This document shows, piece after piece, positions 1-64,000 of a DNA stretch of 64,000 nucleotides. Source of the DNA: Chloroflexota bacterium (GTDB lineage: Bacteria > Chloroflexota > Anaerolineae > Anaerolineales > Villigracilaceae). Under the pieces are notes generated by a model, which saw only the letters and a list, made by a program, of their open reading frames with translations, made no database searches and had not been told where the DNA came from. A program made the position numbers and the translations under genes. The stretch's first letter is position 1. Every line of letters begins with the position of its first letter. Location: NCBI GenBank assembly GCA_019873655.1, contig JAIOAU010000007.1:62001-126000 (forward strand), in the 5' to 3' direction.

Positions 1-702
<702 letters not shown>

Positions 703-706
<4 letters not shown>

Positions 707-1479
707 TCCCACACCTTCCAGGGGGCGCGTTTCTCCTGCCAGAGGTTTTCCAGCAGGCGTTTATCCCTCAGCGTATCCATGCACTGCCAGAAATCATCGT
801 GACGATAGCCTGCCAATTGCCGGTCGGCGGCCAGCGCCTCCAGGGCGTCGGCCTCGAGGCTGCTCTCGTCGCCCTTCAAATAATCGAAGATTCCCGGGTT
901 GAAGACCAGAAAACCGCCGTTGATCCACCCCTCGCCGATTTGGGGTTTCTCGATAAACGTGCTCACCAGATCGCCGTCGAAGACCAGGCCGCCGAAGCGC
1001 GCCGGCGGACGCACAGCCGTCACTGTGGCAATCCGGCCATGAGACTGATGGAAACGCAGCAGGGCGTGCAAATCCACATTGCTGACGCCATCCCCATAGG
1101 TCACCATAAACGTCTCCCCTCGCAGCCAGGGTTCCAGCCGCTTGACGCGCCCCCCCGTATAGGTGTTCAACCCGGTCTCGATCATGTGAATGGTCCAATC
1201 TTCACACTCACGGTCGCGGTTATAGACTTCCACCCGACGCTGGGCATAATCAATGGTCATGCTCCCGCCGAGTTCATATTGATCCCGAAAATAGCGCTTG
1301 ATTTCATTTCCTTTGTATCCCAAAGCGATCAAGAACTCTTTGAAACCATAATGAGCGTAATAGCGCATGATATGCCACAGAATCGGACGTCCGCCGATTT
1401 CCACCATGGGCTTGGGCCGGTTTTCCGTTTCCTCCGCCAAACGGGAACCAAACCCGCCCGCCAGAATGACAACTTTCAT
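703..1479 (-). CDS. rfbF: glucose-1-phosphate cytidylyltransferase
   Basis: Nucleotidyltransferase forming CDP-glucose from CTP and glucose 1-phosphate, the first step toward CDP-linked 6-deoxy or 3,6-dideoxy sugars. The 258-residue protein starts [17 protein letters not shown] and continues [19 protein letters not shown], the classic NTP-transferase signature; length fits RfbF. An upstream in-frame ATG at 1641 exists, but homology begins at 1479, where the start overlaps the stop of the aminotransferase gene (ATGA). The stop in turn overlaps the rfbG start. The 5' half has more A/T than the genes upstream of it, hinting that the rfbF-rfbG pair was joined to the wbp-like genes as a separate cassette (weak inference). 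Confidence 0.92.
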
Positions 1480-2597
1480 GGTTTCACTCCCAAAATTCCA
1501 AGACAAATCGACCGGACACGACCGCTGACTTCCTGCAGTTGACCCTCGGTCATTTCCGGATAGAGCGGCAGCGCCAACAATTCTTTGCTGGCCTGCTCGG
1601 CTACCGGGAACATCCCTTCCTGATGGCCCAGCGCCCGGCACGGCTCGGCCCGATGCAGCGGCTGGGGATAGTAGACCTCGCTGGCAATCCCTGCCTCGCG
1701 CAGCCGCTGCTGGAGTTCATCCCGCCGGGAGAACGAAATCACGTACAGATGATAAATGTGCGTGCGCCCCGGCGCCTCGACCGGCAGCCCCAGCGGCAGG
1801 TCGGCCAGGAGACGGTTGTACGCCGCGGCCAGTTCGCGGCGGCGGCGATTCCACTCGTCGATGTGGCGCAACTTGACCCGCAACACCGCCGCCTGCAATT
1901 CATCGAGCCGCGAATTGTAGCCCAGCATTTCGGGAAAATACTTCTTCTTCCAGCCGTGCGTGCGCAGCATGCGCATCGTTTCCGCCAGGCGGTCGTCGTT
2001 CGTGACGACCATGCCGCCGTCGCCGTAGCCGCCCAGGTTCTTGCTGGGGAAGAAACTCAGGCAGCCAACCTCCCCCATCGCGCCCGTCTTCCTGCCCCTG
2101 TACTCGGCGCCGAACGCCTGGGCGTTGTCCTCGATCACCGCCAGGCGATGCTTGCGCGCCAGCGCCAGAATCTCGTCCATGTCGGCCGGCTGGCCGTACA
2201 GGTGAACGGGAAGAATCGCCTTTGTCGCCGGCGTAATCGCCGCCTCGACCTGCTCGACCGCCATCAGATACGTCCCCGGCTGGACGTCCACGAACACCGG
2301 CCGCGCCCCCACCGAGAGAACCGCGCCCGCCGTGGCAAAGAAACTGTAGGCCGGGATGATGACCTCGTCCCCCGGCCCGACCTCAAGGGCGCGCAGAGCG
2401 ATGACCAGCGCGTCGGTGCCGGAGGCCACGCCGATGGCGTGTTTGACCCCCAGGTAGTTCGCCACTTCCTCTTCGAAAGCGGCCACCTGAGGTCCGAGAA
2501 TGAAGCGGCCCGACTCGATCACCGCCAAGACTGCCGCGTCGATTTCCTCCTTGATGGCGCGGTACTGGGCTGTCAAATCCACGAGGGGAATGTTCAC
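1476..2597 (-). CDS. DegT/DnrJ/EryC1/StrS PLP aminotransferase (WbpE-like)
   Basis: PLP-dependent sugar aminotransferase of 373 residues, probably aminating the 3-keto position of a UDP-sugar. Seen: the PLP-binding lysine K186 in SFFPSKNLGGYGDGG, the aspartate in IEDNAQAFGA (about D157), and SGTDALVIAL near residue 60. The lysine distinguishes it from RfbH-type dehydrases, which have histidine there. The start is a GTG at 2597 (VNIPLVDLTAQY) that overlaps the upstream acetyltransferase stop as GTGA. A longer reading upstream only covers that neighbour in another frame. With the wbpB-, wbpD- and wbpI-like genes around it, the natural role is the WbpE step of UDP-2,3-diacetamido-2,3-dideoxy-uronate synthesis (inference). 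Confidence 0.88.
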   Translation of the reverse strand: MNIPLVDLTAQYRAIKEEIDAAVLAVIESGRFILGPQVAAFEEEVANYLGVKHAIGVASGTDALVIALRALEVGPGDEVIIPAYSFFATAGAVLSVGARPVFVDVQPGTYLMAVEQVEAAITPATKAILPVHLYGQPADMDEILALARKHRLAVIEDNAQAFGAEYRGRKTGAMGEVGCLSFFPSKNLGGYGDGGMVVTNDDRLAETMRMLRTHGWKKKYFPEMLGYNSRLDELQAAVLRVKLRHIDEWNRRRRELAAAYNRLLADLPLGLPVEAPGRTHIYHLYVISFSRRDELQQRLREAGIASEVYYPQPLHRAEPCRALGHQEGMFPVAEQASKELLALPLYPEMTEGQLQEVSGRVRSICLGILGVKP

Positions 2598-3184
2598 GCC
2601 GCCTCCTCCACCGGAGAAACCATCAGGCCCTCTTTCCGGAACTCGCGCCCGCACGCCGTGCAGCGCGCCCGCTCTTCGCCCTCGATCCGCTCGAAGGGCA
2701 GGCGCACCCCGCACTGGCACATCCAGCCCTGGATTTTGCCCGGGTTGCCGTACACCAGCGCGTAGTCCGGGACGTCTCTGGTCACCACCGCCCCCGCGCC
2801 GATGAAACAGTACCGTCCCAGCGTCACGCCGCACACGATGGTGGCGTTGGCCCCGATGCTCGCCCCGCGCCTGACCAGCGTCGGCTGATACTCGTCCTTG
2901 CGGTTGACCTCGCTGCGCGGATTGACCACATTCGTGAAGACCATCGAAGGCCCCAGGAAGACGTCATCCTCGATCTGGACGCCGGTGTACACCGAAACGT
3001 TGTTCTGAATCTTGACGTTGTTGCCGATGGTGACGCGGCTGGCCACGAACACGTTCTGGCCGAGGTTGCAGCCTTTGCCGATCACGGCATCCTTCATGAT
3101 GTGGCAGAAATGCCAGATTTTGGTGCCCTCGCCGATGACAGCGCCCTCGTCCACGAAACTCGACTCATGCACGAAATAGTTCAT
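2594..3184 (-). CDS. wbpD: left-handed beta-helix N-acetyltransferase (WbpD-like) with C-terminal zinc ribbon
   Basis: Hexapeptide-repeat acyltransferase of 196 residues, probably acetylating the 3-amino group of a UDP-amino-uronate with acetyl-CoA. Imperfect hexapeptides run from about residue 12 (VIGEGTKIWHFCHIM, GCNLGQNVFVAS, IGNNVKIQNNVSVY) to about residue 135. The C-terminus carries CQC...CTAC cysteines, a small zinc-ribbon-like tail found in part of this family. Start and stop both overlap neighbours as ATGA/GTGA, within a coupled chain from the Gfo/Idh oxidoreductase to the aminotransferase. The gene set resembles Pseudomonas/Bordetella wbp/wlb, which supports the WbpD call; exact substrate is inferred from context. 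Confidence 0.87.
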   Translation of the reverse strand: MNYFVHESSFVDEGAVIGEGTKIWHFCHIMKDAVIGKGCNLGQNVFVASRVTIGNNVKIQNNVSVYTGVQIEDDVFLGPSMVFTNVVNPRSEVNRKDEYQPTLVRRGASIGANATIVCGVTLGRYCFIGAGAVVTRDVPDYALVYGNPGKIQGWMCQCGVRLPFERIEGEERARCTACGREFRKEGLMVSPVEEAA

Positions 3185-4143
3185 CCCGGACCTCCAGCCT
3201 GCTTCAACGCCGGATGGGCGTCCGAATCCGCCGCCACGACCTGCGCCGTGCGAATCCGATAGGTCAGTTCGATCGAAGGACGGGCTTCGGCGATGCCGAA
3301 GCCGCGCCCGGCCAGCGTCTCTTCATAGACGCGGGTGTGCAAATCGGTGAAGCCCTCCGAAAATTCCAGCGCCTCGCCGTCCACCACGATCGAACGGTGG
3401 GTGGTCTTCCCGGCCTCCCGCGCCTCGGGCGGCAAGTCCGCCGGGTCCACCGACAGGAACCACTTCACCCGCGCCCCTTCCAGTTCGACCCAGCCGCTCA
3501 CCCGCCGCTCGTCGGCGTGATAGACCTTGAGATCGCCGGCCGGGCCGAACAGCCACAGCAAAAGGTCGAACAGATGGATGCCGATATTGGTCGCCACTCC
3601 CCCCGATTTCTCCGCCTGTCCCTTCCAGGAGACGTGATACCAGTTGCCGCGGCTGGTGATGTACGTCAGCACCACCTCGCGCTGGCTGCGGCCGGGATTC
3701 TGCTGCAATTTGGCCTTCAGGGCGAGCAGCGCCGGATGGACGCGCAATTGCAGCACCGTGCTGATTCGGCGGCCCGTCTCGGCCTCCAGTTCGGCCAGGG
3801 CGTCCAGATTCCAGGGATTGATGACCAGCGGCTTCTCGCAAATCGCATCCGCCCCCACCCGCAGCGTCAGCCGGCAATGGGCGTCGTGGAGATAGTTCGG
3901 CGAGCAGATGCTCACGTAATGGACGCGATTCTCCGCCGGGCCGCGGCGCAGTTTCTCCAAATGGCGGTCGAAACGCTCGATCTCGGTGAAAAAGTGAATG
4001 TCGAAACCGAACTGGTCGAGAATCCCGACCGAATCTTTAGGATCTACCGCCGCCACCAGACGATTGCCGGTGTCGCGTATCGCCCGCAAATGACGCGGCG
4101 CTACATACCCGCCGACGCCGATGATTGCAAAATTATAGGCCAT
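3181..4143 (-). CDS. wbpB: Gfo/Idh/MocA-family UDP-amino-uronate 3-dehydrogenase (WbpB/WlbA-like)
   Basis: NAD-dependent sugar-nucleotide oxidoreductase of 320 residues. In the Wbp/Wlb pathway it oxidises C3 of UDP-GlcNAc-uronate so the aminotransferase can act. Seen: the N-terminal dinucleotide-binding motif AIIGVGGYVAPRHLRAIRDTGN, which closely resembles WbpB/WlbA, and the family motif ICEKPLVINPWNL with its catalytic lysine near residue 101. The stop overlaps the acetyltransferase start (ATGA). The gene lies 32 bp downstream of the MarR-like regulator on the same strand and is probably read from its promoter. No WbpA-type 6-dehydrogenase is in the window, so the substrate must come from elsewhere. 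Confidence 0.87.
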   Translation of the reverse strand: MAYNFAIIGVGGYVAPRHLRAIRDTGNRLVAAVDPKDSVGILDQFGFDIHFFTEIERFDRHLEKLRRGPAENRVHYVSICSPNYLHDAHCRLTLRVGADAICEKPLVINPWNLDALAELEAETGRRISTVLQLRVHPALLALKAKLQQNPGRSQREVVLTYITSRGNWYHVSWKGQAEKSGGVATNIGIHLFDLLLWLFGPAGDLKVYHADERRVSGWVELEGARVKWFLSVDPADLPPEAREAGKTTHRSIVVDGEALEFSEGFTDLHTRVYEETLAGRGFGIAEARPSIELTYRIRTAQVVAADSDAHPALKQAGGPG

Positions 4144-4175
4144 CGAATCACCGTTCCTTCTTCAGACCGCCTCCG

Positions 4176-4679
4176 TCATCCCTGCCTGCTTCGCGGCTGG
4201 ACGATCTCTTCGACCGCCGCCGGATAGATCGCCCGGTAGCCCTCCTGCTCGTGCCGCAAAATCACCGCATCGGCAGTCGCCTCCAGCGAGAGGCCAGCCT
4301 CGATGCACGTCAGGCGCAGGATGTCCATAATTTCATCGTCTCCGTCCAAATGGACGTGGGAAACGCCCTCGGCCTTCAACTGGGCGACCAGGGCCTTGGC
4401 CTGCTGACGAAAGGATTGATAGACGCGCAGCGAGTCCTTGGCGTATTGCAGCGCCCGCTGGGTGAAGACCGCCATGCCTTCCGGCGTCAGGTCATATTGC
4501 AGGCGCGTGCGGCTCAAGTGCGAGACCTTGACCCAGCCGCGATTGATCAGCCGCTTGATGTACCAGTTCACGCTGCCGACGGCCAGTCCCAGCCGCTGTG
4601 AAAGCGTCGCCTGGGTGACCAGCGAATCGCGGGCAATCTCGTTCAAGACCTCGTACTCGTGGCGTTCGGTATCGGCCAT
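4176..4679 (-). CDS. EPS-associated MarR-type winged-helix regulator
   Basis: Winged-helix DNA-binding protein of about 167 residues. The N-terminal 80 residues (YEVLNEIARDSLVTQATLSQ, then LGLAVGSVNWYIKRLINRGW and LTPEGM) match the MarR-like regulators found with polysaccharide operons. The C-terminal half (DGDDEIMDILRLTCIEAG) is extra and may sense a ligand. I prefer the ATG at 4679 over the one at 4691, because the -10 box at 4703-4708 would leave only about 5 nt of leader for 4691. No clear Shine-Dalgarno is seen for either. It sits between the wbpI-like and wbpB-like genes, reads with them, and presumably controls this operon. Confidence 0.75.
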   Translation of the reverse strand: MADTERHEYEVLNEIARDSLVTQATLSQRLGLAVGSVNWYIKRLINRGWVKVSHLSRTRLQYDLTPEGMAVFTQRALQYAKDSLRVYQSFRQQAKALVAQLKAEGVSHVHLDGDDEIMDILRLTCIEAGLSLEATADAVILRHEQEGYRAIYPAAVEEIVQPRSRQG

Positions 4680-4702
4680 GGGATTCAGCATTCAGTTTTT
4701 GA

Positions 4703-4731
4703 ATTCTCACACAGAAAGCGGACTTTGTCAA
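4703..4731 (-). promoter_or_regulatory. sigma-A-type promoter for the regulator and downstream wbp/rfb genes
   Basis: On the minus strand, TTGACA (4726-4731), a 17-bp spacer, then GAGAAT (4703-4708). The -35 is perfect and the -10 matches 4 of 6. It lies in the 52-bp gap before the MarR-like gene, so the five coupled sugar genes downstream can be expressed independently of the glycosyltransferases upstream. Confidence 0.6.
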
Positions 4732-4743
4732 GCGTTAGGGAAA

Positions 4744-5811
4744 TCAGATTCGGGCGCGCAGGAGGTCACAGATTTTTTCGGCCGCGTGACCGTCTCCATA
4801 CAGCGGCGGACGTTCCGCCGGCGGCCGCCAGTCCACGTAAGCGGACAGAATCCGGTCCGGATCGGCCCCCGCGAGACGATTCCAGCCTGCCTCGACCGTC
4901 TCCACCCACTCGGTCTCCTCCCGCAGGGTGATGCAGCGCACCCCGGCCAGATAGGCCTCCTTCTGAATTCCGCCCGAGTCCGTCAGGATGCACTCGGCGT
5001 TTTCCTCCAGAATCAGCATGTCGAGGTAGCCGACCGGCTCGAGCGCGGTGACGTTTGCGGGGATGGAAATGCCGAATTGCGCCAGCAGTTTGCGGGTGCG
5101 CGGATGGAGCGGCAAAATGACCGGGATCGGCAATCGCCCCAAAGCGGCGAAGATGCCGCCCAGATTCGCGGCGTCGTCGGTGTTGCCGGCGCGGTGGACG
5201 GTCGCCAGGGCGTAGTTCCCTCGGCGGAGGCCCAGGCGGCGCAAGATGTCGGAGCGGGCGCGCGCCGTCGCCAGATTGTAGAGAAACGCGTCGTACATGA
5301 CATCCCCCACCAGATGGACGCCCTCCCGAATCCCCTCCTGCGCGAGATTACGAACCGCCGCTTCGGTCGGACAGAAGAGAAGATTCGCAAGATGATCGGC
5401 AACGAGGCGATTGATCTCCTCGGGCATCGCCCGGTTGAAGGACCTCAGGCCGGCCTCCACGTGAGCGAGCGGGATGCCTGCTTTGGCCGCCGCCAGCGCC
5501 CCCGCCAGGGTGGAATTCGTATCACCGTAAACAAGCACCAGGTCGGGTTTCATCTCGGCCAGAGTCCGCTCGAGGGCGATCAACATCTGGCCGGTCTGCT
5601 CGCCATGCGAGCCGCTGCCGATTCCCAGATTACAGACCGGAGCCGGGAGGCCCATCTCGGCAAAGAAAATCTCCGACATGCCGTAGTCGTAATGCTGGCC
5701 GGTGTGAATCAGGCGCTCGTCGAAGTGACCGACCAGGGCGCGCGAGACCGGCGCGGCCTTGATGAACTGCGGACGCGCCCCCACAATCGAAGCGATGACC
5801 TTAACGCTCAT
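4744..5811 (-). CDS. wbpI: UDP-N-acetylglucosamine 2-epimerase family (WbpI/WecB-like)
   Basis: Non-hydrolysing UDP-sugar 2-epimerase of 355 residues. Seen: SIVGARPQFIKAAPVSRAL at the N-terminus, HTGQHYDYGMS, VYGDTNSTLAGALAAAK, HVEAGLRSFNRAMPEEINR, and the C-terminal LTDSGGIQKEAYLAG, all family hallmarks. The gene set around it (B, D and E-type enzymes) favours the WbpI role, epimerising UDP-2,3-diacetamido-2,3-dideoxyglucuronate to the manno form, over housekeeping WecB. Its start overlaps the end of the GT4 gene by 11 bp. It is the last gene of the upstream block; a new promoter follows in the gap downstream. Confidence 0.88.
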   Translation of the reverse strand: MSVKVIASIVGARPQFIKAAPVSRALVGHFDERLIHTGQHYDYGMSEIFFAEMGLPAPVCNLGIGSGSHGEQTGQMLIALERTLAEMKPDLVLVYGDTNSTLAGALAAAKAGIPLAHVEAGLRSFNRAMPEEINRLVADHLANLLFCPTEAAVRNLAQEGIREGVHLVGDVMYDAFLYNLATARARSDILRRLGLRRGNYALATVHRAGNTDDAANLGGIFAALGRLPIPVILPLHPRTRKLLAQFGISIPANVTALEPVGYLDMLILEENAECILTDSGGIQKEAYLAGVRCITLREETEWVETVEAGWNRLAGADPDRILSAYVDWRPPAERPPLYGDGHAAEKICDLLRARI

Positions 5812-6934
5812 CGAGAATTTCCTGGAAGAGGGTTTCGTACCGTTCGACCACCCGCCGCAGGTCGAAGGCGGCCGCTTTTTCGCGGCTCGCCCGCTTGCAC
5901 CCCCGCAGACGGGCCGGATCGCTCAGCAACGGTCGCAACGCCGCCGAAAATTCGGACGGGCGGGCGCGGCCCACCAGGAAACCGTTTTGCCCGTCCTCGA
6001 CGACGTCCACAAACCCGCCGATTTGACTGGCGACGATCGCCAGGCCGCAAGCCAGCGCCTGGACGGCCACCACCGGCAATCCCTCCGAACGCGAAGGCAT
6101 GAAAAGGATGTCGCTCTTGGAGAACCATTCGGCCACCTGCTCGGGGGTCAGCCAGCCCGTCAGCGTGATGCGGTCATCCAGGCCATGCTCGCCAATGAGG
6201 CGCTCCACCTCGCCGCGCAGGGGACCGTCGCCGATGAGAACGGCCTGCCACGGCAGGTCTTTCAATTCGGCCAGGCTGCGCACGATTTGGAGAGGGTCTT
6301 TTTGCGGGACGAAGCGCCCGGCAAAGACGATGCGGGGCGGCGCGGCCGGTTCCTCCGGCGAGGCCGAAACCGCCTCGAGGTCGACGCCGTTGTACACGAC
6401 CTCGATGGCGACCGGATAATGCTGCTGCGCCAGGCGGCGGGTGTACTCGCTGACGGCGACGACGCGCCGGGCGTCGCGCCAGATGGGGCGGGTAAACGGA
6501 TAGACCCAGCGGAACCACTTGCCGGTCTTCTCCGGCACGCCGCCGGGCACATCGCCCAGATGGGCCGTCAAGAGGTAAGGAAGGCCGGTCAGGCGCGAGA
6601 GAATCCAGGCCAGCGCCCCGGCCGGGACGGCAAAGTGCACATGAATCAGGTCCGGCTTCCACTGCCGAATCAGCCGCAGACCGGCGGCCAGCCCCGCCAG
6701 GAGATAAGCGCCCATCGGCAGCAGGCCGGCGCGGAAAGCCTCCCGCCGCAGGGAGGGCAGGCGCGCCACCTCCAGGCCGTCGATCGTTTCGCGGCGCGGC
6801 AGGCCGGGCAGGTGGGCGGTCAGCACCGTCACCTGATGACCGCGCCGGACGAGGCCGCGGCCAATATCCTGGGCGGCGCGTCCGCCCCCGCCGCCGACCG
6901 GCGGGAACTCATGAATGAGCGTCAGAATCTTCAT
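5801..6934 (-). CDS. GT4 family glycosyltransferase
   Basis: Retaining GT-B glycosyltransferase of 377 residues, cytoplasmic or peripheral at the membrane. Seen: the N-terminal donor-fold start MKILTLIHEFPPVGGGGGRAAQDIG, and the nucleotide-binding C-terminal domain with IVFAGRFVPQKDPLQIVRSL and SRSEGLPVVAVQALACGLAI (the ExxxxxxxE region). The sugar donor cannot be read from sequence. It overlaps the downstream epimerase by 11 bp and the upstream GT2 gene by 4 bp (ATGA), so it belongs to the same glycan operon. Confidence 0.88.
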   Translation of the reverse strand: MKILTLIHEFPPVGGGGGRAAQDIGRGLVRRGHQVTVLTAHLPGLPRRETIDGLEVARLPSLRREAFRAGLLPMGAYLLAGLAAGLRLIRQWKPDLIHVHFAVPAGALAWILSRLTGLPYLLTAHLGDVPGGVPEKTGKWFRWVYPFTRPIWRDARRVVAVSEYTRRLAQQHYPVAIEVVYNGVDLEAVSASPEEPAAPPRIVFAGRFVPQKDPLQIVRSLAELKDLPWQAVLIGDGPLRGEVERLIGEHGLDDRITLTGWLTPEQVAEWFSKSDILFMPSRSEGLPVVAVQALACGLAIVASQIGGFVDVVEDGQNGFLVGRARPSEFSAALRPLLSDPARLRGCKRASREKAAAFDLRRVVERYETLFQEILDER

Positions 6935-7911
6935 GGACGGTCGTCGTCCGACGGCGGGACATTGAGCGTCTCGCGCACCCGGTAGGTCGGTTTGCGCTGC
7001 GATTCGTAGTAGGTGCGCACGAGCATCTCGGCAATCAGCCCCATCAGAATGGACTGGAAGCCGAGAATGAAGAACATGGCGCTCATCTGGAAGAACGGCG
7101 AGGTGAAGGGAGAAATGCCAAAGGCTATGCGGCGAATCATCAGGAAAAGGATGGTCGCCGCGCTGATGAGCATCAGCCCGACGCCCGTCCCGCCGAAGAG
7201 ATAGATGGGTTTGTGGAAATAACTGAGCAGGAAGCGCACCGTTAGCAGGTCGAGGATGACCTTGAGCGTGCGTTCCAGCCCGTACTTCGTCTTGCCGTAG
7301 CGGCGGGGATGGTGGCGCACCGGCATTTCGGTGATCTTTGCCCCGGCGGCGTAAGCATAGACCGGGATGAAGCGGTGCATCTCACCGTAGAGACGGAAGC
7401 CACCCAACACCTCGCGGCGGTAGGCCTTGAGCGTGCAACCGTAATCGTGAAGATGGACGCCCGTCACCCAGGAGATGAGCGAGTTGGCGATCCGCGAAGG
7501 CAGGGTGCGGGTCAGGAAGGCGTCCTTGCGCTCCTTGCGCCAGCCGCTGACCGCATCGTAGCCCTCGTCCAGTTTTTCCAGCAGGAGGGGGATGTCGGCG
7601 GGATCGTTCTGCAAGTCGGCGTCCAGCAGGACCAGGATGTCGCCCTGGGCGTAATCGATGCCGGCGGCGATGGCGGCCGTCTGGCCGAAGTTGCGGCGCA
7701 GGATGACGACGCGCACGTGACCGGCGTCCTGGGCGGCCAGCCGCTGCAGGACCTCGCAACTTCCGTCCTGGCTGCCGTCGTCCACGAAGATCACCTCCCA
7801 GGGATGGGGCAGCGGGTTGAGGGCGGCGTGCAGGGCGTCGAACAGGAGGGGCAGGTTGTCCACCTCGTTGTAAACCGGGATGACGACGGAGAGAGTTTTC
7901 TGAGTTTTCAT
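6931..7911 (-). CDS. polyprenyl-phosphate glycosyltransferase (DPM1-like GT2) with C-terminal membrane segments
   Basis: GT2 protein of 326 residues, likely charging a polyprenyl phosphate with a sugar to make the lipid-linked donor used by the PMT-like enzyme encoded just upstream. Seen: VVIPVYNEVDNLP at the start, FVDDGSQDGS, the metal-binding LLDADLQNDPAD, and two hydrophobic segments near residues 235-260 and 270-295 (YLFGGTGVGLMLISAATILF and MFFILGFQSILMGLIAEML). The ATGA overlap with the upstream membrane glycosyltransferase supports functional pairing. Confidence 0.87.
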   Translation of the reverse strand: MKTQKTLSVVIPVYNEVDNLPLLFDALHAALNPLPHPWEVIFVDDGSQDGSCEVLQRLAAQDAGHVRVVILRRNFGQTAAIAAGIDYAQGDILVLLDADLQNDPADIPLLLEKLDEGYDAVSGWRKERKDAFLTRTLPSRIANSLISWVTGVHLHDYGCTLKAYRREVLGGFRLYGEMHRFIPVYAYAAGAKITEMPVRHHPRRYGKTKYGLERTLKVILDLLTVRFLLSYFHKPIYLFGGTGVGLMLISAATILFLMIRRIAFGISPFTSPFFQMSAMFFILGFQSILMGLIAEMLVRTYYESQRKPTYRVRETLNVPPSDDDRP

Positions 7912-9800
7912 TTTCGGTAGAAGATATAGAGACGGTCTTCAGCCGGACAGGCGTAGAAGTCCAGCGGGATTTGAAGTTGTACGAGGCCTTGCGGCGCGAT
8001 GTACTCATCGTTCCAATCGTGGTAACGGTTCTCGGCGATGACGAAGACCTCGGCCTGCTCGCGCCACTGCCGGGCAATCGCCTCGTTCCAGTAGCCGTCC
8101 CGCAACAGACTGTCGGGATCGCCGCCGACCTCAAAATTGTAGCGGTCGTTGACCTGCGGCGGCAGGAGAACGACGCCCGGCGTGTAGAGCAGCGGCATGG
8201 CCGCCACGCGCCCATCGATGTAGATGCGCGTCCCGGGCGGGGCGACCGTCGCCAGCAGCGCGCCGATGCGCTCGTGCGAGCGAATCACATCCGTCTCACA
8301 GACCAGGCTCGGCGGCAGGGCGTTCACGATGGGCGTGGAGACGAAGCCCAGCGCCAGGAGAACGCAGGCGGCGAAATAGCCAAAACGCCCGCCAGCCCGC
8401 CAGCGCGCCGAGCGGTGATAGATGACGAACAAAACCAACGCCAGCAGGACGCCGATCAGCAAGCCAAAGACCGGCGGCGTGTACATCCGGGCGGCGTCGT
8501 ACTCGACGTGAAATTTGTTCGCCAGGATGTCCCACAGCGTCGCCCCGCCGGAGAGGATGCGTCCCTCGCGCAGGCGCGGGACCGGCAGCCGCAGCAGCCC
8601 GGCCCCGATCTGCTCGAACAGCGAGAAGAAGACCGCCGCCCAGGCCGCCAGGAAGACGATCCCCGCCGCCCCCTGCATCAGCCAGGACGGACGCCGGTTC
8701 CAGCCGCCCAGCGAGACGGCCACCAGAAGCAGGCCGGCGTTGCTGAAGAAGGCCAGGTAAGGCGAGAAACAATAAATGCAATAATCCTGCATCAGCGAGG
8801 CCCAGGCGTGGGCCAGCGTCAGGACGAAGAAGACGAGCGCCAGGAACACGGCGGCGCGGACATGCGACCGGCTGCGCCATGCGCCCCGCTTCGGCCAGAG
8901 CAGGAGGGTCAACAGCCCGCCGACCAGGGGGATGAAATAGACGCGCAGGCCGACCGACAGGCTGTGCAGGCGCGTCACCAGCGGCTGGGACTCGGTCACG
9001 GCGGCCGCGGCGGCCGCCGCCTCCGAGACCGCGTCCGCCGCCGGGGCGGCAGAGGAGGATTCGTAGAGGCCAGCCGGCAGGGGGAAGGGCAGCCAATTGG
9101 CCCACAGGCGCAGAATCTCCGGCCAGTAGAGCCAGTGACCCACGCCCACCACCGCGAGCATGCTCGTCAGAGAAATCAGGGCTTTCTTCCAGCCGTGTTC
9201 CCAGAACACATAGAGGAACAGAAGCGGCAGGACGAAGACCATGTTCTCGCGCGTCAACACCATCACGCCTGCCAGCGCGGAGCCAAGGGCGATTTGCCAG
9301 CCGGGCCGCCCCTCGCCCAGGGAGAGAACCAGCGTCCAGGTCAACAGGCAGGCGACCAGAATCTGGGAGGCCGCCGCCCCGTAGAGCGAGAGCAGCGCCG
9401 GGTTGAGCGCCAGCGCCCAGACGGCCCCCGCCGCCAGCCAGCGGTTCCCCAGCCGCCGCGCCGCCAGCCAGACCCCCAGCACGGTCAGCGCGCCGAGCAA
9501 AATGGCAAAATAGCGCCCCGTCCGCAACCCAGGCCCGAACAACTGCTCCACCCAGCCCCAGATGAGGAAGGAAAGAGGCATCTTGTTGACCCAGAACCCG
9601 TAGGGCTGGAACGGTTCATAGACCCCCGTGGCAAAGAGATAGCCCTTGAGGAGATAAGAAGCCTCGTCCAAGTCGGGCGGGAACGTGTGAGCGATATTCC
9701 AGGCGCGCGCCAGGAAAAGCAACCCGCCCAACAGCGCGGTCGCATCTGGCAAGAAACGTTGTGTTGCAGAACGGAGAAAAAATGTCCGCAGGCGTTTCAT
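7908..9800 (-). CDS. PMT/ArnT-like membrane glycosyltransferase
   Basis: Integral membrane GT-C enzyme of about 630 residues using a polyprenyl-phosphate sugar to modify surface glycan or protein. Seen: many hydrophobic segments through residue 500, an early acidic motif FPPDLDEASYLLKG typical of the catalytic first loop, and a soluble C-terminal tail. I choose the ATG at 9800 (MKRLRTFFLRSATQRF). The upstream in-frame ATG near 9899 lies inside the promoter (between -35 and -10), so it cannot be in the message from that promoter. An Ala-rich stretch near the middle is probably an external loop. It heads the minus-strand glycan operon. Confidence 0.85.
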   Translation of the reverse strand: MKRLRTFFLRSATQRFLPDATALLGGLLFLARAWNIAHTFPPDLDEASYLLKGYLFATGVYEPFQPYGFWVNKMPLSFLIWGWVEQLFGPGLRTGRYFAILLGALTVLGVWLAARRLGNRWLAAGAVWALALNPALLSLYGAAASQILVACLLTWTLVLSLGEGRPGWQIALGSALAGVMVLTRENMVFVLPLLFLYVFWEHGWKKALISLTSMLAVVGVGHWLYWPEILRLWANWLPFPLPAGLYESSSAAPAADAVSEAAAAAAAVTESQPLVTRLHSLSVGLRVYFIPLVGGLLTLLLWPKRGAWRSRSHVRAAVFLALVFFVLTLAHAWASLMQDYCIYCFSPYLAFFSNAGLLLVAVSLGGWNRRPSWLMQGAAGIVFLAAWAAVFFSLFEQIGAGLLRLPVPRLREGRILSGGATLWDILANKFHVEYDAARMYTPPVFGLLIGVLLALVLFVIYHRSARWRAGGRFGYFAACVLLALGFVSTPIVNALPPSLVCETDVIRSHERIGALLATVAPPGTRIYIDGRVAAMPLLYTPGVVLLPPQVNDRYNFEVGGDPDSLLRDGYWNEAIARQWREQAEVFVIAENRYHDWNDEYIAPQGLVQLQIPLDFYACPAEDRLYIFYRK

Positions 9801-9881
9801 CGAAGGGGAACTCCCTGAAGGCTCGGCCGCATCCGGCGCAATCTCGGCCCGGTTGCTCGTTCCAGCCGGAAGACCGGTTGA

Positions 9882-9909
9882 ATTATAAGCCCGATTCATT
9901 GCCCGTCAA
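9882..9909 (-). promoter_or_regulatory. strong promoter of the minus-strand glycan operon
   Basis: Minus strand: TTGACG (9904-9909), 16-bp spacer, TATAAT (9882-9887). This 11 of 12 match to the consensus sits about 80 bp before the chosen start codon of the PMT-like gene and rules out the longer start at 9899. Confidence 0.7.
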
Positions 9910-9917
9910 GCAGACCC

Positions 9918-9961
9918 GCTTGCCGGGCGCGCGTAAATTGCCGCAAATTTGCCCGGCAAGC
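9918..9961. promoter_or_regulatory. 11-bp perfect inverted repeat between divergent promoters
   Basis: GCTTGCCGGGC (9918-9928) and GCCCGGCAAGC (9951-9961) are exact inverted repeats separated by 22 bp. They lie just upstream of the -35 of the glycan operon and upstream of the -10-like TAGAAT (9974-9979) of the ridA gene. A dimeric regulator site is possible; a fortuitous hairpin is the alternative. Confidence 0.4.
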
Positions 9962-10007
9962 CTGCTTTTGCAGTAGAATTGAGAAAACTCATCTCCTGTG
10001 AGGAACC

Positions 10008-10391
10008 ATGACCAAACAAATTATCTCGACCGACAAGGCCCCCAAGGCCATTGGCCCGTATTCTGTTGCCGTCAAGATAGATGGATTGATTTACACCTCG
10101 GGCCAGATCGGCCTGGACCCGGCCACTGGCGAGCTCGTCCCCGGCGGGATCGAAGCCGAGACCCGTCAGGCGCTGACCAACATCCGCAACGTCCTGGAGG
10201 CGGCCGGCTCGGATTTGGACCATGTCGTCAAAACGCTCGTCTTCCTGCAAGAAATGAGCGATTTTGCCCGCATGAACGCCATCTACGCCGAATTCTTCCC
10301 CGTCAACCCGCCCGCCCGTTCGACGGTTGCCGTCGCCGGTCTGCCCAAAGGCGCCAGCGTAGAAATCGAGGTCGTGGCGCTGCCCAAGTAA
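10008..10391 (+). CDS. ridA: RidA/YjgF enamine-imine deaminase
   Basis: Small trimeric cytosolic enzyme (127 residues) that hydrolyses reactive enamine/imine intermediates from PLP enzymes. Seen: KAPKAIGPYSVAVKIDGLIYTSGQIGLDP, VVKTLVFLQEMSDFARMNAIY and the conserved arginine in NPPARSTVAVAGLPKGASVEIEVVA, which binds the substrate carboxylate. The start is preceded by a Shine-Dalgarno-like GTGAGGA, and a TAGAAT -10-like box lies about 28 bp upstream. It is monocistronic and divergent from the glycan operon. Confidence 0.95.
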   Translation: MTKQIISTDKAPKAIGPYSVAVKIDGLIYTSGQIGLDPATGELVPGGIEAETRQALTNIRNVLEAAGSDLDHVVKTLVFLQEMSDFARMNAIYAEFFPVNPPARSTVAVAGLPKGASVEIEVVALPK

Positions 10392-10578
10392 GCCATCTGC
10401 GCTTCGAACCCCGTCAGGCGTCTGGCGCGGCCCAAGAGACCGGCCTCCCATAAAGTGGTAAAATTAGCGCCCCGGCGGACTGTCCGAGCAAAAAAGTAGA
10501 AGACAGCCATCCGCCTGCCGCCGCGCCGCGTCCCCCGGACGCCGAATCCATCGCTTGCCTGCGCGACTTTCTACACGA

Positions 10579-11598
10579 ATGCCTGCGACCGTTTCCATAA
10601 TCATTCCCTGCTACAACGAACAGAGCACCATCCGTTCGCTGCTGGAGGCCATTTACGAGCAGACCTACCCGCGCCGCGACCTGGAAGTGGTCATCGCCGA
10701 CGGCCTCTCCACCGACCGGACGCGGGAGGAGATTGCCGCCTTTGCCGCCGCGCATCCGGACCTGAAGATTGCCGTCCTGGACAACCCGAAGCGGAACATC
10801 CCCGCCGCGCTCAACGCCGCCCTGCGCGCCGCCTCGGGCGAGATCATCGTCCGCCTGGACGCGCACTCGCGGCCCTATCCCGATTACGTCGAGCGCTGTG
10901 TGGCCGCGCTGGAGGCCGGCCTGGGCGAGAACGTGGGCGGGGTGTGGGAAATCCGCCCCGGCGGTCCGGGCTGGCTGGCCGAGTCGATCGCCGCCGCGGC
11001 GGCCCATCCGCTGGGCGTGGGCGACGCCCGTTACCGTCACGCGACCCGCCCGTCCTACGCCGACACCGTCCCTTTCGGGGCCTTCAAGCGCGAACTCCTG
11101 GCGCTGGTGGGCTTTTTCGATGAATCTCTCCTGACCAACGAAGACTACGAATTCAACGCCCGCCTCCGCGCCCAGGGAGGCAAAATCTGGCTGGACCCGG
11201 CCATCCGCTCGGTCTATTTTGCCCGCCCAACCCTGACCGCCCTGGCGCGTCAATATTTCCGCTACGGCTTCTGGAAATACCGCATGTTGCGCCGCTACCC
11301 GAAGACCCTGCGCTGGCGGCAGGCGCTGCCGCCGCTGTTCGTCCTGAGCCTGCTGGCCGGCGGCCTGCTGGCGGTCCTCCGGCCCGGCCTGTGCTGGCTG
11401 GTATCCGCCGAAATCCTACTCTACGCGGCCGCCCTGTCCGCGGCCGGGCTGCATGCCGCCTGGAAGCGCAGAAAGCCATTCCTCGCCATCGGCCTGCCGG
11501 TTGCAATCGCCGTCATGCATCTTGCCTGGGGCAGCGGCTTTTTATGGAGTATGATTAAGGGGTTCGGCGCTCCGGCAAATCCGAAGAGGAAACGATAA
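10579..11598 (+). CDS. GT2 family glycosyltransferase with C-terminal membrane segments
   Basis: Inverting GT-A glycosyltransferase of about 339 residues. Seen: VSIIIPCYNEQSTIRSLLEAI at the start, VIADGLSTDRTREE, the metal-binding IIVRLDAHSRPYPDYVE, and TNEDYEFNARLRAQGGK (the ED motif). The last 90 residues contain two or three hydrophobic segments (LPPLFVLSLLAGGLLAVL and AEILLYAAALSAAGLHAAW). An ATG 24 bp further upstream is possible, but homology starts here. The gene ends exactly where the WbaP-like gene starts. It is similar to succinoglycan-type ExoA transferases; acceptor unknown. Confidence 0.85.
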   Translation: MPATVSIIIPCYNEQSTIRSLLEAIYEQTYPRRDLEVVIADGLSTDRTREEIAAFAAAHPDLKIAVLDNPKRNIPAALNAALRAASGEIIVRLDAHSRPYPDYVERCVAALEAGLGENVGGVWEIRPGGPGWLAESIAAAAAHPLGVGDARYRHATRPSYADTVPFGAFKRELLALVGFFDESLLTNEDYEFNARLRAQGGKIWLDPAIRSVYFARPTLTALARQYFRYGFWKYRMLRRYPKTLRWRQALPPLFVLSLLAGGLLAVLRPGLCWLVSAEILLYAAALSAAGLHAAWKRRKPFLAIGLPVAIAVMHLAWGSGFLWSMIKGFGAPANPKRKR

Positions 11599-13020
11599 AT
11601 GGGTTCGACGGCAAAACCGAAACCCCCCGCCTGGCGCATGCGGCCGCATGACCAGCGCACCCTTCTCATCATCGGCGATTTGCTCGTTTCGTATATCGGC
11701 CTGGTGATCGCCCTGGTGGTTTGGAGCATCCGCGATCCCTGGCTCGATTTCTCGCCCGAGTTCTTCCGCCTGCGGGTGGAAGTCTGGTATTACTTCCTGC
11801 CGTGGTTGTGGCTGGTGCTTTTGGTTCAGTTGTATGACCCCCACCGCGCCAACAACTGGCAGGTGACTCTGCGCGGCGTCACCTTCGCGGCCGTCGTGGG
11901 GCTGATGGGCTACGCCGCTATCTACTTCTTCTTCGAAGGCGCCATCGCCCGCATCGGCGTCGGCGCCTTTTTGCTGTTCTCCTTCATCCTGACCCTCTTC
12001 TGGCGGCTGCTCTATATCGGCATCTTCTCGGCCCCGGCCTTCATGCGCCGCGTCCTGATCATCGGCGCCGGCAAGGCCGGGCGCACCCTGGCGCTGGCTT
12101 ACAAGAGCCTCTACCCGCCCCCCTTCCACCTGGTCGGCTTCGTGGACGACGACCCCAAAAAAGTCGGCACCTCTCTGGAGGGCTACCCTGTGCTGGGCAG
12201 CAGCGACCAACTGCTGGCCATCGTCGAGAACGAATCCGTCTCGGACCTGGTGGTGGCCATCGTCGGCGAGATGCGCGGCAGCACCTTCCAGACCATCCTG
12301 GACGCCCAGGAGCGCGGCCTGGAGGTCGTCCCGATGCCCACCCTCTACGAGGAACTGCTCGGCCGCGTCCCCGTCCATCACCTCGAGTCGGAGTGGCTGC
12401 TGCGTTCGTTCGTGGACCAGGCGCGGGTCGGCGGGTTCTACGAACTGGGCAAGCGGCTGCTCGATATTCTGCTGGCGCTGATCGGGCTGGCCATCCTGGC
12501 AGGAATTTTCCCCCTGGTGAGCCTGGTCATCCTGATCGACAGCGGCTTCCCCATCATTTACAAACAGATTCGCTTGGGCAAGGGCGGCAAGCCGTTCTAC
12601 GTCTATAAATTCCGCACCATGCGCCAGGACGCCGAAAAGGACGGCAAGCCGCGCCTGACCCAGGAAAAAGACGACCGCATCACCCGCGTCGGCAACTTCC
12701 TGCGCCGCACCCACCTGGATGAATTCCCCCAGTTCTGGAACGTCCTGCGCGGCGAGATGAGCGTCGTCGGGCCGCGCTCCGAGCGCCCGGAGTGGGTGGC
12801 CGAATTCCAGAAGCAGATTCCTTTCTACCGGGCGCGCCTGCTGGTCAAGCCGGGAGTCACCGGCTGGGCGCAGGTCAATTACGGCTACTACGCCACCGTC
12901 GAGGAGATGGCCGTCAAACTGGAGTACGACTTGTATTACATCAAGCACCGCAACTTGTTGATGGACATCTTCATTATTCTCCGCACCATCGGCCAGGTGC
13001 TCGGATTGCGCGGCAGGTAA
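11599..13020 (+). CDS. polyprenyl-phosphate hexose-1-phosphate transferase (WbaP/bacterial sugar transferase family)
   Basis: Membrane phosphoglycosyltransferase of 473 residues that starts glycan assembly by moving a sugar-1-phosphate onto undecaprenyl phosphate. Seen: four hydrophobic segments in the first 140 residues, a central nucleotide-binding-like domain ([31 protein letters not shown]), and the catalytic C-terminal domain beginning [16 protein letters not shown] with [41 protein letters not shown] and [15 protein letters not shown]. The whole architecture fits long WbaP/WcaJ-type enzymes. It lies in a plus-strand operon with a GT2, an epimerase and a CapD-like enzyme. Confidence 0.92.
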
Positions 13021-13021
13021 G

Positions 13022-13951
13022 ATGACCACTTTTCTCGTCACCGGCGGGGCCGGTTTCATCGGTTCGCACATCGTCCGCGCTTTGCTCGCCCGCGGGGCGC
13101 GCGTGCGCGTGCTGGACAATTTCAGCACCGGACGGCGCGAAAACCTTCCCGCCGCCGACTCCCGCCTCGAGGTGCTGGAAGGCGATCTGCGCGACGCCGC
13201 CCTCCTGCAGCGCGCCGTGCAGGAGACCGAAGTCATCTTCCACCTGGCGGCCTTCATCTCGGTCCCGGCCTCGCTGCGCGACCCGCAGACCTGCTTCGAG
13301 GTCAACACCGCCGGGACGGCGTCCCTGCTCGAGGCGGCCCGCCGGGCGGGCGTCCGCAAAGTGGTGTTCTCCTCGAGCAGCGCCGTCTATGGGGATAACG
13401 ACCGCCTGCCCCTGGCCGAAAGCGAAGCGCCGCGCCCGCTCTCGCCCTACGCCCTCTCGAAACTGGTCGGCGAACAGTACGGCGGCTTCTACACGCGCGC
13501 CTTCGGCCTGGCGGCGACCGCCCTGCGCTACTTCAACGTCTATGGGCCGCGCCAGGCGCCCGATTCGCCCTATGCCGCCGCCATCCCCATTTTCGTCAGC
13601 CGCCTGCAGAGCGGCCAGGCCGTGGACATCTTCGGCGACGGGCAGCAGACGCGCGACTTCATCTTCGTAGACGATGTGGTGCGCGCCAACCTGCTGGCCG
13701 CCGAAAACCCGGCCGCCGACGGCGAGGTCTTCAACATCTGCACCGGCCAGGAGACCTCCCTGCTCGACTTGCTGGAGGCCCTGAGCGCAGCGGCCGGACG
13801 CCGCCCCGAGGTCCGCTTCGGCCCGCCGCGCCCGGGCGACATCTACCGCTCGGTCGGCGATCCCGGCAAGGCCGCCCGCCTGCTCGGTTTTCGCGCCGAG
13901 ACCCCTCTGGCCGAGGGCCTGCGTCGAACGTTCGAATGGATGCGCGCATGA
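13022..13951 (+). CDS. NAD-dependent sugar-nucleotide epimerase (UDP-glucose 4-epimerase-like)
   Basis: Extended SDR of 309 residues. Seen: FLVTGGAGFIGSHIVRALLARG at the N-terminus, SSSSAVYGDNDRLPLAE, the catalytic YxxxK in LSPYALSKLVGEQYG, and YFNVYGPRQAPDSPYAAAIP. The start ATG at 13022 follows the upstream stop by one base, and the stop overlaps the next start (ATGA). The likely reaction is UDP-Glc/GlcNAc to UDP-Gal/GalNAc, or a related uronate epimerisation; specificity is not readable. Confidence 0.88.
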   Translation: MTTFLVTGGAGFIGSHIVRALLARGARVRVLDNFSTGRRENLPAADSRLEVLEGDLRDAALLQRAVQETEVIFHLAAFISVPASLRDPQTCFEVNTAGTASLLEAARRAGVRKVVFSSSSAVYGDNDRLPLAESEAPRPLSPYALSKLVGEQYGGFYTRAFGLAATALRYFNVYGPRQAPDSPYAAAIPIFVSRLQSGQAVDIFGDGQQTRDFIFVDDVVRANLLAAENPAADGEVFNICTGQETSLLDLLEALSAAAGRRPEVRFGPPRPGDIYRSVGDPGKAARLLGFRAETPLAEGLRRTFEWMRA

Positions 13952-15858
13952 GCCGAAACACGCGTCCCCGCCTGCAAATCCGCAACCGCTTCGTGCTGGT
14001 CTTCGACCTGGCCGTCATCATCCTGTCGGCCCTGGGCAGTTACGCCCTGCGCCTGGAGATGGGGCCGGATTTCTTCCGCTACTACCTGCAGGGCGCGCTG
14101 TGGCTGACGGGCGTCAGTCTGCTGGTCAAACCGCTGGTCTTCTACCTCTTCGGCCTGTACCGCCGCCTGTGGGTTTACGCCAGCATCAACGAGTTGAAGG
14201 TCATCGCCCTGGCGGTCACGACCGCTTCCGGCGTGGTTTCGGCCATCATGATCGCCCTGTTCCTGCTCAAGGTCTTCGGCCCCGGCCTGCCGCGCTCGGT
14301 GCTGGCCATCGACTGGCTGCTCTCGCTCTTCGGCGTCGGCGGCATCCGCTTCGCCATCCGCCTGCTGGCCGAGAGCCGCGCCGCCAGCGAGAGGCAGGCC
14401 CAGCGCGGCCGCTCGCAGCGGGTGCTGGTGATCGGGGCCGGGGACGCCGGGGCGCTGGTGGTGCGCGAGATGCAGAAAAACCCCCAGTTGAACAAGACGC
14501 CGGTCGGCTTCCTGGACGACGACCCCGCCAAACAGCGCCACCAGATTCACGGCGTGCCGGTGGTGGGAAAATTGAGCGACCTGGGGCGCGTGCTGGAGAA
14601 CAAGCGCGTCAGCGAGGTCATCATCGCCATCCCCAGCGCCGGCGGCGGTGTGGTGCGCATGGTCGCCGATACCTGCCGCGCCAAAGGCGTGCCTTTCCGC
14701 ACCATGCCGGGCCTCTACGAGTTGATCGGCGGCAGCGTGAGCGTCTCGGCCCTGCGCGAGGTGGACATCACCGACCTGCTGCGGCGCGAACCGGCCCACA
14801 TCCAGACCGAGCAGACCGGCCTGGTGCTGCGCGGCAAGCGCGTCCTGGTGACCGGGGCAGGCGGCTCGATCGGGCGCGAATTGTGCCGTCAGATCGCCCG
14901 CTGGGAGCCGGAAAATCTCATCCTGCTGGGACACGGCGAGAACAGCATCTTCGAAGCACTGCTGGAACTGCGCGAAGCCTACCCGGCCCAGCCGCTCCAG
15001 CCGGTCATCGCCGACGTGCGCGACCTGCCGCGCCTGCAAAGCCTCTACAAACAGTTCCAGCCGGAGGTCATCTTCCACGCCGCGGCGCACAAACATGTCC
15101 CGCTCATGGAGAGCAACGTCGAGGAGGCCGTCAGCAACAACGTCATCGGGACGCGCAACGTGGTCGAAGCCGCCGCGGCGGGTGGCGTCGAACGGCTGGT
15201 GATGATCTCGACCGACAAGGCCATCCGCCCAGCCAGCGTGATGGGCGCCACCAAGCGCCTGGCCGAAATGATCGTCCTGGAGGCCGCCCGGCGCACCGGC
15301 CGGCCCTACTCGGTGGTGCGCTTCGGCAACGTGCTGGGCAGCCGCGGCAGCGTCGTCCCGCTCTTCAAGCGCCAGATCGCCCGCGGCGGGCCGGTCACCG
15401 TCACCCACCCGGAGATGAAACGCTACTTCATGACCATCCCGGAGGCCGTCCACCTCGTCCTGCAGGCCGCCGCGCTGGGACAGGGCGGCGAGGTCTTCCT
15501 GCTCAACATGGGCCAGCCGGTGCGCATCCTCGACCTGGCTGAGGACCTCATCCGCCTCTCCGGGCTGGAACCGGGCAAGGACATCGAAATCGTCTTCACC
15601 GGCATCCGCCCGGGCGAAAAACTCAGCGAAGACCTCTGGGAGGACGGCCTCCTCTACCAGAAGACCGCCCACCCCGACATCTTCCGCCTGGAGGCCGAGG
15701 AGGCCAACCTGCCCGCCGACTTGCACAAGGTGGTGGACGACCTCGCCCGCCTGGCGCGCCGGGGCGAGACCGCCGCCATCCTGTCCCTGCTCGACGCCGC
15801 CATCCCCGACGCCGACGTGCGCGCCGCCCCGCCGCCGGACTTCACCTCGATCGTCTGA
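13948..15858 (+). CDS. CapD/FlaA1-like membrane-bound UDP-sugar 4,6-dehydratase
   Basis: About 636 residues. Four hydrophobic segments fill the first 130 residues. A first nucleotide-binding domain follows (VLVIGAGDAGALVVREMQKN, VGFLDDDPAKQRHQIHGVPV), then the catalytic SDR domain (VLVTGAGGSIGRELCRQIAR, FHAAAHKHVPLME, MISTDKAIRPASVMGATKRL) where tyrosine of YxxxK is replaced by methionine, normal for this family. Such enzymes make UDP-4-keto-6-deoxy-GlcNAc for surface sugars such as QuiNAc or bacillosamine. I use the ATG at 13948, which overlaps the upstream stop as ATGA, instead of one 12 bp earlier. Confidence 0.9.
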   Translation: MSRNTRPRLQIRNRFVLVFDLAVIILSALGSYALRLEMGPDFFRYYLQGALWLTGVSLLVKPLVFYLFGLYRRLWVYASINELKVIALAVTTASGVVSAIMIALFLLKVFGPGLPRSVLAIDWLLSLFGVGGIRFAIRLLAESRAASERQAQRGRSQRVLVIGAGDAGALVVREMQKNPQLNKTPVGFLDDDPAKQRHQIHGVPVVGKLSDLGRVLENKRVSEVIIAIPSAGGGVVRMVADTCRAKGVPFRTMPGLYELIGGSVSVSALREVDITDLLRREPAHIQTEQTGLVLRGKRVLVTGAGGSIGRELCRQIARWEPENLILLGHGENSIFEALLELREAYPAQPLQPVIADVRDLPRLQSLYKQFQPEVIFHAAAHKHVPLMESNVEEAVSNNVIGTRNVVEAAAAGGVERLVMISTDKAIRPASVMGATKRLAEMIVLEAARRTGRPYSVVRFGNVLGSRGSVVPLFKRQIARGGPVTVTHPEMKRYFMTIPEAVHLVLQAAALGQGGEVFLLNMGQPVRILDLAEDLIRLSGLEPGKDIEIVFTGIRPGEKLSEDLWEDGLLYQKTAHPDIFRLEAEEANLPADLHKVVDDLARLARRGETAAILSLLDAAIPDADVRAAPPPDFTSIV

Positions 15859-15897
15859 CCGGCCGCCGCTCGAAACGAACACCCTGACGGAACCCTC

Positions 15898-16899
15898 ATG
15901 GAAGTCTCGCTCGCCGCCTGGAACGAATTCCTCGACGCCCATCCCCACGCCCATCTCCTGCAAACCGGCCCATGGGGCGAATTGAAGTCCGCCTTCGGCT
16001 GGGAGGCCGTGCGGCTGATCGTCGGCGAATGCGGGGCGCAGGTCTTGTTCCGCCGCCTGCCGCTCGGGTTCACCGTGGCCTACATTCCGAGGGGGCCAGT
16101 GGACAGGGTTCGGCCTTCTGCATTCAGCGAACCGTTCGTCGAGGAACTCGACGCCCTCTGCCGCCGGAAGCGGGCCGTCTTCCTGAAAATCGAGCCGGAC
16201 GCCTGGGAGCAGGAGGGCCAGCCGCCGACGGTCGGCGCGGCCTCGTTCCGGGTCAGCCGGCACTCGATTCAGCCCCGCCGTACCCTGGTCGTTGACCTGC
16301 GCGGCAGCGAAGAAGCCATCCTGGGCCGGATGAAGCAGAAATGCCGCTACAACATCCGTCTGGCCGAAAAGAAGGGGGTCAGAGTCCGCCCGTGGGACGA
16401 TTTGGACGGCTTCCACCGCATGATGCTGGCCACCGGGGCGCGCGACGCCTTCGGCGTCCACGCCGCCGCTTATTACCGCCGGGCCTACGAACTCTTCCAT
16501 CCGGCCGGCCTGGCCGAGTTGCTGGTCGCTGAATACGAGGACGAACCGCTGGCGGCGCTGATGGTCTTCGCCCGCGGACGGCGCGCCTGGTATCTCTACG
16601 GCGCTTCGACCGACCGCGAGCGCAACCGCATGCCGACCTATCTGCTGCAGTGGGAGGCCATGCGCTGGGCGCGGCAACGCGGGGCCGAGGAATACGACCT
16701 CTACGGCGTCCCCGACGCTGACGAGGCGGCGCTGGAGGCCCAGTTCGAATCCCGCCGCGACGGGCTGTGGGGCGTCTACCGCTTCAAGCGCGGCTTCGGC
16801 GGCGAACTGCGCCGCGCCGTCCCCGCCCTCGACCGCGTCTACCATCCCCTGCTCTACCGCCTCTATCTGTGGCGCATGGCCGGACGGGAGGCCGGATGA
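15898..16899 (+). CDS. FemAB/FmhB-like peptidoglycan bridge aminoacyltransferase, copy 1
   Basis: GNAT-fold ligase of 333 residues, probably adding an amino acid to peptidoglycan precursors from aminoacyl-tRNA at the cytoplasmic membrane. Seen: HLLQTGPWGELKSAFGWEAV, the segment MKQKCRYNIRLAEKKGVRVR, YYRRAYELF, and the C-terminal YLLQWEAMRWARQRGAEEYD followed by YRFKRGFGGEL. No clear ribosome-binding site precedes it. Its stop overlaps the start of a second, related copy (ATGA). FemAB proteins are typical of monoderm cells, consistent with Chloroflexota. Confidence 0.87.
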   Translation: MEVSLAAWNEFLDAHPHAHLLQTGPWGELKSAFGWEAVRLIVGECGAQVLFRRLPLGFTVAYIPRGPVDRVRPSAFSEPFVEELDALCRRKRAVFLKIEPDAWEQEGQPPTVGAASFRVSRHSIQPRRTLVVDLRGSEEAILGRMKQKCRYNIRLAEKKGVRVRPWDDLDGFHRMMLATGARDAFGVHAAAYYRRAYELFHPAGLAELLVAEYEDEPLAALMVFARGRRAWYLYGASTDRERNRMPTYLLQWEAMRWARQRGAEEYDLYGVPDADEAALEAQFESRRDGLWGVYRFKRGFGGELRRAVPALDRVYHPLLYRLYLWRMAGREAG

Positions 16900-18026
16900 T
16901 GCAAACCTTCCGCGGCTCCGCCGCCGAATGGGACGCCCTGATCGCCCGCCTGCCGGGCGCGCACCTGCTGCAGACCTGGGAATGGGCGCAGGTCAAGGCA
17001 AAGTACGGCTGGCAGCCGATGCCGTTGGTTTGGAGCGGCCAGCCGAGCAGTCCGCCGCTGGCTGCTGCGATGGTGCTGAAGCGCGTCATCCCGGCCGGCG
17101 GCTTCGCCAAGAAGATGTGCCTCCTGTACACGCCGAAGGGTCCGCTGCTCGACTGGTCCGACGCCGCCCTGCGCGGCCGCGTCCTCGACGACTTGCAGGC
17201 GCTGGCCAAACGCGCGGGCGCGATCTTCCTCAAGGCCGATCCCGACGTACTGCTCGGGACGGGCGTTCCCGGCCGGGCGGAAGCCGTCGAGACGGAGACC
17301 GGGTCGAGGGTCCAGGCCGACCTGGCGCGGCGCGGCTGGCTCTTCTCGCAGGATCAGATTCAATTCCGCAACACCGTCCTGCTCGACCTCGCCCCCTCCG
17401 AAGCGGAAATCCTAGCCCGCATGAAACAGAAGACGCGCTACAACCTCCGCCTGGCGGAGAAGAAGGGCGTGCGGGTGCGCCCGGCGACGCCCCAAGACCT
17501 GCCGCTGTTGTACAAAATGTACGCCGAGACCTCTCTGCGCGACGGCTTCGTCATCCGCGAAGAAGCATACTACCGCGCCGTCTGGGAGGCCTTTCTGCGG
17601 CCGCCCGCCGACCCTCAGCCCTGGGCCGAAGCGCTGATTGCCGAGGTCGAAGGCCAGCCGGTCGCGGGACTGTTCCTGTTCTACTTTGCCGGCCGGGCTT
17701 ATTATCTCTATGGCATGTCCCGCGAGATTCACCGCGAGAAGATGCCCAATTATCTGCTGCAATGGGAGGCCATCCGGCGCGCCAAGGCCCACGGCTGCGC
17801 CGTGTACGACCTGTGGGGCGCGCCGGACGAATTCGACGAGCGCGACAGCATGTGGGGCGTCTTCCGCTTCAAGGAGGGGCTGGGCGGGCAGGTGACGCGC
17901 ACCCTCGGCGCGTGGGATTACCCCGCCAGCCCGCTGCTGTATCGGATGTACACGCAGGTCATCCCGCGCCTGCTGGACGTGATGCGCTGGCGCGGGCAGA
18001 GGAAGACGCGACAAATCATCGCCTAG
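16896..18026 (+). CDS. FemAB/FmhB-like peptidoglycan bridge aminoacyltransferase, copy 2
   Basis: Tandem paralogue of the upstream gene, 376 residues. Shared features include HLLQTWEWAQVKAKYGWQ, MKQKTRYNLRLAEKKGVRVR, YYRAVWEAFL and YLLQWEAIRRAKAHGCAVYD. It is about 40 residues longer than copy 1, mostly in the first half. The ATGATG at 16896 overlaps the upstream stop; longer in-frame extensions only shadow copy 1. Two different FemAB enzymes side by side suggest a bridge of at least two residues added sequentially (inference). It is the last gene of the plus-strand cell-envelope operon. Confidence 0.87.
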   Translation: MMQTFRGSAAEWDALIARLPGAHLLQTWEWAQVKAKYGWQPMPLVWSGQPSSPPLAAAMVLKRVIPAGGFAKKMCLLYTPKGPLLDWSDAALRGRVLDDLQALAKRAGAIFLKADPDVLLGTGVPGRAEAVETETGSRVQADLARRGWLFSQDQIQFRNTVLLDLAPSEAEILARMKQKTRYNLRLAEKKGVRVRPATPQDLPLLYKMYAETSLRDGFVIREEAYYRAVWEAFLRPPADPQPWAEALIAEVEGQPVAGLFLFYFAGRAYYLYGMSREIHREKMPNYLLQWEAIRRAKAHGCAVYDLWGAPDEFDERDSMWGVFRFKEGLGGQVTRTLGAWDYPASPLLYRMYTQVIPRLLDVMRWRGQRKTRQIIA

Positions 18027-18070
18027 CCGCCCACCGCCCCCAAGCCGAGTCAACCCGATGAGAAAAACAC

Positions 18071-18102
18071 AGGACTTTCGCCCATGACGAGGCGAAAGTC
18101 CT
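18071..18102. terminator. bidirectional terminator between femAB and phoU
   Basis: 12-bp perfect stem, AGGACTTTCGCC (18071-18082) and GGCGAAAGTCCT (18091-18102), with an 8-nt loop. On the minus strand it is followed by GTGTTTTTCTC, a good rho-independent terminator for the pst-phoU operon; on the plus strand the T-run is weak. Confidence 0.8.
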
Positions 18103-18133
18103 TTCAGAAAACGTCTCTCCTTCGACGAAGAAG

Positions 18134-18814
18134 TTACTTTTTCTCTTCGAACTCGTCGTAGGTGCTCTTGATCTCCTTGATTTCGCCCGTGACGATGAAG
18201 ATGGCGCGTTCACAAATGTTGGTCACGCGGTCTGCTAGGCGTTCCAGATTGTGAGCCACCCACAACAGCCAGTTGGCGCGCTCGATGTTCTGGGGGTTTT
18301 CCAGAACGAAGGTCATCAGTTCGCGATAGACCTGATTGTAGAGCAGATCGACCTCGTCATCTTCGGCGGGGATTTTGCGGGCGGTTTCGGCGTCCTCGTT
18401 GACGAAGGCGGTCAGGGCGCGGTGGAGCATGCTGGCGCCGATCTGGGCCATGCGCGGCACGTCCACCAGCGGCTTCAGCAGGGGCTGTTCGCCCATGCGG
18501 ATGTTGATGGTAGCGATGCCCTTGGCGTAATCGCCCATGCGCTCCAGTTCGCCAGCCACCTCGAGGATGGAAGCCAGCAGGCGCAAATCGTGCGCCATCG
18601 GCTGCTGGGTGGCAATCAGAATCATCACCTGCTCTTCGATGGCGTAGCGCTTGGCGTTGATTTTGAGATCCATGTCGTAGATGCGCCGCGAAGCCTCGAT
18701 GTCGCGCTTTTTGAGCGCCTCGACCGAGTCCAGGGTGGCCTGTTCGACCATGCTGCCGAGCAGGAGCAATTCATCTTTCAGATGTTGAATATCGCTTTCG
18801 AAGGATTTGCGCAT
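18134..18814 (-). CDS. phoU: phosphate signalling protein PhoU
   Basis: Helical cytosolic protein (226 residues) that restrains phosphate uptake through PstSCAB and, where present, the PhoR kinase. Seen: MRKSFESDIQHLKDELLLLGSMVE, ALKKRDIEASRRIYDMDLKINAKRYAIEEQ and the repeated E(R)xGDYAKGIA / LERLADRVTNICERAIF motifs that bind metals in the two three-helix bundles. The start at 18814 has an upstream AGAAGGG; an in-frame upstream extension is not homologous. It is 58 bp downstream of pstB. No phoB or phoR is in the window. Confidence 0.95.
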   Translation of the reverse strand: MRKSFESDIQHLKDELLLLGSMVEQATLDSVEALKKRDIEASRRIYDMDLKINAKRYAIEEQVMILIATQQPMAHDLRLLASILEVAGELERMGDYAKGIATINIRMGEQPLLKPLVDVPRMAQIGASMLHRALTAFVNEDAETARKIPAEDDEVDLLYNQVYRELMTFVLENPQNIERANWLLWVAHNLERLADRVTNICERAIFIVTGEIKEIKSTYDEFEEKK

Positions 18815-18872
18815 GGAAGCCCTTCTTTCTTGTTTCCGTCCATTAATTATAACCATTTTCGCCCTCCTCGGA

Positions 18873-19661
18873 TTAGCCAAATCGGCCGGTGACATAATCT
18901 TCCGTGCGCTTGTCGCTCGGACGAGTGAAAATCTTGGTCGTCTCGCCGAACTCGATCACCGTCCCGGAGCGGCTGCCGTCGTTGACCAGCATCATCATGG
19001 CGGTGTAATCCGAGACGCGCGCCGCCTGCTGCATATTGTGGGTGACGATGACGATGGTGTAGTCCTTCTTCAGGTCCTGCATCAGTTCCTCGATCTTCAG
19101 GGTGGCGATCGGGTCGAGGGCCGAGGCGGGTTCGTCCATCAGAATGACCTCGGGCTGGACGGCAATGGCGCGGGCGATGCACAGACGCTGCTGCTGGCCG
19201 CCGGAGAGGGCCAGGCCGGAGCGGTGCAGGATGTCTTTGACCTCGTCCCACAGGGCGGCCTGGCGCAGCGAACGCTCAACCAGTTCGTCCATATTGCCGC
19301 GATAGCCGTGGATGCGCGCCCCCCAGGCGATGTTTTCATAGATGGATTTGGGGAACGGGTTGGGCTTCTGGAACACCATCCCGATGCGATGCCGGACCTC
19401 GACCGGGTCCACCCCTTTGGCGTACAAGTCCTCGCCGTCGAAGAAGACCTGACCCTCGGCGCGTGAACCGGGGACCAGTTCGTTCATGCGGTTGAAAGCG
19501 CGCAATAGGGTGGATTTGCCGCAGCCGGAAGGTCCGATGATGGCGGTGATCTTGTTGCGTTCGATGTCCATGTTGACATCGGTCACGGCTTTGAAATCGC
19601 CGTAATAGATGCCCAGGTTGCGGGCCTGGATGACATAGCGATTATTGTCGAGGGTGTCCAT
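18873..19661 (-). CDS. pstB: phosphate ABC transporter ATPase PstB
   Basis: ATPase of the high-affinity phosphate importer, 262 residues. Seen: Walker [10 protein letters not shown] at residues 43-51, signature LSGGQQQR at 152-159, Walker B VILMDEP ending at about 178, and the PstB-specific [10 protein letters not shown] and [16 protein letters not shown]. The start at 19661 overlaps the pstA stop (TAATG). Usual family length. Confidence 0.97.
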
Positions 19662-20905
19662 TAGAACCTCTTGGTGAAGCGATTGCGCAGCACGATGGCT
19701 GTAGCGTTCAAACTGAGCAGCAAAGTGAGCAGAATCAGGATGGCCGCCGCTGCCAGGTGACGCCACTCGCCCTGGGGGCGCGACGTCCACTGGTAAATTT
19801 GAATCGGCAGGGTGGTGAAGCGCGAGAACAGGTTGGGGTCGAAACTGATCGCCGTGGAAGCGCCGACCACCACCAGGGGGGCGGTCTCGCCGATGGCGCG
19901 GCTGACGGCCAGGATGGTGCCGGTCAGGATGCCAGGCAGGGCGTTGGGAAGGACGTGCGCCCAAATCGTCTGCCATTTGGTGGCCCCGATTCCCAGGCTG
20001 GCTTTGCGCAGCGACTGCGGCACGGCGCGGATGGCCTCCTGGGCGTTGATGATGATCAGCGGCAGAATCAACAGGGCGAGGGTCAGGCCGGCGGAGAGGA
20101 CGGTGCGGCCGTTGGCCGTGGTCGGGTCCACCAGGCCGAACATCGCCCCACTGGTCAGCCGCTCGAGGGCGCGCACGAAAATCGCCAGGCCGAGGATGCC
20201 ATAAATGATAGAAGGCACGCCCGCCAGGTTGTTGATGTTGGTGCGAATCAGACGGTTGAGCCAGTCGTCGCGGGCGTATTCCTCCAGATAGATGGCCGCC
20301 CCCACCCCGAGGGGAAAGGCGACCACGATGGTAATCATAATCGTCCACAGCGAGCCGAGGATGGCCGTGCGGACGCCAGCGTTGACCGCCTCCGACGACT
20401 GCGGCCGGCGGATGGTCTCGACCGTCAGCCAGGAGACAAAGCGCAGTTCGGCTTGGGGGAACTCCTCGGCCACCCGGGCGCGAATCTCGGCAGAACGGGT
20501 CAGCGACTCCCACAGCGACCAAGTCTCCAGCACCTGGTATTTGACAACGCGTTCGATGACCAGGTCATAGACGTTGGCCTGCGAACGTTCCTCGAAGGGT
20601 TTTTCATCGTTCAATTTGTTGAACGCGCTGGCCGAAAGGCGCTCCTGCAAAATGCGAATCAGTTCCTCTTTGGGCAGTTCTTCGAGAGGGACGCCATTCA
20701 CGGCCAGGGTGTCGGGGTCGACGCGCGCTTCGAGGGCCACGTAGCCGAAAGCGCCATCAATGATGTTGAGTAGAAGCGCGCTCAGCACAAAGATGCCGAT
20801 GACAGTGGCGGAAAAGAAAATCCACTGCCAGACCGCGCCCACGCGGTGGCGGTGCGGCAAGTTATCCTGGAAAGGTCCAAGAGGGGCGGGAGAGGATGCG
20901 CTCAT
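19661..20905 (-). CDS. pstA: phosphate ABC transporter permease PstA
   Basis: Permease subunit of 414 residues, longer than typical PstA (about 280-300) because of a roughly 120-residue extracytoplasmic insertion after the first membrane segment (residues about 60-180, acidic, containing [20 protein letters not shown]). The transmembrane core has the ABC permease signature [26 protein letters not shown]-like region and [27 protein letters not shown] overlap with pstC. The extended periplasmic loop also occurs in some other PstA/PstC proteins. Confidence 0.92.
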
Positions 20906-21855
20906 TCATACACCTCGCGGAAGCGCCGCACAATGCGCTGGCTGATGATGTTCAGGGTCAGGGTGATGAAGAAGAGCACCAGGCCGATGGCAAAGATGCT
21001 GTTGTAGTCGATCGAGTCATAACTGAGGTCGCCGCCCGACATGCGCACGATGTGGCCGGTCATCGTCTCGGCCCCGCGGAAGGGGTTGAAGGTGAAGTTG
21101 GGGCCGGCGCCGACCGCCACCGCGACGATCATCGTCTCGCCGACGGCGCGGCTGATGCCGACGATGATGGCCGCCGCGATCCCCGAAAGCGCCGCCGGGA
21201 AGACAACCTTGAGGGCCACCTCCAGTTTTGTCGCCCCCAGCCCGTAGGCCGCCTCGCGCAAGGCGCGCGGCACAGCGTTGAGGGCGTCCTCGCTCATCGA
21301 AGCGACCAGCGGCAGGATCAAAACTCCCATCACCAGGCCGCCGGAGGCCATGTTATAGATTTCGACCACGTCGCGGCCGAAGATCGAGCGCAGCAGCGGC
21401 GTGACGAACATCAGCGCAAAGTAGCCGTAGACGATGGTCGGGATTCCGGCCAGCACTTCCAGAATCGGCTTGAGCGTCTTGCGGACTTTCTCGGTGGCGT
21501 ATTCGCTCAGGTAAACGGCCGCGGCCAGCCCGAGCGGGATGGCGATGGTCATGGCGATGGCCGAGGTGATGAAGGTCGAGGTCACCAGCGGAAGGATTCC
21601 GAACTGGTTGATGTGGGGCTGCCAGGAGGTGCCGGTCAGGAAATTCCACAAATTCACTTCTGGCGTGCGAAAGAAAAGCAAGGCTTCTTTGCCCAGTTCG
21701 TAGACGATCCCCAGCGTCGTGAAGATGGAGAAAAAACCGGCAAAGAACAAGACGGATTGAATGATGACTTCGTTCACCCTCGGCCGCTTGCGCAGTCCCT
21801 CTTTGCGAAGCGGATAGCCGCTGGCGTCCACCCCGTTGCGTTGTTTTCCAATCAT
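20902..21855 (-). CDS. pstC: phosphate ABC transporter permease PstC
   Basis: Permease subunit of 317 residues with about six membrane segments. Seen: VIIQSVLFFAGFFSIFTTLG, the core IPTIVYGYFALMFVTPLL, and the EAA-type loop ALREAAYGLGATKLEVALKV that contacts PstB. The N-terminal 30 residues are basic and cytoplasmic. It lies downstream of pstS, separated by an 83-bp gap containing a perfect palindrome. Confidence 0.95.
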   Translation of the reverse strand: MIGKQRNGVDASGYPLRKEGLRKRPRVNEVIIQSVLFFAGFFSIFTTLGIVYELGKEALLFFRTPEVNLWNFLTGTSWQPHINQFGILPLVTSTFITSAIAMTIAIPLGLAAAVYLSEYATEKVRKTLKPILEVLAGIPTIVYGYFALMFVTPLLRSIFGRDVVEIYNMASGGLVMGVLILPLVASMSEDALNAVPRALREAAYGLGATKLEVALKVVFPAALSGIAAAIIVGISRAVGETMIVAVAVGAGPNFTFNPFRGAETMTGHIVRMSGGDLSYDSIDYNSIFAIGLVLFFITLTLNIISQRIVRRFREVYE

Positions 21856-21879
21856 GGTGTTCCCTTTTCAGACGAACTT

Positions 21880-21910
21880 TTCCTTCCCCCCTCTCAGAGG
21901 GGGGAAGGAA
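21880..21910. repeat. 31-bp palindrome between pstS and pstC
   Basis: A 31-bp palindrome with 15-bp arms around one central base (arm TTCCTTCCCCCCTCT). On the coding (minus) strand it is not followed by a T-run, so it is more likely an mRNA-stabilising or partial attenuating hairpin that lets the binding protein be made in excess of the permease. Confidence 0.7.
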
Positions 21911-21938
21911 CTGTGAGAGGAGGGTCTCTTTTTGACCG

Positions 21939-22970
21939 TTACGGCTGCAGGCCGACAGCCATGTACCAGGTGTTCAGAGCCTGATCCAGGGCGGCCTGGC
22001 TGGCCGGGAAGTAACCGACGTCGATGATCTCATCGTTGACGTTGGTCAGGTAGAAGTAAATGAAGGCAGCAACCTGGGGTTTTTCCTGCATGATCTGGGC
22101 CGTCGAGTAGATGAACAACGGACGGGCCAGCGGATAGGTGCCATTCTCGGCGGTCTCTTCAGTGGGAGCAATGCCGTCAATGGAAACGGTCCGCAACTGG
22201 CCAGCATTCTCCTCATAGTAGGCGAAGCCGAAGAAGCCGATGGCATACGGGCTGCCGAGCACGCCCTGCACCAGGACGTTGTCATCCTCGGAAAGTTGCA
22301 GGTTGCTGGCGGCCAGAATGGGAGCCTCATCCTTGTCGAAGATGGCCTCGACGAAGTAATCGAACGTGCCGCTGTCGGTGCCGGGGATGAAGCGGCGGAT
22401 GGGTTCATTCGGCCACTCGGGACGCACGTCCGACCAGTTCACGGCGGTCGAGAAGATGAGCGCCAGTTCCTCTTTGGTCACATCGTTGACGAAGTTGTTG
22501 TCGCGGCTGACGACCACCGCGATCGCGTCGGTGCCCACGCGGAATTCGAGCGGTTCACGCCCGATGGCGCGGCAGGACTCGCGTTCGCTGTCCTTGATCG
22601 GCCGAGAAGCGTTCGAGATGTCGGTCTCGCCGTTGACGCAGAAGCGCTCGAAGCCGGCGCCGGTGCCGATGCTGTCGATGGTGATGTTGCCGGTGAAGCC
22701 TTCCTCCTCGAAGCGCTGCTTCATGCGCTCGCTGAGCGGGAAGACGGTCGAGGAGCCGGCGGTGATGATGTCGCCGCTGACGTTCTCAGGACGGTACATG
22801 GCCAGCGGATCGACGGTCGGCGTGGGGGCCGGGGCTTCGGTGGCCGCCTCGGTAGCCGCTTCGGTGGCAGCCTCGGTCGGAGCGGCAGTGGGGGTCTGCG
22901 CCCCGCAGGCGCTCAGCACCAGACCGGCGATGAGCAGGACGAACAGGGAAACGTACAGATGTTTGCGCAT
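21939..22970 (-). CDS. pstS: phosphate-binding lipoprotein PstS
   Basis: Substrate-binding lipoprotein of the phosphate importer, 343 residues. Seen: signal peptide MRKHLYVSLFVLLIAGLVLSAC with lipobox LSAC, a low-complexity Ala/Thr/Glu linker (TEAATEAATEAATEAPAPTP), then the PBP fold with ITAGSSTVFPLSERM, GTGAGFERFC, SNASRPIKDSER and PGTDSGTFDYFVEAIF, which hold the phosphate-binding residues. A ribosome-binding site AAGGAG precedes the start. First gene of pstSCAB-phoU; a candidate PHO box lies upstream. Confidence 0.96.
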   Translation of the reverse strand: MRKHLYVSLFVLLIAGLVLSACGAQTPTAAPTEAATEAATEAATEAPAPTPTVDPLAMYRPENVSGDIITAGSSTVFPLSERMKQRFEEEGFTGNITIDSIGTGAGFERFCVNGETDISNASRPIKDSERESCRAIGREPLEFRVGTDAIAVVVSRDNNFVNDVTKEELALIFSTAVNWSDVRPEWPNEPIRRFIPGTDSGTFDYFVEAIFDKDEAPILAASNLQLSEDDNVLVQGVLGSPYAIGFFGFAYYEENAGQLRTVSIDGIAPTEETAENGTYPLARPLFIYSTAQIMQEKPQVAAFIYFYLTNVNDEIIDVGYFPASQAALDQALNTWYMAVGLQP

Positions 22971-23040
22971 TTCTTTTCTCCTTATGATTTTCTTTTTCAG
23001 CGCTTTCTAGTTTATCAACTGCTGTTTAAGACCTGTGGAA

Positions 23041-23068
23041 CGGAAGTTTAACGTTTAGTTAATAAACG
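23041..23068 (-). promoter_or_regulatory. candidate PHO box upstream of pstS
   Basis: Two TTAA cores exactly 11 bp apart (on plus coordinates 23048-23051 and 23059-23062) in an A/T-rich stretch, about 30 bp upstream of a TAAACT -10-like box (23009-23014). The 11-bp spacing of direct repeats upstream of the -35 region is the usual geometry of PhoB/PhoP sites. Only two repeats are clear. Confidence 0.45.
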
Positions 23069-23075
23069 GACATGT

Positions 23076-23110
23076 GAAGAACCCGTTTCCTCGAAGGAAA
23101 CGGGTTCTTC
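23076..23110. repeat. 16-bp perfect stem with triloop between pstS and radA
   Basis: GAAGAACCCGTTTCCT (23076-23091), loop CGA, AGGAAACGGGTTCTTC (23095-23110). Both flanking genes start away from it and no T-run follows on either strand, so it is not an obvious terminator for any visible gene. Confidence 0.75.
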
Positions 23111-23167
23111 GCCAATCTATTGTTTCCTCTCACCCCTTTCTTCTCTTCGGATGGCTCTCCCCTGTCG

Positions 23168-23173
23168 TATAAT
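23168..23173 (+). promoter_or_regulatory. radA -10 box, leaderless geometry
   Basis: TATAAT ends six bases before the radA ATG at 23180, with no ribosome-binding site between. The -35 region is weak (TTCGGA). Transcription would start at or next to the A of the start codon. Confidence 0.6.
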
Positions 23174-23179
23174 AAGCCC

Positions 23180-24589
23180 ATGTCCAAGACCCACACCCGC
23201 TACGTCTGTCAGCAGTGCGGACGCGTCTCCGCAGGTTACATGGGACGCTGCCCGCAGTGCGGCTCGTTCAACTCGATGGTCGAGGAGGTCGTGGCCGAGG
23301 AACCCCTCGCCCGCGCCCCCGGCCGCGGCCTGGGCGGACGCTCCGCTCCGCGCCGCATCGGCGAGGTCAGCGGCGAGGCCGAAGAACGCATCCCCGTCCC
23401 CATCGGCGAGTTCGCCCGCGTCCTGGGCGGCGGCATCGTCCCCGGCTCCATCGTCCTCGTCGGCGGCGACCCGGGCATCGGCAAATCCACGCTCCTCCTG
23501 CAACTGGCGATGACGCTGGCGGGCCGCCTGCGGGTGCTGTACGTTTCGGGGGAGGAATCCGAGCGCCAGGTCAAGATGCGCGCCGCCCGCCTCGACCCGA
23601 AACACGCCGCGCTGACGAACCTCTACCTCGTCACCGAGACCGACCTGGACGCCATCTTCGAGCACGTCCGGGCGCTCAAACCCGACCTGCTGATTGTCGA
23701 CTCCATCCAGACCGTGTACCTTCCCGACCTGGATTCCGCCGCCGGGTCCGTCTCGCAGGTGCGTGAGTGCGCCAACCGCCTGCGCGAACTGGCGAAATCG
23801 GCCGGGCCGGCGGTCTTCGTCATCGGCCACGTCACCAAAGAGGGGACGATTGCCGGGCCGCGCGTCCTCGAACACATCGTGGACACGGTGCTGTACCTGG
23901 AGGGCGACCGCTTCCAGGCGTACCGTCTCCTGCGCTCGGTCAAGAACCGCTTCGGCGCGACGGCCGAGGTGGGCGTCTTCGAGATGGTCGAGCATGGGCT
24001 GGTCGAGGTGACCAATCCCTCGGAGGCCTTCCTGGCCGAGCGGATGGTCAACGTCCCCGGCTCGGCGATTGCCGTGACGATGGAGGGGACGCGCCCGCTC
24101 CTGGTGGAGGTGCAGGGGCTGACCAGCCCGGCGCAGTTCGGCAACGCCCGCCGCACGCCCAACGGCGTGGACTACAACCGTCTGCAGATGATTGCCGCCG
24201 TGCTGACGCGCCGCCTGGGGCTGAAACTGGCCGAGGCCGACATCTTCGTCAACGTGGTCGGCGGATTGAAAATCGAGGAACCCGCCGCCGACCTGGCGAT
24301 TGCCGCGGCGATTGCATCCTCGATGCGCGACCTGCCCATCCGCGCCGACACGGTGCTGATCGGCGAGGTGGGTCTGGCGGGGGAACTGCGCCTGCCGGGG
24401 CAGATGCCCGTCCGCCTGCGCGAGGCCGCCAAACTGGGCTTCAAGACCGCCATCGTGCCGAAGCGCCTGCGCAAGGGCGAGGCCTGGCCGGGGGAGATTC
24501 AGGTGGCCGAGGCGCGCTCGCTCTATCAGGCCCTCGACCTGGCCTTCGGCGTCCAGCGCGAACTGCCCAAGGGGCGCAAGGTCGCGTAA
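23180..24589 (+). CDS. radA: DNA repair protein RadA/Sms
   Basis: RecA-like ATPase aiding branch migration in recombinational repair; 469 residues. Seen: N-terminal zinc finger C10, C13, C24, C27 (YVCQQCGR...CPQCGS), Walker A GGDPGIGKST near 95-104, the RadA-specific KNRFG near residue 255, and a C-terminal Lon-protease-like domain (VNVVGGLKIEEPAADLAIA). The start is set by the zinc finger and by the adjacent -10 box; longer in-frame readings add an unrelated leader. Monocistronic, divergent from pstS. Confidence 0.97.
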   Translation: MSKTHTRYVCQQCGRVSAGYMGRCPQCGSFNSMVEEVVAEEPLARAPGRGLGGRSAPRRIGEVSGEAEERIPVPIGEFARVLGGGIVPGSIVLVGGDPGIGKSTLLLQLAMTLAGRLRVLYVSGEESERQVKMRAARLDPKHAALTNLYLVTETDLDAIFEHVRALKPDLLIVDSIQTVYLPDLDSAAGSVSQVRECANRLRELAKSAGPAVFVIGHVTKEGTIAGPRVLEHIVDTVLYLEGDRFQAYRLLRSVKNRFGATAEVGVFEMVEHGLVEVTNPSEAFLAERMVNVPGSAIAVTMEGTRPLLVEVQGLTSPAQFGNARRTPNGVDYNRLQMIAAVLTRRLGLKLAEADIFVNVVGGLKIEEPAADLAIAAAIASSMRDLPIRADTVLIGEVGLAGELRLPGQMPVRLREAAKLGFKTAIVPKRLRKGEAWPGEIQVAEARSLYQALDLAFGVQRELPKGRKVA

Positions 24590-24639
24590 CGTCTGCAAAT
24601 CTCATCCTGTTTTTAACCGAGCAGGCTAGAATTTTCCGC

Positions 24640-25947
24640 ATGAACGCCATGCTTCTCAAACGCGTCCAACTCGGCCTGGTGCATGTGGCCGTGGCCATGA
24701 CCCTCGTTCCCATCAACAGCACCCTCAACCGCGTGATGATTCGGGAACTGGCGCTGCCTGCCACGCTGGTGGCGATTCTGGCTTCGCTGCCGTATCTCTT
24801 TTCGCCGGTTCAGGTGGCCATCGGCTCCCTCTCGGACCGATACTCCCTCTTCGGCCTGCGGCGCACGCCGTACATCGTGGCCGGTCTGCTGTTGTGCGTG
24901 ACCGGCGTGGTCATCAGCCCCTGGGCAGCCTTCCAACTGGCCGAGGGCGGCGCGGCCGGAATCCTAGCCGGGTTGTTGCCCTTCCTGGCCTGGGGCATGG
25001 GCTACAACCTGGCCAGCGTCTGCTACCTGGCGCTGGCCTCCGAACTCTCCGGCGAGGAGGGGCGCGGCAAGACGGTCGCCGTGATGTGGTTCATGATGAT
25101 TGTCAGCATCATTCTGACCGCCGTCAGCCTCAGCCGCATGCTGGACCCGTACACGCCCGCCGCCTTGTCCGCCGCCTTTCGCTAGGTGGGGCTGGCCGCG
25201 CTCGTCCTGGGTCTGCTGGCCCTGATTCGTCTGGAGCCGCGCGGCAGCCTGCCGTTGCCCGCCTCCGAAAAGCCCTCCTCGCGCCGCATGGCCGACGCCA
25301 TTCTCGGCAACCCGCAGGCGCGGCGTTTCTTCCTCTACCTGCTCCTGCTCCTGGCGGCCATCCTCGGCCAGGACGTGCTGCTCGAACCGTTCGCCGCCGA
25401 GGCCTTCGACTGGACCGTCACCCAGACGACGCGTCTGACCTCGCTGTGGGGCGGCTTCGTGCTGCTGGCCATCCTGTTTGCCGGGGCGCTGGAGCGGCGT
25501 CTTTCCCGCCGCCTGACCGCCCAAATCGGCAACCTGGGCGCGCTGGCCGGATTCCTGCTGCTCATCTTCGGCGGAATGCTCCGTCTGGAAGGACTGTTCT
25601 ACCTGGGCGTGGTCCTGCTCGGCGCGGGGACGGGTCTCTCGACCGTTGCCAACCTGGCGCTGATGTTCGACCTGACCCTGCCCGGACAGACCGGCCTGTT
25701 CATCGGCGCCTGGGGCTTCTCCAACGCCCTCTCGCGCCTGACCGGCTCGGTGCTGGGCGGGGCGCTGCGCGACCTGGTCACGACCGCCGTTGGAGACGCC
25801 CTGACCGGCTACGTGGTCGTCTTCGCGGTCGAGGCCGCCATGCTGCTGGCGGCGGTCTTCCTGCTCGGCAGCATCAGCGTGGCCGCCTTCCGCCGCCGGG
25901 CCGCCGAACTCTCGCCGGCCGAGCGCGCCAGTCTGGCCGTGGATTAG
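24640..25947 (+). pseudogene. PucC/BCH-family major facilitator, interrupted by in-frame TAG
   Basis: Twelve-helix MFS protein of the PucC/LhaA family (in phototrophs tied to light-harvesting assembly). The N-terminal half starts MNAMLLKRVQLGLVHVAVAM and contains TLNRVMIRELALPATLVAIL and LFGLRRTPYIVAGLL. A TAG at 25183-25185 follows AALSAAFR, and the same frame continues with VGLAALVLGLLALIRLE and the signature GLFIGAWGFSNALSRLTGSV to 25947. A single change (for example CAG to TAG) explains it. Total length, about 435 codons, fits the family. Either a recent nonsense mutation, a sequencing error, or readthrough. A TAGAAT box ends seven bases before the ATG. Confidence 0.85.
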
Positions 25948-25965
25948 CGACGCGCCGTCTTCTCC

Positions 25966-26000
25966 ATCCCTTCCATCCCCGGCGGAGGAAGGGATTTTTT
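25966..26000 (+). terminator. rho-independent terminator after the PucC-family gene
   Basis: 9-bp stem ATCCCTTCC / GGAAGGGAT (25966-25974 and 25987-25995) with a 12-nt loop, then six T (25995-26000). A TATAAT box follows at 26006-26011 for the next gene. Confidence 0.85.
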
Positions 26001-26058
26001 GCAGGTATAATCTCCCCCGTACCTGACCCAACGATTCTCTGCTCAGGCAAAGGCTGCC

Positions 26059-26562
26059 ATGACCCTCCTCGATCTTCCCCTCCTCTCCCGTCTCCGCCGC
26101 AACCACGGCCTGGAACACGCCACGCTGACCGTGCTGGCGCAGCGTTTCCCCTCCCGCCGCCTGGCCGGCATTTCCTTCCCCGGCGGATTCTACATCCTGG
26201 GCGAGGTGGCCGCCGACGAGTTGCGCGAAGCCGTCGCCGCAGCCCTGGCCCGCTTGAACAACGGCGAGCGCCGCCTGGCCGTCCATCCGCACTGCGGGAC
26301 GAATTACGCCGTCTCCGGGCTGGCGGCCGGACTGCTGGCCTGGCTGGGCATGGCCGGGACGCGCACCCGCCGCGAGCGCCTCGAGCGACTGCCGCTGGTG
26401 GTCACGCTCGTCACCCTGGCCTTCATCCTCACCCAGCCGCTCGGCCCGCTCGTGCAACAGCGCATCATGACCGACGGCGACCCCCAGGGGCTGACCATTG
26501 TGGACGTCTCGCCCGTCCCCTTTGGGCGGCTGACCCTCCACCGCGTGACGACGCGGGGATAG
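26059..26562 (+). CDS. DUF6391-like membrane protein
   Basis: 167 residues with no assigned function. Seen: an N-terminal RRNHGLEHATLTVLAQRFP motif, GISFPGGFYILGEV, a histidine/cysteine element VHPHCGTNYAVSG, and two hydrophobic stretches (LAAGLLAWLGMAG and LPLVVTLVTLAFILTQPLG). The NHGLEHAT opening recalls DUF6391 proteins of cyanobacteria and Chloroflexota. Likely anchored in the cytoplasmic membrane. A TATAAT lies at 26006-26011. It precedes holA by 43 bp and may be co-transcribed with it. Confidence 0.65.
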   Translation: MTLLDLPLLSRLRRNHGLEHATLTVLAQRFPSRRLAGISFPGGFYILGEVAADELREAVAAALARLNNGERRLAVHPHCGTNYAVSGLAAGLLAWLGMAGTRTRRERLERLPLVVTLVTLAFILTQPLGPLVQQRIMTDGDPQGLTIVDVSPVPFGRLTLHRVTTRG

Positions 26563-26605
26563 CGGTCAACCGGCCCGCCCGTCCGCGCCCGTTTCGATTG
26601 CTCCC

Positions 26606-27604
26606 ATGAGCGATTCCCCCCGAGTCATCCTCCTCCACGGCAGCGACGAGTTCGCCATCCGCGAGCATCTGCGCAAACTGCAGGCCGGCCTCGACCCGGC
26701 GACGGCCGAGATGAACCTCTCGCGCCTGGACGGCCGCAGCCTCTCCCTCGAGAGCCTGAACACCGCCGTCAACGCCCTGCCCTTCCTCTCTCCGCTGCGG
26801 CTGGTCATCCTGGAACACCCGACCGCGCTGCCGCGCGAGCAACTGCTGGCCGTGCTGGAGGCCGTCCCGCCGACGACGATCCTGGCGCTGGTGGAGGACG
26901 AGGCCCTCAAGAACGACCACTGGCTGGTCAAGTGGGCGGCCAAGGCCGGACCCGGCGCGGCCGTCCACCTCTACAGCCTGCCCAAACGCTGGGAGATGCC
27001 GCGCTGGATCGAGGCCGAGGCGAAGAAACAGGGTGGCAAAATCGAACCGGCCGCCGCCGCCCTGCTGGCCGAGATGGTCGGCGAGGACACCCGCGCCGCC
27101 GCCCAGGAAATCGCCAAACTGCTCACCTACGTGGATTTCGCCCGCCCGGTCGCCGCGGCGGACGTCGAGGCGGTCAGCATCGTCAGCGCCCAGGGGAGTG
27201 TGTTCGAACTGGTGGACGCCCTCGGCGCGGGGGAGGGCAAAAAAGCCCAGGCGGTGCTGCGCCGCCTGCTGGAAAGCGAGGACCCGTTTGCCCTGTGGGG
27301 CATGGTCATCCGTCAGTTCCGGTTGCTGCTCCAGGCCAGGGAAATGCTGGATGGACGCGCCTCCGTCCCCGAGGTCCAGAAGGCGCTGGGGCTGCACGAG
27401 TTCGTGGCGGGCAAAATCTGCGCCCAGGCCGGACGTTTTTCGCTCGCCGCGCTGGAGGCGATTTATCACCAATTGCTGGAAATCGACGAGGGGGTCAAAA
27501 CGAGCCAGGTCCCCCTCGACCTGGCCCTGGACATGCTGGTCATGGAATTAACTGCTCCTAAAGGATTCGCTCCTTCGCGGGGAACAGGTTCCTCAAAAGA
27601 ATGA
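26606..27604 (+). CDS. holA: DNA polymerase III subunit delta
   Basis: Clamp-loader subunit delta, 332 residues. Seen: RVILLHGSDEFAIREHLRKL at the N-terminus, LPFLSPLRLVILEHP, the AAA-like lid region with LLAEMVGEDTRAAAQEIAKL, and C-terminal VFELVDALGAGEGKKAQAVLRRLL plus DPFALWGMVIRQFRLLLQ, all typical of HolA. Its last 47 bp overlap the 3' end of the convergent CPBP gene. Confidence 0.92.
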   Translation: MSDSPRVILLHGSDEFAIREHLRKLQAGLDPATAEMNLSRLDGRSLSLESLNTAVNALPFLSPLRLVILEHPTALPREQLLAVLEAVPPTTILALVEDEALKNDHWLVKWAAKAGPGAAVHLYSLPKRWEMPRWIEAEAKKQGGKIEPAAAALLAEMVGEDTRAAAQEIAKLLTYVDFARPVAAADVEAVSIVSAQGSVFELVDALGAGEGKKAQAVLRRLLESEDPFALWGMVIRQFRLLLQAREMLDGRASVPEVQKALGLHEFVAGKICAQAGRFSLAALEAIYHQLLEIDEGVKTSQVPLDLALDMLVMELTAPKGFAPSRGTGSSKE

Positions 27605-28349
27605 TTCCCGCCGCTGCTGCGGTGACCGCCACCACCGCCGGATAGGACGAGACAAAGACCTTGCCTTCGATCAACACCGCCGCGACCGTGTTCGACATGG
27701 CGTGAAAGACGGTCACGAAGAACAAACTGTCACGGGTGTGGTTGTAGAGCCAGGTGTAAATCACCGTCAACGCCAGACTGAAGAGGACGAACAGCAGGGG
27801 ATTCAGGCCCGACATGGGATTGGCCGGGTTGAGGTAGAGCGGCAGGTGCCACAATTCCCACAAAAAGCCCATGAGCAGGACGATGACCAGGTCATTGAAA
27901 CGTTTTTGCAAGTGCGGCAGGGCAAAGCCGCGCCAGCCAATCTCCTCCCAGACGTTCGAGAGCAGCATGCCGAGGAAGAGCGGCAGGAGGCTGAACCAGG
28001 CAAAACCGGTCAAATCCGGCAAGGGCTGGCCGAAGAGCGCCCCGAGGGCCAGGGCAAGGGCGGCGAGGAACGGCATCAGCAGAAAAGCGACCAGGTGCCA
28101 GGTCCAACCGGCGCGCAGTTTGAAGAGGGCGGCAAAGAGTTTGCCGGGGCCGTCCTTCCCGTCCACGATGGAGGCCATGATCAGCGCCGCGAAGGTCGGC
28201 CCGCCGCCGCCCAGCAGGGTGAACAGGATGGTCAGGAGCGGATGGTCGAGGGGGAAGAGGCCGCGCGCCTGCAACGTCTGCGGAATCCATCCGAGCCAGG
28301 AAAACAGAAACGCCAGGATGTAGAACCAGAGAACGGGATGTTTTTTCAT
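27558..28349 (-). CDS. CPBP-family intramembrane metalloprotease
   Basis: Membrane protein of 263 residues with about seven hydrophobic segments and the CAAX-protease/bacteriocin-processing motifs: EEIGWRGFALPHLQ (EExxxR), LLMGFLWELWHLPLYL (FxxxH/WH) and FFVTVFHAMSNTVA (HxxxN). These line the active site. Substrates are unknown. Start at 28349 with AAGGAG upstream. The 3' end overlaps holA on the opposite strand by 47 bp. Confidence 0.9.
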   Translation of the reverse strand: MKKHPVLWFYILAFLFSWLGWIPQTLQARGLFPLDHPLLTILFTLLGGGGPTFAALIMASIVDGKDGPGKLFAALFKLRAGWTWHLVAFLLMPFLAALALALGALFGQPLPDLTGFAWFSLLPLFLGMLLSNVWEEIGWRGFALPHLQKRFNDLVIVLLMGFLWELWHLPLYLNPANPMSGLNPLLFVLFSLALTVIYTWLYNHTRDSLFFVTVFHAMSNTVAAVLIEGKVFVSSYPAVVAVTAAAAGIILLRNLFPAKERIL

Positions 28350-28393
28350 CTCATCTTCTCCTTACGAACCCGTTACGACCGGGGTCTTGGGAG

Positions 28394-29380
28394 TTAAGAC
28401 AAAATCTCCTCGATTTCGGCAAGTTCCTGGGCGCTGAACTCCAATTGATTCAGCGCGCCGAGATTCTCCGCCAACTGCTGGACGCTGCTCGCCCCGACCA
28501 GCGCCGAGGTGACCTGGGGCTGGCGCAGCACCCAGGCGAGGGCCATCTGCGAGAGTTTCTGGCCGCGCCGCCGGGCGATTTCGTTCAGCCGGCGGACCTT
28601 GGGCAGGCTGCGCTCGACGTCGTCCTTCGTCAGCCAGACGCGCTCGGTCTTGGTCGCCCGCGCCCCGGCCGGGATGCCGTTCAGGTAGCGGTCGGTGAGC
28701 AGACCCTGGGCCAGCGGCGAAAAGACGATGCAGCCGACGCCCTCCTCGGCGAGCACATCCAGTAAACCCTCTTCGATCCAGCGGTCGAACATGTTGTACG
28801 ACGGCTGGTGGATGAGCAGGGGCGTCCCCAACTCGCGCAGAATGCGGGCGGCGGCGCGGGTCTGCTCCGGCGAATAGGAGGAGACGCCCACGTAGAGCGC
28901 CCGCCCGCTGCGGACGATGAAGTCCAGGGCGCCCATCGTCTCCTCGAGCGGAGTTTCGGGGTCGGGGCGGTGATGGTAGAAGATGTCCACGTAGTCGAGG
29001 CCCATGCGTTTGAGCGACTGGTCGAGGCTGGCGACCAGGTACTTGCGCGAGCCGAAGTCGCCGTAGGGGCCGTCCCACATGCCCCAGCCGGCCTTGGTCG
29101 AGATGACCAGTTCGTCGCGGTAGGGGGCGAAGTCCTGCTTGAGAAGTTTGCCGAGCGTCTCCTCGGCCGAGCCGGGCGGCGGACCGTAGTTGTTGGCCAG
29201 GTCGAAGTGCGTAATACCGTGGTCGAAGGCATAGCGGGCCATGGCGCGGGCGTTCTCGAAGGGATCGAGGCCGCCAAAGTTGTACCACCAGCCGAGCGAA
29301 AGGCGCGGCAGTTTCAGTCCGCTGCGGCCGCACCGGACGTAAGGCATGGAATCATAACGTTTTGGGTCTGCAAGATACAT
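28394..29380 (-). CDS. gpr: aldo/keto reductase, L-glyceraldehyde 3-phosphate reductase type (YghZ/Gpr-like)
   Basis: NADPH-dependent reductase of 328 residues close to E. coli YghZ along its length: RYDSMPYVRCGRSGLKLPRL, FDHGITHFDLANNYGPPPGS (catalytic D60 and Y65), ELVISTKAG (K96), and VDIFYHHRPD (H136/H137), then LLIHQPSYNMFDRW. In E. coli the enzyme removes the toxic L-enantiomer of glyceraldehyde phosphate and methylglyoxal. Ribosome-binding site GAGGA. The methyltransferase gene ends only 15 bp upstream. Confidence 0.92.
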   Translation of the reverse strand: MYLADPKRYDSMPYVRCGRSGLKLPRLSLGWWYNFGGLDPFENARAMARYAFDHGITHFDLANNYGPPPGSAEETLGKLLKQDFAPYRDELVISTKAGWGMWDGPYGDFGSRKYLVASLDQSLKRMGLDYVDIFYHHRPDPETPLEETMGALDFIVRSGRALYVGVSSYSPEQTRAAARILRELGTPLLIHQPSYNMFDRWIEEGLLDVLAEEGVGCIVFSPLAQGLLTDRYLNGIPAGARATKTERVWLTKDDVERSLPKVRRLNEIARRRGQKLSQMALAWVLRQPQVTSALVGASSVQQLAENLGALNQLEFSAQELAEIEEILS

Positions 29381-29395
29381 ATTTTCCTCGCCAGT

Positions 29396-30187
29396 TTATT
29401 CGGATCGCGTCTTCGGTCTTGCCAGCAAGACCAAGCCGCCCAGTTTGCGGAACATCTCTTTCGCAACGGGCCTGACAACCGGCCATCGGATCAACGGCCT
29501 CAAAAAACGAAGCCGGGTTTCGCCCAAACGATAGCAAATGTAATCATCCTCAATGAGTTCGAAGTCGAAATATTTGCGAAATGCGGCGAAGATCGTCGCC
29601 CGGTCGCGGTAAACGCAATAGCGATCCAAGAAATCGAGCATCCGCCGCGTCCAGCCCTTGTGATCTACGCGCTTGAACTTGCCCAGACCGAGGGTGCGCA
29701 GAGCAAGGGCATAGGGATAGCGGAATGGATTGTCTTTGGGAAACCAGTGCAAGAAAGGGATGCCGCAATGGCCCTCGCGCCAGACATCCCGCGAGGGGAA
29801 CAGGTGAACGCTATGCCCGTCCGATTTGAGAACGCGCCGGATCTCGCCCAGGGCGCCGTCCAGGTCTTCGACGTGTTCCAGCACCTGATTCGAGAAGACG
29901 AAATCGAAATAGCCGTCCGGAAAATCGATCCTCCCCTCTCGTATCTCATGGACCCACCCGCCCAGCAAACCGGCCTTTTCCACCGCCTGCCGGTCGGTGC
30001 TGCCGGCGTAGAAGACATCCGCTCCGAAGATACACAGGCCTTGCTCTCTGCCGGCGACCACCGTCTGCGCCGCGCCGCAGCCGAAATCCAAAATCTTTGC
30101 TTCCTCCCTCCCCTGACAAAAACGGTCGGCAAGAGCAAGGACGTAACGGTAGTTAATGTGAAGACTGCCTGCTGAATGAACCGTCAT
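29396..30187 (-). CDS. class I SAM-dependent methyltransferase
   Basis: 263 residues. Seen: the SAM-binding motif KILDFGCGAAQTVVAG and the motif FPDGYFDFVFSNQVLEHVED followed by ALGEIRRVLKSDGHSVHLFP, which mark the Methyltransf_11/UbiE-like fold. The C-terminal 90 residues are not typical and may bind the substrate. Substrate unknown. Composition is lower in GC than neighbours, and the gene lies between a housekeeping-like AKR and a toxin-antitoxin pair, so acquisition by transfer is plausible. A TATAAT (30223-30228, minus strand) lies about 35 bp before the start. Confidence 0.85.
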   Translation of the reverse strand: MTVHSAGSLHINYRYVLALADRFCQGREEAKILDFGCGAAQTVVAGREQGLCIFGADVFYAGSTDRQAVEKAGLLGGWVHEIREGRIDFPDGYFDFVFSNQVLEHVEDLDGALGEIRRVLKSDGHSVHLFPSRDVWREGHCGIPFLHWFPKDNPFRYPYALALRTLGLGKFKRVDHKGWTRRMLDFLDRYCVYRDRATIFAAFRKYFDFELIEDDYICYRLGETRLRFLRPLIRWPVVRPVAKEMFRKLGGLVLLARPKTRSE

Positions 30188-30377
30188 GAGATTCCTGGAT
30201 AATGGACGGCAGAGACGAAAAAATTATACACGATATCGGCGCAGGCGATTTCGTCACTAAACATCCCGCCCGAAGCGCCCAAAAGACGGTAAAATTGCTC
30301 AGCGCATCTCCAGGAACGCATCCTCACCCCGCGGCGACGACCTGTCCATCATTGAATGGCAAGGCATCTTTTGCGAT

Positions 30378-30402
30378 AAAAATCCCCGCCGTAGGGGCGG
30401 GG
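30378..30402 (-). terminator. terminator of hicAB
   Basis: On the minus strand: 7-bp stem CCCCGCC / GGCGGGG (30396-30402 and 30384-30390) with a 5-nt loop, followed by ATTTTTATC. It begins six bases after the hicB stop. The remaining 30188-30377 contains the methyltransferase promoter and nothing else I can identify. Confidence 0.85.
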
Positions 30403-30407
30403 TTGAG

Positions 30408-30650
30408 TCAGCCGGTTGAAAGGAGATTGGGTACCTGATAAATAATGGGACGGTATCGCGGCGGTGGAACAGGTTTTCCTTCTGCCCGCGCTGCTTCCAG
30501 CCAGGCTTGCTTCGCCCGCAGCGCCTCGGCCAGGGCCTCTTCTGGCGTCTTTCCAAAAGCGGAGCAATGAACCAAATCAGGAATATCGGCAATATACCCG
30601 CCGTCTTCTTCGCTGTAAAAAATATTGATGTGATAGTCTTTCATGGTCAT
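30408..30650 (-). CDS. hicB: HicB-like antitoxin
   Basis: 80-residue partial RNase-H-fold antitoxin that neutralises HicA. Seen: YHINIFYSEEDGGYIADIPDL and FGKTPEEALAEALRAKQAWL, the HicB core, then a short proline-rich tail (KPVPPPRYRPIIY). There is no C-terminal ribbon-helix-helix or HTH domain, so autoregulation may rest on the core alone or on the complex. Its ATG overlaps the hicA stop as ATGA. Confidence 0.88.
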   Translation of the reverse strand: MTMKDYHINIFYSEEDGGYIADIPDLVHCSAFGKTPEEALAEALRAKQAWLEAARAEGKPVPPPRYRPIIYQVPNLLSTG

Positions 30651-30898
30651 TCCTCCAGATGGAGATTATACCGTTCAACAAGTTCCATGAATTGGCGTAC
30701 CTGATAGGGTTTCACTTGACCGTTTACATTTTGCAAATTGACCAGTTCTTTGATATCCTGGTGCACGAAAATATGATGGCTGCCGTTGACGCGAGAAAGG
30801 CGAAAACCGAACCCCTCAACGAGCAGAACAAAATCGCCAAAGGCGATGTTCTTGGAGCCTGAGAGTACTTTGGTCAAGATTTTCTTGAGTTTTGCCAT
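30647..30898 (-). CDS. hicA: HicA-like mRNA interferase toxin
   Basis: 83-residue dsRBD-like toxin. Seen: MAKLKKILTKVLSGSKNIAF, VEGFGFRLSRVNGSHHIFVH with the catalytic histidine of the GSHHxF motif (H41/H42), and the family-typical C-terminus LVNLQNVNGQVKPYQVRQFM. It is a little longer at the N-terminus than minimal HicA. Order toxin then antitoxin is canonical. A TATAAT box on the minus strand (30908-30913) ends nine bases before the ATG with no Shine-Dalgarno, so the message may be leaderless. The longer in-frame reading that extends through the aldolase gene is a shadow. Confidence 0.88.
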   Translation of the reverse strand: MAKLKKILTKVLSGSKNIAFGDFVLLVEGFGFRLSRVNGSHHIFVHQDIKELVNLQNVNGQVKPYQVRQFMELVERYNLHLEE

Positions 30899-30940
30899 GC
30901 AAAATATATTATACGCCATTCGTCGCATCGGAGTATCTGA

Positions 30941-31885
30941 ATGATTCATACCTCCATCGCCAAATACCGTTCCTTCCAGCAGACCGCCTCCCGGCGCGGG
31001 ACCTTCACCTTCCTGGCCCTCGACCATCGCCAGAACCTGCGCAAAGCGAACCCGCGCTTCCAGGACGACGCCGAACTCAGCCGCTTCAAACTCGAAGTCG
31101 TCTCGGCGCTGGCGGACCTGTCCACCGGCGTCCTGCTCGACCCGGAAGTCTCCGCCGCTCAGGCCATCGCCGTCGGCGCGCTGCCCGGCGAGCGCGGGCT
31201 GGTCGTCGCCCTCGAATCGACTGGCTACACCGGCGAGCCGACCGCCCGCCGCGCCCAGATCCTCCCCGGCTGGAGCGTGGAGAAGGCCAAGCGCATGGGC
31301 GCGCAGATGGCAAAACTGCTCGTCTATTACCACCCCGATTCGCCCGCCGCCGCAGAAATCGAAGACTTCACCGCCGGCGTCGCCGCCGAGTGCCAGAAGC
31401 ATGACCTGGCGCTGATGCTCGAACCGCTCTCCTACCCGCTCGCGGGCGAGAAACTCTCCGCCGAGGAGAAGCGCCGCGTCGTGGTCGAGACCGCCCGCCG
31501 CCTGACCGCCCTCCCCGGCGTAGACCTGCTCAAGGCCGAATTTCCCCTGGCCGCCGATTCCCCCGAATCCGAGTGGGCCGCCGCCTGCGCCGACCTGAAC
31601 GCCGCCAGCCGCGTCCCCTGGATTGTCCTCTCCGCCGCGGTCGCCTTCGAGACCTACCTGCGCCAGGCGGCCGCCGCCTGTCAGGCCGGGGCGAGCGGAG
31701 TCGCCGTCGGCCGCGCCGTCTGGCAGGAGGCCGTGCATCTCGAAGGTCAGGAGCGTCTCGACTTCCTGCGCGGCCCGGCCCGCGAGCGTCTCCTGCGTCT
31801 CAACGCCCTCTGTCAGGCCCTCGCCCGCCCCTGGACGGATTTCTACGCCGCCGAAGCCCCCTTCGACTGGTACAAAACCTATTGA
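30941..31885 (+). CDS. LacD-like class I aldolase (tagatose-bisphosphate aldolase family)
   Basis: TIM-barrel Schiff-base aldolase of 314 residues. Seen: FLALDHRQNLRK at the N-terminus, K125 in AKLLVYYHPD, EPLSYPL, and the Schiff-base lysine K198 in VDLLKAEFPL, the positions used by LacD and YihT. The expected reaction cleaves a ketohexose (bis)phosphate into dihydroxyacetone phosphate plus an aldehyde. With the downstream PfkB kinase and GatZ-like protein, tagatose 1,6-bisphosphate is the simplest substrate; sulfofructose 1-phosphate (YihT role) is an alternative. Confidence 0.82.
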   Translation: MIHTSIAKYRSFQQTASRRGTFTFLALDHRQNLRKANPRFQDDAELSRFKLEVVSALADLSTGVLLDPEVSAAQAIAVGALPGERGLVVALESTGYTGEPTARRAQILPGWSVEKAKRMGAQMAKLLVYYHPDSPAAAEIEDFTAGVAAECQKHDLALMLEPLSYPLAGEKLSAEEKRRVVVETARRLTALPGVDLLKAEFPLAADSPESEWAAACADLNAASRVPWIVLSAAVAFETYLRQAAAACQAGASGVAVGRAVWQEAVHLEGQERLDFLRGPARERLLRLNALCQALARPWTDFYAAEAPFDWYKTY

Positions 31886-31889
31886 GTAA

Positions 31890-31982
31890 GCGGGTATACA
31901 GGTACACAAGGAAACCAGTTCATACTTACTTGTCTGCATACTTGTCTACCCGTTTCCTTGTGTACTTGCCTGCCAAAACCCT
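31890..31982 (+). repeat. short degenerate repeats with a 14-bp inverted repeat in a 103-bp intergenic gap
   Basis: GTACACAAGGAAAC and GTTTCCTTGTGTAC are exact inverted repeats about 35 bp apart. Between and after them, a TACTTGTCTGC / TACTTGTCTACCC / TACTTGCCTGCC series repeats with variation. No promoter or coding signal is clear. Confidence 0.7.
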
Positions 31983-31988
31983 TTCCCT

Positions 31989-32924
31989 ATGAATAAATAC
32001 GATATTCTCATCCCCGGCGAAATCAACCCCGACCTCATCCTCTCCGGCGACGTCGAGCCGCAGTTCGGCCAGGTCGAGAAACTGGTGGACTCGGCCGCGC
32101 TGACGGTCGGCTCGTCCTCGGTCATCACCGCCTGCGGGGCGGCCAGGCTCGGCCTGCGCGTGGCCTTCGTCGGCGTCTGCGGCGACGACCTCTTCGGCCG
32201 CTTCATGCTCGAGGAGATGACGAAGCGCGGCGTGGACGTCTCCCCCGTCCGCCGCGACCCGGCCCGGCAGACCGGCCTGACGGTCATCCTGAACAAGCCC
32301 TTCGGCCCCGCTCAGGGCGACCGCGCCATGCTCACCTTCCCCGGCGCGATCGCCGCCCTGCGCGCCGAAGACGTGACCGACGACCTGCTGCGCCGCGCCC
32401 GTCACCTGCATGTGGCCTCGTACTTTCTGCAGGACGCCCTGCGCCCCGGCCTGCCGGACCTCTTCGCCCGCGCCCGCGCCCTCGGCCTGACCACCTCCCT
32501 CGACACCAACTGGGACCCCGCCGGCGAGTGGCGCGGCGTGCGCGACCTGCTGCCGCTCGTGGACGTCTTCCTGCCCAACCGCGCTGAAGTCTGCGCCCTG
32601 GCCGGCGAGCAGGAGGTGGAACCCGCCGCCCAAAAACTGGCCGCCCTGGCCAGAATCGTCGCCGTCAAACTCGGCCCCGAAGGGGCGTTGGGCGTCCGCG
32701 AAGGCCGGATGGTCAGGGTCAGTTCGATTCCGGTCACGGTCGTGGATACCGTCGGCGCGGGCGACACGTTCAACGCCGGCTTCCTCTACGGCTTCCTGCA
32801 CGATTGGCCGCTCGAAAAATCGCTGCGCCTGGCGGCCGTCTGCGGCGCGCTGTCCACCCAGGCCGCCGGCGGCGTCGCCGCCCAGCCCGCCCTCGACCAG
32901 GCCCTGGCCATGATGGACGGTTGA
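31989..32924 (+). CDS. PfkB-family carbohydrate kinase
   Basis: Ribokinase-fold sugar kinase of 311 residues. Seen: ILIPGEINPDLILSG at the start, GSSSVITACGAARLGLRVAFVG with CGDDLFGR, and the PfkB signature 2 VVDTVGAGDTFNAGFLYGF with the catalytic aspartate of GAGD. It probably phosphorylates a ketohexose or ketohexose phosphate to feed the LacD-like aldolase encoded just upstream. An alternative is 2-keto-3-deoxygluconate kinase, but that would not need an upstream LacD aldolase. Confidence 0.85.
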   Translation: MNKYDILIPGEINPDLILSGDVEPQFGQVEKLVDSAALTVGSSSVITACGAARLGLRVAFVGVCGDDLFGRFMLEEMTKRGVDVSPVRRDPARQTGLTVILNKPFGPAQGDRAMLTFPGAIAALRAEDVTDDLLRRARHLHVASYFLQDALRPGLPDLFARARALGLTTSLDTNWDPAGEWRGVRDLLPLVDVFLPNRAEVCALAGEQEVEPAAQKLAALARIVAVKLGPEGALGVREGRMVRVSSIPVTVVDTVGAGDTFNAGFLYGFLHDWPLEKSLRLAAVCGALSTQAAGGVAAQPALDQALAMMDG

Positions 32925-32929
32925 CCGCA

Positions 32930-32986
32930 GACGATAGACAATCTGACTTCCCGACTATCCGACCATCCGACTTCCGACTTCCGACC
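32930..32986 (+). repeat. degenerate tandem repeat of 7-9 bp before the GatZ-like gene
   Basis: The gap holds a run of related units (CTTCCCGACTATCCGACC, ATCCGACTTCCGACTTCC) ending at the ATG. No Shine-Dalgarno is present, so the repeat has replaced or masks any normal leader. Confidence 0.65.
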
Positions 32987-32987
32987 T

Positions 32988-34325
32988 ATGACTCACCTCG
33001 ACCGCCTCGCCGCTTCCCATCATTCCGGCCGCCCTTTTGGCCTGCCGTCCGTCTGCTCCGCCCACCCCTTCGTCATCGAGACGGCGCTGCAGCATGGACT
33101 CGCCCATCAGCGGCCCGTGCTGATTGAAGCCACCTGCAATCAGGTCAACCAATTCGGCGGCTACACCGGCCAGACCCCGGCCGACTTCGCCCGCTTCGTG
33201 CTGGAAACCGCCGACCGGCTGGGTTTTCCCCGTCAGCGGTTGATTCTCGGCGGCGACCACCTCGGCCCGCTCCCCTGGGCGCACGAACCCGCCGAACGCG
33301 CCCTGCCAAAGGCCGCCGAGATGGTGCGCGCCTTCGTCCAGGCCGGTTTCACCAAGATTCATCTCGATTGCTCCATGCCTCTCGGCGGCGAGCGCGAATT
33401 GCCGCTCGAAGTCATCGCCCGCCGCACGGCAGACCTGGCAAAAATCGCCGAGCAAACCCTCGACTCAAACCGTCCCCCGTCTCCCGTCTCCCGTCTCCCG
33501 TTCCCCGTCTCCCGTCCCCCGTCTCCCGCCTCCCGTCCCTTACGCTACGTCATCGGCTCCGAGGTCCCGCCCGCCGGGGGCGCGAAGGCCGGCGAAGACC
33601 ATCTGACCGTCACCTCCCCGGAGGCCGCCGCGGCGACGCTGGACGCCGTCCGCCGCGCCTTCCACGCCCAGGGGCTGGAGGCGGCCTGGGAGCGCGTCCG
33701 CGCCCTGGTCGTCCAGCCGGGCGTCGAATTCGGCGATGAAACCGTCCATGAGTACGACCGCGCCGCGGCCGCGCCGCTGGCGCGCTTCATCGAGACCGTC
33801 CCCGGCCTGGTCTACGAGGCCCACTCGACCGATTACCAGACGCCCGCCGCCTTGCGCGCCCTTGTGGAGGACCATTTCGCCATTCTCAAAGTCGGCCCGG
33901 CGCTGACCTTCGCCTTCCGCGAGGCGGTCTTCGCCCTGGCGGCCATCGAGGACGAACTCCTGCCGCCCGAAGCGCGCTCGAACATCGTCCAGGCGCTCGA
34001 AGAAGCCATGCTGCGCAACCCCGTCCATTGGGAGAAATACTACCGCGGCGACGAGCCGGCGCGCCGCCTGAAACGCAAGTTCAGCCTGAGCGACCGCATC
34101 CGCTACTACTGGCCCGATCTGCAGGCGCAGGCCGCGTTGGCGCGCTTGATTCGCAACCTGGAGGCCCGGCCGCTGCCGCTGACGCTCCTCAGCCAGTACC
34201 TGCCGCGCCAGTACGAACGCGTCCGGCGCGGGGAGTTGGATTCCGCTCCCGCGGCGCTGCTCCGCGACCGGGTCCGCGATGTGCTGCGGGACTACGACTT
34301 CGCCTGCGGGCAATCGGCATCTTGA
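32988..34325 (+). CDS. GatZ/KbaZ-family protein (tagatose-6-phosphate 4-epimerase or aldolase non-catalytic subunit)
   Basis: 445 residues of the GatZ/KbaZ family. Seen: GLPSVCSAHPFVIETALQHG, VLIEATCNQVNQFGGYTGQT, ILGGDHLGPLPW, KIHLDCSMPLGG, YVIGSEVPPAGGA, and VYEAHSTDYQTPAALRALVEDHFAILKVGPALTFAFREA. Family members are either partners of GatY/KbaY aldolases or D-tagatose-6-phosphate 4-epimerases. No GatY is present, so epimerase is the better guess. A Pro/Ser-rich insertion (about residues 163-182) is coded by CCCGTCT-type tandem repeats at 33475-33540. The stop lies inside the next promoter. Confidence 0.85.
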   Translation: MTHLDRLAASHHSGRPFGLPSVCSAHPFVIETALQHGLAHQRPVLIEATCNQVNQFGGYTGQTPADFARFVLETADRLGFPRQRLILGGDHLGPLPWAHEPAERALPKAAEMVRAFVQAGFTKIHLDCSMPLGGERELPLEVIARRTADLAKIAEQTLDSNRPPSPVSRLPFPVSRPPSPASRPLRYVIGSEVPPAGGAKAGEDHLTVTSPEAAAATLDAVRRAFHAQGLEAAWERVRALVVQPGVEFGDETVHEYDRAAAAPLARFIETVPGLVYEAHSTDYQTPAALRALVEDHFAILKVGPALTFAFREAVFALAAIEDELLPPEARSNIVQALEEAMLRNPVHWEKYYRGDEPARRLKRKFSLSDRIRYYWPDLQAQAALARLIRNLEARPLPLTLLSQYLPRQYERVRRGELDSAPAALLRDRVRDVLRDYDFACGQSAS

Positions 34326-34350
34326 CATTTTTCCCCGAAAGTGTGACACT
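34322..34350 (+). promoter_or_regulatory. leaderless promoter of the MFS gene
   Basis: TTGACA (34322-34327), 17-bp spacer, GACACT (34345-34350), then six bases to the ATG at 34357. The TGA stop of the upstream gene (34323-34325) is part of the -35. No ribosome-binding site exists. Confidence 0.7.
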
Positions 34351-34356
34351 ACCCCC

Positions 34357-35511
34357 ATGTTCTTCCCTGCCGCCTTCTACTTTCTCGTCTACGCCGCCAT
34401 CTCCTTCCTCTTCCCCTTCCTGACGCTCTTCTACCAGAGCGTGGGGCTGAGCGGCAGCCAGATCGGTCTGCTGGCCGGCCTCTCGCCGCTCGTCTCGCTG
34501 GCCGCCGGCCCGTTCTGGACCGGCGCCGCCGACGCCACCCGCCGTCACAAGGCCATTCTGACCTTCGCCATCGTGGGAGCGGGCGGCGCGGCGTTGCTGC
34601 TCTCGCGCCAGACCCAGTTCGGCTGGCTGATTGCCCTGTTGGGCCTGTACGCTTTCCTCTCCGCCCCGATCTTCTCATTGGTCGACAGCGCCACCCTGTC
34701 CATGCTCGGCGAGCGCCGCGAACGCTACGGGCGGGTGCGCATCTGGGGCACGGTGGGCTGGGGCGTGATGGCGCCGGTCGCCGGGGATTTGATCGAGCGT
34801 TTCGGCATCCATTGGGCTTTCTGGGGCTATGCCATCCTGTTGGGCATCGGCCTGATCATCGCCCTGAACATCCCCTTCCATCGCATCCAGGCGGGCGGAT
34901 CGTTCCGCAGCGGCATGCGCGCCCTCCTGACCAATCGCCGCTGGATGCTCTTCCTGCTGATGGTCTTCTTCGGCGGGATCGGGATGTCTTCGATCAACAA
35001 CTATCTATTCATTTACATGAACGGACTGGGGGCAGGCGAGGGCCTGATGGGCCTGGCCCTGACCGTCTCGACTCTCTCCGAACTGCCGGTCATGTTCTTC
35101 GGCGACCGGTTGCTGCGGCGTTTTGGGGCACGCGGCACCCTGTGCCTGGCGATGGCGGTCATCGGCCTGCGGCTGTTGCTGTATTCGCTGACCAGCCTGC
35201 CGTGGGTCGTCCTGCTCATCCAACTCCTGCACGGTCTGACGTTCCCGGCCATCTATCTGGCGGGCGTCTCCTACGCCGACCAGAGCGCGCCGCCCGGCGT
35301 CAAGGCCAGCGCCCAGGGCATGTTCGGCTCGGCCCTGATGGGCTTCGGGGCCTCCGCCGGCGGGCTGATCGGCGGCCTGCTGCTGCAGAGTCTGGGCGCG
35401 GCCGGCATGTACCGGGTCATCGGCCTGATCATCTGGGCGGCGCTCCTGTTGTTCGCCATTCTGGAACGCTCTTCGAGAGCAAAAGCGGCTTCCTCCGATC
35501 AATCCGAATAA
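34357..35511 (+). CDS. MFS transporter (MFS_1-like/HcaT-LacY type)
   Basis: Twelve-segment secondary transporter of 384 residues. Seen: FYFLVYAAISFLFPFLTLFY at the start, IGLLAGLSPLVSLAAGPFWT, the loop motif GAADATRRHKAIL, RYGRVRIWGTVGWGVMAPVAG, and a second half beginning MLFLLMVFFGGIGMSSINNY. This pattern matches the LacY/nucleoside/HcaT-like branch that imports sugars or small organic compounds. It follows the aldolase-kinase-GatZ genes, so a sugar is the likely cargo (inference). The 3' end overlaps the convergent DUF4173 gene by 13 bp. Confidence 0.85.
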   Translation: MFFPAAFYFLVYAAISFLFPFLTLFYQSVGLSGSQIGLLAGLSPLVSLAAGPFWTGAADATRRHKAILTFAIVGAGGAALLLSRQTQFGWLIALLGLYAFLSAPIFSLVDSATLSMLGERRERYGRVRIWGTVGWGVMAPVAGDLIERFGIHWAFWGYAILLGIGLIIALNIPFHRIQAGGSFRSGMRALLTNRRWMLFLLMVFFGGIGMSSINNYLFIYMNGLGAGEGLMGLALTVSTLSELPVMFFGDRLLRRFGARGTLCLAMAVIGLRLLLYSLTSLPWVVLLIQLLHGLTFPAIYLAGVSYADQSAPPGVKASAQGMFGSALMGFGASAGGLIGGLLLQSLGAAGMYRVIGLIIWAALLLFAILERSSRAKAASSDQSE

Positions 35512-37086
35512 CTGCTGGCGCAATCGTACAGAACATTCCTTGGCGTCAGCACTTGCCTGGGCCAGCGGTCGGTGTACACCCGATAGTCTTCCAATTCATC
35601 CAACAGCGGCTCCAGACGGCGCTCGGCCTGCCAGCGCGAGAGATGAAAAGCGCGCCAGTCCGAATCGCCCTGCCGGGAGGCCGCGGACAGGCGGCAGGCC
35701 AGCACGGCCCCGGCCGCGTCGCGGGTCAGCGGCGGCAACTCCTCGGACTGGAAAGCCTCGGCCAGCGCCGGGACAGCGTCGTCCGAGAGCGAGGCCAGAT
35801 AGGCCACGTCCAGCCCCTCCCCCTCGGCGGCGCGCGCCAGGTTCTGCCGGACGATGAAGCCGTCCACGTTGAGCAGGCTCAGGCTGGCGGCAAAGCCGAT
35901 CGAAGCGAGCAGCAGGACCAGGGTCGCCTGGCGCTGACGGTTCAGGAGGTCCAGCACGACCACCGCCGCCAGCACGATCCCCAGCCAGATCATGAAGACA
36001 TGCGTGTAGGTGCGCAGGCGGGAGAAGCCGTAGGCCGCCTCGTAGAGCAGCAGGCGCTGAAAAGCTGAGACCAGGATCACGCCGACCAGCGCCACCATCG
36101 CAATTCCCAGGCCGGAGAACCAGCCGCGCTGCCGACGGGTCTCGCGCCGGACGATCCCGCTCAAGCCCAGGAACAGGAGCAGGCTGAAGAAGGCCACCGT
36201 CACCAATTCGCCGAAGCCGCGCCGGGCGTACTCGGAGTAGGTGTAGCCCTCCACGATGTCAATGTTGGCCTGCCCGCCGAAGAAATATTTGAACTGGATG
36301 ATGACGAAGACGGTGAACAGCGTCACCACGCCGCCCAGGACAATGGCCGCCTCGGTGAATCCCAGGAACGAACGCACGAGCGGCTTGTCGAGGCCGAGCA
36401 GGGTTTCGTCCCGGCTCTTAGCGGCGGCGTGCAGGATGGCTCCTGCCAGCAGATAAGCGATGAGAAGGATGAGGAAACCGCGCAGGATATATTCGGGCAG
36501 CCGTTCCAGGCGGAACAGGTCGATGAAGTCCTGCGTCCAGCGGTCGAAGACCGGGTCGGCGGCCGAAAGCAGGGCAGCAAAGACCGCCAGGATGGGCAGC
36601 GCAATCAACAAGCCGCGCAACACCGCCCAGAAATGCTTCCAGCCGACCTTGCGGGCGGGGGCGTCGGCCTGCGGCGGAGCGTTTTTCCTCTCCGACAGGA
36701 AAATCAACGGCCGGGCGATGAGGCTGCCCACCAGGCGAAAGAGATTGGCCAGGTAATCCAGCAGGCCGTACTCCACCCAGCGTCCGCCCAAATAGGTCGC
36801 CGCCAGCACCCCCATCAGGAGCAGGACGAAGACCACCGCCAGGAAGACCGTCATCGGCTCCAGGCGGAGGAAGGTCGTCGCTGAGAAGAACAAAATCGGC
36901 GCCGGCAGGAGCAGCGTTTTCCAGGAGGGCTTGAGACCTTCCAGGCCGAGAATCAAGAAACCGCCCCCCCAGGCACAAGACGACGAAGAGGGCGAAACTG
37001 AGGCCCGGCTTGTGATTCCAGAACAGAAAGTCGAAACACCACCCCAAGAACAGGACTGTGATCCAGAGAACATGGGAACGTTTCAT
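35499..37086 (-). pseudogene. DUF4173 membrane protein with frameshift at a 7-G run
   Basis: Polytopic membrane protein of about 528 codons. Translation from ATG 37086, behind a strong ribosome-binding site (AGGAGGTG), gives MKRSHVLWITVLFLGWCFDF, then FALFVVLCLGG, and then loses the frame. Homologous sequence continues in the +1 frame as GGGFLILGLEGLKPSWKTLL and on to YDCASSYSD. Removing one G from the run at 36964-36970 restores LGGGFLILG. The intact part has the DUF4173 features, including PVFDRWTQDFIDLF and IDIVEGYTYSEYARRGFGEL. Function unknown. Real mutation, slippage-based switching and sequencing error are all possible. Confidence 0.8.
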
Positions 37087-37199
37087 GGGACACCTCCTCC
37101 CGCAAATTTCCGCCGAGGATAGCCATGGCGGACTCGCGAAGACTCTCAAAAGGTCTCAAATTTGAAAATCGATCCTCTGACGAATCAGACCGGCCGCCG

Positions 37200-37242
37200 A
37201 AAAGAAAAACATGGGCCAGGCAGCAGCGCAGCGGCCCATGTT
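37200..37242 (-). terminator. terminator of the kor operon
   Basis: On the minus strand: 10-bp stem AACATGGGCC / GGCCCATGTT (37233-37242 and 37208-37217), 15-nt loop, then TTTTCTTT. It lies 20 bp after the korC stop. Confidence 0.88.
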
Positions 37243-37261
37243 CCTCGGAAACCCCGTGTTT

Positions 37262-37813
37262 TTACTTTTTCACGGCCGCGGCCGCGGCGAAGCCCGCCTC
37301 GAGGGCTTTGCGATTCATCTCCTCGGTGCCGCGCGGGGCGCGGGCAGCGACCGCCTTCTCGATCGCCTGACGCTCGACGATTCCCGTCAGGCCGACCAGC
37401 ACGCCCAGGGCCACCGTGTTGGCCGTGATCTGCCGGCCGGTCGTCTCGAAGGCCAGATGAGTGATGGGGATGCGGATGGCTCTCTCGTCGGCGTCTTTGA
37501 CCTTGTCGGCGTCTACAATCAGCAAGCCGTCGGGTTTGACCTCTTTATGAAACTTTCGATACGCTTCCTGGCTGAGCGCCACCAGGATATCGGCCTCGAT
37601 CACTTCCGGGTGGTCGATCTCGCCATTGGAGATGATCACTTCCGATTTACTCGCCCCGCCGCGCGCTTCGGGACCGTAAGACTGCGACTGGACGACGTTC
37701 TTGCCGCTGTAGATCGAGGCGGCCTCGGCCAGGATGATACCGGCCAGAATCATCCCCTGCCCGCCCTCGCCGGCGAGGCGGATTTCGATGCGATCTGCAA
37801 CTTCGTGGCTCAT
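37262..37813 (-). CDS. korC: 2-oxoacid:ferredoxin oxidoreductase, gamma subunit
   Basis: Gamma subunit (183 residues) of the CoA-acylating 2-oxoacid:ferredoxin oxidoreductase. Seen: IEIRLAGEGGQGMILAGIIL (GGQG motif), VVQSQSYGPEARGGASKSEV, and LVALSQEAYRKF, all typical of KorC/VorC/PorG. Its start overlaps the korB stop as ATGA. Together with KorA it forms the CoA-binding half of the enzyme. Confidence 0.95.
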   Translation of the reverse strand: MSHEVADRIEIRLAGEGGQGMILAGIILAEAASIYSGKNVVQSQSYGPEARGGASKSEVIISNGEIDHPEVIEADILVALSQEAYRKFHKEVKPDGLLIVDADKVKDADERAIRIPITHLAFETTGRQITANTVALGVLVGLTGIVERQAIEKAVAARAPRGTEEMNRKALEAGFAAAAAVKK

Positions 37814-38712
37814 TTTTCGCCTCCCTGGACGCGGGTGATCAGGTTGTCATAAGCAACCGTGTACTGAGGTCGCTCGACATCCAGGAACTTGCCGCGGACG
37901 ATTTTCGTATTGGCGGCCTTTTCCTCCGGCGTCAAGCGTTCATAGGCGCTCTGGGCGATGGTGTTGTCTTTGAGGGCGCGCATCATATCGGCGGCGGTGC
38001 CGAGTCTGTTGAACCGTCCGTAGGTGGTATGGCAGTAGGAAACCGCCTCGACCACGCTGAAACCGTCCTTGGCGATGGCTTCGGCCAGGAACTTGTCCAA
38101 TTCGAGGGCGTGATAGACGGTGGAACGGGCTACATAAGAGGCCCCGGCCGCGATGGCCAATTCACAGATTGGGAAGGGCGGTTCGATGTTGCCATACGGC
38201 GCGGTGGTCGCCCGGCCGCCGATGGGCGTGGTCGGGCTGTACTGGCCGCCAGTCATGCCATAGATGGCGTTGTTGACCACCAGGGCGGTGATCCCCAGAT
38301 TGCGCCGGGCGGCGTGGATGAAGTGGTTGCCGCCGATGGCCAGGGCGTCGCCGTCGCCCATGATGGCAATGACTTTCATATCCGGGCGGGCGATTTTCAA
38401 TCCGGTGGCAAACGCCAGCGCCCGGCCGTGGGTGGTGTGCAGGGTGTTGAAATCCATGTAAACCGGCATGCGCGCCGTGCAGCCAATGCCGGAGACGAGC
38501 GCCACCTCGTCGTTGCTCAAACCGAGGTGATCGATGGCGCGAATCAGCGCCCCCATCACCACGCCGATGCCGCAGCCCGAACACCAGATGGTGGGGAATT
38601 TCTTGTTCTTGCGCAGTTTCTGCAGAGTCTCGCTGCGGTTGAACCAATCGGCTTGCGGAATGAGGGCCTCGTGTTTTTCGAGTTCGTGGGCTTCGAGAAT
38701 GTGATCGTCCAT
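37810..38712 (-). CDS. korB: 2-oxoacid:ferredoxin oxidoreductase, beta subunit
   Basis: TPP-binding subunit of 300 residues. Seen: WCSGCGIGVVMGALIRAI, SGIGCTARMPVYMDFNTLHTTHGRALAFATG, and the TPP/Mg motif IMGDGDALAIGGNHFIHAAR followed by VVNNAIYGMTGGQYSPTTP. The CxxC-type cysteines and C-terminal conserved cysteine bind the [4Fe-4S] cluster. The HTTHGRA stretch is typical of the 2-oxoglutarate enzymes. Gap of four bases to korA. Confidence 0.96.
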   Translation of the reverse strand: MDDHILEAHELEKHEALIPQADWFNRSETLQKLRKNKKFPTIWCSGCGIGVVMGALIRAIDHLGLSNDEVALVSGIGCTARMPVYMDFNTLHTTHGRALAFATGLKIARPDMKVIAIMGDGDALAIGGNHFIHAARRNLGITALVVNNAIYGMTGGQYSPTTPIGGRATTAPYGNIEPPFPICELAIAAGASYVARSTVYHALELDKFLAEAIAKDGFSVVEAVSYCHTTYGRFNRLGTAADMMRALKDNTIAQSAYERLTPEEKAANTKIVRGKFLDVERPQYTVAYDNLITRVQGGEK

Positions 38713-38716
38713 CGTT

Positions 38717-39832
38717 CTAGCCCTCCATGGCGTCCAGAATCATCTGCGGCGTGACCATCTCCCCGTTGGCGCGGGTGACGCGCACAACCTTCTTGCGGCC
38801 AACGACGCGCTCGACCTCGTAGGCCAACTGCCCCAGGTTCATCTCGGCCACGATGATTTTGTCCAGGCGCTCCCCAAACGCTTCGACCTGCTTTTCGGGG
38901 AACGGCCAGATGGTGTACAAGGTCAGCATGTCGACCTTCAGGCCGCGGGCGCGGGCGACCTTCAAGGCGTGCCGGGCAGCGCGGGCCGTGCAGCCATAGG
39001 AGAGCAGACCGACGCGGGCGCCGTCTTGCGCGTCTTCCGCCAGAAGGGTAATCTGGTCAATGTGTTTGTCCAACTTGGTGTTGACGCGCTCCAGCCAGGG
39101 GTCGATTTCGTCAATGCGCTGGGTCGGGAAACCGAGTTCGTCATGCAGCAAGCCGGTGACATGATAGCGATAGCCCTGTCCAAACGGAACCAGCGGCGGG
39201 ACGCCGTCGGGCGTGTTGCGGAAGGCCTTGTACTCTTCCGGCGGTTCGGTCACCTTGTGCTCGAAGATTTGAATCTTGCTGAAATCCGGCAATTCGACCG
39301 GCTCGCGCATGTGGCCGATGACTTCGTCGGTCAACAAGATGACCGGCGTGCGATACCGCTCGGACATATCGAAGGCGACGACCGTCAGATCGAAGGCCTG
39401 TCGCACCGAGACGGGAGCCAGGGCGATGATCGGATGATCGCCGTGCGTGCCCCAGCGGGCCTGCATCACGTCGCCCTGCGAGGGTGCGGTCGGCTGGCCG
39501 GTCGAGGGTCCGAGGCGCTGGACGTCCACGACCACGCAGGGGATTTCGGCGATGGCGGCGTAGCCGATATTTTCCTGCATCAGCGAGAAACCGGGGCCGC
39601 TGGTGGCGGTCATGGACTTCAACCCGCCCAGCCGCGCCCCGATGATGGCGGCCATGCTGGCGATTTCATCCTCCATCTGGATGAATTTGCCGCCCACTTT
39701 GGGCAGTTCGCGGGCCAGGATTTCGGCGACTTCTGTGGAAGGGGTGATGGGATAACCGGCATAGAAGCGGCAGCCAGCCGCGATCGCGCCCCAGCCGATG
39801 GCCTCGTTGCCTTGCATCAACTGGACTGTCAT
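38717..39832 (-). CDS. korA: 2-oxoacid:ferredoxin oxidoreductase, alpha subunit
   Basis: Catalytic alpha subunit of 371 residues. Seen: LMQGNEAIGWGAIAAGCRFYAGYPITPSTEV, IQMEDEIASMAAIIGARLGG, TATSGPGFSLMQENIGYA, VDVQRLGPSTGQPTAPSQGD, and GDHPIIALAPVSVRQAFDLT. The short, unfused form and the KorD-A-B-C order fit 2-oxoglutarate:ferredoxin oxidoreductase. It would supply succinyl-CoA and reduced ferredoxin, or run reductively in CO2 fixation; direction cannot be read from sequence. Confidence 0.95.
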   Translation of the reverse strand: MTVQLMQGNEAIGWGAIAAGCRFYAGYPITPSTEVAEILARELPKVGGKFIQMEDEIASMAAIIGARLGGLKSMTATSGPGFSLMQENIGYAAIAEIPCVVVDVQRLGPSTGQPTAPSQGDVMQARWGTHGDHPIIALAPVSVRQAFDLTVVAFDMSERYRTPVILLTDEVIGHMREPVELPDFSKIQIFEHKVTEPPEEYKAFRNTPDGVPPLVPFGQGYRYHVTGLLHDELGFPTQRIDEIDPWLERVNTKLDKHIDQITLLAEDAQDGARVGLLSYGCTARAARHALKVARARGLKVDMLTLYTIWPFPEKQVEAFGERLDKIIVAEMNLGQLAYEVERVVGRKKVVRVTRANGEMVTPQMILDAMEG

Positions 39833-39841
39833 ACGATCCTC

Positions 39842-40108
39842 CTACTCCAGTCTCCGCACCACAATGGCCAGGTCGGGACAATGGGTGTCGCAGAAGTGAC
39901 AGGCGGTGCATTTCTCCGGGGCGACGACGCGCGGATGATCCTCGTCCGCCTCCATCGCCAGCACTTTGGTCGGGCAGAACTCGACGCAGATGTGGCAGCC
40001 CTTGCACCACTTGGCGTAGATGATCACCTCGCCGCGCGGGCCTTTACGCGGCGCGGCCGGGGGCGGCGTACTTTGCGTTTGAGTCGAAACAGCAGATGGT
40101 TCGGGCAT
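39842..40108 (-). CDS. korD: 2-oxoacid:ferredoxin oxidoreductase, delta (2x[4Fe-4S] ferredoxin) subunit
   Basis: 88-residue ferredoxin-like subunit carrying electrons from KorAB. Seen: two clusters, CKGCHICVEFCPTKV and CTACHFCDTHCPDLA, each CxxCxxCxxxCP, after a Pro-rich lead. First gene of the operon. Upstream GAGGAAAGG serves as ribosome-binding site. A TACAAT -10-like box (40166-40171, minus strand) and a dyad lie in the leader. Confidence 0.93.
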   Translation of the reverse strand: MPEPSAVSTQTQSTPPPAAPRKGPRGEVIIYAKWCKGCHICVEFCPTKVLAMEADEDHPRVVAPEKCTACHFCDTHCPDLAIVVRRLE

Positions 40109-40132
40109 GAAGAACCTTTCCTCGAAAAAGTT

Positions 40133-40154
40133 TTATCCAGCGCATTTTGGATAA
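40133..40154. promoter_or_regulatory. TTATCCA-N8-TGGATAA dyad in the kor leader
   Basis: 7-bp perfect inverted repeat (40133-40139 and 40148-40154). On the minus strand it lies just downstream of a TACAAT -10-like box at 40166-40171, about +5 to +26 of the predicted transcript, an operator-like position. The other side of this 180-bp gap has a TATAAT (40260-40265) for the superoxide reductase gene. Confidence 0.45.
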
Positions 40155-40288
40155 TGTGCAGCCCGATTGTAGCCGAATTTCAGTCCGACTGCCAGACGAT
40201 AAAATTCCTAATTCCCAGGTAACATCTGTCCACGTCTTTCCACCCGAAGCAGGAGATACTATAATCTTACAGGACAGGAGGTGACGCC

Positions 40289-40666
40289 ATGTACATCCAG
40301 AAAGACGACTGGAAGAAAGAAAAACACATGCCGGTCATCGAGATCCCGGCCCAGGTGACGGCGGGGGAGCCGTTTCAGGTCAGGGTCAGCATCGGCAAAG
40401 AGATTCCGCACCCCAACACCACCGAGCATCACATCACCTGGATCGACCTGTATTTTCACCCGGCGGGTGAAAAATTCCCCCATCAAGTCGGCCATTTCGC
40501 CTTCAGCGCCCACGGCGCGGCGGTGGCGGGAGCCAACACCGGGCCGGTCTACACCGAACCCAACCTGACCGTGACGGTCAAAATCAACAAGCCCGGCGTC
40601 TTCCACGCCCTGGCCTTTTGCAATATCCATGGGTTGTGGGAAAGCGAACAGGAAGTCAACCTGTAG
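40289..40666 (+). CDS. superoxide reductase (neelaredoxin type)
   Basis: Non-heme iron enzyme of 125 residues that reduces superoxide to hydrogen peroxide in anaerobes. Seen: the EKH motif (E11, H13), H41 and H47 in HPNTTEHHI, and the Cys/His pair C111 and H114 in FCNIHGLW, giving the Fe(His)4Cys centre. There is no N-terminal desulforedoxin domain, so it is the one-iron class. A TATAAT at 40260-40265 and AGGAGGTGA ribosome-binding site precede it. Confidence 0.94.
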   Translation: MYIQKDDWKKEKHMPVIEIPAQVTAGEPFQVRVSIGKEIPHPNTTEHHITWIDLYFHPAGEKFPHQVGHFAFSAHGAAVAGANTGPVYTEPNLTVTVKINKPGVFHALAFCNIHGLWESEQEVNL

Positions 40667-40673
40667 TCGTCCC

Positions 40674-42209
40674 TCAAGACCCCATCATCAGCCGCGGCCG
40701 GTACTGGAGCGCCTCGGCCAGGTGCGCCGGTTGAATCGACTCGCTGCCGGCCAGATCGGCAATCGTGCGCGCCAGTTTCAGAACGCGGTGATAGGCGCGG
40801 GCGGTCAACTGCATCTGGTTCATCGCCGCCTGCATCAACCGCTGGCCGGTCTCGTCCAGAGCGCAGTAGCGGCGGATCTCGGCCGGGCGCATTTCGGCGT
40901 TGCAGGTCAGCGCAGACGATTGCCCCTCCGCCCCAAAGCGCTGGCGCTGAATCTGACGCGCCCGCTCCACCCGTTCCCGCACCCGCGCGCTCGACTCCCC
41001 CAGCCGGTCGTCCGATAGTTTTTCGTATTCCACCCGCGGCACCTCGACATGGATGTCGATCCGGTCCAGCAGCGGGCCGGAGAGACGCTTTTGATATTTC
41101 GTCACCACCGTGTTCGAACAGGTGCAGGGCCGCGCCGGGTCGCCGTAGTAGCCGCACGGGCAGGGATTCATCGCCGCTACCAGTTGAAAATTGGCCGGGA
41201 AGGTCAGCGAACCCTGCGCCCGGCTGATGGTCACGACCTTGTCCTCCAGCGGCTGGCGCAGCACCTCCAGGACGCGCGTCCCGAACTCGGGCAGTTCGTC
41301 CAGGAACAAGACGCCGCGGTGGGCCAGCGAGATCTCGCCCGGATGCGGCCAGTTGCCGCCGCCCACCAGCCCGGCGTGGCTGATGGTGTGATGCGGAGCG
41401 CGGAACGGCCGGTTGCGGATGAGCGGCGTCCCGGGGGGCAGTTGATCGGCCACCGAGTAGATGCGGGTCACGTCCAGCGCCTCATCGACCGACATCTGCG
41501 GCAGGATGCCCGGCAGGGCGCGCGCCAGGAGGGTCTTGCCCGCCCCCGGCGGGCCGATCATCAGCACATTGTGACCGCCGGCGGCAGCCACCTCCAGCGC
41601 CCGCTTGACGTGTTCCTGCCCCTTGACCTCGCCGAAATCGGTCGGGACAAAGATCGGCGCCGACTCGACCTCCGTCCGCCGATAGGGCGGGATGACTTTG
41701 CGCCCCGTCAGATGAAAGAAAAGCGCCGAGAGCGAGGGGACGGGGATGACCTCAATGTCGGGAATCAGCGCCGCCTCGGCCGCGTCCGCTTCGGGGACGA
41801 CGATGCGCTTGAAGCCGGCCGCCCGGGCGGTCGCCGCCATCGGCAGGACGCCGCGGGCATGCCGCACCGTCCCGTCTAGCGAAAGTTCGCCCACCACCAT
41901 CGTCCCCTCGACGCAATCGGGCGGCAGTATGCCAGAATAGATCAATACTCCCACCGCAATGGGCAGGTCGTAGGCGGGGCCTTCTTTGCGGACGGAGGCG
42001 GGAGCCAGGTTGACCACCAGCCGCTTGCGCGGATAGGGCGCCCCCACATTGCGCACCGCTGCCTGGACGCGTTCGCGGCTCTCTTGCACGGCGGCGTCGG
42101 GCAGACCGACGACGGTCATTCCGGGGAAGCCCTGTGTGTAATCAACTTCGACTTCTACGACCACCCCGTCCAGGCCAATGACGGCGCAGGAATACACACG
42201 GGCCAGCAT
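40674..42209 (-). CDS. comM: YifB/ComM-family Mg-chelatase-like AAA+ ATPase
   Basis: 511 residues. Seen: an N-terminal Lon-S16-like domain (VVVEVEVDYTQGFPGMTVVGLPD), Walker A IGPPGAGKTLLARALPGILP near residue 215, the sensor region HPGEISLAHRGVLFLDELPEF, a Cys-rich CPCGYYGDPARPCTCS, and the C-terminal Mg_chelatase_C region with RAYHRVLKLARTIADLAGSE. In Vibrio, ComM is a hexameric branch-migration helicase for natural transformation. Ends seven bases from the convergent superoxide reductase gene. Confidence 0.94.
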   Translation of the reverse strand: MLARVYSCAVIGLDGVVVEVEVDYTQGFPGMTVVGLPDAAVQESRERVQAAVRNVGAPYPRKRLVVNLAPASVRKEGPAYDLPIAVGVLIYSGILPPDCVEGTMVVGELSLDGTVRHARGVLPMAATARAAGFKRIVVPEADAAEAALIPDIEVIPVPSLSALFFHLTGRKVIPPYRRTEVESAPIFVPTDFGEVKGQEHVKRALEVAAAGGHNVLMIGPPGAGKTLLARALPGILPQMSVDEALDVTRIYSVADQLPPGTPLIRNRPFRAPHHTISHAGLVGGGNWPHPGEISLAHRGVLFLDELPEFGTRVLEVLRQPLEDKVVTISRAQGSLTFPANFQLVAAMNPCPCGYYGDPARPCTCSNTVVTKYQKRLSGPLLDRIDIHVEVPRVEYEKLSDDRLGESSARVRERVERARQIQRQRFGAEGQSSALTCNAEMRPAEIRRYCALDETGQRLMQAAMNQMQLTARAYHRVLKLARTIADLAGSESIQPAHLAEALQYRPRLMMGS

Positions 42210-42215
42210 GGGTTA

Positions 42216-42244
42216 AGTGTAGACCAGGTTGAGCAGAACGTCAA
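42216..42244 (-). promoter_or_regulatory. leaderless promoter of comM
   Basis: Minus strand: TTGACG (42239-42244), 17-bp spacer, TACACT (42216-42221), then six bases (TAACCC) to the ATG at 42209. No ribosome-binding site. Confidence 0.72.
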
Positions 42245-42256
42245 CCGCCAGAGCGC

Positions 42257-43615
42257 CTACGATCCCGGCAGGGTGAACAGGAAGACCAAATCGTTGACGT
42301 TCGTCCCGGTCGGGCCGGGCTTCAGCAAATCCCCCAGGGCGGCGAAGAACGAATACGAATCGTTCCGCTCCAGATGCTCGACCGGATGCAGGCCGAGGGC
42401 CGCGGCGCGGCGAAAGGTCTCGCCGGTGACGACCGCCCCGGCCGCGTCGGTCGGGCCGTCCTCGCCGTCGGTGGCCAGCGTGACCAGCAGCGCGCCGGGG
42501 AAACCGGCCAGTTCGGTGACCGCCGCCAGCGCCAGTTCGGTGTTGCGGCCGCCGCGGCCGCCGCCGCGCAGGGTGACGGTCGTCTCGCCGCCGGCGACGA
42601 GGCAGGCCGGGGGCGGGACGGGATCGCCCGTCCGCCAGGCCTGACGGAGCAGAGTCGCCAGTTCGAAGCCCGCCTGACTCGCCTCGCCCTGCAAGTCGGC
42701 GCGCAAAAGATAGGGATGGAAGCCCTCCGCCTCGGCCTGGCTCAGCGCCGCCTGGGCCGCCGTCAGATTGCTGCCGATGAGGACGTTCTGAACCCGCTCG
42801 AAGAGCGGGTCGCCGGGCTTGGGCGTTTCGGGAGAAGAGCGCAGGACGTGCAGGAGGGAGGGGAAAACGCGCCGCTGCAACCCGTGCCGGGACAGGATGG
42901 CCAGCGCTTCGGCCCGCGTGGTCGGGTCGGGAGCGGTCGGGCCGGAGGCGATCGCCTCGAGCGGGCTGCCGACCACGTCCGAAAGAATCAGGCTGACGAT
43001 CCGCGCCCCGTTTGCCAGTTTCACCATCCCGCCGCCCTTGAGGCGGTCCAGGCGGCGGCGCAGGGCGTTGATCTCGTCGATGCGCGCTCCGCAGGCCAGC
43101 AGGGCCTGGGTCAGAGCCTGGAGGTCCTCCAGCGAGACGCCCGCCGCGGGCGCGGCCGCCAGCGCCGACCCGCCGCCCGAAATCAGACAAAAGAGCAGAT
43201 CGTCCGGCCCGAGAGCCGCCAGGAAGGCCGCGGCGCGTTCCCCCGCCTCCAGACTGCGCCGCCCCGGCACGGGGTGGTCGCCTTCCACAATCGTCAGCCT
43301 CTCCGTCCCGCCCTGCCCAGCGGCGTGTTTGGTCACCGCCAGCCCGGCCGTCAGCCGCTCGCCGAGCAGGTCGGCCAGCGCCGCCGCCATCGGGACGGCC
43401 GCCTTGCCCAGCCCCAGCAGGCAGACGCGGCGGAAGGCCGCCAGGTCATAGGCGCGGCCCGCCACAAACAGCCGCTCCCCGTCGCGGCGGACCTGCCGCC
43501 GCACCGCCTCGGCCGGATCGACCGCGTTCACCGCCGCCGCCAGGATGCGGGCCGCCGCCCCGCCGTAGGGAGAACGGCGCAGACTCTCGGTCAGGAAGGA
43601 CTCGGCAGGAATCAT
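42257..43615 (-). CDS. gckA: glycerate 2-kinase (GckA/TtuD, MOFRL family)
   Basis: 452 residues. Phosphorylates D-glycerate to 2-phosphoglycerate. Seen: the N-terminal DUF4147 domain with LGLGKAAVPMAAALADLL, VTKHAAG, EGDHPVPGRRSLEAGERAAAFL and FCLISGGGSALAAAP, and the C-terminal MOFRL domain with CLVAGGETTVTLRGGGRGGRNTELALAA and LATDGEDGPTDAAGAVV. It is divergent from the hydroxypyruvate/glyoxylate reductase gene, which makes its substrate. On the minus strand TATCAT preceded by TGC (extended -10) ends six bases before the ATG. Confidence 0.93.
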   Translation of the reverse strand: MIPAESFLTESLRRSPYGGAAARILAAAVNAVDPAEAVRRQVRRDGERLFVAGRAYDLAAFRRVCLLGLGKAAVPMAAALADLLGERLTAGLAVTKHAAGQGGTERLTIVEGDHPVPGRRSLEAGERAAAFLAALGPDDLLFCLISGGGSALAAAPAAGVSLEDLQALTQALLACGARIDEINALRRRLDRLKGGGMVKLANGARIVSLILSDVVGSPLEAIASGPTAPDPTTRAEALAILSRHGLQRRVFPSLLHVLRSSPETPKPGDPLFERVQNVLIGSNLTAAQAALSQAEAEGFHPYLLRADLQGEASQAGFELATLLRQAWRTGDPVPPPACLVAGGETTVTLRGGGRGGRNTELALAAVTELAGFPGALLVTLATDGEDGPTDAAGAVVTGETFRRAAALGLHPVEHLERNDSYSFFAALGDLLKPGPTGTNVNDLVFLFTLPGS

Positions 43616-43667
43616 GCTCCTATGATAGCATTAAAGCGCGAACGAGGAGGCGACTCGAATTTTCGCC

Positions 43668-43854
43668 GCGGCCGGCGCATTGCTGCTTTTCGGCATCGAA
43701 TGACACGAATTTTACAAAAAAATTGGGACAGACGATCCAAATTTTCGCCGCGGCTGGCGCATTGCTGCTGTTCGGCATCGAATGACACAAATTTTACAAA
43801 AAGATTTGGGACATTCGTGAAATTCGATGCTTTTTCCTACCGGACAATCTTTCG
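43668..43854 (-). repeat. diverged copies of the 106-bp palindromic repeat (family A)
   Basis: A truncated unit (43668 to about 43731) and a full unit (43750-43854) match the reverse complement of the triple repeat at 55162-55479, with perhaps 15 percent differences by eye. Shared blocks include GCATCGAATGACAC, AATTTTACAAAAA and GACAATCTTT. They fill most of the 271-bp gap between the glycerate kinase and the reductase genes. Promoter elements of the reductase may lie in the repeat end. Confidence 0.85.
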
Positions 43855-43886
43855 AGGATAAAGTTGAATTCGCTCAAGGAGATGCC

Positions 43887-44864
43887 ATGACCCTGCCCCG
43901 AGTGTTCGTCACCCGCCTGATTCCGGCCGCCGGCCTCGACCTGGTGACTGCCGCCTGCCAGGCCGAGGTCTGGCCCGACGAATTGCCGCCCTCCCGCCAG
44001 GCCCTGCTCGAGCGCGTGCGCGGCGTGGACGGTCTGCTCTGCCTGCTGACCGACCGCATCGACGCCGAGGTGATGGACGCCGCCGGCCCGCAACTCAAGG
44101 TCATCAGCAATCACGCCGTCGGCGTGGACAACATCGACGTCGCCGCCGCCACCGCCCGCCGCATCCCGGTCGGCAACACCCCCGGCATCCTGACCGACGC
44201 CACCGCCGACATGGCCTTCGCCCTCCTGCTGGCCGCCGGGCGGCGCATCGTGGAGGGGACCCGCGAAGTCCGCAGCGGCGGCTGGAAGACCTGGGGGCCG
44301 TCGTACCTGCTGGGGGCCGACTTCGCCGGGGCGACGCTGGGCATCGTCGGCTTCGGGCGCATCGGACGCGCCGTCGCCCGCCGGGCGGCCGGCTTCGGCA
44401 TGCGCATCCTCTACTACGACCCCGCCTCGGCCGCGCCCGAACCCGGCCTGGACGCGACCCCGGTCGACCTCGACACCCTGCTGCGCGAATCGGATTTCGT
44501 CTCCATCCACACCCCCCTCAACGAGCAGACCCGCCATCTGGTGAACGCTGATTTCCTCGCAAAGATGAAGCCGACCGCCGTGCTGGTCAACACCTCGCGC
44601 GGCGCGGTGGTCGATCAGGAAGCCCTGTACCAGGCGCTCAAATCCCGGCGCATTTTCGCCGCCGGGCTGGACGTCACCGACCCCGAACCGCCGCCCCTCG
44701 ACAGCCCCCTGCTCGAACTGGACAACCTGACCATCGTCCCGCACATCGCCAGCGCCACCTGGCGGACGCGCAGCCAGATGGCGCGCATGGCCGCCGAGAA
44801 CCTGCTGGCCGGCCTGCGCGGCGAGCGCCTGCCCAATTGCGTCAACCCCGAAGTGTATTCTTAG
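43887..44864 (+). CDS. gyaR: D-glycerate dehydrogenase / glyoxylate-hydroxypyruvate reductase
   Basis: D-2-hydroxyacid dehydrogenase of 325 residues. Seen: [17 protein letters not shown], the NAD(P) motif [20 protein letters not shown], catalytic Arg in [14 protein letters not shown], Glu in [14 protein letters not shown] and His in [12 protein letters not shown]. These fit GyaR/GRHPR. The start at 43887 has AAGGAG seven bases upstream; a longer in-frame reading runs into the repeat and is rejected. With the divergent glycerate kinase it links hydroxypyruvate or glyoxylate to 2-phosphoglycerate. Confidence 0.92.
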
Positions 44865-44885
44865 ACATCATCCAAAATCACACTC

Positions 44886-44982
44886 ACCGCCAAGGCGCGG
44901 AGGACGCCAAGAAATCGTTCAAGTGCGCCAAGAGCAGACTTGGCGCACTTGAATTTGTTTGGCGTCTTTGCGCCCTGGCGGT
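44886..44982. repeat. 97-bp long palindromic element (family B) with strong hairpin core
   Basis: Outer arms ACCGCCAAGGCGC.. and ..GCGCCCTGGCGGT pair imperfectly. The core is a perfect 15-bp stem TTCAAGTGCGCCAAG / CTTGGCGCACTTGAA (44918-44932, 44939-44953) with a six-base loop, followed by TTTGTTT. It ends both flanking convergent genes as a terminator. A related element is at 58841-58926. Confidence 0.85.
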
Positions 44983-45005
44983 TACGACGAATCTCGACGC
45001 CAGAT

Positions 45006-45998
45006 TCACATCTTCACCGGCTTGCCCGTCCGCGCCGACTCGAACAGCGCCAGGATGGCCGCCGTATTCGCCCGGCTGTCAGCCAGGCTGACCAGCGGCG
45101 GCTTGCCCTCCAGCACGGCGTCGGCCATGTCCTCCACCTCGCTCAGGTAAGGCGGCAGGCCCTTGACCAGGATGACCTGCGTCTTCTTCTTGCGCTTCTC
45201 GCTGACCAGATACAACTTCTCGTTCAGGCCCGGGCAGAACGGCGTGCGGACGATGAGGGTGGCCTCGCTGCCGACGATTTCCATAAATACATGATAGGGC
45301 AGGTCGAAACTGCAGTCGAACTGGGCATAGACCTCGCCGGGGAAGCGCATCTGGGCCACGAAGGCGCGGTCAATGCCGGTCTCGCCCAGCGTCTGCCAGC
45401 CGAAGACCTCCAGCGGTTCGGCGCCGAGGACGGCGCGCGTGTAACTGAGCGGGTAACAGCCGATGTCCCACAGCGCGCCGCCGCCCATCGCCGGGTCGAG
45501 GCGGTAATCGCCGGGGTTGTCCAGCACGAAGGTGAACGAACCGCGCGCCAGCCGGACCTCGCCCAATGCTCCGCTCTGGACGAGGCGCTGCACTTCCAGC
45601 GTCTGCGGATGGGTGCGGTACATGAAGGCTTCGGCCACCACGCGGCCGTGTCGCCGGGCCGCGGCGGCGATGGCGTCCACCTCGTCCAGGGTCAGGGCGA
45701 GGGGTTTCTCGCACAGGACGTGCTTGCCCGCCTCGACCGCCCGAATCGTCCACTCGGCGTGCAGATGGTTGGGCAGCGGGTTGTAGATGACGTCGATCTC
45801 CGGGTCGGCCAGCAGGGCCTCGTACGAACCGTAGGCCTTCGGAATGCGGTGCTGGCGGGCGTAGGCCTCGGCCTTCTCCTGCGAGCGGCTGGCGACCGCC
45901 GCCAGGCGGTTGCGCTTCGAAATCCGCAGCGGCTCGAAGAGCGCCTTGTTGATGCGGGCCGTGCTGAGCAGGCCCCAGCGAAGGATGCGGGAGGACAT
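45006..45998 (-). CDS. Gfo/Idh/MocA-family oxidoreductase
   Basis: NAD(P)-dependent sugar or polyol oxidoreductase of 330 residues. Seen: WGLLSTARINKALFEPLRIS at the N-terminus, VASRSQEKAEAYARQHRIPK, and the family motif GKHVLCEKPLALTLDEVDAI with its lysine, then EAFMYRTHPQ. Similar to dihydrodiol dehydrogenase/glucose-fructose oxidoreductase-like members. Substrate unknown. Ribosome-binding site AAGGAAG. Confidence 0.88.
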   Translation of the reverse strand: MSSRILRWGLLSTARINKALFEPLRISKRNRLAAVASRSQEKAEAYARQHRIPKAYGSYEALLADPEIDVIYNPLPNHLHAEWTIRAVEAGKHVLCEKPLALTLDEVDAIAAAARRHGRVVAEAFMYRTHPQTLEVQRLVQSGALGEVRLARGSFTFVLDNPGDYRLDPAMGGGALWDIGCYPLSYTRAVLGAEPLEVFGWQTLGETGIDRAFVAQMRFPGEVYAQFDCSFDLPYHVFMEIVGSEATLIVRTPFCPGLNEKLYLVSEKRKKKTQVILVKGLPPYLSEVEDMADAVLEGKPPLVSLADSRANTAAILALFESARTGKPVKM

Positions 45999-46047
45999 GG
46001 TTTCTTCCTTTCCTGACTCGCCAAAATAAAGTCAACCTTCCTTCAAG

Positions 46048-46053
46048 TATAAT
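46048..46053 (+). promoter_or_regulatory. leaderless -10 box of the membrane-protein gene
   Basis: TATAAT followed by exactly six bases (CCACTC) and the ATG at 46060, the same geometry as radA. No clear -35 and no ribosome-binding site. Confidence 0.58.
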
Positions 46054-46059
46054 CCACTC

Positions 46060-46914
46060 ATGGCTGATTCGGTTCGTCCCCCCTCCCTTTTCCGCCGTCT
46101 GTGGGCGCTCTTCGGCTGGACCAAACACAGCACCGTCCTGTTGGGCGGGTTCTTTCTCGTCATCTTCCTCATCGTTTACATCTGGTGGCCGCTGGCCGAG
46201 GCGGCCATGGCCTACATTGACTGGAACGGCCCCTGGTGGCTGTACATGGACTGGCTGCTGCTGGGCATCTTCCTGTTCATGAGCCTGACCATCATGGCCC
46301 GCGCCGACCTGCGCGCCGATTCCTTGATCGTCTTCGTCGGCGCGTTCGGCGGCCTGGTGATCGAATCCTGGGGCACCCAGACCAATTTGTGGTTCTACTA
46401 CACCGCCGAGCGTCCGCCGCTGTGGATCATCCCCGCCTGGCCGATCGCCTCGCTCTCGATCGACCGCCTGACGCGGCTGTTGAATTATTTGACCTCTCGG
46501 GCCGCGAAGGGATTCGCCAAAGAAGAGATCGCGCCCCTCGTGTTCAGAATTCTCTACTGGTTCACCTTCCTCGGCTTCTACGCCTACATGCTCTATTTCA
46601 CCGCCCCGACCTTCGACAAGTCCTTCACCCTCCTGGCGCTGCTCTTGTGCGGCCTGTTGATTCTCACGCCCACCGACCATCGCCTGGCCGTGCTGACCTT
46701 CGCCGCCGGATCGGGGCTGGGCTACTTCCTCGAGTTGTGGGGCACCACCCGCCAGTGCTGGACGTATTACACCTACCAGACCCCGCCCTTCTTCGCCGTC
46801 CTGGCGCACGGCATGGCGGCGGTCGCCTTCTGGCGCGCCGGCCTGGTCATCAAGTGGGTGTGGGGGAAAACGAAGGACAAAATTCCGGCGCTCCGAAAAA
46901 TCGCCGGAACCTGA
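46060..46914 (+). CDS. polytopic membrane protein with an internal duplication, function unknown
   Basis: 284 residues, about seven hydrophobic segments, no family recognised. The striking feature is two copies of the pattern ExWGTxxxxWxYYT, at E102-T115 (ESWGTQTNLWFYYT) and E225-T238 (ELWGTTRQCWTYYT). Each is followed by a proline and a hydrophobic segment (RPPLWIIPAWPIASL; QTPPFFAVLAHGMAAV) and preceded by a DxR..L helix. This suggests two homologous halves forming a pseudo-symmetric membrane fold, perhaps an enzyme or carrier. It ends five bases from the convergent Agl23-like gene. Confidence 0.7.
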   Translation: MADSVRPPSLFRRLWALFGWTKHSTVLLGGFFLVIFLIVYIWWPLAEAAMAYIDWNGPWWLYMDWLLLGIFLFMSLTIMARADLRADSLIVFVGAFGGLVIESWGTQTNLWFYYTAERPPLWIIPAWPIASLSIDRLTRLLNYLTSRAAKGFAKEEIAPLVFRILYWFTFLGFYAYMLYFTAPTFDKSFTLLALLLCGLLILTPTDHRLAVLTFAAGSGLGYFLELWGTTRQCWTYYTYQTPPFFAVLAHGMAAVAFWRAGLVIKWVWGKTKDKIPALRKIAGT

Positions 46915-46919
46915 CGCCT

Positions 46920-49900
46920 CTACGGCTCATCCAGCCGGAGATAGAACAGCCTGCCGCTGCCGGCGTCGCCGATCCACAGCCCGCCCTGACCGTCGAGGGC
47001 CAGGCCGTCGGGCAGGCGCAGGTCGCCGCCGCAACCGCCCCAGACGCGGCTCACCCGTCCCGCATCGTCCAGTTCGATGACGCGGCAGGCTTCCGGGTCA
47101 GTGAGGTAGATGCGGCCGTCCGCCCCGACCGCCACGAACGGCTTGTTCTCCAGCGATTGGCCGTACCAGCCCGCCACCGGCCAGGCGGCCGTGACGTAGA
47201 ATCCGCCGCTCCCATCGGGGACGAAGACCTGCAGACGGCGGTTCCAGGTATCGGTGACATAGACCAGGCCCGCGGCATCGACCGCCACGCCGACCGGCTC
47301 GTCGAACTCGCCGGGCGCGAAGCCGGGGCCGCCGATCTGGGCCAGGTAGCGGCCGACGGCGTCGAAGATGACGATGCGCTTGTTGCCGGTATCGGCCACA
47401 TAGACGCGGCCGCGGCTGTCCACTGCAATGCCGCGCGGCCCGTAGAACGCCTGCGGCAACTCCCCCGTCCCGAAGAAGCCCCAGGCGCGCAGGAAGCGCC
47501 CGCTGGCCGTAAATTGCTGAATGCGGTGATTCCACGTGTCGCTGACGTACACATAATGGCCATCGGGAGAAACCGCCACCCCCCACGGCTCGTTGAACTG
47601 ACCCGGCTCGCTCCCCGGCCCGCCCCAAACGTGCAGCACCTCGCCCTCGGCGCTGAGATGCTGAATGCGGTGGTTGCGCGAGTCGGCCACGTACAGGCTG
47701 CCATCGGGGGCCACTGCGATGGCGCGCGGCCCGAGGAACTGACCAGCGGCATTCCCCTCGCCTCCCACCGCCCGCTCCGGCTCGAAGGGAACGGTCAGGG
47801 CCAGGTAGGGATCCGTCACTTCGACCGCCGGCTCGCCCGCCGCGGTCCCATAATTCCATATCAGATTGTTGACATCCTTGCGCAGGTAGAACGTCATCCG
47901 CTCGGCCACGCCCCAGTTGGTCAGGGTGTAGGCGTTGCTGGCGCGCAGCGCCGCCCACTCGCGGTAATCGCGGTTGAGCCAGATCTGCCAGACGGCGCTG
48001 CGCACCGCCGGGTCGGTAAAGAACGGCCGGATGTGCCGCCAGGCAAATTGGAAATAGAGCGGCAAGGTTAGGCGCTGGTCATAACCGAATTCGGCGCGGT
48101 ACTCGTATTCGATGTTCTCCCACTTCAGGCTCCAATAATCCAAATTGGGCCACCACAGGCGGTTGTAGTTGAAAGAGTAATAATCATCCCGCACGACGGG
48201 AGAGAGTTTGGCGATCGTCTCCGGGCTGGCGACGATGACCACCGCCCGGCGCAGGTCGCGCGACGGCTCGGTGTTGTAGTCCAGCCGGTTGGGGAAGTGG
48301 CGCATGTACCACCAGTACGAATAGCGCACGTTGTTGTCGTAGGCCACCACCAGGTCGGTCCCGCCGGTGATTCGCTCGGAGAGTTCGGCAATCTCCTCGT
48401 ACGTTGCTTTGGCGTCGGGCGTGCCGTGGGCGTAGACAAGATATTCGTAAGGGTAATCGTAGAACAGATAGGCGGCGCGGTAGGCGGCGCGGGCTGTCAA
48501 CAACGCCAGAAGGATGAATACCCCTAACGTGGCTATGCGCAATATCATACCCGCGCGCCGGACCTCCGGCCTGCTCGCCGTCTCGACCAGCCAGCCCACC
48601 GCCCAGGCCGTCGTCAGAATCATCGGCAGGGCGATGTGAATCGTCAGCCAGGGCATCTTCTCGCCCGCAATGGTAAACGCCGCCAGGCTGGCCAGCGACC
48701 AGAAGACGCACAAGGCCGCAATCGGCACTGGCTGCGCCTCCCCTCCGCCCGGCTCGAAGGGCGCCCCCGGCCGCGACTGCCAGAGCCGCCTGGCCGAGGC
48801 AATGATCACCGCCGCCAACACCCCCAGCGCCGGCAGGAATTCGTAAAGGGGAATCTGCAGGAAAGCATAATAGTACAAAGGCTGGCCGCCGCGCATGACC
48901 GCCTGCTGTTCCATCCAGTAACCCAGGGCGCCGGTGAAACCGCCCCACAGCCCGGTCGGATTGGTAAAAAAGGAGGTGTAGAACAGGACGAACGGTACAT
49001 AGAACAGGGCGGCATGCAGCGGCCACTGACTGCGATTCCACCAGCGGCCCAGCCAGACCGCCAGCCCGCCCAGGACGAGAATCACCAGCAGCGTGCGCAC
49101 CAGCGGGATGGTAAAGATGGCCGCCGCGTTCCAGCCCGGCCAGGCGAAGAGATAATCGCGCGGATTCCAGGGCTGCAGCCAGAACGGCAGGCGCTCGAGG
49201 GCCGCAGACGGCAATTTGCCGAGGGCCGTCGGGACGAGGGCCGCCAGGAGCGGCAGGATGAGCGTCCCCAGCAGCCAGGCCAGGTCGAAGGCGCGCTCGC
49301 GGCGGATTTCGTCCCAGCCCAGACCGCGCACGAGAATCGCCAGGGCGGCAATCAGCAGGAGGCCACCCGCCCCGCCCAAAGCCGGGACGGCGATTCTCAG
49401 CCCCGGGGCGACAACCGGCGCGGTCGCCGCGGGCGTTTCCGTGAGAGCGAGGTCGGCCGCGGCCGCGTCTTGAGTTTGCTGTCTGATCTCCAGCGAGACG
49501 GTCGCCGCCCCGGCCGCCAGCAGGATGGCCAGGCTCAACAGAATGATGAACGCCTGCCGCCAACGCGGCCGCGGCCATTCGCGGCGGGTCAGGCGGTCGA
49601 GCAGATAGACGGCCAGGAAAATCAATTCCATGGCGGCGAAAATGTACGAGGTGGCCTTGTCCACAAAGTGAAAGGCATTCGCCGCCGTGAACAGGAATAG
49701 CGCCCAGCGTTCGCCTTTCTCCAGGTAGCGCAGGATGGCGTAGAGGGTCAGCAAGCCCCACATCACGATATAGACTTCGTTGCGGGCATACCGTCCGTAA
49801 TAGAGCATGAAGGGGGAGATGAGCAGCATCACCCCGACGGCAATCGCCCCCGCCCGGCCGAAGTAACGGCGGAAGAGAAGCATACCCGCCAGGACCGTGG

Positions 49901-50222
49901 CGACGCTGAACGTCGCGGCCGGGATGCGCGAGGTGAAATCGTTGTCGCCGAACAGGAAATACGAGAGCGCCATCATGTGAAACTGGAGCGGCCCATGGCT
50001 GAGGGGATCGTAATAGTAATTGCCATTCTGGTAGAAACCATAGGCCGGGACGACGTGGTTGACCTCGTCATGGCTGATGGCGCGCGCGCCCAGGTCATAG
50101 AAGCGCGAAACGACTGCCGCCAGAAAGATGACGGCAATCGTCAGGGTCTCAAGGTTGAAGGGAATCCACCGCTTGAGCGGCGTATCCAGCAGAGCGGGGC
50201 GGCGTTCGGCAGGCGCGGACAT
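46920..50222 (-). CDS. Agl23-like (TIGR03663 type) membrane glycosyltransferase fused to NHL-repeat beta-propeller
   Basis: About 1100 residues. The first 600 are a GT-C-like multi-spanning protein with the acidic motif ISHDEVNHVVPAYGFYQ, GPLQFHMMALSYFLFGDND and YYGRYARNEVYIVMWGLLTL, hallmarks of the Agl23/flippase-associated family. After about residue 800 come six NHL units, for example GPRAIAVAPDGSLYVADSRN, VYVSDTWNHRIQQF, RVYVADTGNKRIVIF and LVYVTDTWNRRLQVF, which would form an extracellular propeller. I start at ATG 50222 because the TACAAT box (50231-50236) lies between it and the ATG at 50240. The propeller may bind glycan or protein substrates (inference). Confidence 0.85.
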   Translation of the reverse strand: MSAPAERRPALLDTPLKRWIPFNLETLTIAVIFLAAVVSRFYDLGARAISHDEVNHVVPAYGFYQNGNYYYDPLSHGPLQFHMMALSYFLFGDNDFTSRIPAATFSVATVLAGMLLFRRYFGRAGAIAVGVMLLISPFMLYYGRYARNEVYIVMWGLLTLYAILRYLEKGERWALFLFTAANAFHFVDKATSYIFAAMELIFLAVYLLDRLTRREWPRPRWRQAFIILLSLAILLAAGAATVSLEIRQQTQDAAAADLALTETPAATAPVVAPGLRIAVPALGGAGGLLLIAALAILVRGLGWDEIRRERAFDLAWLLGTLILPLLAALVPTALGKLPSAALERLPFWLQPWNPRDYLFAWPGWNAAAIFTIPLVRTLLVILVLGGLAVWLGRWWNRSQWPLHAALFYVPFVLFYTSFFTNPTGLWGGFTGALGYWMEQQAVMRGGQPLYYYAFLQIPLYEFLPALGVLAAVIIASARRLWQSRPGAPFEPGGGEAQPVPIAALCVFWSLASLAAFTIAGEKMPWLTIHIALPMILTTAWAVGWLVETASRPEVRRAGMILRIATLGVFILLALLTARAAYRAAYLFYDYPYEYLVYAHGTPDAKATYEEIAELSERITGGTDLVVAYDNNVRYSYWWYMRHFPNRLDYNTEPSRDLRRAVVIVASPETIAKLSPVVRDDYYSFNYNRLWWPNLDYWSLKWENIEYEYRAEFGYDQRLTLPLYFQFAWRHIRPFFTDPAVRSAVWQIWLNRDYREWAALRASNAYTLTNWGVAERMTFYLRKDVNNLIWNYGTAAGEPAVEVTDPYLALTVPFEPERAVGGEGNAAGQFLGPRAIAVAPDGSLYVADSRNHRIQHLSAEGEVLHVWGGPGSEPGQFNEPWGVAVSPDGHYVYVSDTWNHRIQQFTASGRFLRAWGFFGTGELPQAFYGPRGIAVDSRGRVYVADTGNKRIVIFDAVGRYLAQIGGPGFAPGEFDEPVGVAVDAAGLVYVTDTWNRRLQVFVPDGSGGFYVTAAWPVAGWYGQSLENKPFVAVGADGRIYLTDPEACRVIELDDAGRVSRVWGGCGGDLRLPDGLALDGQGGLWIGDAGSGRLFYLRLDEP

Positions 50223-50264
50223 ACCCCGCAATTGTACCAAACCCCCGCTGAAACGGGGCGCGCT

Positions 50265-50840
50265 TTAGCCGTTGTCCGACTTCTGTTTTCCCTTCCGGCA
50301 GCGATAGCACATAATGCCAAACGCCACAACCGCCGCCACCGCCAGGCCATATCCGCTGTAGACCTGCCAGGCCGGACGCATCTCGGTCAGGAAACTGGAC
50401 CGAGCCGGCGACACTTCCGGAGCAGCATAGTCGTAATGGACGGCCAACGCAGGCGGATGAGCGCCGGTCATTTGGACGAATGCATCCACGCGCGCCTGGT
50501 AGTCTTCGGTGTGGCACTGGCCGCAATAGGTAGCCGGATCCACGAGCGGATTGGGGACCAGCCCTGCATGAGCGACTGACTCTTCGAAAGAAGTTTCATC
50601 GCCAGCATGACAGGCCACACAACGCTCGTTGCGCTTGGCGCACAGACAGAACCAGTTGCCGGTGTCATAATTTTGATACAACCGGGTGTGGCATGTGCGG
50701 CAGGAGTTGACGTCTTCCGTTGTGCTCTGGGTCAGGCCGGCTGGCTGGGCGGCCGCCGGGATCACCACCGCCGCCGTCAACAGGAACGCGCCCACCAAAA
50801 TCAGCCCCCAAACCAAGACCCGCATGAACTTCTTTTCCAT
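50265..50840 (-). CDS. triheme c-type cytochrome, membrane-anchored
   Basis: 191 residues. Seen: signal peptide MEKKFMRVLVWGLILVGAF to about residue 31, three heme-binding motifs CRTCH (47-51), CVACH (74-78) and CGQCH (106-110), an additional CLC pair (C65, C67), and a C-terminal membrane segment (residues about 161-179) with a basic tail. Exposed outside the membrane as an electron carrier or as the small anchor of a larger complex. The start at 50840 has the ribosome-binding site AGGAGGTGG. Downstream of the XRE-cupin regulator (23-bp gap) and probably co-transcribed. Partner unknown. Confidence 0.87.
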   Translation of the reverse strand: MEKKFMRVLVWGLILVGAFLLTAAVVIPAAAQPAGLTQSTTEDVNSCRTCHTRLYQNYDTGNWFCLCAKRNERCVACHAGDETSFEESVAHAGLVPNPLVDPATYCGQCHTEDYQARVDAFVQMTGAHPPALAVHYDYAAPEVSPARSSFLTEMRPAWQVYSGYGLAVAAVVAFGIMCYRCRKGKQKSDNG

Positions 50841-50863
50841 ATCACCACCTCCTATACCTTGCT

Positions 50864-51508
50864 TCAACCGCTCAAAAAATGACGCTCGGTCGGCCGGTCG
50901 CGATCGTCTAGCGGACACAGAATCAGCAGCGCCCGCGCCGGCGCATCGCCCGGATTCAGCCAACGGTGCGGCAGGTAAGCCTGGAAAACCAGACTGTCGC
51001 CCGCATCCAGGTCGTAGGACTCGTCGCCGATCCAATACCTGATCCGGCCTTCCAAACAATAAATCAACTCCTGGCCGGTGTGTACGATAGGCGTTGCCCC
51101 GCTCTCCGCCTTCGGCTTGAGTGTGACGATGAACGGCTGGGCGTGATCGCTGGCCAGACCAGAAGCCAGATCCTCCAACGAACCGTACGAAAAGACAGCC
51201 GCCGGCCGGTTGCCGTTCTTCTGATAGATGACTTCTTTCTTCGGAGCGCTGGTCTCGAAAAAGGCCGTGATGGGCACGTTCAACGCCCGCGCCAGTTGCT
51301 GAATGGTGTTGACGCTGGGCGAAGTCCGTCCGTTCTCGATGAGACTGAGCGTGTTGACGTTCAGCCCGCTGATCTCGGCCAGCGCGCGGATGGACAATCC
51401 GCGGTCGGTGCGCAACAGACGCAGACGCCGGCCGACATTAATCCCCTCCTCGGTCTCCGTCTCCAGGGGAGGCTGTTGTCCCTGTAAATAAGCAGAAAAA
51501 TGGGCCAT
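50864..51508 (-). CDS. XRE-family regulator with C-terminal cupin domain
   Basis: 214 residues. HTH_3 domain at about residues 26-82 (RRLRLLRTDRGLSIRALAEI, SGLNVNTLSLIENGRTSPSV), a linker, and a small cupin at about 125-200 (HTGQELIYCLEGRIRYWIGD, LDAGDSLVFQAYLPHRWLN). This PuuR/SutR-like design senses a small ligand. A near-consensus promoter lies at 51537-51565. It is upstream of the cytochrome gene, which it may control. Confidence 0.9.
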   Translation of the reverse strand: MAHFSAYLQGQQPPLETETEEGINVGRRLRLLRTDRGLSIRALAEISGLNVNTLSLIENGRTSPSVNTIQQLARALNVPITAFFETSAPKKEVIYQKNGNRPAAVFSYGSLEDLASGLASDHAQPFIVTLKPKAESGATPIVHTGQELIYCLEGRIRYWIGDESYDLDAGDSLVFQAYLPHRWLNPGDAPARALLILCPLDDRDRPTERHFLSG

Positions 51509-51536
51509 TCACAATCCTTTGGTTGGATACACCAAT

Positions 51537-51565
51537 ATTATAGTACATAAATCCTGATAAATCAA
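51537..51565 (-). promoter_or_regulatory. promoter of the XRE-cupin/cytochrome operon
   Basis: Minus strand: TTGATT (51560-51565), 17-bp spacer, TATAAT (51537-51542), then AAAGGATTGTG before the start. The surrounding 51520-51660 is unusually A/T-rich for this window. Confidence 0.75.
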
Positions 51566-51652
51566 TATTTTTGACTATTTTAATAGGTTTTTGTAAGTCC
51601 GGTTATCTTCTAAATTGGTAAGCCATGCGTAAAAATTCCCTCACATGATGAA

Positions 51653-51681
51653 ATGACGAACAATGGCGAAAGCAGTATAAT
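51653..51681 (+). promoter_or_regulatory. promoter of the lipoprotein gene pair
   Basis: ATGACG (51653-51658), 17-bp spacer, TATAAT (51676-51681). Transcription from here begins after the in-frame ATG at 51653, so translation must start at the downstream ATG 51767. The leader is about 80 nt. Confidence 0.55.
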
Positions 51682-51766
51682 GAATCACAAAGAATGCCAA
51701 CAAAAAGCACAGCATACCATCGCCGCCAGCAAGAAAGGCTGGACAGTTTCAGATTTGGAGGTGATC

Positions 51767-52291
51767 ATGAGAAAACTTTGTTTGCTTCTTCTTTTTGCCT
51801 GGGCAGGGTGGGTCATCAGCGCCTGTGATGTCCTCCGCTCGATTGTCCCCCTGCCCGAACCGACCGCTTCGCCCACGCCGACTGCCATTCTCCCCACCCC
51901 CACCCCCTTCCCCACCCTCGGACAACTCGAATACATTGACGCCGCCTACTGCCTGGACCCCGTCATCAACCAAATCCAGGACGAGGACGAACTCAATTTC
52001 CTGCGCTTCTTCCCCAGCGGAGTGGTGCTCGACTTCAACGTCGCCAATCACGGAGGCTGCGCCGGGACGTGGGAGTACATCGCGCCCTACGTCGAAGAAA
52101 CGGCAACCGACATCTTCAGCCACGGCCGCTATGAACTCTCCGGCAGCGCCATCCGCTTCACGCTGGCCCCGCCCGGCTCGGATGTCATTTCCGGAACGGT
52201 GATGGGAAGATACGAGGGCGAGACCTTGATTCTCCAAAAGCAGGGAGCCGAAATGACCTACATTCTTATTTTTGTCGGAGGACAACCATGA
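51767..52291 (+). CDS. hypothetical lipoprotein
   Basis: 174 residues. Signal peptide MRKLCLLLLFAWAGWVISAC with lipobox ISAC, a Pro/Thr linker (LPEPTASPTPTAILPTPTPF), then an uncharacterised outer domain with YCLDPVINQIQDEDELNFLR and VANHGGCAGTWEYIAPY. Ribosome-binding site GGAGGTGAT directly upstream. It overlaps the next gene as ATGA, so the two act together. No family recognised; a small beta-rich extracellular domain is my best guess. Confidence 0.75.
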   Translation: MRKLCLLLLFAWAGWVISACDVLRSIVPLPEPTASPTPTAILPTPTPFPTLGQLEYIDAAYCLDPVINQIQDEDELNFLRFFPSGVVLDFNVANHGGCAGTWEYIAPYVEETATDIFSHGRYELSGSAIRFTLAPPGSDVISGTVMGRYEGETLILQKQGAEMTYILIFVGGQP

Positions 52292-53415
52292 GCCAAAATG
52301 TTGAGGTTGAGTCTGCAAAAAAGGCCGCCAGGGGCAAGGGGACGGGATGCGCAACCATCCTGGCCATCCTCTTCGTCCTGGTCGCCGTTGTCGCCCTGCT
52401 GGGATTTGACATCTGGCGGGTGCTGTTCAATCCCACCCTGGTCAAGCAGGTTCTGACAGAAGAAATCGTCTCCTCGGACCTGGCCCCGGCGGTCTTGCAA
52501 GTCATATCGGAGCGGCGGGCCGAGCAGCGCATCGCGAACAACGAGGCGCTCAGCGGCGTGGACGAACCGGACATCGCCCTGCTGATCTCGTTCGTGGACG
52601 CCGACGGCTGGCGCGAAATCAAGCGGCTGCTGGTCAGCGACGAATTCGTCGCCCACTTAATCTCGGTCAGCGTGGACGGACTCTACGCCTGGGTCAACTC
52701 GGACGCCCAATGGCCCGACATTGTCTGGGACATGACCCCCTTCAAGGCGCGGCTGACCGGCCGGGAGGGAGAAGCCGCCATCCTGGTGGCGTATTCTTAC
52801 CTGCCGGAATGCACCGATGAACAAATCGCCGACTTCCTGAGCCGGCTGGCGAGGGTGCCGCCAGGCGTGGCTGTGCTGTACAACCTCTGCCAGTTCCCAG
52901 AACCCTGGCATACCGATCAAGTGATGGACTACGTGGACGCCCTCGAAGACGTCAACGAGAACGTCGCCCCGCGCACCACCTTCGCCGAAGTCGCCGGGCG
53001 CGCCGGAATCAATCCGCAGGTGCTCAAGTTCGGCCTGCGCCTGCTGCGGTTCATCGGTCAATGGGGCTGGGCGCTGGCGTTGATCTTGCTGGGATGGCTG
53101 GCGGCGCTGAAGGCGCGCTCGCCTCGTTCGCTGGGAAAATGGCTGGGGATTCCCCTGCTCGTCACCGGCGGGCTGGCCATCTTGATCGCCCTCATCGGCC
53201 AATTCGGCATTGCCCAATTCATCAACGCCACGCTCCTGTCCGCCACCACCCCGTTTGTGCGCCAGGAAGTGGGCAGCAGCCTGCAGCGTCTGACCGGCTT
53301 GTTCTTCCAACCCCTTCTGCTGGAAGGCGTCATCCTGGCCGTCATCGGCATCGTCCTGTTGGTTCTCGTCCGCCCCCGCAAGAAACCCGCCCAGGCGCAA
53401 GAAGGACAAAAGTAG
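52288..53415 (+). CDS. hypothetical membrane protein
   Basis: 375 residues. One membrane segment near the N-terminus (ATILAILFVLVAVVALLGFD), a large external domain of about 210 residues (starting FNPTLVKQVLTEEIVSSDLA, with LVAYSYLPECTDEQ), and three C-terminal segments (WGWALALILLGWLAAL, LLVTGGLAILIALIGQFG, LLLEGVILAVIGIVLLVLV) with a basic tail. No family recognised. Coupled to the lipoprotein upstream by ATGA. Confidence 0.78.
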   Translation: MSQNVEVESAKKAARGKGTGCATILAILFVLVAVVALLGFDIWRVLFNPTLVKQVLTEEIVSSDLAPAVLQVISERRAEQRIANNEALSGVDEPDIALLISFVDADGWREIKRLLVSDEFVAHLISVSVDGLYAWVNSDAQWPDIVWDMTPFKARLTGREGEAAILVAYSYLPECTDEQIADFLSRLARVPPGVAVLYNLCQFPEPWHTDQVMDYVDALEDVNENVAPRTTFAEVAGRAGINPQVLKFGLRLLRFIGQWGWALALILLGWLAALKARSPRSLGKWLGIPLLVTGGLAILIALIGQFGIAQFINATLLSATTPFVRQEVGSSLQRLTGLFFQPLLLEGVILAVIGIVLLVLVRPRKKPAQAQEGQK

Positions 53416-53449
53416 GCAGGGCTATCCCAAAAGCCTTCCCACTCCAACC

Positions 53450-53540
53450 GTTTCTTCGGGGGCTGTTTCTTCGGGGGCTAAGCCCCCGAAAAGCAAGAGG
53501 CTATCCAAAATAGGGGCTGTCCCATCTTTGGGGACAGCCC
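53450..53540 (+). repeat. direct repeats and hairpins after the membrane-protein gene
   Basis: Two exact 15-bp tandem copies of GTTTCTTCGGGGGCT (53450-53464, 53465-53479). The second forms the palindrome TTCGGGGGCT-A-AGCCCCCGAA (53470-53490). A second hairpin, GGGCTGTCCC / GGGACAGCCC (53514-53523, 53531-53540), follows and is terminator-like. The 248-bp gap also has TACAAT (about 53609) before the ABC ATPase. Confidence 0.75.
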
Positions 53541-53663
53541 TTACGCGTCGGATAGCCGTTTTTACGCGCCGAAAACGTCCCCCCTGGCGGGCCTCTTTTT
53601 TGCAGTACAATTCATTCTGCATCTTCGCAACCTGACCGCCGGGAAAAGAAAACGCCCAACCCC

Positions 53664-54674
53664 ATGCTTACTCTAATCGACATCCACAAATCCTACGAGG
53701 GTCAGCCCCTGCTGGCAGGCGTCTCCTTCTCCGTCGCCGCCGGCGAGACGGTCTGCCTGCTCGGCCCTTCGGGCAGCGGCAAATCCACGCTCTTGCGCAT
53801 CATCGCCGGGCTGGAAAGCGCCGAACGCGGCCGCCTGCTCTGGGATGGGCAAGACCTCGATTCGCTGCCCGCGCATCGGCGCGGCTTTGGGCTGGTCTTC
53901 CAGGATTACGCCCTCTTCCCCCACCTGAACGTCGCCGAAAACGTGGCCTTCGGCTTGCGGATGCAAAACCTGCCGCGTCAGGAAATCGAGCAGCGCGTGG
54001 CCGAAGCGCTGGCGCTGGTCAATTTGAGCGCCTTCGCCGCCCGCCGCGTCACCGACCTTTCGGGCGGCGAACAGCAGCGCGTCGCGCTGGCGCGCGCCCT
54101 GGCCCCGCGGCCGCGTCTGCTCCTGTTCGATGAGCCGCTCGGCGCCCTCGACCGCACCCTGCGCCAGGACCTGCTCGAGGAACTGCGCCGCATCCTCCAC
54201 GCCGGCGAGACGCCCGCCATCTACGTCACCCACGACCAGGAGGAGGCCTTCGCCCTCGCCGACCGCATCCTGCTCCTCCACGAGGGCCGCATCCTGCGAG
54301 ACGGCAGCCCGGCCGAGGTCTGGCGTCGGCCCGGCTCGGCCTGGGCGGCGCGTTTCCTCGGGCTGGGCAACGTCCTCGAGGGCCGCGCCCTGGGCGACGG
54401 TCGGGTAGAGACCGCCTGGGGGGTTTTGGAAACAACTCACGGGAAGAAAGAGACGGTCGGCCGCCCGGTCAGCCTGTTGATTCGTCCCGGCGCGGCCCGC
54501 CTGGGAGCGGGCGTCAATCCCCTGGGCGGCCGCGTCGCCGACCTCCTGTTCCAGGACGATCACTACCGCGTCACGCTGGACAACGGCCTGGTCTTTCGCC
54601 TGCGCCAGGCCCCGACCCGGGGGGAAGTCCTGACCCTGCACGTCCCGCCGGAGGCCGTCGAATGGCTGGACTGA
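53664..54674 (+). CDS. ABC transporter ATPase (FbpC/PotA-type with C-terminal TOBE domain)
   Basis: Import ATPase of 336 residues. Seen: Walker A LLGPSGSGKSTLLR near 33-42, FGLVFQDYALFPHLNVAENV, signature LSGGEQQRVALARAL, Walker B RLLLFDEPLGALD, and THDQEEAFALADRI; the last 90 residues form a TOBE-like regulatory region (SLLIRPGAARLGAGVNPLGG). These fit iron/thiamine/polyamine/molybdate-type importers. No permease or binding protein is nearby, so it is an orphan ATPase working with components elsewhere. Confidence 0.9.
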   Translation: MLTLIDIHKSYEGQPLLAGVSFSVAAGETVCLLGPSGSGKSTLLRIIAGLESAERGRLLWDGQDLDSLPAHRRGFGLVFQDYALFPHLNVAENVAFGLRMQNLPRQEIEQRVAEALALVNLSAFAARRVTDLSGGEQQRVALARALAPRPRLLLFDEPLGALDRTLRQDLLEELRRILHAGETPAIYVTHDQEEAFALADRILLLHEGRILRDGSPAEVWRRPGSAWAARFLGLGNVLEGRALGDGRVETAWGVLETTHGKKETVGRPVSLLIRPGAARLGAGVNPLGGRVADLLFQDDHYRVTLDNGLVFRLRQAPTRGEVLTLHVPPEAVEWLD

Positions 54675-55141
54675 ACGAGGCCATCACCGTCATCAAGCGC
54701 GACGCCGCCGGCCGGGAGACCTGGCGCTACACCGGCCGGGTGCTGGAGCGCGGCCCCGGCTTTGTCCGCCTGGAGGCGCGCTTCAACCGCCCTGACCTGC
54801 CTTTCATGGGCGTCACGCTGCGCCAGGGCGACCGCTTCGTCGAGACCTTCTACACCGACCGCTGGTACAACGTCTTCGAAATTCACGACCGGGAGGACGA
54901 CCGCATCAAGGGCTGGTACTGCAACATCGGCCGCCCGGCCGTGCTGGAGGCCGCCGACCGGCTCTCGTACGTGGACCTGGCGCTCGACCTGTGGGTGGCC
55001 GCCGACGGGTCGCTGACCGTTCTCGACGAGGAGGAGTTCGCCCTCCTCGACCTGGACGCGGAGAGCCGCGCCCGGGCGCGGGCGGCCCTGGCCGAGTTGC
55101 AGGCGGCGTTTGCAAACCGAAAAACCCCGCTTTCGGATTGA
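54662..55141 (+). CDS. DUF402/FomD-like protein
   Basis: 159-residue soluble protein of the DUF402 family, some members of which are nucleoside phosphatases (FomD, Ntdp). Seen: EARFNRPDLPFMGVTLRQGD, FVETFYTDRWYNVFEIHD, IKGWYCNIGRPAVLE and YVDLALDLWVAADGS with DEEEF, matching the conserved WYN, KGWYCNI and D..L motifs that bind metal and nucleotide. Starts within the end of the ABC ATPase gene (13-bp overlap). Confidence 0.85.
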   Translation: MAGLNEAITVIKRDAAGRETWRYTGRVLERGPGFVRLEARFNRPDLPFMGVTLRQGDRFVETFYTDRWYNVFEIHDREDDRIKGWYCNIGRPAVLEAADRLSYVDLALDLWVAADGSLTVLDEEEFALLDLDAESRARARAALAELQAAFANRKTPLSD

Positions 55142-55144
55142 ACT

Positions 55145-55495
55145 GATTCAACCTTTTTGCCGCAAAGATTGTCTGGAAGGTAAAAGCATCGAATTTCGCG
55201 AATTTTCCAAATCTTTTTCGTAAAATTCGCGTCATTCGATGCTAAAAAGCAGCAACGCGCCAGCCGCGCAAAGATTGTCTGGAAGGTAAAAGCATCGAAT
55301 TTCGCGAATTTTCCAAATCTTTTTCGTAAAATTCGCGTCATTCGATGCTAAAAAGCAGCAACGCGCCAGCCGCGCAAAGATTGTCTGGAAGGTAAAAGCA
55401 TCGAATTTCGCGAATTTTCCAAATCTTTTTCGTAAAATTCGCGTCATTCGATGCTAAAAAGCAGCAACGCGCCAGCCGCAGCAAAAAGTTGAATC
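55145..55495. repeat. three identical 106-bp tandem repeats with flanking inverted repeats (family A)
   Basis: Copies 55162-55267, 55268-55373 and 55374-55479 are identical to each other. Each contains the near-palindrome AGCATCGAATTTCGCG.. ..AAAATTCGCGTCATTCGATGCT (22-nt arms, two mismatches, 15-nt loop). The block is bracketed by GATTCAACCTTTTTGC (55145-55160) and GCAAAAAGTTGAATC (55481-55495), inverted apart from one base. Apparent ORFs (MTRILRKRFGKF..) are by-products. No transposase is present. This covers nearly all of the 393-bp gap. Confidence 0.9.
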
Positions 55496-55534
55496 ACCTC
55501 ATCGAAAACGGGGTTCGGATCGAACCGTTTTGGT

Positions 55535-55693
55535 TTACAGGCCCAAGGCGTTGAGCAAATCCTCGCCGAAGGCCAGAATCAATCCCAGCGCGCCGAAGCA
55601 GGCGCAACACAGGACGACCACCGCCACCCCGGCGATCAGCCAGGGGTTTGGCTTGCTTGGGCGGGCCGGCGAGTTCCAGGGATGCGCTTCCAT
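55535..55693 (-). CDS. small single-pass membrane protein, 52 residues
   Basis: Starts MEAHPWNSPARPSKPNPWL, then a hydrophobic helix IAGVAVVVLCCACFGALGLI with LAFGEDLLNALGL at the C-terminus, TAA at 55535-55537. Only seven bases separate it from the DUF4190 gene upstream on the same strand, so it is probably co-translated. The helix contains three cysteines (CCAC), suited to lipid modification or metal contact. No family recognised. Confidence 0.65.
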   Translation of the reverse strand: MEAHPWNSPARPSKPNPWLIAGVAVVVLCCACFGALGLILAFGEDLLNALGL

Positions 55694-55700
55694 ACCGTCA

Positions 55701-56024
55701 TCAATAGCCGCTGTTCAGGAAGGGGATCGAAAGGCTGATACCCAGGAGGGGCAAGAGGACAAAAGCGCACAGCGCGCACAGACCGATTGCAAGCGTGAGA
55801 TACCCCAGCACCAGGCCGGCGGTGGCCAGGCCGTCGCCGGTCACCAGGCCCCCGCTTTGCTTGATCTCACTCTTGGCCAGGTGGCCGGTGATGACCGCCA
55901 CGATCGGCCCAAGCACGGGCAGAACCTGGATAAAGCCCAGAATACCGGTAATCAGGCTGACGATCGCCATGACGCTGGTGCGGGTTTGTTGAACGGGCGG
56001 GTAAGGGGGATAACCTTGGTTCAT
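55701..56024 (-). CDS. DUF4190 membrane protein
   Basis: 107 residues. Pro/Tyr-rich N-terminus MNQGYPPYPPVQQTRTSVMA, first hydrophobic helix VSLITGILGFIQVLPVLGPIVAVI, the DUF4190 element GHLAKSEIKQSGGLVTGDGLATAGLVLGYL, and a second helix. Function unknown. In a minus-strand set of small membrane proteins (52-aa ORF, DUF4126). Confidence 0.85.
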   Translation of the reverse strand: MNQGYPPYPPVQQTRTSVMAIVSLITGILGFIQVLPVLGPIVAVITGHLAKSEIKQSGGLVTGDGLATAGLVLGYLTLAIGLCALCAFVLLPLLGISLSIPFLNSGY

Positions 56025-56045
56025 CGAAAACTCCTTTTGTATGGA

Positions 56046-56618
56046 TTAGACTCGTCCCTGACTCCGGCGGGCGCGTTTCCACATCCACCAGATGACGAGA
56101 GACAACAACAAGATCACGAAGGCAGCCACCAGAATCGGAATGACCGCCGCCAGGATGGACAGGATGGTAGCGATGACGTCCTCGGCGATGCTCACCGGCA
56201 CGTTCCCCGCCCCGCCGGTCGTGGCCGTGACCGCCGGCCGCACCGCCACCGCCTTGACGGTATGCACCCCTCCGGCCACCAGCAAGCCCAGAATCAACGC
56301 CAGCACCGGGTTGACATCGGTGATGACGTTGGCGCTGGCCGCGAAGATGATCGCCCCCGCCGCCGGCCGGATGACCGTTTGAATCACATCGTTGATGTGA
56401 TTGACCGCCGGCACCTTATCGGCCACCATTTCGACGATGACCAGCAGGCCCAACACAATCAACACCCACGGATTGGCCAGCAAGTCGAAGGGCGGGTTGA
56501 GTTTAATCAGGTCGGTGTAATGGGCAATCACGCCAACGATGAGCAGGGGAATGTAAGCGTTCAGCCCGGCGCTGGCCGAAAGCCCAAAGGCAGAAAGAAT
56601 ACCTAACAAAGCGTCCAT
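56046..56618 (-). CDS. DUF4126 membrane protein
   Basis: 190 residues. Seen: LLGILSAFGLSASAGLNAYIPLLIVGVIAH at the start, VADKVPAVNHINDVIQTVIRPAAGAIIFAA, and LLVAGGVHTVKAVAVRPAVTATTGGAGNVPVS, the family hallmarks. About five membrane segments and a basic C-terminus. Function unknown. Ribosome-binding site GGAGG. Ends 21 bases before the DUF4190 start. Confidence 0.88.
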   Translation of the reverse strand: MDALLGILSAFGLSASAGLNAYIPLLIVGVIAHYTDLIKLNPPFDLLANPWVLIVLGLLVIVEMVADKVPAVNHINDVIQTVIRPAAGAIIFAASANVITDVNPVLALILGLLVAGGVHTVKAVAVRPAVTATTGGAGNVPVSIAEDVIATILSILAAVIPILVAAFVILLLSLVIWWMWKRARRSQGRV

Positions 56619-56639
56619 ATGCGAACAACCTCCGTACTC

Positions 56640-57488
56640 TTATCTACGCACAGGAAAGGAAAACGGTTCCCAACTGCCGGTGCCCCAGAAGCGGATCGCG
56701 TCGATGACGGCGATCTGGAGCAGAGCAATCGTGAAACCGGCCAGCAGCGGCAACCACAACTCACGCAGCCGCCTGAAGGCGTTTTCCTGGCGCATGACCA
56801 TCACCCAGACCATGGTGTAGACCATGGTCAGGAGCAACAAGACGCCGGCGGTGGTCAGGAAAGCCATCGGGTAGAGCACGATCGGGCTTTCGGTCAGAAT
56901 CAAGAGGTCCGCCGCCAGCGTGATTCCCAGCAGCAGGCCGAAGGCCTTCAGCCCCGGCAAAGCAGGCTGCTCTACCGCGTCGGCCCAAATGGTCGAATTG
57001 AAGGCCGGGAAAATGCCGGCCGCCATGGCCAGTCCCATGCCGCTGCCGGTCAACAGCCGCAAGGTATTGTTGGGAATGTACAGATTGGGAATCGAAGCCA
57101 GCGCCCCGGGCGAGGCCTGCTTGATGAGGTAGAGATAGGAATTCACCCCATCCACGCCGAAGGCGACCACGAACAGCGCCAGCGGCGCGATCACGTACCA
57201 GGGCGGCATAGCCGAGCGCTTGCGGGCGGTCAGCGCCTGGAAGGCCAGGCCGGCGACGGCCCCCACGTACATGCCGCTGCAGCGGGCGCACAGCGGCGAG
57301 TGACGTCCCTCCCCCAGGGGGAAGGAGCGCTCGGGAATCTGATGGCAGACGGCGTAACCGACAGCGTTCAATTTACCGAACAGGCCAGGCGGCGTGTTGA
57401 GCAGCCAGCCGGACAGGACGAAGACCAGCGCCAGCAGGACGAAGATTCGGGAAAGAAGTTCGAGGCGTTTCCGAGGCGGCGTTTGCAT
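56640..57488 (-). CDS. DUF2085 membrane protein
   Basis: 282 residues. Seen: AVCHQIPERSFPLGEGRHSPLCARCSGMYVGAVAGLAFQ, the DUF2085 signature with Cys/His pairs likely to bind metal, and at least six hydrophobic segments. Function unknown. On the minus strand TATAAT (57497-57502) ends eight bases before the ATG, with TTTCCA 17 bp further upstream, so the message is probably leaderless. Confidence 0.87.
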   Translation of the reverse strand: MQTPPRKRLELLSRIFVLLALVFVLSGWLLNTPPGLFGKLNAVGYAVCHQIPERSFPLGEGRHSPLCARCSGMYVGAVAGLAFQALTARKRSAMPPWYVIAPLALFVVAFGVDGVNSYLYLIKQASPGALASIPNLYIPNNTLRLLTGSGMGLAMAAGIFPAFNSTIWADAVEQPALPGLKAFGLLLGITLAADLLILTESPIVLYPMAFLTTAGVLLLLTMVYTMVWVMVMRQENAFRRLRELWLPLLAGFTIALLQIAVIDAIRFWGTGSWEPFSFPVRR

Positions 57489-57585
57489 GATGAGCCATTA
57501 TAACTTAATGGAGGAAAAATGGAAAAATTCCTCTCGGAAAGAACCAAACGCGGTATCATTGCGTCTTCGGAATGAAGGAGGTTCC

Positions 57586-58740
57586 ATGAAAAAAGGTTTC
57601 GCATTGTTGTTCCTCTTACTCGTTCTTGGCGCATGCACGCCAGCAGAGACGCCGGCAGAGCCGACGGCGACGCCGCTCCCGACCGCCACCGCGATCCCGT
57701 CGCCGACCGCCACCGCGACCGTCGAACCGTCCCCCACCCCGGCCTACCCTCCCGAAGGCCGCGGCCCGACCGACTTCCCCGCCGACGTCAACCCGCTGAC
57801 CGGCCTGGAAGTCGCCAACCCCGCCCTCCTGGAGCGCCGTCCGCTGGCGATCAAGGTCGAGAACCTGCCGCGCAATCACCGGCCGCAATACGGCCTCTCC
57901 CAGGCCGATCTGGTGTACGAATACTATACCGAGGAAGGCACCACCCGTTTCATCGCCATTTTCTACGGCCAGGACGCCGAAACGGTCGGCCCGATCCGCT
58001 CGGCGCGCTTCTTCGACGCCAACATCGTGCGCGGTTACAAAGCCATCCTGGCCTTCGGTTCGGCGGATGAGCGCGTCCTCAACCGGCTGCGCGCCGCCGA
58101 GTTCGCCAACCGCCTGGTGGTCGAAGGCCCCAACACGCCGCTGCGGCGCATCGACCCGAATGGCTACAACCTGCTGGTCGTAGACACGGCCGCCCTGAGT
58201 CAGTACGCCGTCAGCCGCGGCATCGACGGAGGCCGCCAGGATTTGACCGGCATGTTCTTCCAGATGACCCCGCCGGAGGGAGGCCAACCGGCCCCCAGCC
58301 TGACCGTCCGCTACTCGGCGGCCATCTACAACCGCTGGGACTACGACCCGGCCAGCGGGCGCTATCTGCGCTCCTCGGACGTCCAGAACGACTACTCTGG
58401 CGGCGCGGGCGAAGTCTATGAACCGCTCCTCGACCGGGCGACCGGCCAGCAACTCGCCTTCGAGAACGTGGTCGTCCTGTTCGTCACCCACGAGGCCTAC
58501 AGCCGCACGCCGGAGATGTGGGACATCCTGCTGACCGGCTCCGGCCGGGCCATCGCCTTCCGCGACGGACAGGCCTACGAGGCGATCTGGCAGCGCAACG
58601 CCCCCGACGCCGTCCTTTCGCTGGCCTACGCCGACGGCTCGCCCTTCCCCTTCAAGCCCGGCGCGACCTGGTTCGAAGTGGTCGGCCTGAACAGCGAAGT
58701 CCAGCCCGAAAATTGGCGCTTCATCCATCAGATGCCGTGA
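57586..58740 (+). CDS. DUF3048 (YerB-like) lipoprotein
   Basis: 384 residues. Signal peptide MKKGFALLFLLLVLGAC with lipobox LGAC, a Thr/Pro/Ala linker (PTATPLPTATAIPSPTATAT), then DUF3048 with ADVNPLTGLEVANPALLERR, PLAIKVENLPRNHRPQYGLS and ADLVYEYYTEEGTTRFIAIF. In Bacillus YerB this domain is part of a sporulation/PrkA-linked protein; here it is an outer-face lipoprotein of unknown role. Ribosome-binding site GAAGGAGG. Divergent from the DUF2085 gene, followed by a terminator. Confidence 0.9.
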   Translation: MKKGFALLFLLLVLGACTPAETPAEPTATPLPTATAIPSPTATATVEPSPTPAYPPEGRGPTDFPADVNPLTGLEVANPALLERRPLAIKVENLPRNHRPQYGLSQADLVYEYYTEEGTTRFIAIFYGQDAETVGPIRSARFFDANIVRGYKAILAFGSADERVLNRLRAAEFANRLVVEGPNTPLRRIDPNGYNLLVVDTAALSQYAVSRGIDGGRQDLTGMFFQMTPPEGGQPAPSLTVRYSAAIYNRWDYDPASGRYLRSSDVQNDYSGGAGEVYEPLLDRATGQQLAFENVVVLFVTHEAYSRTPEMWDILLTGSGRAIAFRDGQAYEAIWQRNAPDAVLSLAYADGSPFPFKPGATWFEVVGLNSEVQPENWRFIHQMP

Positions 58741-58775
58741 GCGTCGAAGGGCTATCTCAAAAGCCTTTTCGAAAA

Positions 58776-58811
58776 CAGAATGGCCGCCGAATCTGGCGGT
58801 CATTCTGCTTT
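58776..58811 (+). terminator. rho-independent terminator of the DUF3048 gene
   Basis: 13-bp stem CAGAATGGCCGCC / GGCGGTCATTCTG (58776-58788 and 58795-58807, one G-U pair), six-base loop, then CTTTT. Confidence 0.85.
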
Positions 58812-58840
58812 TAAAAACAAACTGTAGCGGTTTCGTAATA

Positions 58841-58926
58841 ACTGCCAGGACGCGGAGAGCGCCGAGAAATACTCCAAATACGCCAGGAGCGGCCTTCATT
58901 TCGTCTCGTCTTTGCGCCCTGGCGGC
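58841..58926. repeat. second copy of long palindromic element (family B)
   Basis: ACTGCCAGGACGCGGAGAGC at one end and TTTGCGCCCTGGCGGC at the other resemble the arms of the element at 44886-44982; the core differs. It lies in the gap before pfkA. Confidence 0.65.
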
Positions 58927-58992
58927 GAACATTATTTGGACAACCCCCAAACCCCAAGAAAAGTTATAATCGAATCGTTCGGGAGAAATGCC

Positions 58993-60075
58993 ATGAAACG
59001 CATTGCCGTACTGACCGGCGGAGGCGACGCCCCCGGCCTGAACGCCGTCATCCGGGCGGTGGTCAAGACGGCCATCCTGGTCTATGACTGCGAGGTGCTG
59101 GGCGTCCAGGATGGCTTCGACGGTTTCCTCACCCCCGGCGGCGTCTTCCCCCTCGACCTGGCTGCGGTGCGCGGCATCCTGCCGCGCGGCGGCACCATCC
59201 TGGGGACGGCCAACCGCGGCAACCCCTTCGCCCGCAAAGTCGTCCGCGACGGCAGGGAGGTCATCGAGGACGTTTCCGACCAGGTGGTGGACGCCATCCA
59301 CGCCCTCGGGCTGGACGCCCTGATCGTGATCGGCGGCGACGGGACACTGCACATCGCCCTGGAACTGGGCGCGAAAGGCGTCCCCGTCGTCGGCGTGCCG
59401 AAGACGATCGACAACGACGTCGGCGGGACGGAGGTGACCTTCGGCTTCGACACCGCCCTGACGATCGCCACCGAGGCCTTCGACCGCCTGCACACCACCG
59501 CCGAGGCCCATCACCGCGTCATGGTGCTGGAACTGATGGGCCGCGACGCCGGTTTCATCGCCCTGCACGCCGGCATGGCCGGCGGGGCGGATGTGATTCT
59601 CATCCCCGAAATCCCCTTCCGCTACGAGGCGGTCGTCGCCAAGGTTCGCGAGCGCAACCAGCGCGGCAGCCGCTTCAGCCTGCTCTCGGTGGCCGAAGGC
59701 GCCAAACCGCAGGGCGGAGAGGCCGTCTATGCCCGCAGCGGAGACGCCGTCTATGTGCCGCGGCTGGGCGGAATCGGCCAGCAGGTCGGCCAATACATCG
59801 AGCAACAGGGCTTCGAGACGCGCGTCACCGTGCTGGGGCACCTCCAGCGCGGCGGCTCGCCGACCGCCTTCGACCGCTGGCTGGCCACCCGTTACGGCGC
59901 CGCCGCGGTGCGGACGGCCGCGGCCGGCCGATTCGGGCGCATGGTTGCCCTGCGCGACGCCAAAGTCGTTGACATCCCGCTCGAGGAGGCGCTGGCCGTC
60001 CCCAAACGGGTGGACGTCCACGGCGACGCCGTCCAGACGGCGCGCGGGCTGGGGATTTCGTTCGGGGACGAGTAA
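58993..60075 (+). CDS. pfkA: 6-phosphofructokinase (group III/mixed-substrate type)
   Basis: 360 residues; phosphorylates fructose 6-phosphate in glycolysis. Seen: VLTGGGDAPGLNAVIRAVVK, IGGDGTLHIALEL (residues 113-125), VPKTIDNDVGGTEVTFGFDT, and ELMGRDAGFIALHAGMAGGA. The pair G in GGDGT with K in PKTIDND (K137) places it with the PFKs of actinobacteria and relatives, where ATP is the usual donor; PPi enzymes carry GGDDT. A TATAAT (58965-58970) and GGGAGA ribosome-binding site precede the start. Confidence 0.92.
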   Translation: MKRIAVLTGGGDAPGLNAVIRAVVKTAILVYDCEVLGVQDGFDGFLTPGGVFPLDLAAVRGILPRGGTILGTANRGNPFARKVVRDGREVIEDVSDQVVDAIHALGLDALIVIGGDGTLHIALELGAKGVPVVGVPKTIDNDVGGTEVTFGFDTALTIATEAFDRLHTTAEAHHRVMVLELMGRDAGFIALHAGMAGGADVILIPEIPFRYEAVVAKVRERNQRGSRFSLLSVAEGAKPQGGEAVYARSGDAVYVPRLGGIGQQVGQYIEQQGFETRVTVLGHLQRGGSPTAFDRWLATRYGAAAVRTAAAGRFGRMVALRDAKVVDIPLEEALAVPKRVDVHGDAVQTARGLGISFGDE

Positions 60076-60117
60076 GCAGGCGGCGGGTCGGGCGGGATTC
60101 GGCCCCCAGACGCGGAA

Positions 60118-60138
60118 GGCCGCCCGGTGCGGGCGGTC
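60118..60138. terminator. hairpin terminator shared by pfkA and the small minus-strand unit
   Basis: Nine-bp stem GGCCGCCCG / CGGGCGGTC (60118-60126, 60130-60138) with a GTG loop; T-run short on both sides. Confidence 0.6.
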
Positions 60139-60159
60139 TCCCTGGGCGCGCTGTGGCTC

Positions 60160-60216
60160 CTATCGCAGACTTGCGAGGAGGGATGCCACAGCGCTTCGTT
60201 TCATACTACTATCCAT
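60160..60216 (-). CDS. 18-codon small ORF with own promoter and consensus Shine-Dalgarno
   Basis: Encodes MDSSMKRSAVASLLASLR, stop TAG. Upstream on the minus strand: AGGAGGTG (60226-60233), a full match to the anti-Shine-Dalgarno, nine bases before the ATG. The 3' half of the ORF and its stop fold into a hairpin (GCGCTGTGGC / GCCACAGCGC at 60148-60157 and 60185-60194, plus inner helix TCGCA / TGCGA). No gene follows in the same direction before the convergent pfkA. Could be a leader peptide without its operon, a small protein, or a dual-function RNA. Confidence 0.5.
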   Translation of the reverse strand: MDSSMKRSAVASLLASLR

Positions 60217-60274
60217 TGTAGGCACCACCTCCTCTTCTGTAAGGATGGCGGACGGATGAACCCCCTCTAGGAGC

Positions 60275-60303
60275 AGTATCACACATTTTGATTCGAATGT
60301 CAA
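60275..60303 (-). promoter_or_regulatory. promoter of the 18-codon ORF
   Basis: Minus strand: TTGACA (60298-60303), 17-bp spacer, GATACT (60275-60280). Predicted transcript start near 60268, giving a leader of about 50 nt before the ATG at 60216. Confidence 0.6.
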
Positions 60304-60339
60304 TAGCGCGGATTCGGCTGCAAGGCGATTGTAATGGGG

Positions 60340-61998
60340 TCAGCGGCAAATCAAAATCGGCCAGTGCTGCATGCGGAGCATCACGTCCACGGCGCTGCCG
60401 GCCAGCCAGCGTTCGAGGAAGGACATGCCGTAGCCGCCCATCAGCAACAGGTTCAGGCCGCGCTCGTGCATGACGGCATGGAGGATGTCGATCGTCCCCT
60501 TGAGGTACAGAAATTCGGCCTGGATCTCATGGATTTCCAGATAAGCGCGCGCATAGTCCAGCGCCGAGGCGGGGACGCGTTTGCGTCCGGTGACTGCCGT
60601 CACCGTCAGACTCGTTTTCCACCTCTCGGCCAGGTAGGCGGCGACGAAGAGCGCCTCGCGGGCCTCGACGCTCCCATCGTAGGCCAGCAGGGCGCGGTCC
60701 AACGGACTGGCCTGTTCGAGGACGGCCAGCAGCGGCCGGTTGATGCGCTGCAAAATCGTCCGCAAGCCGGACCCCAAAGCGGTCAGCCCGCCCTCGGGCG
60801 GATGCTCCACCCCGAGGACAATCAGGTCGGTCAGCAAGGCCCGTTCTGCGATCCGTTCTGCCACCCGGCCCTCTTCGCTCAGGAAGGTGCTGCGCAAGCC
60901 GGCCGCGGCGCAGGTCTGCTCGAAGCGCGCCCGAATGGCTTCGGCCGCGTCGGGCGGCGCGCCGCGGCGGACGATGTGCAGTCCATGCACCGCCGCGCCC
61001 TCGCGCCCGGCCACGCCGACGGCCTGTTCGAGGGCCCGCCAGCCCGCCTCCGAGCCGTTCAGCGGAACGAGGACATCGGCGAACAGGCGGTCGGTGTAAC
61101 GTTCGACCGTCTTGGCCTGACGCCAAGCGCCGGGTTCACTGCCGGGGCGATGCTTCTCGCGCGCCGCCAGGTCGGCGACGGCCGCCGCCGGGCTGACCGG
61201 CCAGCCCAGTTGTTCCTGCAACTCGTAGCGGTGGTCGGAGACCCACAAGTACAGGTCGGTTTCGGTGCGGCCGGGGAACCAGCGCAGCAACCCGTGAGCG
61301 CGGATGGCTTCCACGATCGGCCGATAGACGGTCTCATACCAGTCGAGGAGGGCCTCCTCGGCAGAGACATCGCGCTGCAAGTCGAGGCCCATGAAGTAAC
61401 GATGGACGTCAATGTGTTCTTTCAGGCGGGCGTACTGGCCGGGGGCGGTCAGGCTCAGGTCCACGCCGGGCAACAGGTCGGCGGCGCGGGTCTGCTCGAG
61501 GAATTCGGCGTATTCGGCCTTGATGATGAGGTCGTCGGGCTGGACGTCGGGGGTGAGCGGGACGGGGGTTCGCACCTCGATGACGTGGGCGTCAATGGTC
61601 TCCATGCCCTCCTGGCGGGCGATCGAGACGCGATGGTTGCCATCCAGGACGAAATACACTTCGCCGACCTTGTACACTTCGATGGGCGGCATGCCGGTCT
61701 CCTGCGCGGCCGCCTTGACGCTCGCCCAGCGGCGCTCGTCGGTGGTTTCGCGCGGCAAGAAGGAGCGGGTGAAGTCCGTGTAACGGCCCACGCTGCCGAC
61801 GATGGCAGCGACCGGAATCTGCTGGACGCCGCGGTCGGCGCGTGCGCCCAGGCGCAGTTTGCGCGCCACCTCCTCGTAGGAGAGCAGTTCGTTCGAGCGC
61901 CCGCGCAGGCGCGCCAGAATCTCCTCCAGCGCCGCCCGCTGACGGGCGCTGCGGAAGTCTTCGAGGGCAGAGCGGTAATAGAAGTTATCGATAGGCAT
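60340..61998 (-). CDS. ParB-like N-terminal domain fused to two universal-stress-protein domains
   Basis: 552 residues. N-terminal 180 residues include a ParB/sulfiredoxin-fold motif, VYFVLDGNHRVSIARQEGME (GxxR-like DGNHR), after IPVAAIVGSVGRYTDF. A helical linker follows (about 190-305). The C-terminal 250 residues hold two UspA-like domains: VLVPLNGSEAGWRALEQAVG, then ALLAYDGSVEAREALFVAAY with a glycine-rich end LLLMGGYGMSFLERWLAGSA (the ATP-binding GxxG-9x-G[ST] region). The fusion suggests a nucleotide-sensing regulator with a ParB-type nuclease or DNA-interacting head. Start set at 61998; TACAAT at 62025-62030. Confidence 0.82.
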   Translation of the reverse strand: MPIDNFYYRSALEDFRSARQRAALEEILARLRGRSNELLSYEEVARKLRLGARADRGVQQIPVAAIVGSVGRYTDFTRSFLPRETTDERRWASVKAAAQETGMPPIEVYKVGEVYFVLDGNHRVSIARQEGMETIDAHVIEVRTPVPLTPDVQPDDLIIKAEYAEFLEQTRAADLLPGVDLSLTAPGQYARLKEHIDVHRYFMGLDLQRDVSAEEALLDWYETVYRPIVEAIRAHGLLRWFPGRTETDLYLWVSDHRYELQEQLGWPVSPAAAVADLAAREKHRPGSEPGAWRQAKTVERYTDRLFADVLVPLNGSEAGWRALEQAVGVAGREGAAVHGLHIVRRGAPPDAAEAIRARFEQTCAAAGLRSTFLSEEGRVAERIAERALLTDLIVLGVEHPPEGGLTALGSGLRTILQRINRPLLAVLEQASPLDRALLAYDGSVEAREALFVAAYLAERWKTSLTVTAVTGRKRVPASALDYARAYLEIHEIQAEFLYLKGTIDILHAVMHERGLNLLLMGGYGMSFLERWLAGSAVDVMLRMQHWPILICR

Positions 61999-62083
61999 GG
62001 ACGAGACCTGCAGAACGCAGCCCTATTGTACTGGATTCTGGGGAAGATAGTCTGCCTTTTGGCAAACGGGCCAGGCCAAAACG

Positions 62084-62104
62084 AAAGCCCCGCTGCGGGG
62101 CTTT
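62084..62104. terminator. terminator after the hydG-like gene
   Basis: Nine-bp stem AAAGCCCCG / CGGGGCTTT, loop CTG, followed by a T-rich run on both strands (TTCTGTG on plus; CGTTTTGG on minus). Confidence 0.82.
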
Positions 62105-62163
62105 TCTGTGCGATTCTGTTTGCGGCGGGGGATTTGTTTCCGGGGCAATCTTTTGTTTGGGCG

Positions 62164-62270
62164 TTTCTGGTGGGGCTCAGCCCCACCAGAAACAGAGAAA
62201 AACGGGGCTAAGCCCCACGGCAAACCCTGAAGAAAACGGCCTAAGCCTCACTGCAAACACAGAAGAAAAC
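62164..62270 (+). repeat. three degenerate tandem repeats of 32-34 bp with palindromic heads
   Basis: Units 62172-62203, 62204-62237 and 62238-62270 share the form GGGGCTAAGCCCCAC..CAAAC..GAAGAAAAC. The first sits in a perfect palindrome with 14-bp arms (62164-62192, TTTCTGGTGGGGCT-C-AGCCCCACCAGAAA). The same GGGGCTAAGCCCC head occurs at 53473-53487. Together with the terminator upstream this fills the 292-bp gap. Confidence 0.75.
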
Positions 62271-62290
62271 AGGCAAGAAGACGGGCATCA

Positions 62291-63124
62291 CTACAAATAC
62301 GTCTCCAACAAATCCCCCACCTGTTCCATATTGAACACCGGCCCGTCCACGCAGATGAGTTTCTCGCCCAGGTTGCAGCGTCCGCACTTGCCCAGGCCGC
62401 AGTGCATGCGCGCCTCCAGCGTGACGTAGTTGTTGCGCGGGGCGAAGCCCATCTCCGCCAGCAGGCGGGTGACGTAGTGAATCATAATCGGCGGGCCGCA
62501 GGTGATGCTGACGGCGTTCTCCGGCGAGGGGTCCACCTTCTTCAGCAGGTCGGTGATGAGACCCACGTTGTGGTCCCATTTCTTGTCCGGGACGTCCACC
62601 GTCAGGTGCAGACAGGCATTCGGCGCTTTGCGCCACTCCTCGTACTCATCGGTGAAGACGAGCAAATCGGGCCGCCGCGCCGCCCACAGGATGGTCAGCC
62701 GTCCGTAGTCGGCGCGGTGGTCGAGGACGTGCTGAATGACCGGGCGCAGGGGCGCGCCGCCGATTCCGCCGCCCAGCACCACCAGGTTCTTGCCGCGGAA
62801 CTGCTCCATCGGGAAGCAGTTGCCCATCGGGCCGCGCACGCCGACCATGTCGCCCTCGCCCAGTTCGTGCAGGCCGGTGGTCACGTTGCCGAGGCGGTTG
62901 ACGGCAAACTCCAGGTACGGGCCGCGTTCGGCGGCGTTGGCGATCCCAAAGGGCGCTTCGCCCAGCCCGAAGGCCGAAAGGAAGGCAAACTGCCCCGGCT
63001 TGCAGTCGCAGAAGGCTTTGCTTCCGCCGTTGAGCAATTCGACGCGCAAGAGTTTGATTTCGGTCGCCAGGTCTTTGACGGCGGCCAGCCGCCCCAGGTG
63101 CGGCATCATGGGATTCTCGCTCAT
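62291..63124 (-). CDS. FAD/NAD(P)-binding oxidoreductase subunit (HydG/AsrB-like)
   Basis: 277 residues. An FNR-type FAD domain (CKPGQFAFLSAFGLGEAPFG), a nucleotide-binding half (GKNLVVLGGGIGGAPLRPVIQH), and a C-terminal four-cysteine [2Fe-2S] site HCGLGKCGRCNLGEKLICVD. This is the flavoprotein of sulfhydrogenases/anaerobic sulfite reductases, passing electrons between NAD(P)H and an iron-sulfur partner. Overlaps the next gene upstream as ATGA. No hydrogenase or sulfite reductase catalytic gene lies downstream; it could be upstream, beyond the right edge. Confidence 0.87.
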   Translation of the reverse strand: MSENPMMPHLGRLAAVKDLATEIKLLRVELLNGGSKAFCDCKPGQFAFLSAFGLGEAPFGIANAAERGPYLEFAVNRLGNVTTGLHELGEGDMVGVRGPMGNCFPMEQFRGKNLVVLGGGIGGAPLRPVIQHVLDHRADYGRLTILWAARRPDLLVFTDEYEEWRKAPNACLHLTVDVPDKKWDHNVGLITDLLKKVDPSPENAVSITCGPPIMIHYVTRLLAEMGFAPRNNYVTLEARMHCGLGKCGRCNLGEKLICVDGPVFNMEQVGDLLETYL

Positions 63125-64000
63125 GCCGGCCTCCCCAGGTCGCTCAAGACTTCGGTGATGTCAATGTTCACCGGGCAGGACTCCACACAGCGCCCGCAGC
63201 CGGTGCAGGCCGGGGCCTCGCCCAGGTCGTACTGCTCCGGATAGTAATAAAACTTGCAAAAGATGCGGTTGCGCAAACGCTCGCCCGCCTGCGCCCGCGG
63301 CCGGTGACCGCCCGCCACGCGGCGGTAATTCTCGCCCATGCAGGCGTCCCAGCAGCGGATGCGCTCGAAGCGCCCCGCCTCCTCGAGGGCCTCGTCGCGC
63401 ACGATGAAACAGCGGCAGGTCGGGCAGACGTAGGAACAGACCCGGCAGGAAAGACAGCGCTCGGCGGTCTTCTGCCAGTACTCGTCGTCGAAATGGGACG
63501 GCCAGGCGGCGCGCGGCGGGAGCGGATAGACCGTCTCCGAGCGGCGCGCTGGCGGCGGGACCTCGTCGGCGGGCGTCCAGCCGGAGGGTAACAGCGCCGC
63601 GCCCCGTTCGCTCACCGCGCGGACCTGGTAGCCGTCCGCCGTTTCGTAGAGCATCACGTCCATCCCGGCGTCATCGTCCGGCGCGCCGCCCATCGAGGTG
63701 CAGAAGCAGGTCGGCTGCATCTCGCGGCAGGCCAGGCCAACCAGGACGGTCTGTTCGCGGCGGCGGGCGTAGTAGGGGTCGGCGGGGGCGTGGTTCAGGA
63801 AGAGTGCGTCCAGAGTCAGCAGGCCGCGGGCGTCGCAGGGACGCACGCCGAACAGCACGGCGCGGCCCTCCGGCAGGGTTTCGGTCAGCGTCACCTCGCC
63901 GCCGCGCTTGCGAATCTCGAACAGGCGCTCGGTGGGCGGGAAGAAGAACTCCTTGGCCGAGAGGGCCGGACGGGTGTATTCCCAATCAATCTGCCCGCTG
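63121..64000 (-). CDS. iron-sulfur oxidoreductase subunit (HydB/AsrA-like), N-terminus cut by window edge
   Basis: Visible 292 residues. Seen: KEFFFPPTERLFEI, LFGVRPCDARGLLTLDALFL, CLSCRVCSYVCPTCRCF and CTGCGRCVESCPVNIDI, two ferredoxin-type [4Fe-4S] sites as in sulfhydrogenase beta and AsrA. It relays electrons from the FAD subunit encoded next. The frame stays open through position 64000, so the true start is outside the window; the internal GTG at 63894 is not the start. Confidence 0.87.
   Translation of the reverse strand, partial: SGQIDWEYTRPALSAKEFFFPPTERLFEIRKRGGEVTLTETLPEGRAVLFGVRPCDARGLLTLDALFLNHAPADPYYARRREQTVLVGLACREMQPTCFCTSMGGAPDDDAGMDVMLYETADGYQVRAVSERGAALLPSGWTPADEVPPPARRSETVYPLPPRAAWPSHFDDEYWQKTAERCLSCRVCSYVCPTCRCFIVRDEALEEAGRFERIRCWDACMGENYRRVAGGHRPRAQAGERLRNRIFCKFYYYPEQYDLGEAPACTGCGRCVESCPVNIDITEVLSDLGRPA

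Follow-up and report, generated by a model that had tools for sequence, protein, structure and literature searches.

A candidate RNA switch of the Chloroflexota with an anti-Shine-Dalgarno segment inside its own short open reading frame

What is encoded in a gap of 264 bp on which two genes converge? The gap lies in the window, the stretch of 64,000 nucleotides analyzed here, between pfkA (plus strand, ending at 60075; Pfam PFK, E 2e-102) and a minus-strand gene (60340 to 61998, ending at 60340) for a 552-amino-acid protein with Usp domains. A sequence-only reading had placed a promoter, a leader, a consensus Shine-Dalgarno (SD) sequence, 18 codons, a TAG stop codon, and hairpins on the minus strand of this gap, and every one of these elements was found there as it had been claimed. 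The questions are whether they form a gene of their own and, if so, what the translation of so short an open reading frame (ORF) is for. Two observations concern the flanks. A frame of 801 codons (57616 to 60021, minus strand) runs antisense to pfkA and a DUF3048 gene and is most likely a by-product of high GC content. The Usp domains of the 552-amino-acid protein lie in its C-terminal half, and in many relatives the counterpart of its first ~285 residues is an ORF of about 285 to 300 amino acids, suggesting that the gene is a fusion.

Read 5′ to 3′ on the minus strand, the element consists of a segment termed P1, the extended SD (S), a start codon, a short ORF containing a segment P2, a stop codon, a segment P3, and a terminator-like hairpin. 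A promoter scan located TTGACA-17-GATACT at 60275 to 60303, with TG one base 5′ of the −10 hexamer (an extended −10). The surrounding 1.5 kb contains two promoter-like sites, both on the minus strand, compared with 0.1 in shuffled sequences; the second is weaker and overlaps the SD and the start. P1 (GCCATCC, 60243 to 60249) is a first anti-SD, located in the leader, that pairs with GGAGGT of S. S itself (GAGGAGGTGGTGCC, 60221 to 60234) is complementary, with one G-U pair, to the 16S rRNA tail of its own genome (ATCACCTCCT), and the SD core, AGGAGGTG (60233 to 60226), stands nine bases 5′ of the ATG at 60216. The ORF (60160 to 60216) comprises 18 codons, MDSSMKRSAVASLLASLR, and TAG. Within it lies P2 (GGCATCCCTCCTC, 60175 to 60187), a second anti-SD, which can pair with S in 13 bp with one bulged U or, through its GGC end, with P3. 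The 5′ arm of stem II (GCGCTGTGGC, 60185 to 60194) shares this GGC with P2. P3 (GCCACAGCGC, 60148 to 60157) is the 3′ arm of the same stem and lies just past the stop codon, so that GCGCTGTGGC and GCCACAGCGC form 10 bp. The last hairpin, GC-rich and terminator-like, occupies 60118 to 60138. The anti-SD P2 within the ORF, and its pairing with the SD, is an addition to the earlier description.

The probable transcript, whose ends are deduced from the positions of promoter and last hairpin, spans about 160 nt (60110 to 60268). The fold of the interval from 60076 to 60270 is better than that of 199 of 200 dinucleotide shuffles (z −2.87; 1 of 200 as good). The terminator scan gave no hit here, and because no good U tract follows the last hairpin in the window, termination at that hairpin is presumed; in many relatives a T-run can be seen by eye after it. 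This lineage, with its poor U tract, may end transcripts differently.

The tail of the genome's own 16S rRNA is canonical (CCTCCTTTCTA). In the source family, 16S rRNA has GCCTGGATCA where GGCTGGATCA is usual, the anti-SD itself being canonical. The 16S 3′ end reads TGCGCCTGGATCACCTCC in loci L305, L306, and L307 of the source family, and TGCGGCTGGATCACCTCC in L302, from another family of the class, and in L303 and L304, from another class.

Is the unit kept elsewhere? The sequence-only reading had proposed a tblastn-style search between pfkA homologs in relatives. When the gap was compared by blastn with its own genome and those of 100 relatives, 58 of the relatives matched at E values of 1.5e-4 or lower (best, 1.5e-66); most belong to the same family, and some to other families of the order. 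Sixty-six of these places, some of the later ones weak, were taken as loci; 64 were read for an ORF, and 62 distinct sequences were aligned (alignment A1) and used to build a covariance model, R1. We left out L095 and L096 (weak blastn hits, judged by eye not to be homologs), L019 (core identical to that of L018), and L081 (a second, diverged place in genome G060, its SD missed by the motif search). With its own and the training genomes included, R1 matches 202 of 301 genomes drawn from the order; among good genomes (completeness of 90% or more and contamination of 5% or less), it matches 134 of 175, and by genera 99 of 113. In a sample of 400 genomes from the phylum, 78 are matched. Forty places from the lower R1 lists were inspected by eye, and 37 had an SD, a short ORF, and hairpins; the other three (L297, L300, and L301), low-scoring model matches without S, were left out.

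A second model, R2, was built from 64 sequences that included most of those 37 loci. It matches 139 of the 400 phylum genomes (125 of the 284 good ones), training genomes included, and many genomes outside the training set match at E values of 1e-9 to 1e-12. These E values are rough and hold for single genomes; at a cutoff of 0.001, chance alone should yield about 0.4 matches in 400 genomes. When named genomes were scanned with an exact pattern, at least 118 stretches were returned, and among the matches listed, 80 of 80 were titled as Chloroflexi, Chloroflexota, or Anaerolineales kin, with names that include Anaerolinea, Leptolinea, Thermanaerothrix, and Villigracilaceae. Usually a genome has one strong match. 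Two strong matches occur in G307 (contigs C79 and C71) and in G603 (C4 and C7), and with the second, diverged place in G060 they show that the RNA gene is not always single copy. We have very little doubt that an RNA gene with a short ORF exists across the phylum. The unit, which had been called an orphan, is free-standing and recurs across the Chloroflexota.

The elements themselves are kept as well. P1 is GCYATCC in most of the order, and S, which is AAGGAGGTGATGYCC with variants, fits the 16S tail given above. Upstream, a promoter of the type TTGACN-(16..18)-(T/G/C)AT is present in 56 of 63 order-level loci, with a spacer of 17 in 52 of the 56 and the TG of an extended −10 in 51; the pattern is absent upstream of L017, L028, L073, L075, L080, L088, and L092. 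Start, frame, and stem are conserved in relatives, in agreement with the proposal of an independent promoter-SD-ORF-hairpin unit, and its elements exceed chance by the promoter scan against shuffles, the fold, the blastn conservation, and the covariation described below.

The neighbors vary. We counted them in flanks of about 1 kb at the 63 order-level loci and at 77 loci from other orders and classes. Within the order, pfkA accompanies the unit at 29 of 63 loci and is downstream and convergent in 29 of 29, a divergent gene for a membrane-protein-like product lies upstream at 27 of 63, and the Usp gene lies upstream at 3 of 63. None of these three genes was found at any of the 77 loci outside the order, 67 of which extend 800 nt or more downstream. 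A divergent membrane-protein-like gene on one side and convergent pfkA on the other is a recurring arrangement in the family. The neighbor tables show no co-directional gene shared between loci on the downstream side; they are noisy because antisense ORFs of high-GC DNA were picked, although the counts for the three named neighbors are reliable. Because its neighbors vary between loci, the unit is a gene of its own. The same variation leaves the suggested silencing of the 3′ end of pfkA without support.

The pairings were examined by covariation, which the sequence-only reading had suggested for the hairpin. Two-sided changes occur in 17 of 28 consensus pairs, all of them in stem II (7 of 10) and the last hairpin (10 of 11), and they fill 152 cells of the alignment, compared with 41.7 in shuffles that ignore kinship; every slid register gave a lower number, and related sequences inflate all such counts. 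Stem II is paired in 99.5% of cells. In the RNAalifold consensus, P1:S is paired in 96.8% of cells, and because none of its seven pairs changes on both sides, the support for P1 is its conservation.

Within the order, P2 is, with few exceptions, GGCATC-CCTCCTC, and its partner is GAGGAGG-(U)-GRTGYC, giving 13 pairs. S:P2 is paired in 99.3% of 805 cells, compared with 48.9 to 69.3% in slid registers. Seven cells have two-sided changes (1.0 in shuffles), and these fall in 2 of the 13 pairs, compared with 0.7 in shuffles, 15 of 500 of which have two or more. Since S and P2 are nearly invariant in the order, covariation there comes from these two column pairs. One column pair of S:P2 takes the forms A-U, G-U, G-C, U-G, and U-A, with no unpaired case among the 62 sequences. 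The bulge is absent in other orders of the class, where P2 typically reads GGCATCACCTC; examples from further classes are GGGCGTCGCC and GGGTGTCACC, with GGTGATGCCC as the partner. At loci outside the order, the end of S changes in step with its partner bases, and one such position is C-G in 49 loci, G-C in 12, T-A in 4, A-T in 2, T-G in 1, and unpaired in 4.

Energies of the S:ORF duplex point the same way. When S was paired with its own ORF and with mononucleotide-shuffled versions of that ORF, z was below −2 at 94 of 100 loci; L012, L267, L277, L294, L295, and L298 failed. Forty loci lay outside the R2 training set, and 38 were scored against dinucleotide shuffles, L310 and L334 being left out (S is GGGGGTG; both look intact by eye). 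The P value was 0.05 or lower in 33 of the 38 and 0.01 or lower in 20, in a test that is not fully independent because R2, though it has no S:P2 pairs, scores the sequences of S and P2 and because the loci are partly close relatives. The five that failed were L338, L342, L344, L345, and L346. We also exchanged partners between loci, with L288, which has an ORF of 43 codons, dropped from this test and from the folding predictions to leave 132 loci. At the 72 loci outside the order, the mean energy of S with its own ORF was −20.17 kcal/mol, compared with −17.62 kcal/mol after swapping (standard deviation, 0.23 over 20 rounds); at the 60 loci inside the order, the values were −19.89 and −19.13 kcal/mol (standard deviation, 0.09). 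Both standard deviations understate the uncertainty because related loci share partners. Together, these results make it very probable that the S:P2 switch is real.

L277, L295, and L298, from other classes, have a second SD-like sequence, GGAGGTG, inside the ORF and no P2 that matches S. Either of the two SD-like copies could be the partner of the downstream arm, possibly an inverted wiring of the switch.

The ORF is conserved in a particular way. At 63 of 64 loci, an uninterrupted frame runs through P2, from an ATG 6 to 10 nt past GAGGAGGTG to a stop codon before P3. All 63 loci have an ATG-to-P2 distance of 26, 29, 32, or 35 nt, equal modulo 3, while the spacing between SD and ATG takes values of 6, 7, 8, 9, and 10. 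ORFs have 15 to 20 codons in the order and 13 to 26 elsewhere, apart from the one of 43 codons. The peptide sequence behaves differently. Codons 2 to 7, which lie outside the stem, were compared between nearest neighbors among the 35 distinct sequences of 46 indel-free loci, and they show 8 synonymous and 43 nonsynonymous changes where 10.6 synonymous changes are expected. They show no excess of variation at third positions (entropy sums of 4.65, 6.46, and 6.00 for the three codon positions). Moreover, the frame in which P2 is read differs between groups. For this comparison, 133 loci remained after removal of identical S-to-stop stretches and pattern misses, 60 of the 63 order-level loci among them. 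The frame of P2 is the same at 60 of 60 loci of the order and at 11 of 14 other loci of the class; a different frame is used at the remaining 3 of the 14 and at all 49 of the loci that could be placed (of 59) in other classes. A conserved RNA segment thus gives different peptides. Since the loci preserve frame and stop but not the amino acids outside the stem, and since the frame of P2 shifts between groups, translation across P2 rather than the peptide appears to be selected.

One conserved feature is not accounted for by the switch. The nucleotides AUGGAUAGUAGU after the SD (60205 to 60216, minus strand, and homologs) are conserved as such in most loci, and codon 4 is AGT in 31 of 35 sequences. 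The segment has AGU codons and an out-of-frame UAGUAG without an amino-acid constraint, and it might be a binding site or an initiation enhancer.

Folding predictions were made for the 132 transcripts. When these were cut two bases past the stop codon, before P3, the mean predicted probability of S:P2 exceeded 0.5 in 124, and in 107 it was above 0.5 before P3 and below 0.5 once P3 was included. With P3 present, P2 pairs downstream (median, 0.47 to 0.69 by group). The full transcript retains S:P2 above 0.5 in 17 of 132 cases (1 of 60, 1 of 14, 5 of 22, and 10 of 36 by group), and a structure forced to contain S:P2 lies above the full-length minimum by medians of 8.9, 5.9, 3.1, and 3.7 kcal/mol in the four groups. 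S is mostly paired in the full transcript (median unpaired, 0.15 to 0.27), in the window with P1, so that the folds do not show an open SD. These folds are pseudoknot-free; within the order, S could also pair with the loop while the lower part of stem II is closed, as a pseudoknot.

We propose that the element is an autonomous RNA switch that is translated: a gene of about 160 nt, with a near-consensus promoter and kept throughout the Chloroflexota, whose very short ORF contains the switch that controls its own translation. We assign this reading a probability of about 0.6. At the level of sequence, comparison between genomes establishes the element with its promoter, the pairings S:P2, P2:P3, and that of the last hairpin, the ORF with its stop codon, the lack of constraint on amino acids beyond the stem, and the free-standing position; the order of folding, like transcription and translation themselves, is what we infer from them. 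In the growing RNA, P1 and then the ORF-embedded anti-SD P2 would cover S. P3, once made, would pair with P2 and so free S from it; the weaker P1:S helix would then be what still opposes the ribosome. While reading the ORF, a ribosome would cover P2 and finish just before P3, and translation itself would in this way keep P2 off S. The output is probably the state of translation or folding of the RNA and not the peptide, since neither a peptide sequence nor a downstream gene is kept; the RNA might, for example, act in trans in response to ribosomes or serve as a ribosome-binding decoy. More tentatively, and with the balance of our judgment against it, the RNA might be a sensor of translation, in which the ribosome on a throw-away ORF sets the fold and the fold, in place of a peptide or a downstream gene, is the output. 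It is a comparably speculative suggestion that such a sensor acts by exposing a segment to other RNAs or by capturing idle 30S subunits with its ideal SD. For the latter, 6S RNA, which captures RNA polymerase, is a model. An element of this kind would be a natural and compact model of how an anti-SD within an ORF can toggle the SD of that ORF, and it raises the question of what translation is for when the reading frame is conserved and the peptide is not.

Other explanations share part of this evidence. The element could be a trans-acting small RNA, in which the CCUCCUC of P2, on the loop side of stem II, pairs with the SD regions of other mRNAs, in the manner of the ar14/cuckoo RNAs of Alphaproteobacteria or Yfr1 of cyanobacteria, and the ORF makes the RNA dual function. 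A free-standing gene with its own promoter fits this, as does the placement of CCCTCCTC in the apical part of a covarying stem within the order, where P2 resembles a trans-acting anti-SD seed. One of three sub-threshold Rfam resemblances is ar14, at the right place, on the right strand, and with the same loop word. However, the CCUCC core is absent from P2 in several other classes (GGGCGTCGCCG and GGGTGTCACC), where P2 still matches the local S. S also fits its own P2 better than swapped partners, and a pure trans seed would need neither a kept frame nor a stop, so we consider this explanation unlikely. Alternatively, a functional micropeptide of mostly 13 to 20 residues could be the product, with the RNA structure only regulating its synthesis. 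Start, frame, stop, and approximate length are indeed conserved, and most loci of the order encode M-D-S-S-x3-S-A-(V/A)-A-S-L-L. Yet residues 8 to 14 of this peptide fall in stem II and P2, the codons outside the stem lack a synonymous excess, and the other frame of P2 in other classes yields different peptides, such as MSSKRMGVTAGEAR. A micropeptide as the product is thus a good deal less plausible still, and the small protein offered earlier as a main product is disfavored. Of the earlier proposals, that of a leader-type or dual-function unit is the one supported here.

Two further classes of RNA resemble the element in layout. Type I toxins are small hydrophobic peptides. In type I toxin mRNAs of the AapA or hok kind, sequential anti-SD hairpins silence the toxin, and in AapA3, as far as the account in PMC6733600 extends, an aSD1 in the 5′ UTR and an aSD2 in the ORF form the same arrangement. 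Prediction and comparison likewise indicate an SD masked by successive anti-SDs in the leader and ORF here. The peptides, however, are short, mostly polar by eye, and unconstrained, a consensus scan gave no plus-strand promoter-like site for an antisense antitoxin between 59500 and 61000, and the gene is spread over the phylum with usually one strong match per genome; a toxin mRNA is accordingly very improbable. A leader-peptide attenuator, or the 3′ UTR of a neighboring gene, would account for a short ORF lying over mutually exclusive helices (P2 can pair with S or P3) and followed by a terminator-like hairpin. Against this stand the promoter of its own at most order-level loci, pfkA, convergent wherever it was found, and the noisy neighbor tables, in which no shared co-directional downstream gene to be regulated was seen. 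A 3′ UTR of the Usp gene in particular was rejected, as that gene precedes the unit at only 3 of 63 loci, and we give this whole explanation hardly any credence.

Does the preferred reading, a translated RNA switch, correspond to a known family? At gathering score, Rfam 15 gave no match on the element in the window, and in 19 relatives it gave only seven tRNAs and one SAM riboswitch, none on the element. RcsR1, P6, and similar Rfam rows fell below their gathering scores, and the genome's only match to 6S RNA (RF00013) is elsewhere (C3:172536-172711). At one locus (L286:1066-1160), rnk_pseudo, the Pseudomonas rnk leader, overlaps the element on the same strand with 36.4 bits (gathering score, 55; E 0.012). 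A plasmid homolog was sought without a match, and three pattern matches in viral contigs did not have the architecture by eye. No description of the element was found in the open-licence literature. With no Rfam 15 family and no published description matched, it appears from these searches to be new: an RNA gene in 202 of 301 genomes of its order that recurs in the phylum and has gone without an Rfam 15 match at threshold.

Several known systems share features with it. Dual-function RNAs such as VcdRP and SR1 reportedly encode functional small proteins, and their coding part is separate from the pairing region. The element resembles them as an sRNA-size transcript with a small ORF and, so far as they are described, differs from them in that its ORF overlaps the pairing element and its peptide is unconstrained outside the stem. 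The Yfr1 motif of cyanobacteria contains CUCCUC. Yfr1 is a small RNA present almost throughout that phylum (PMC6778093, in the part available), and the element is likewise kept widely within one phylum; it carries an ORF and an SD, of which that part of PMC6778093 describes none for Yfr1, and gives no Rfam match to Yfr1. The Downstream-peptide and glnA RNAs of cyanobacteria have, according to the portion of PMC2864571 at hand, a 5′ UTR structure regarded as a riboswitch candidate and an ORF with synonymous changes. The likeness to the Downstream-peptide RNAs is that an RNA structure goes together with a short ORF whose indels are multiples of three, whereas here the structure overlaps the ORF, a synonymous excess is lacking, and Rfam gives no match.

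The ar14, or cuckoo, RNAs of Alphaproteobacteria (RF02344) have three hairpins that each carry an unpaired CCUCCUCCC anti-SD motif (PMC10746234, as excerpted). Both are genes of sRNA size with a stem bearing a CUCCUC anti-SD loop word. The match to the RF02344 model reaches 13.7 bits (gathering score, 58.8; E 3.3), and, compared with that excerpt, the element has one CCCTCCTC hairpin and not three, carries an SD and an ORF, and has a P2 word that differs in other classes, several of which are without the CCUCC core. Similar in design are AapA3 and hok. In the sections of PMC6733600 available, the anti-SD hairpins of AapA3, one in the leader and one in the ORF, are sequential and metastable. 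In both cases, a small ORF has its SD covered during synthesis by an anti-SD in the 5′ UTR and then by one in the ORF, and a later pairing changes the state of the RNA. The element differs, on the same partial account, in that neither a toxin-like peptide nor an antisense antitoxin was seen, in that its peptide is unconstrained outside the stem, and in that it is found across a phylum. It differs also in its last step, in which P3 would take P2 off the SD instead of trapping the SD.
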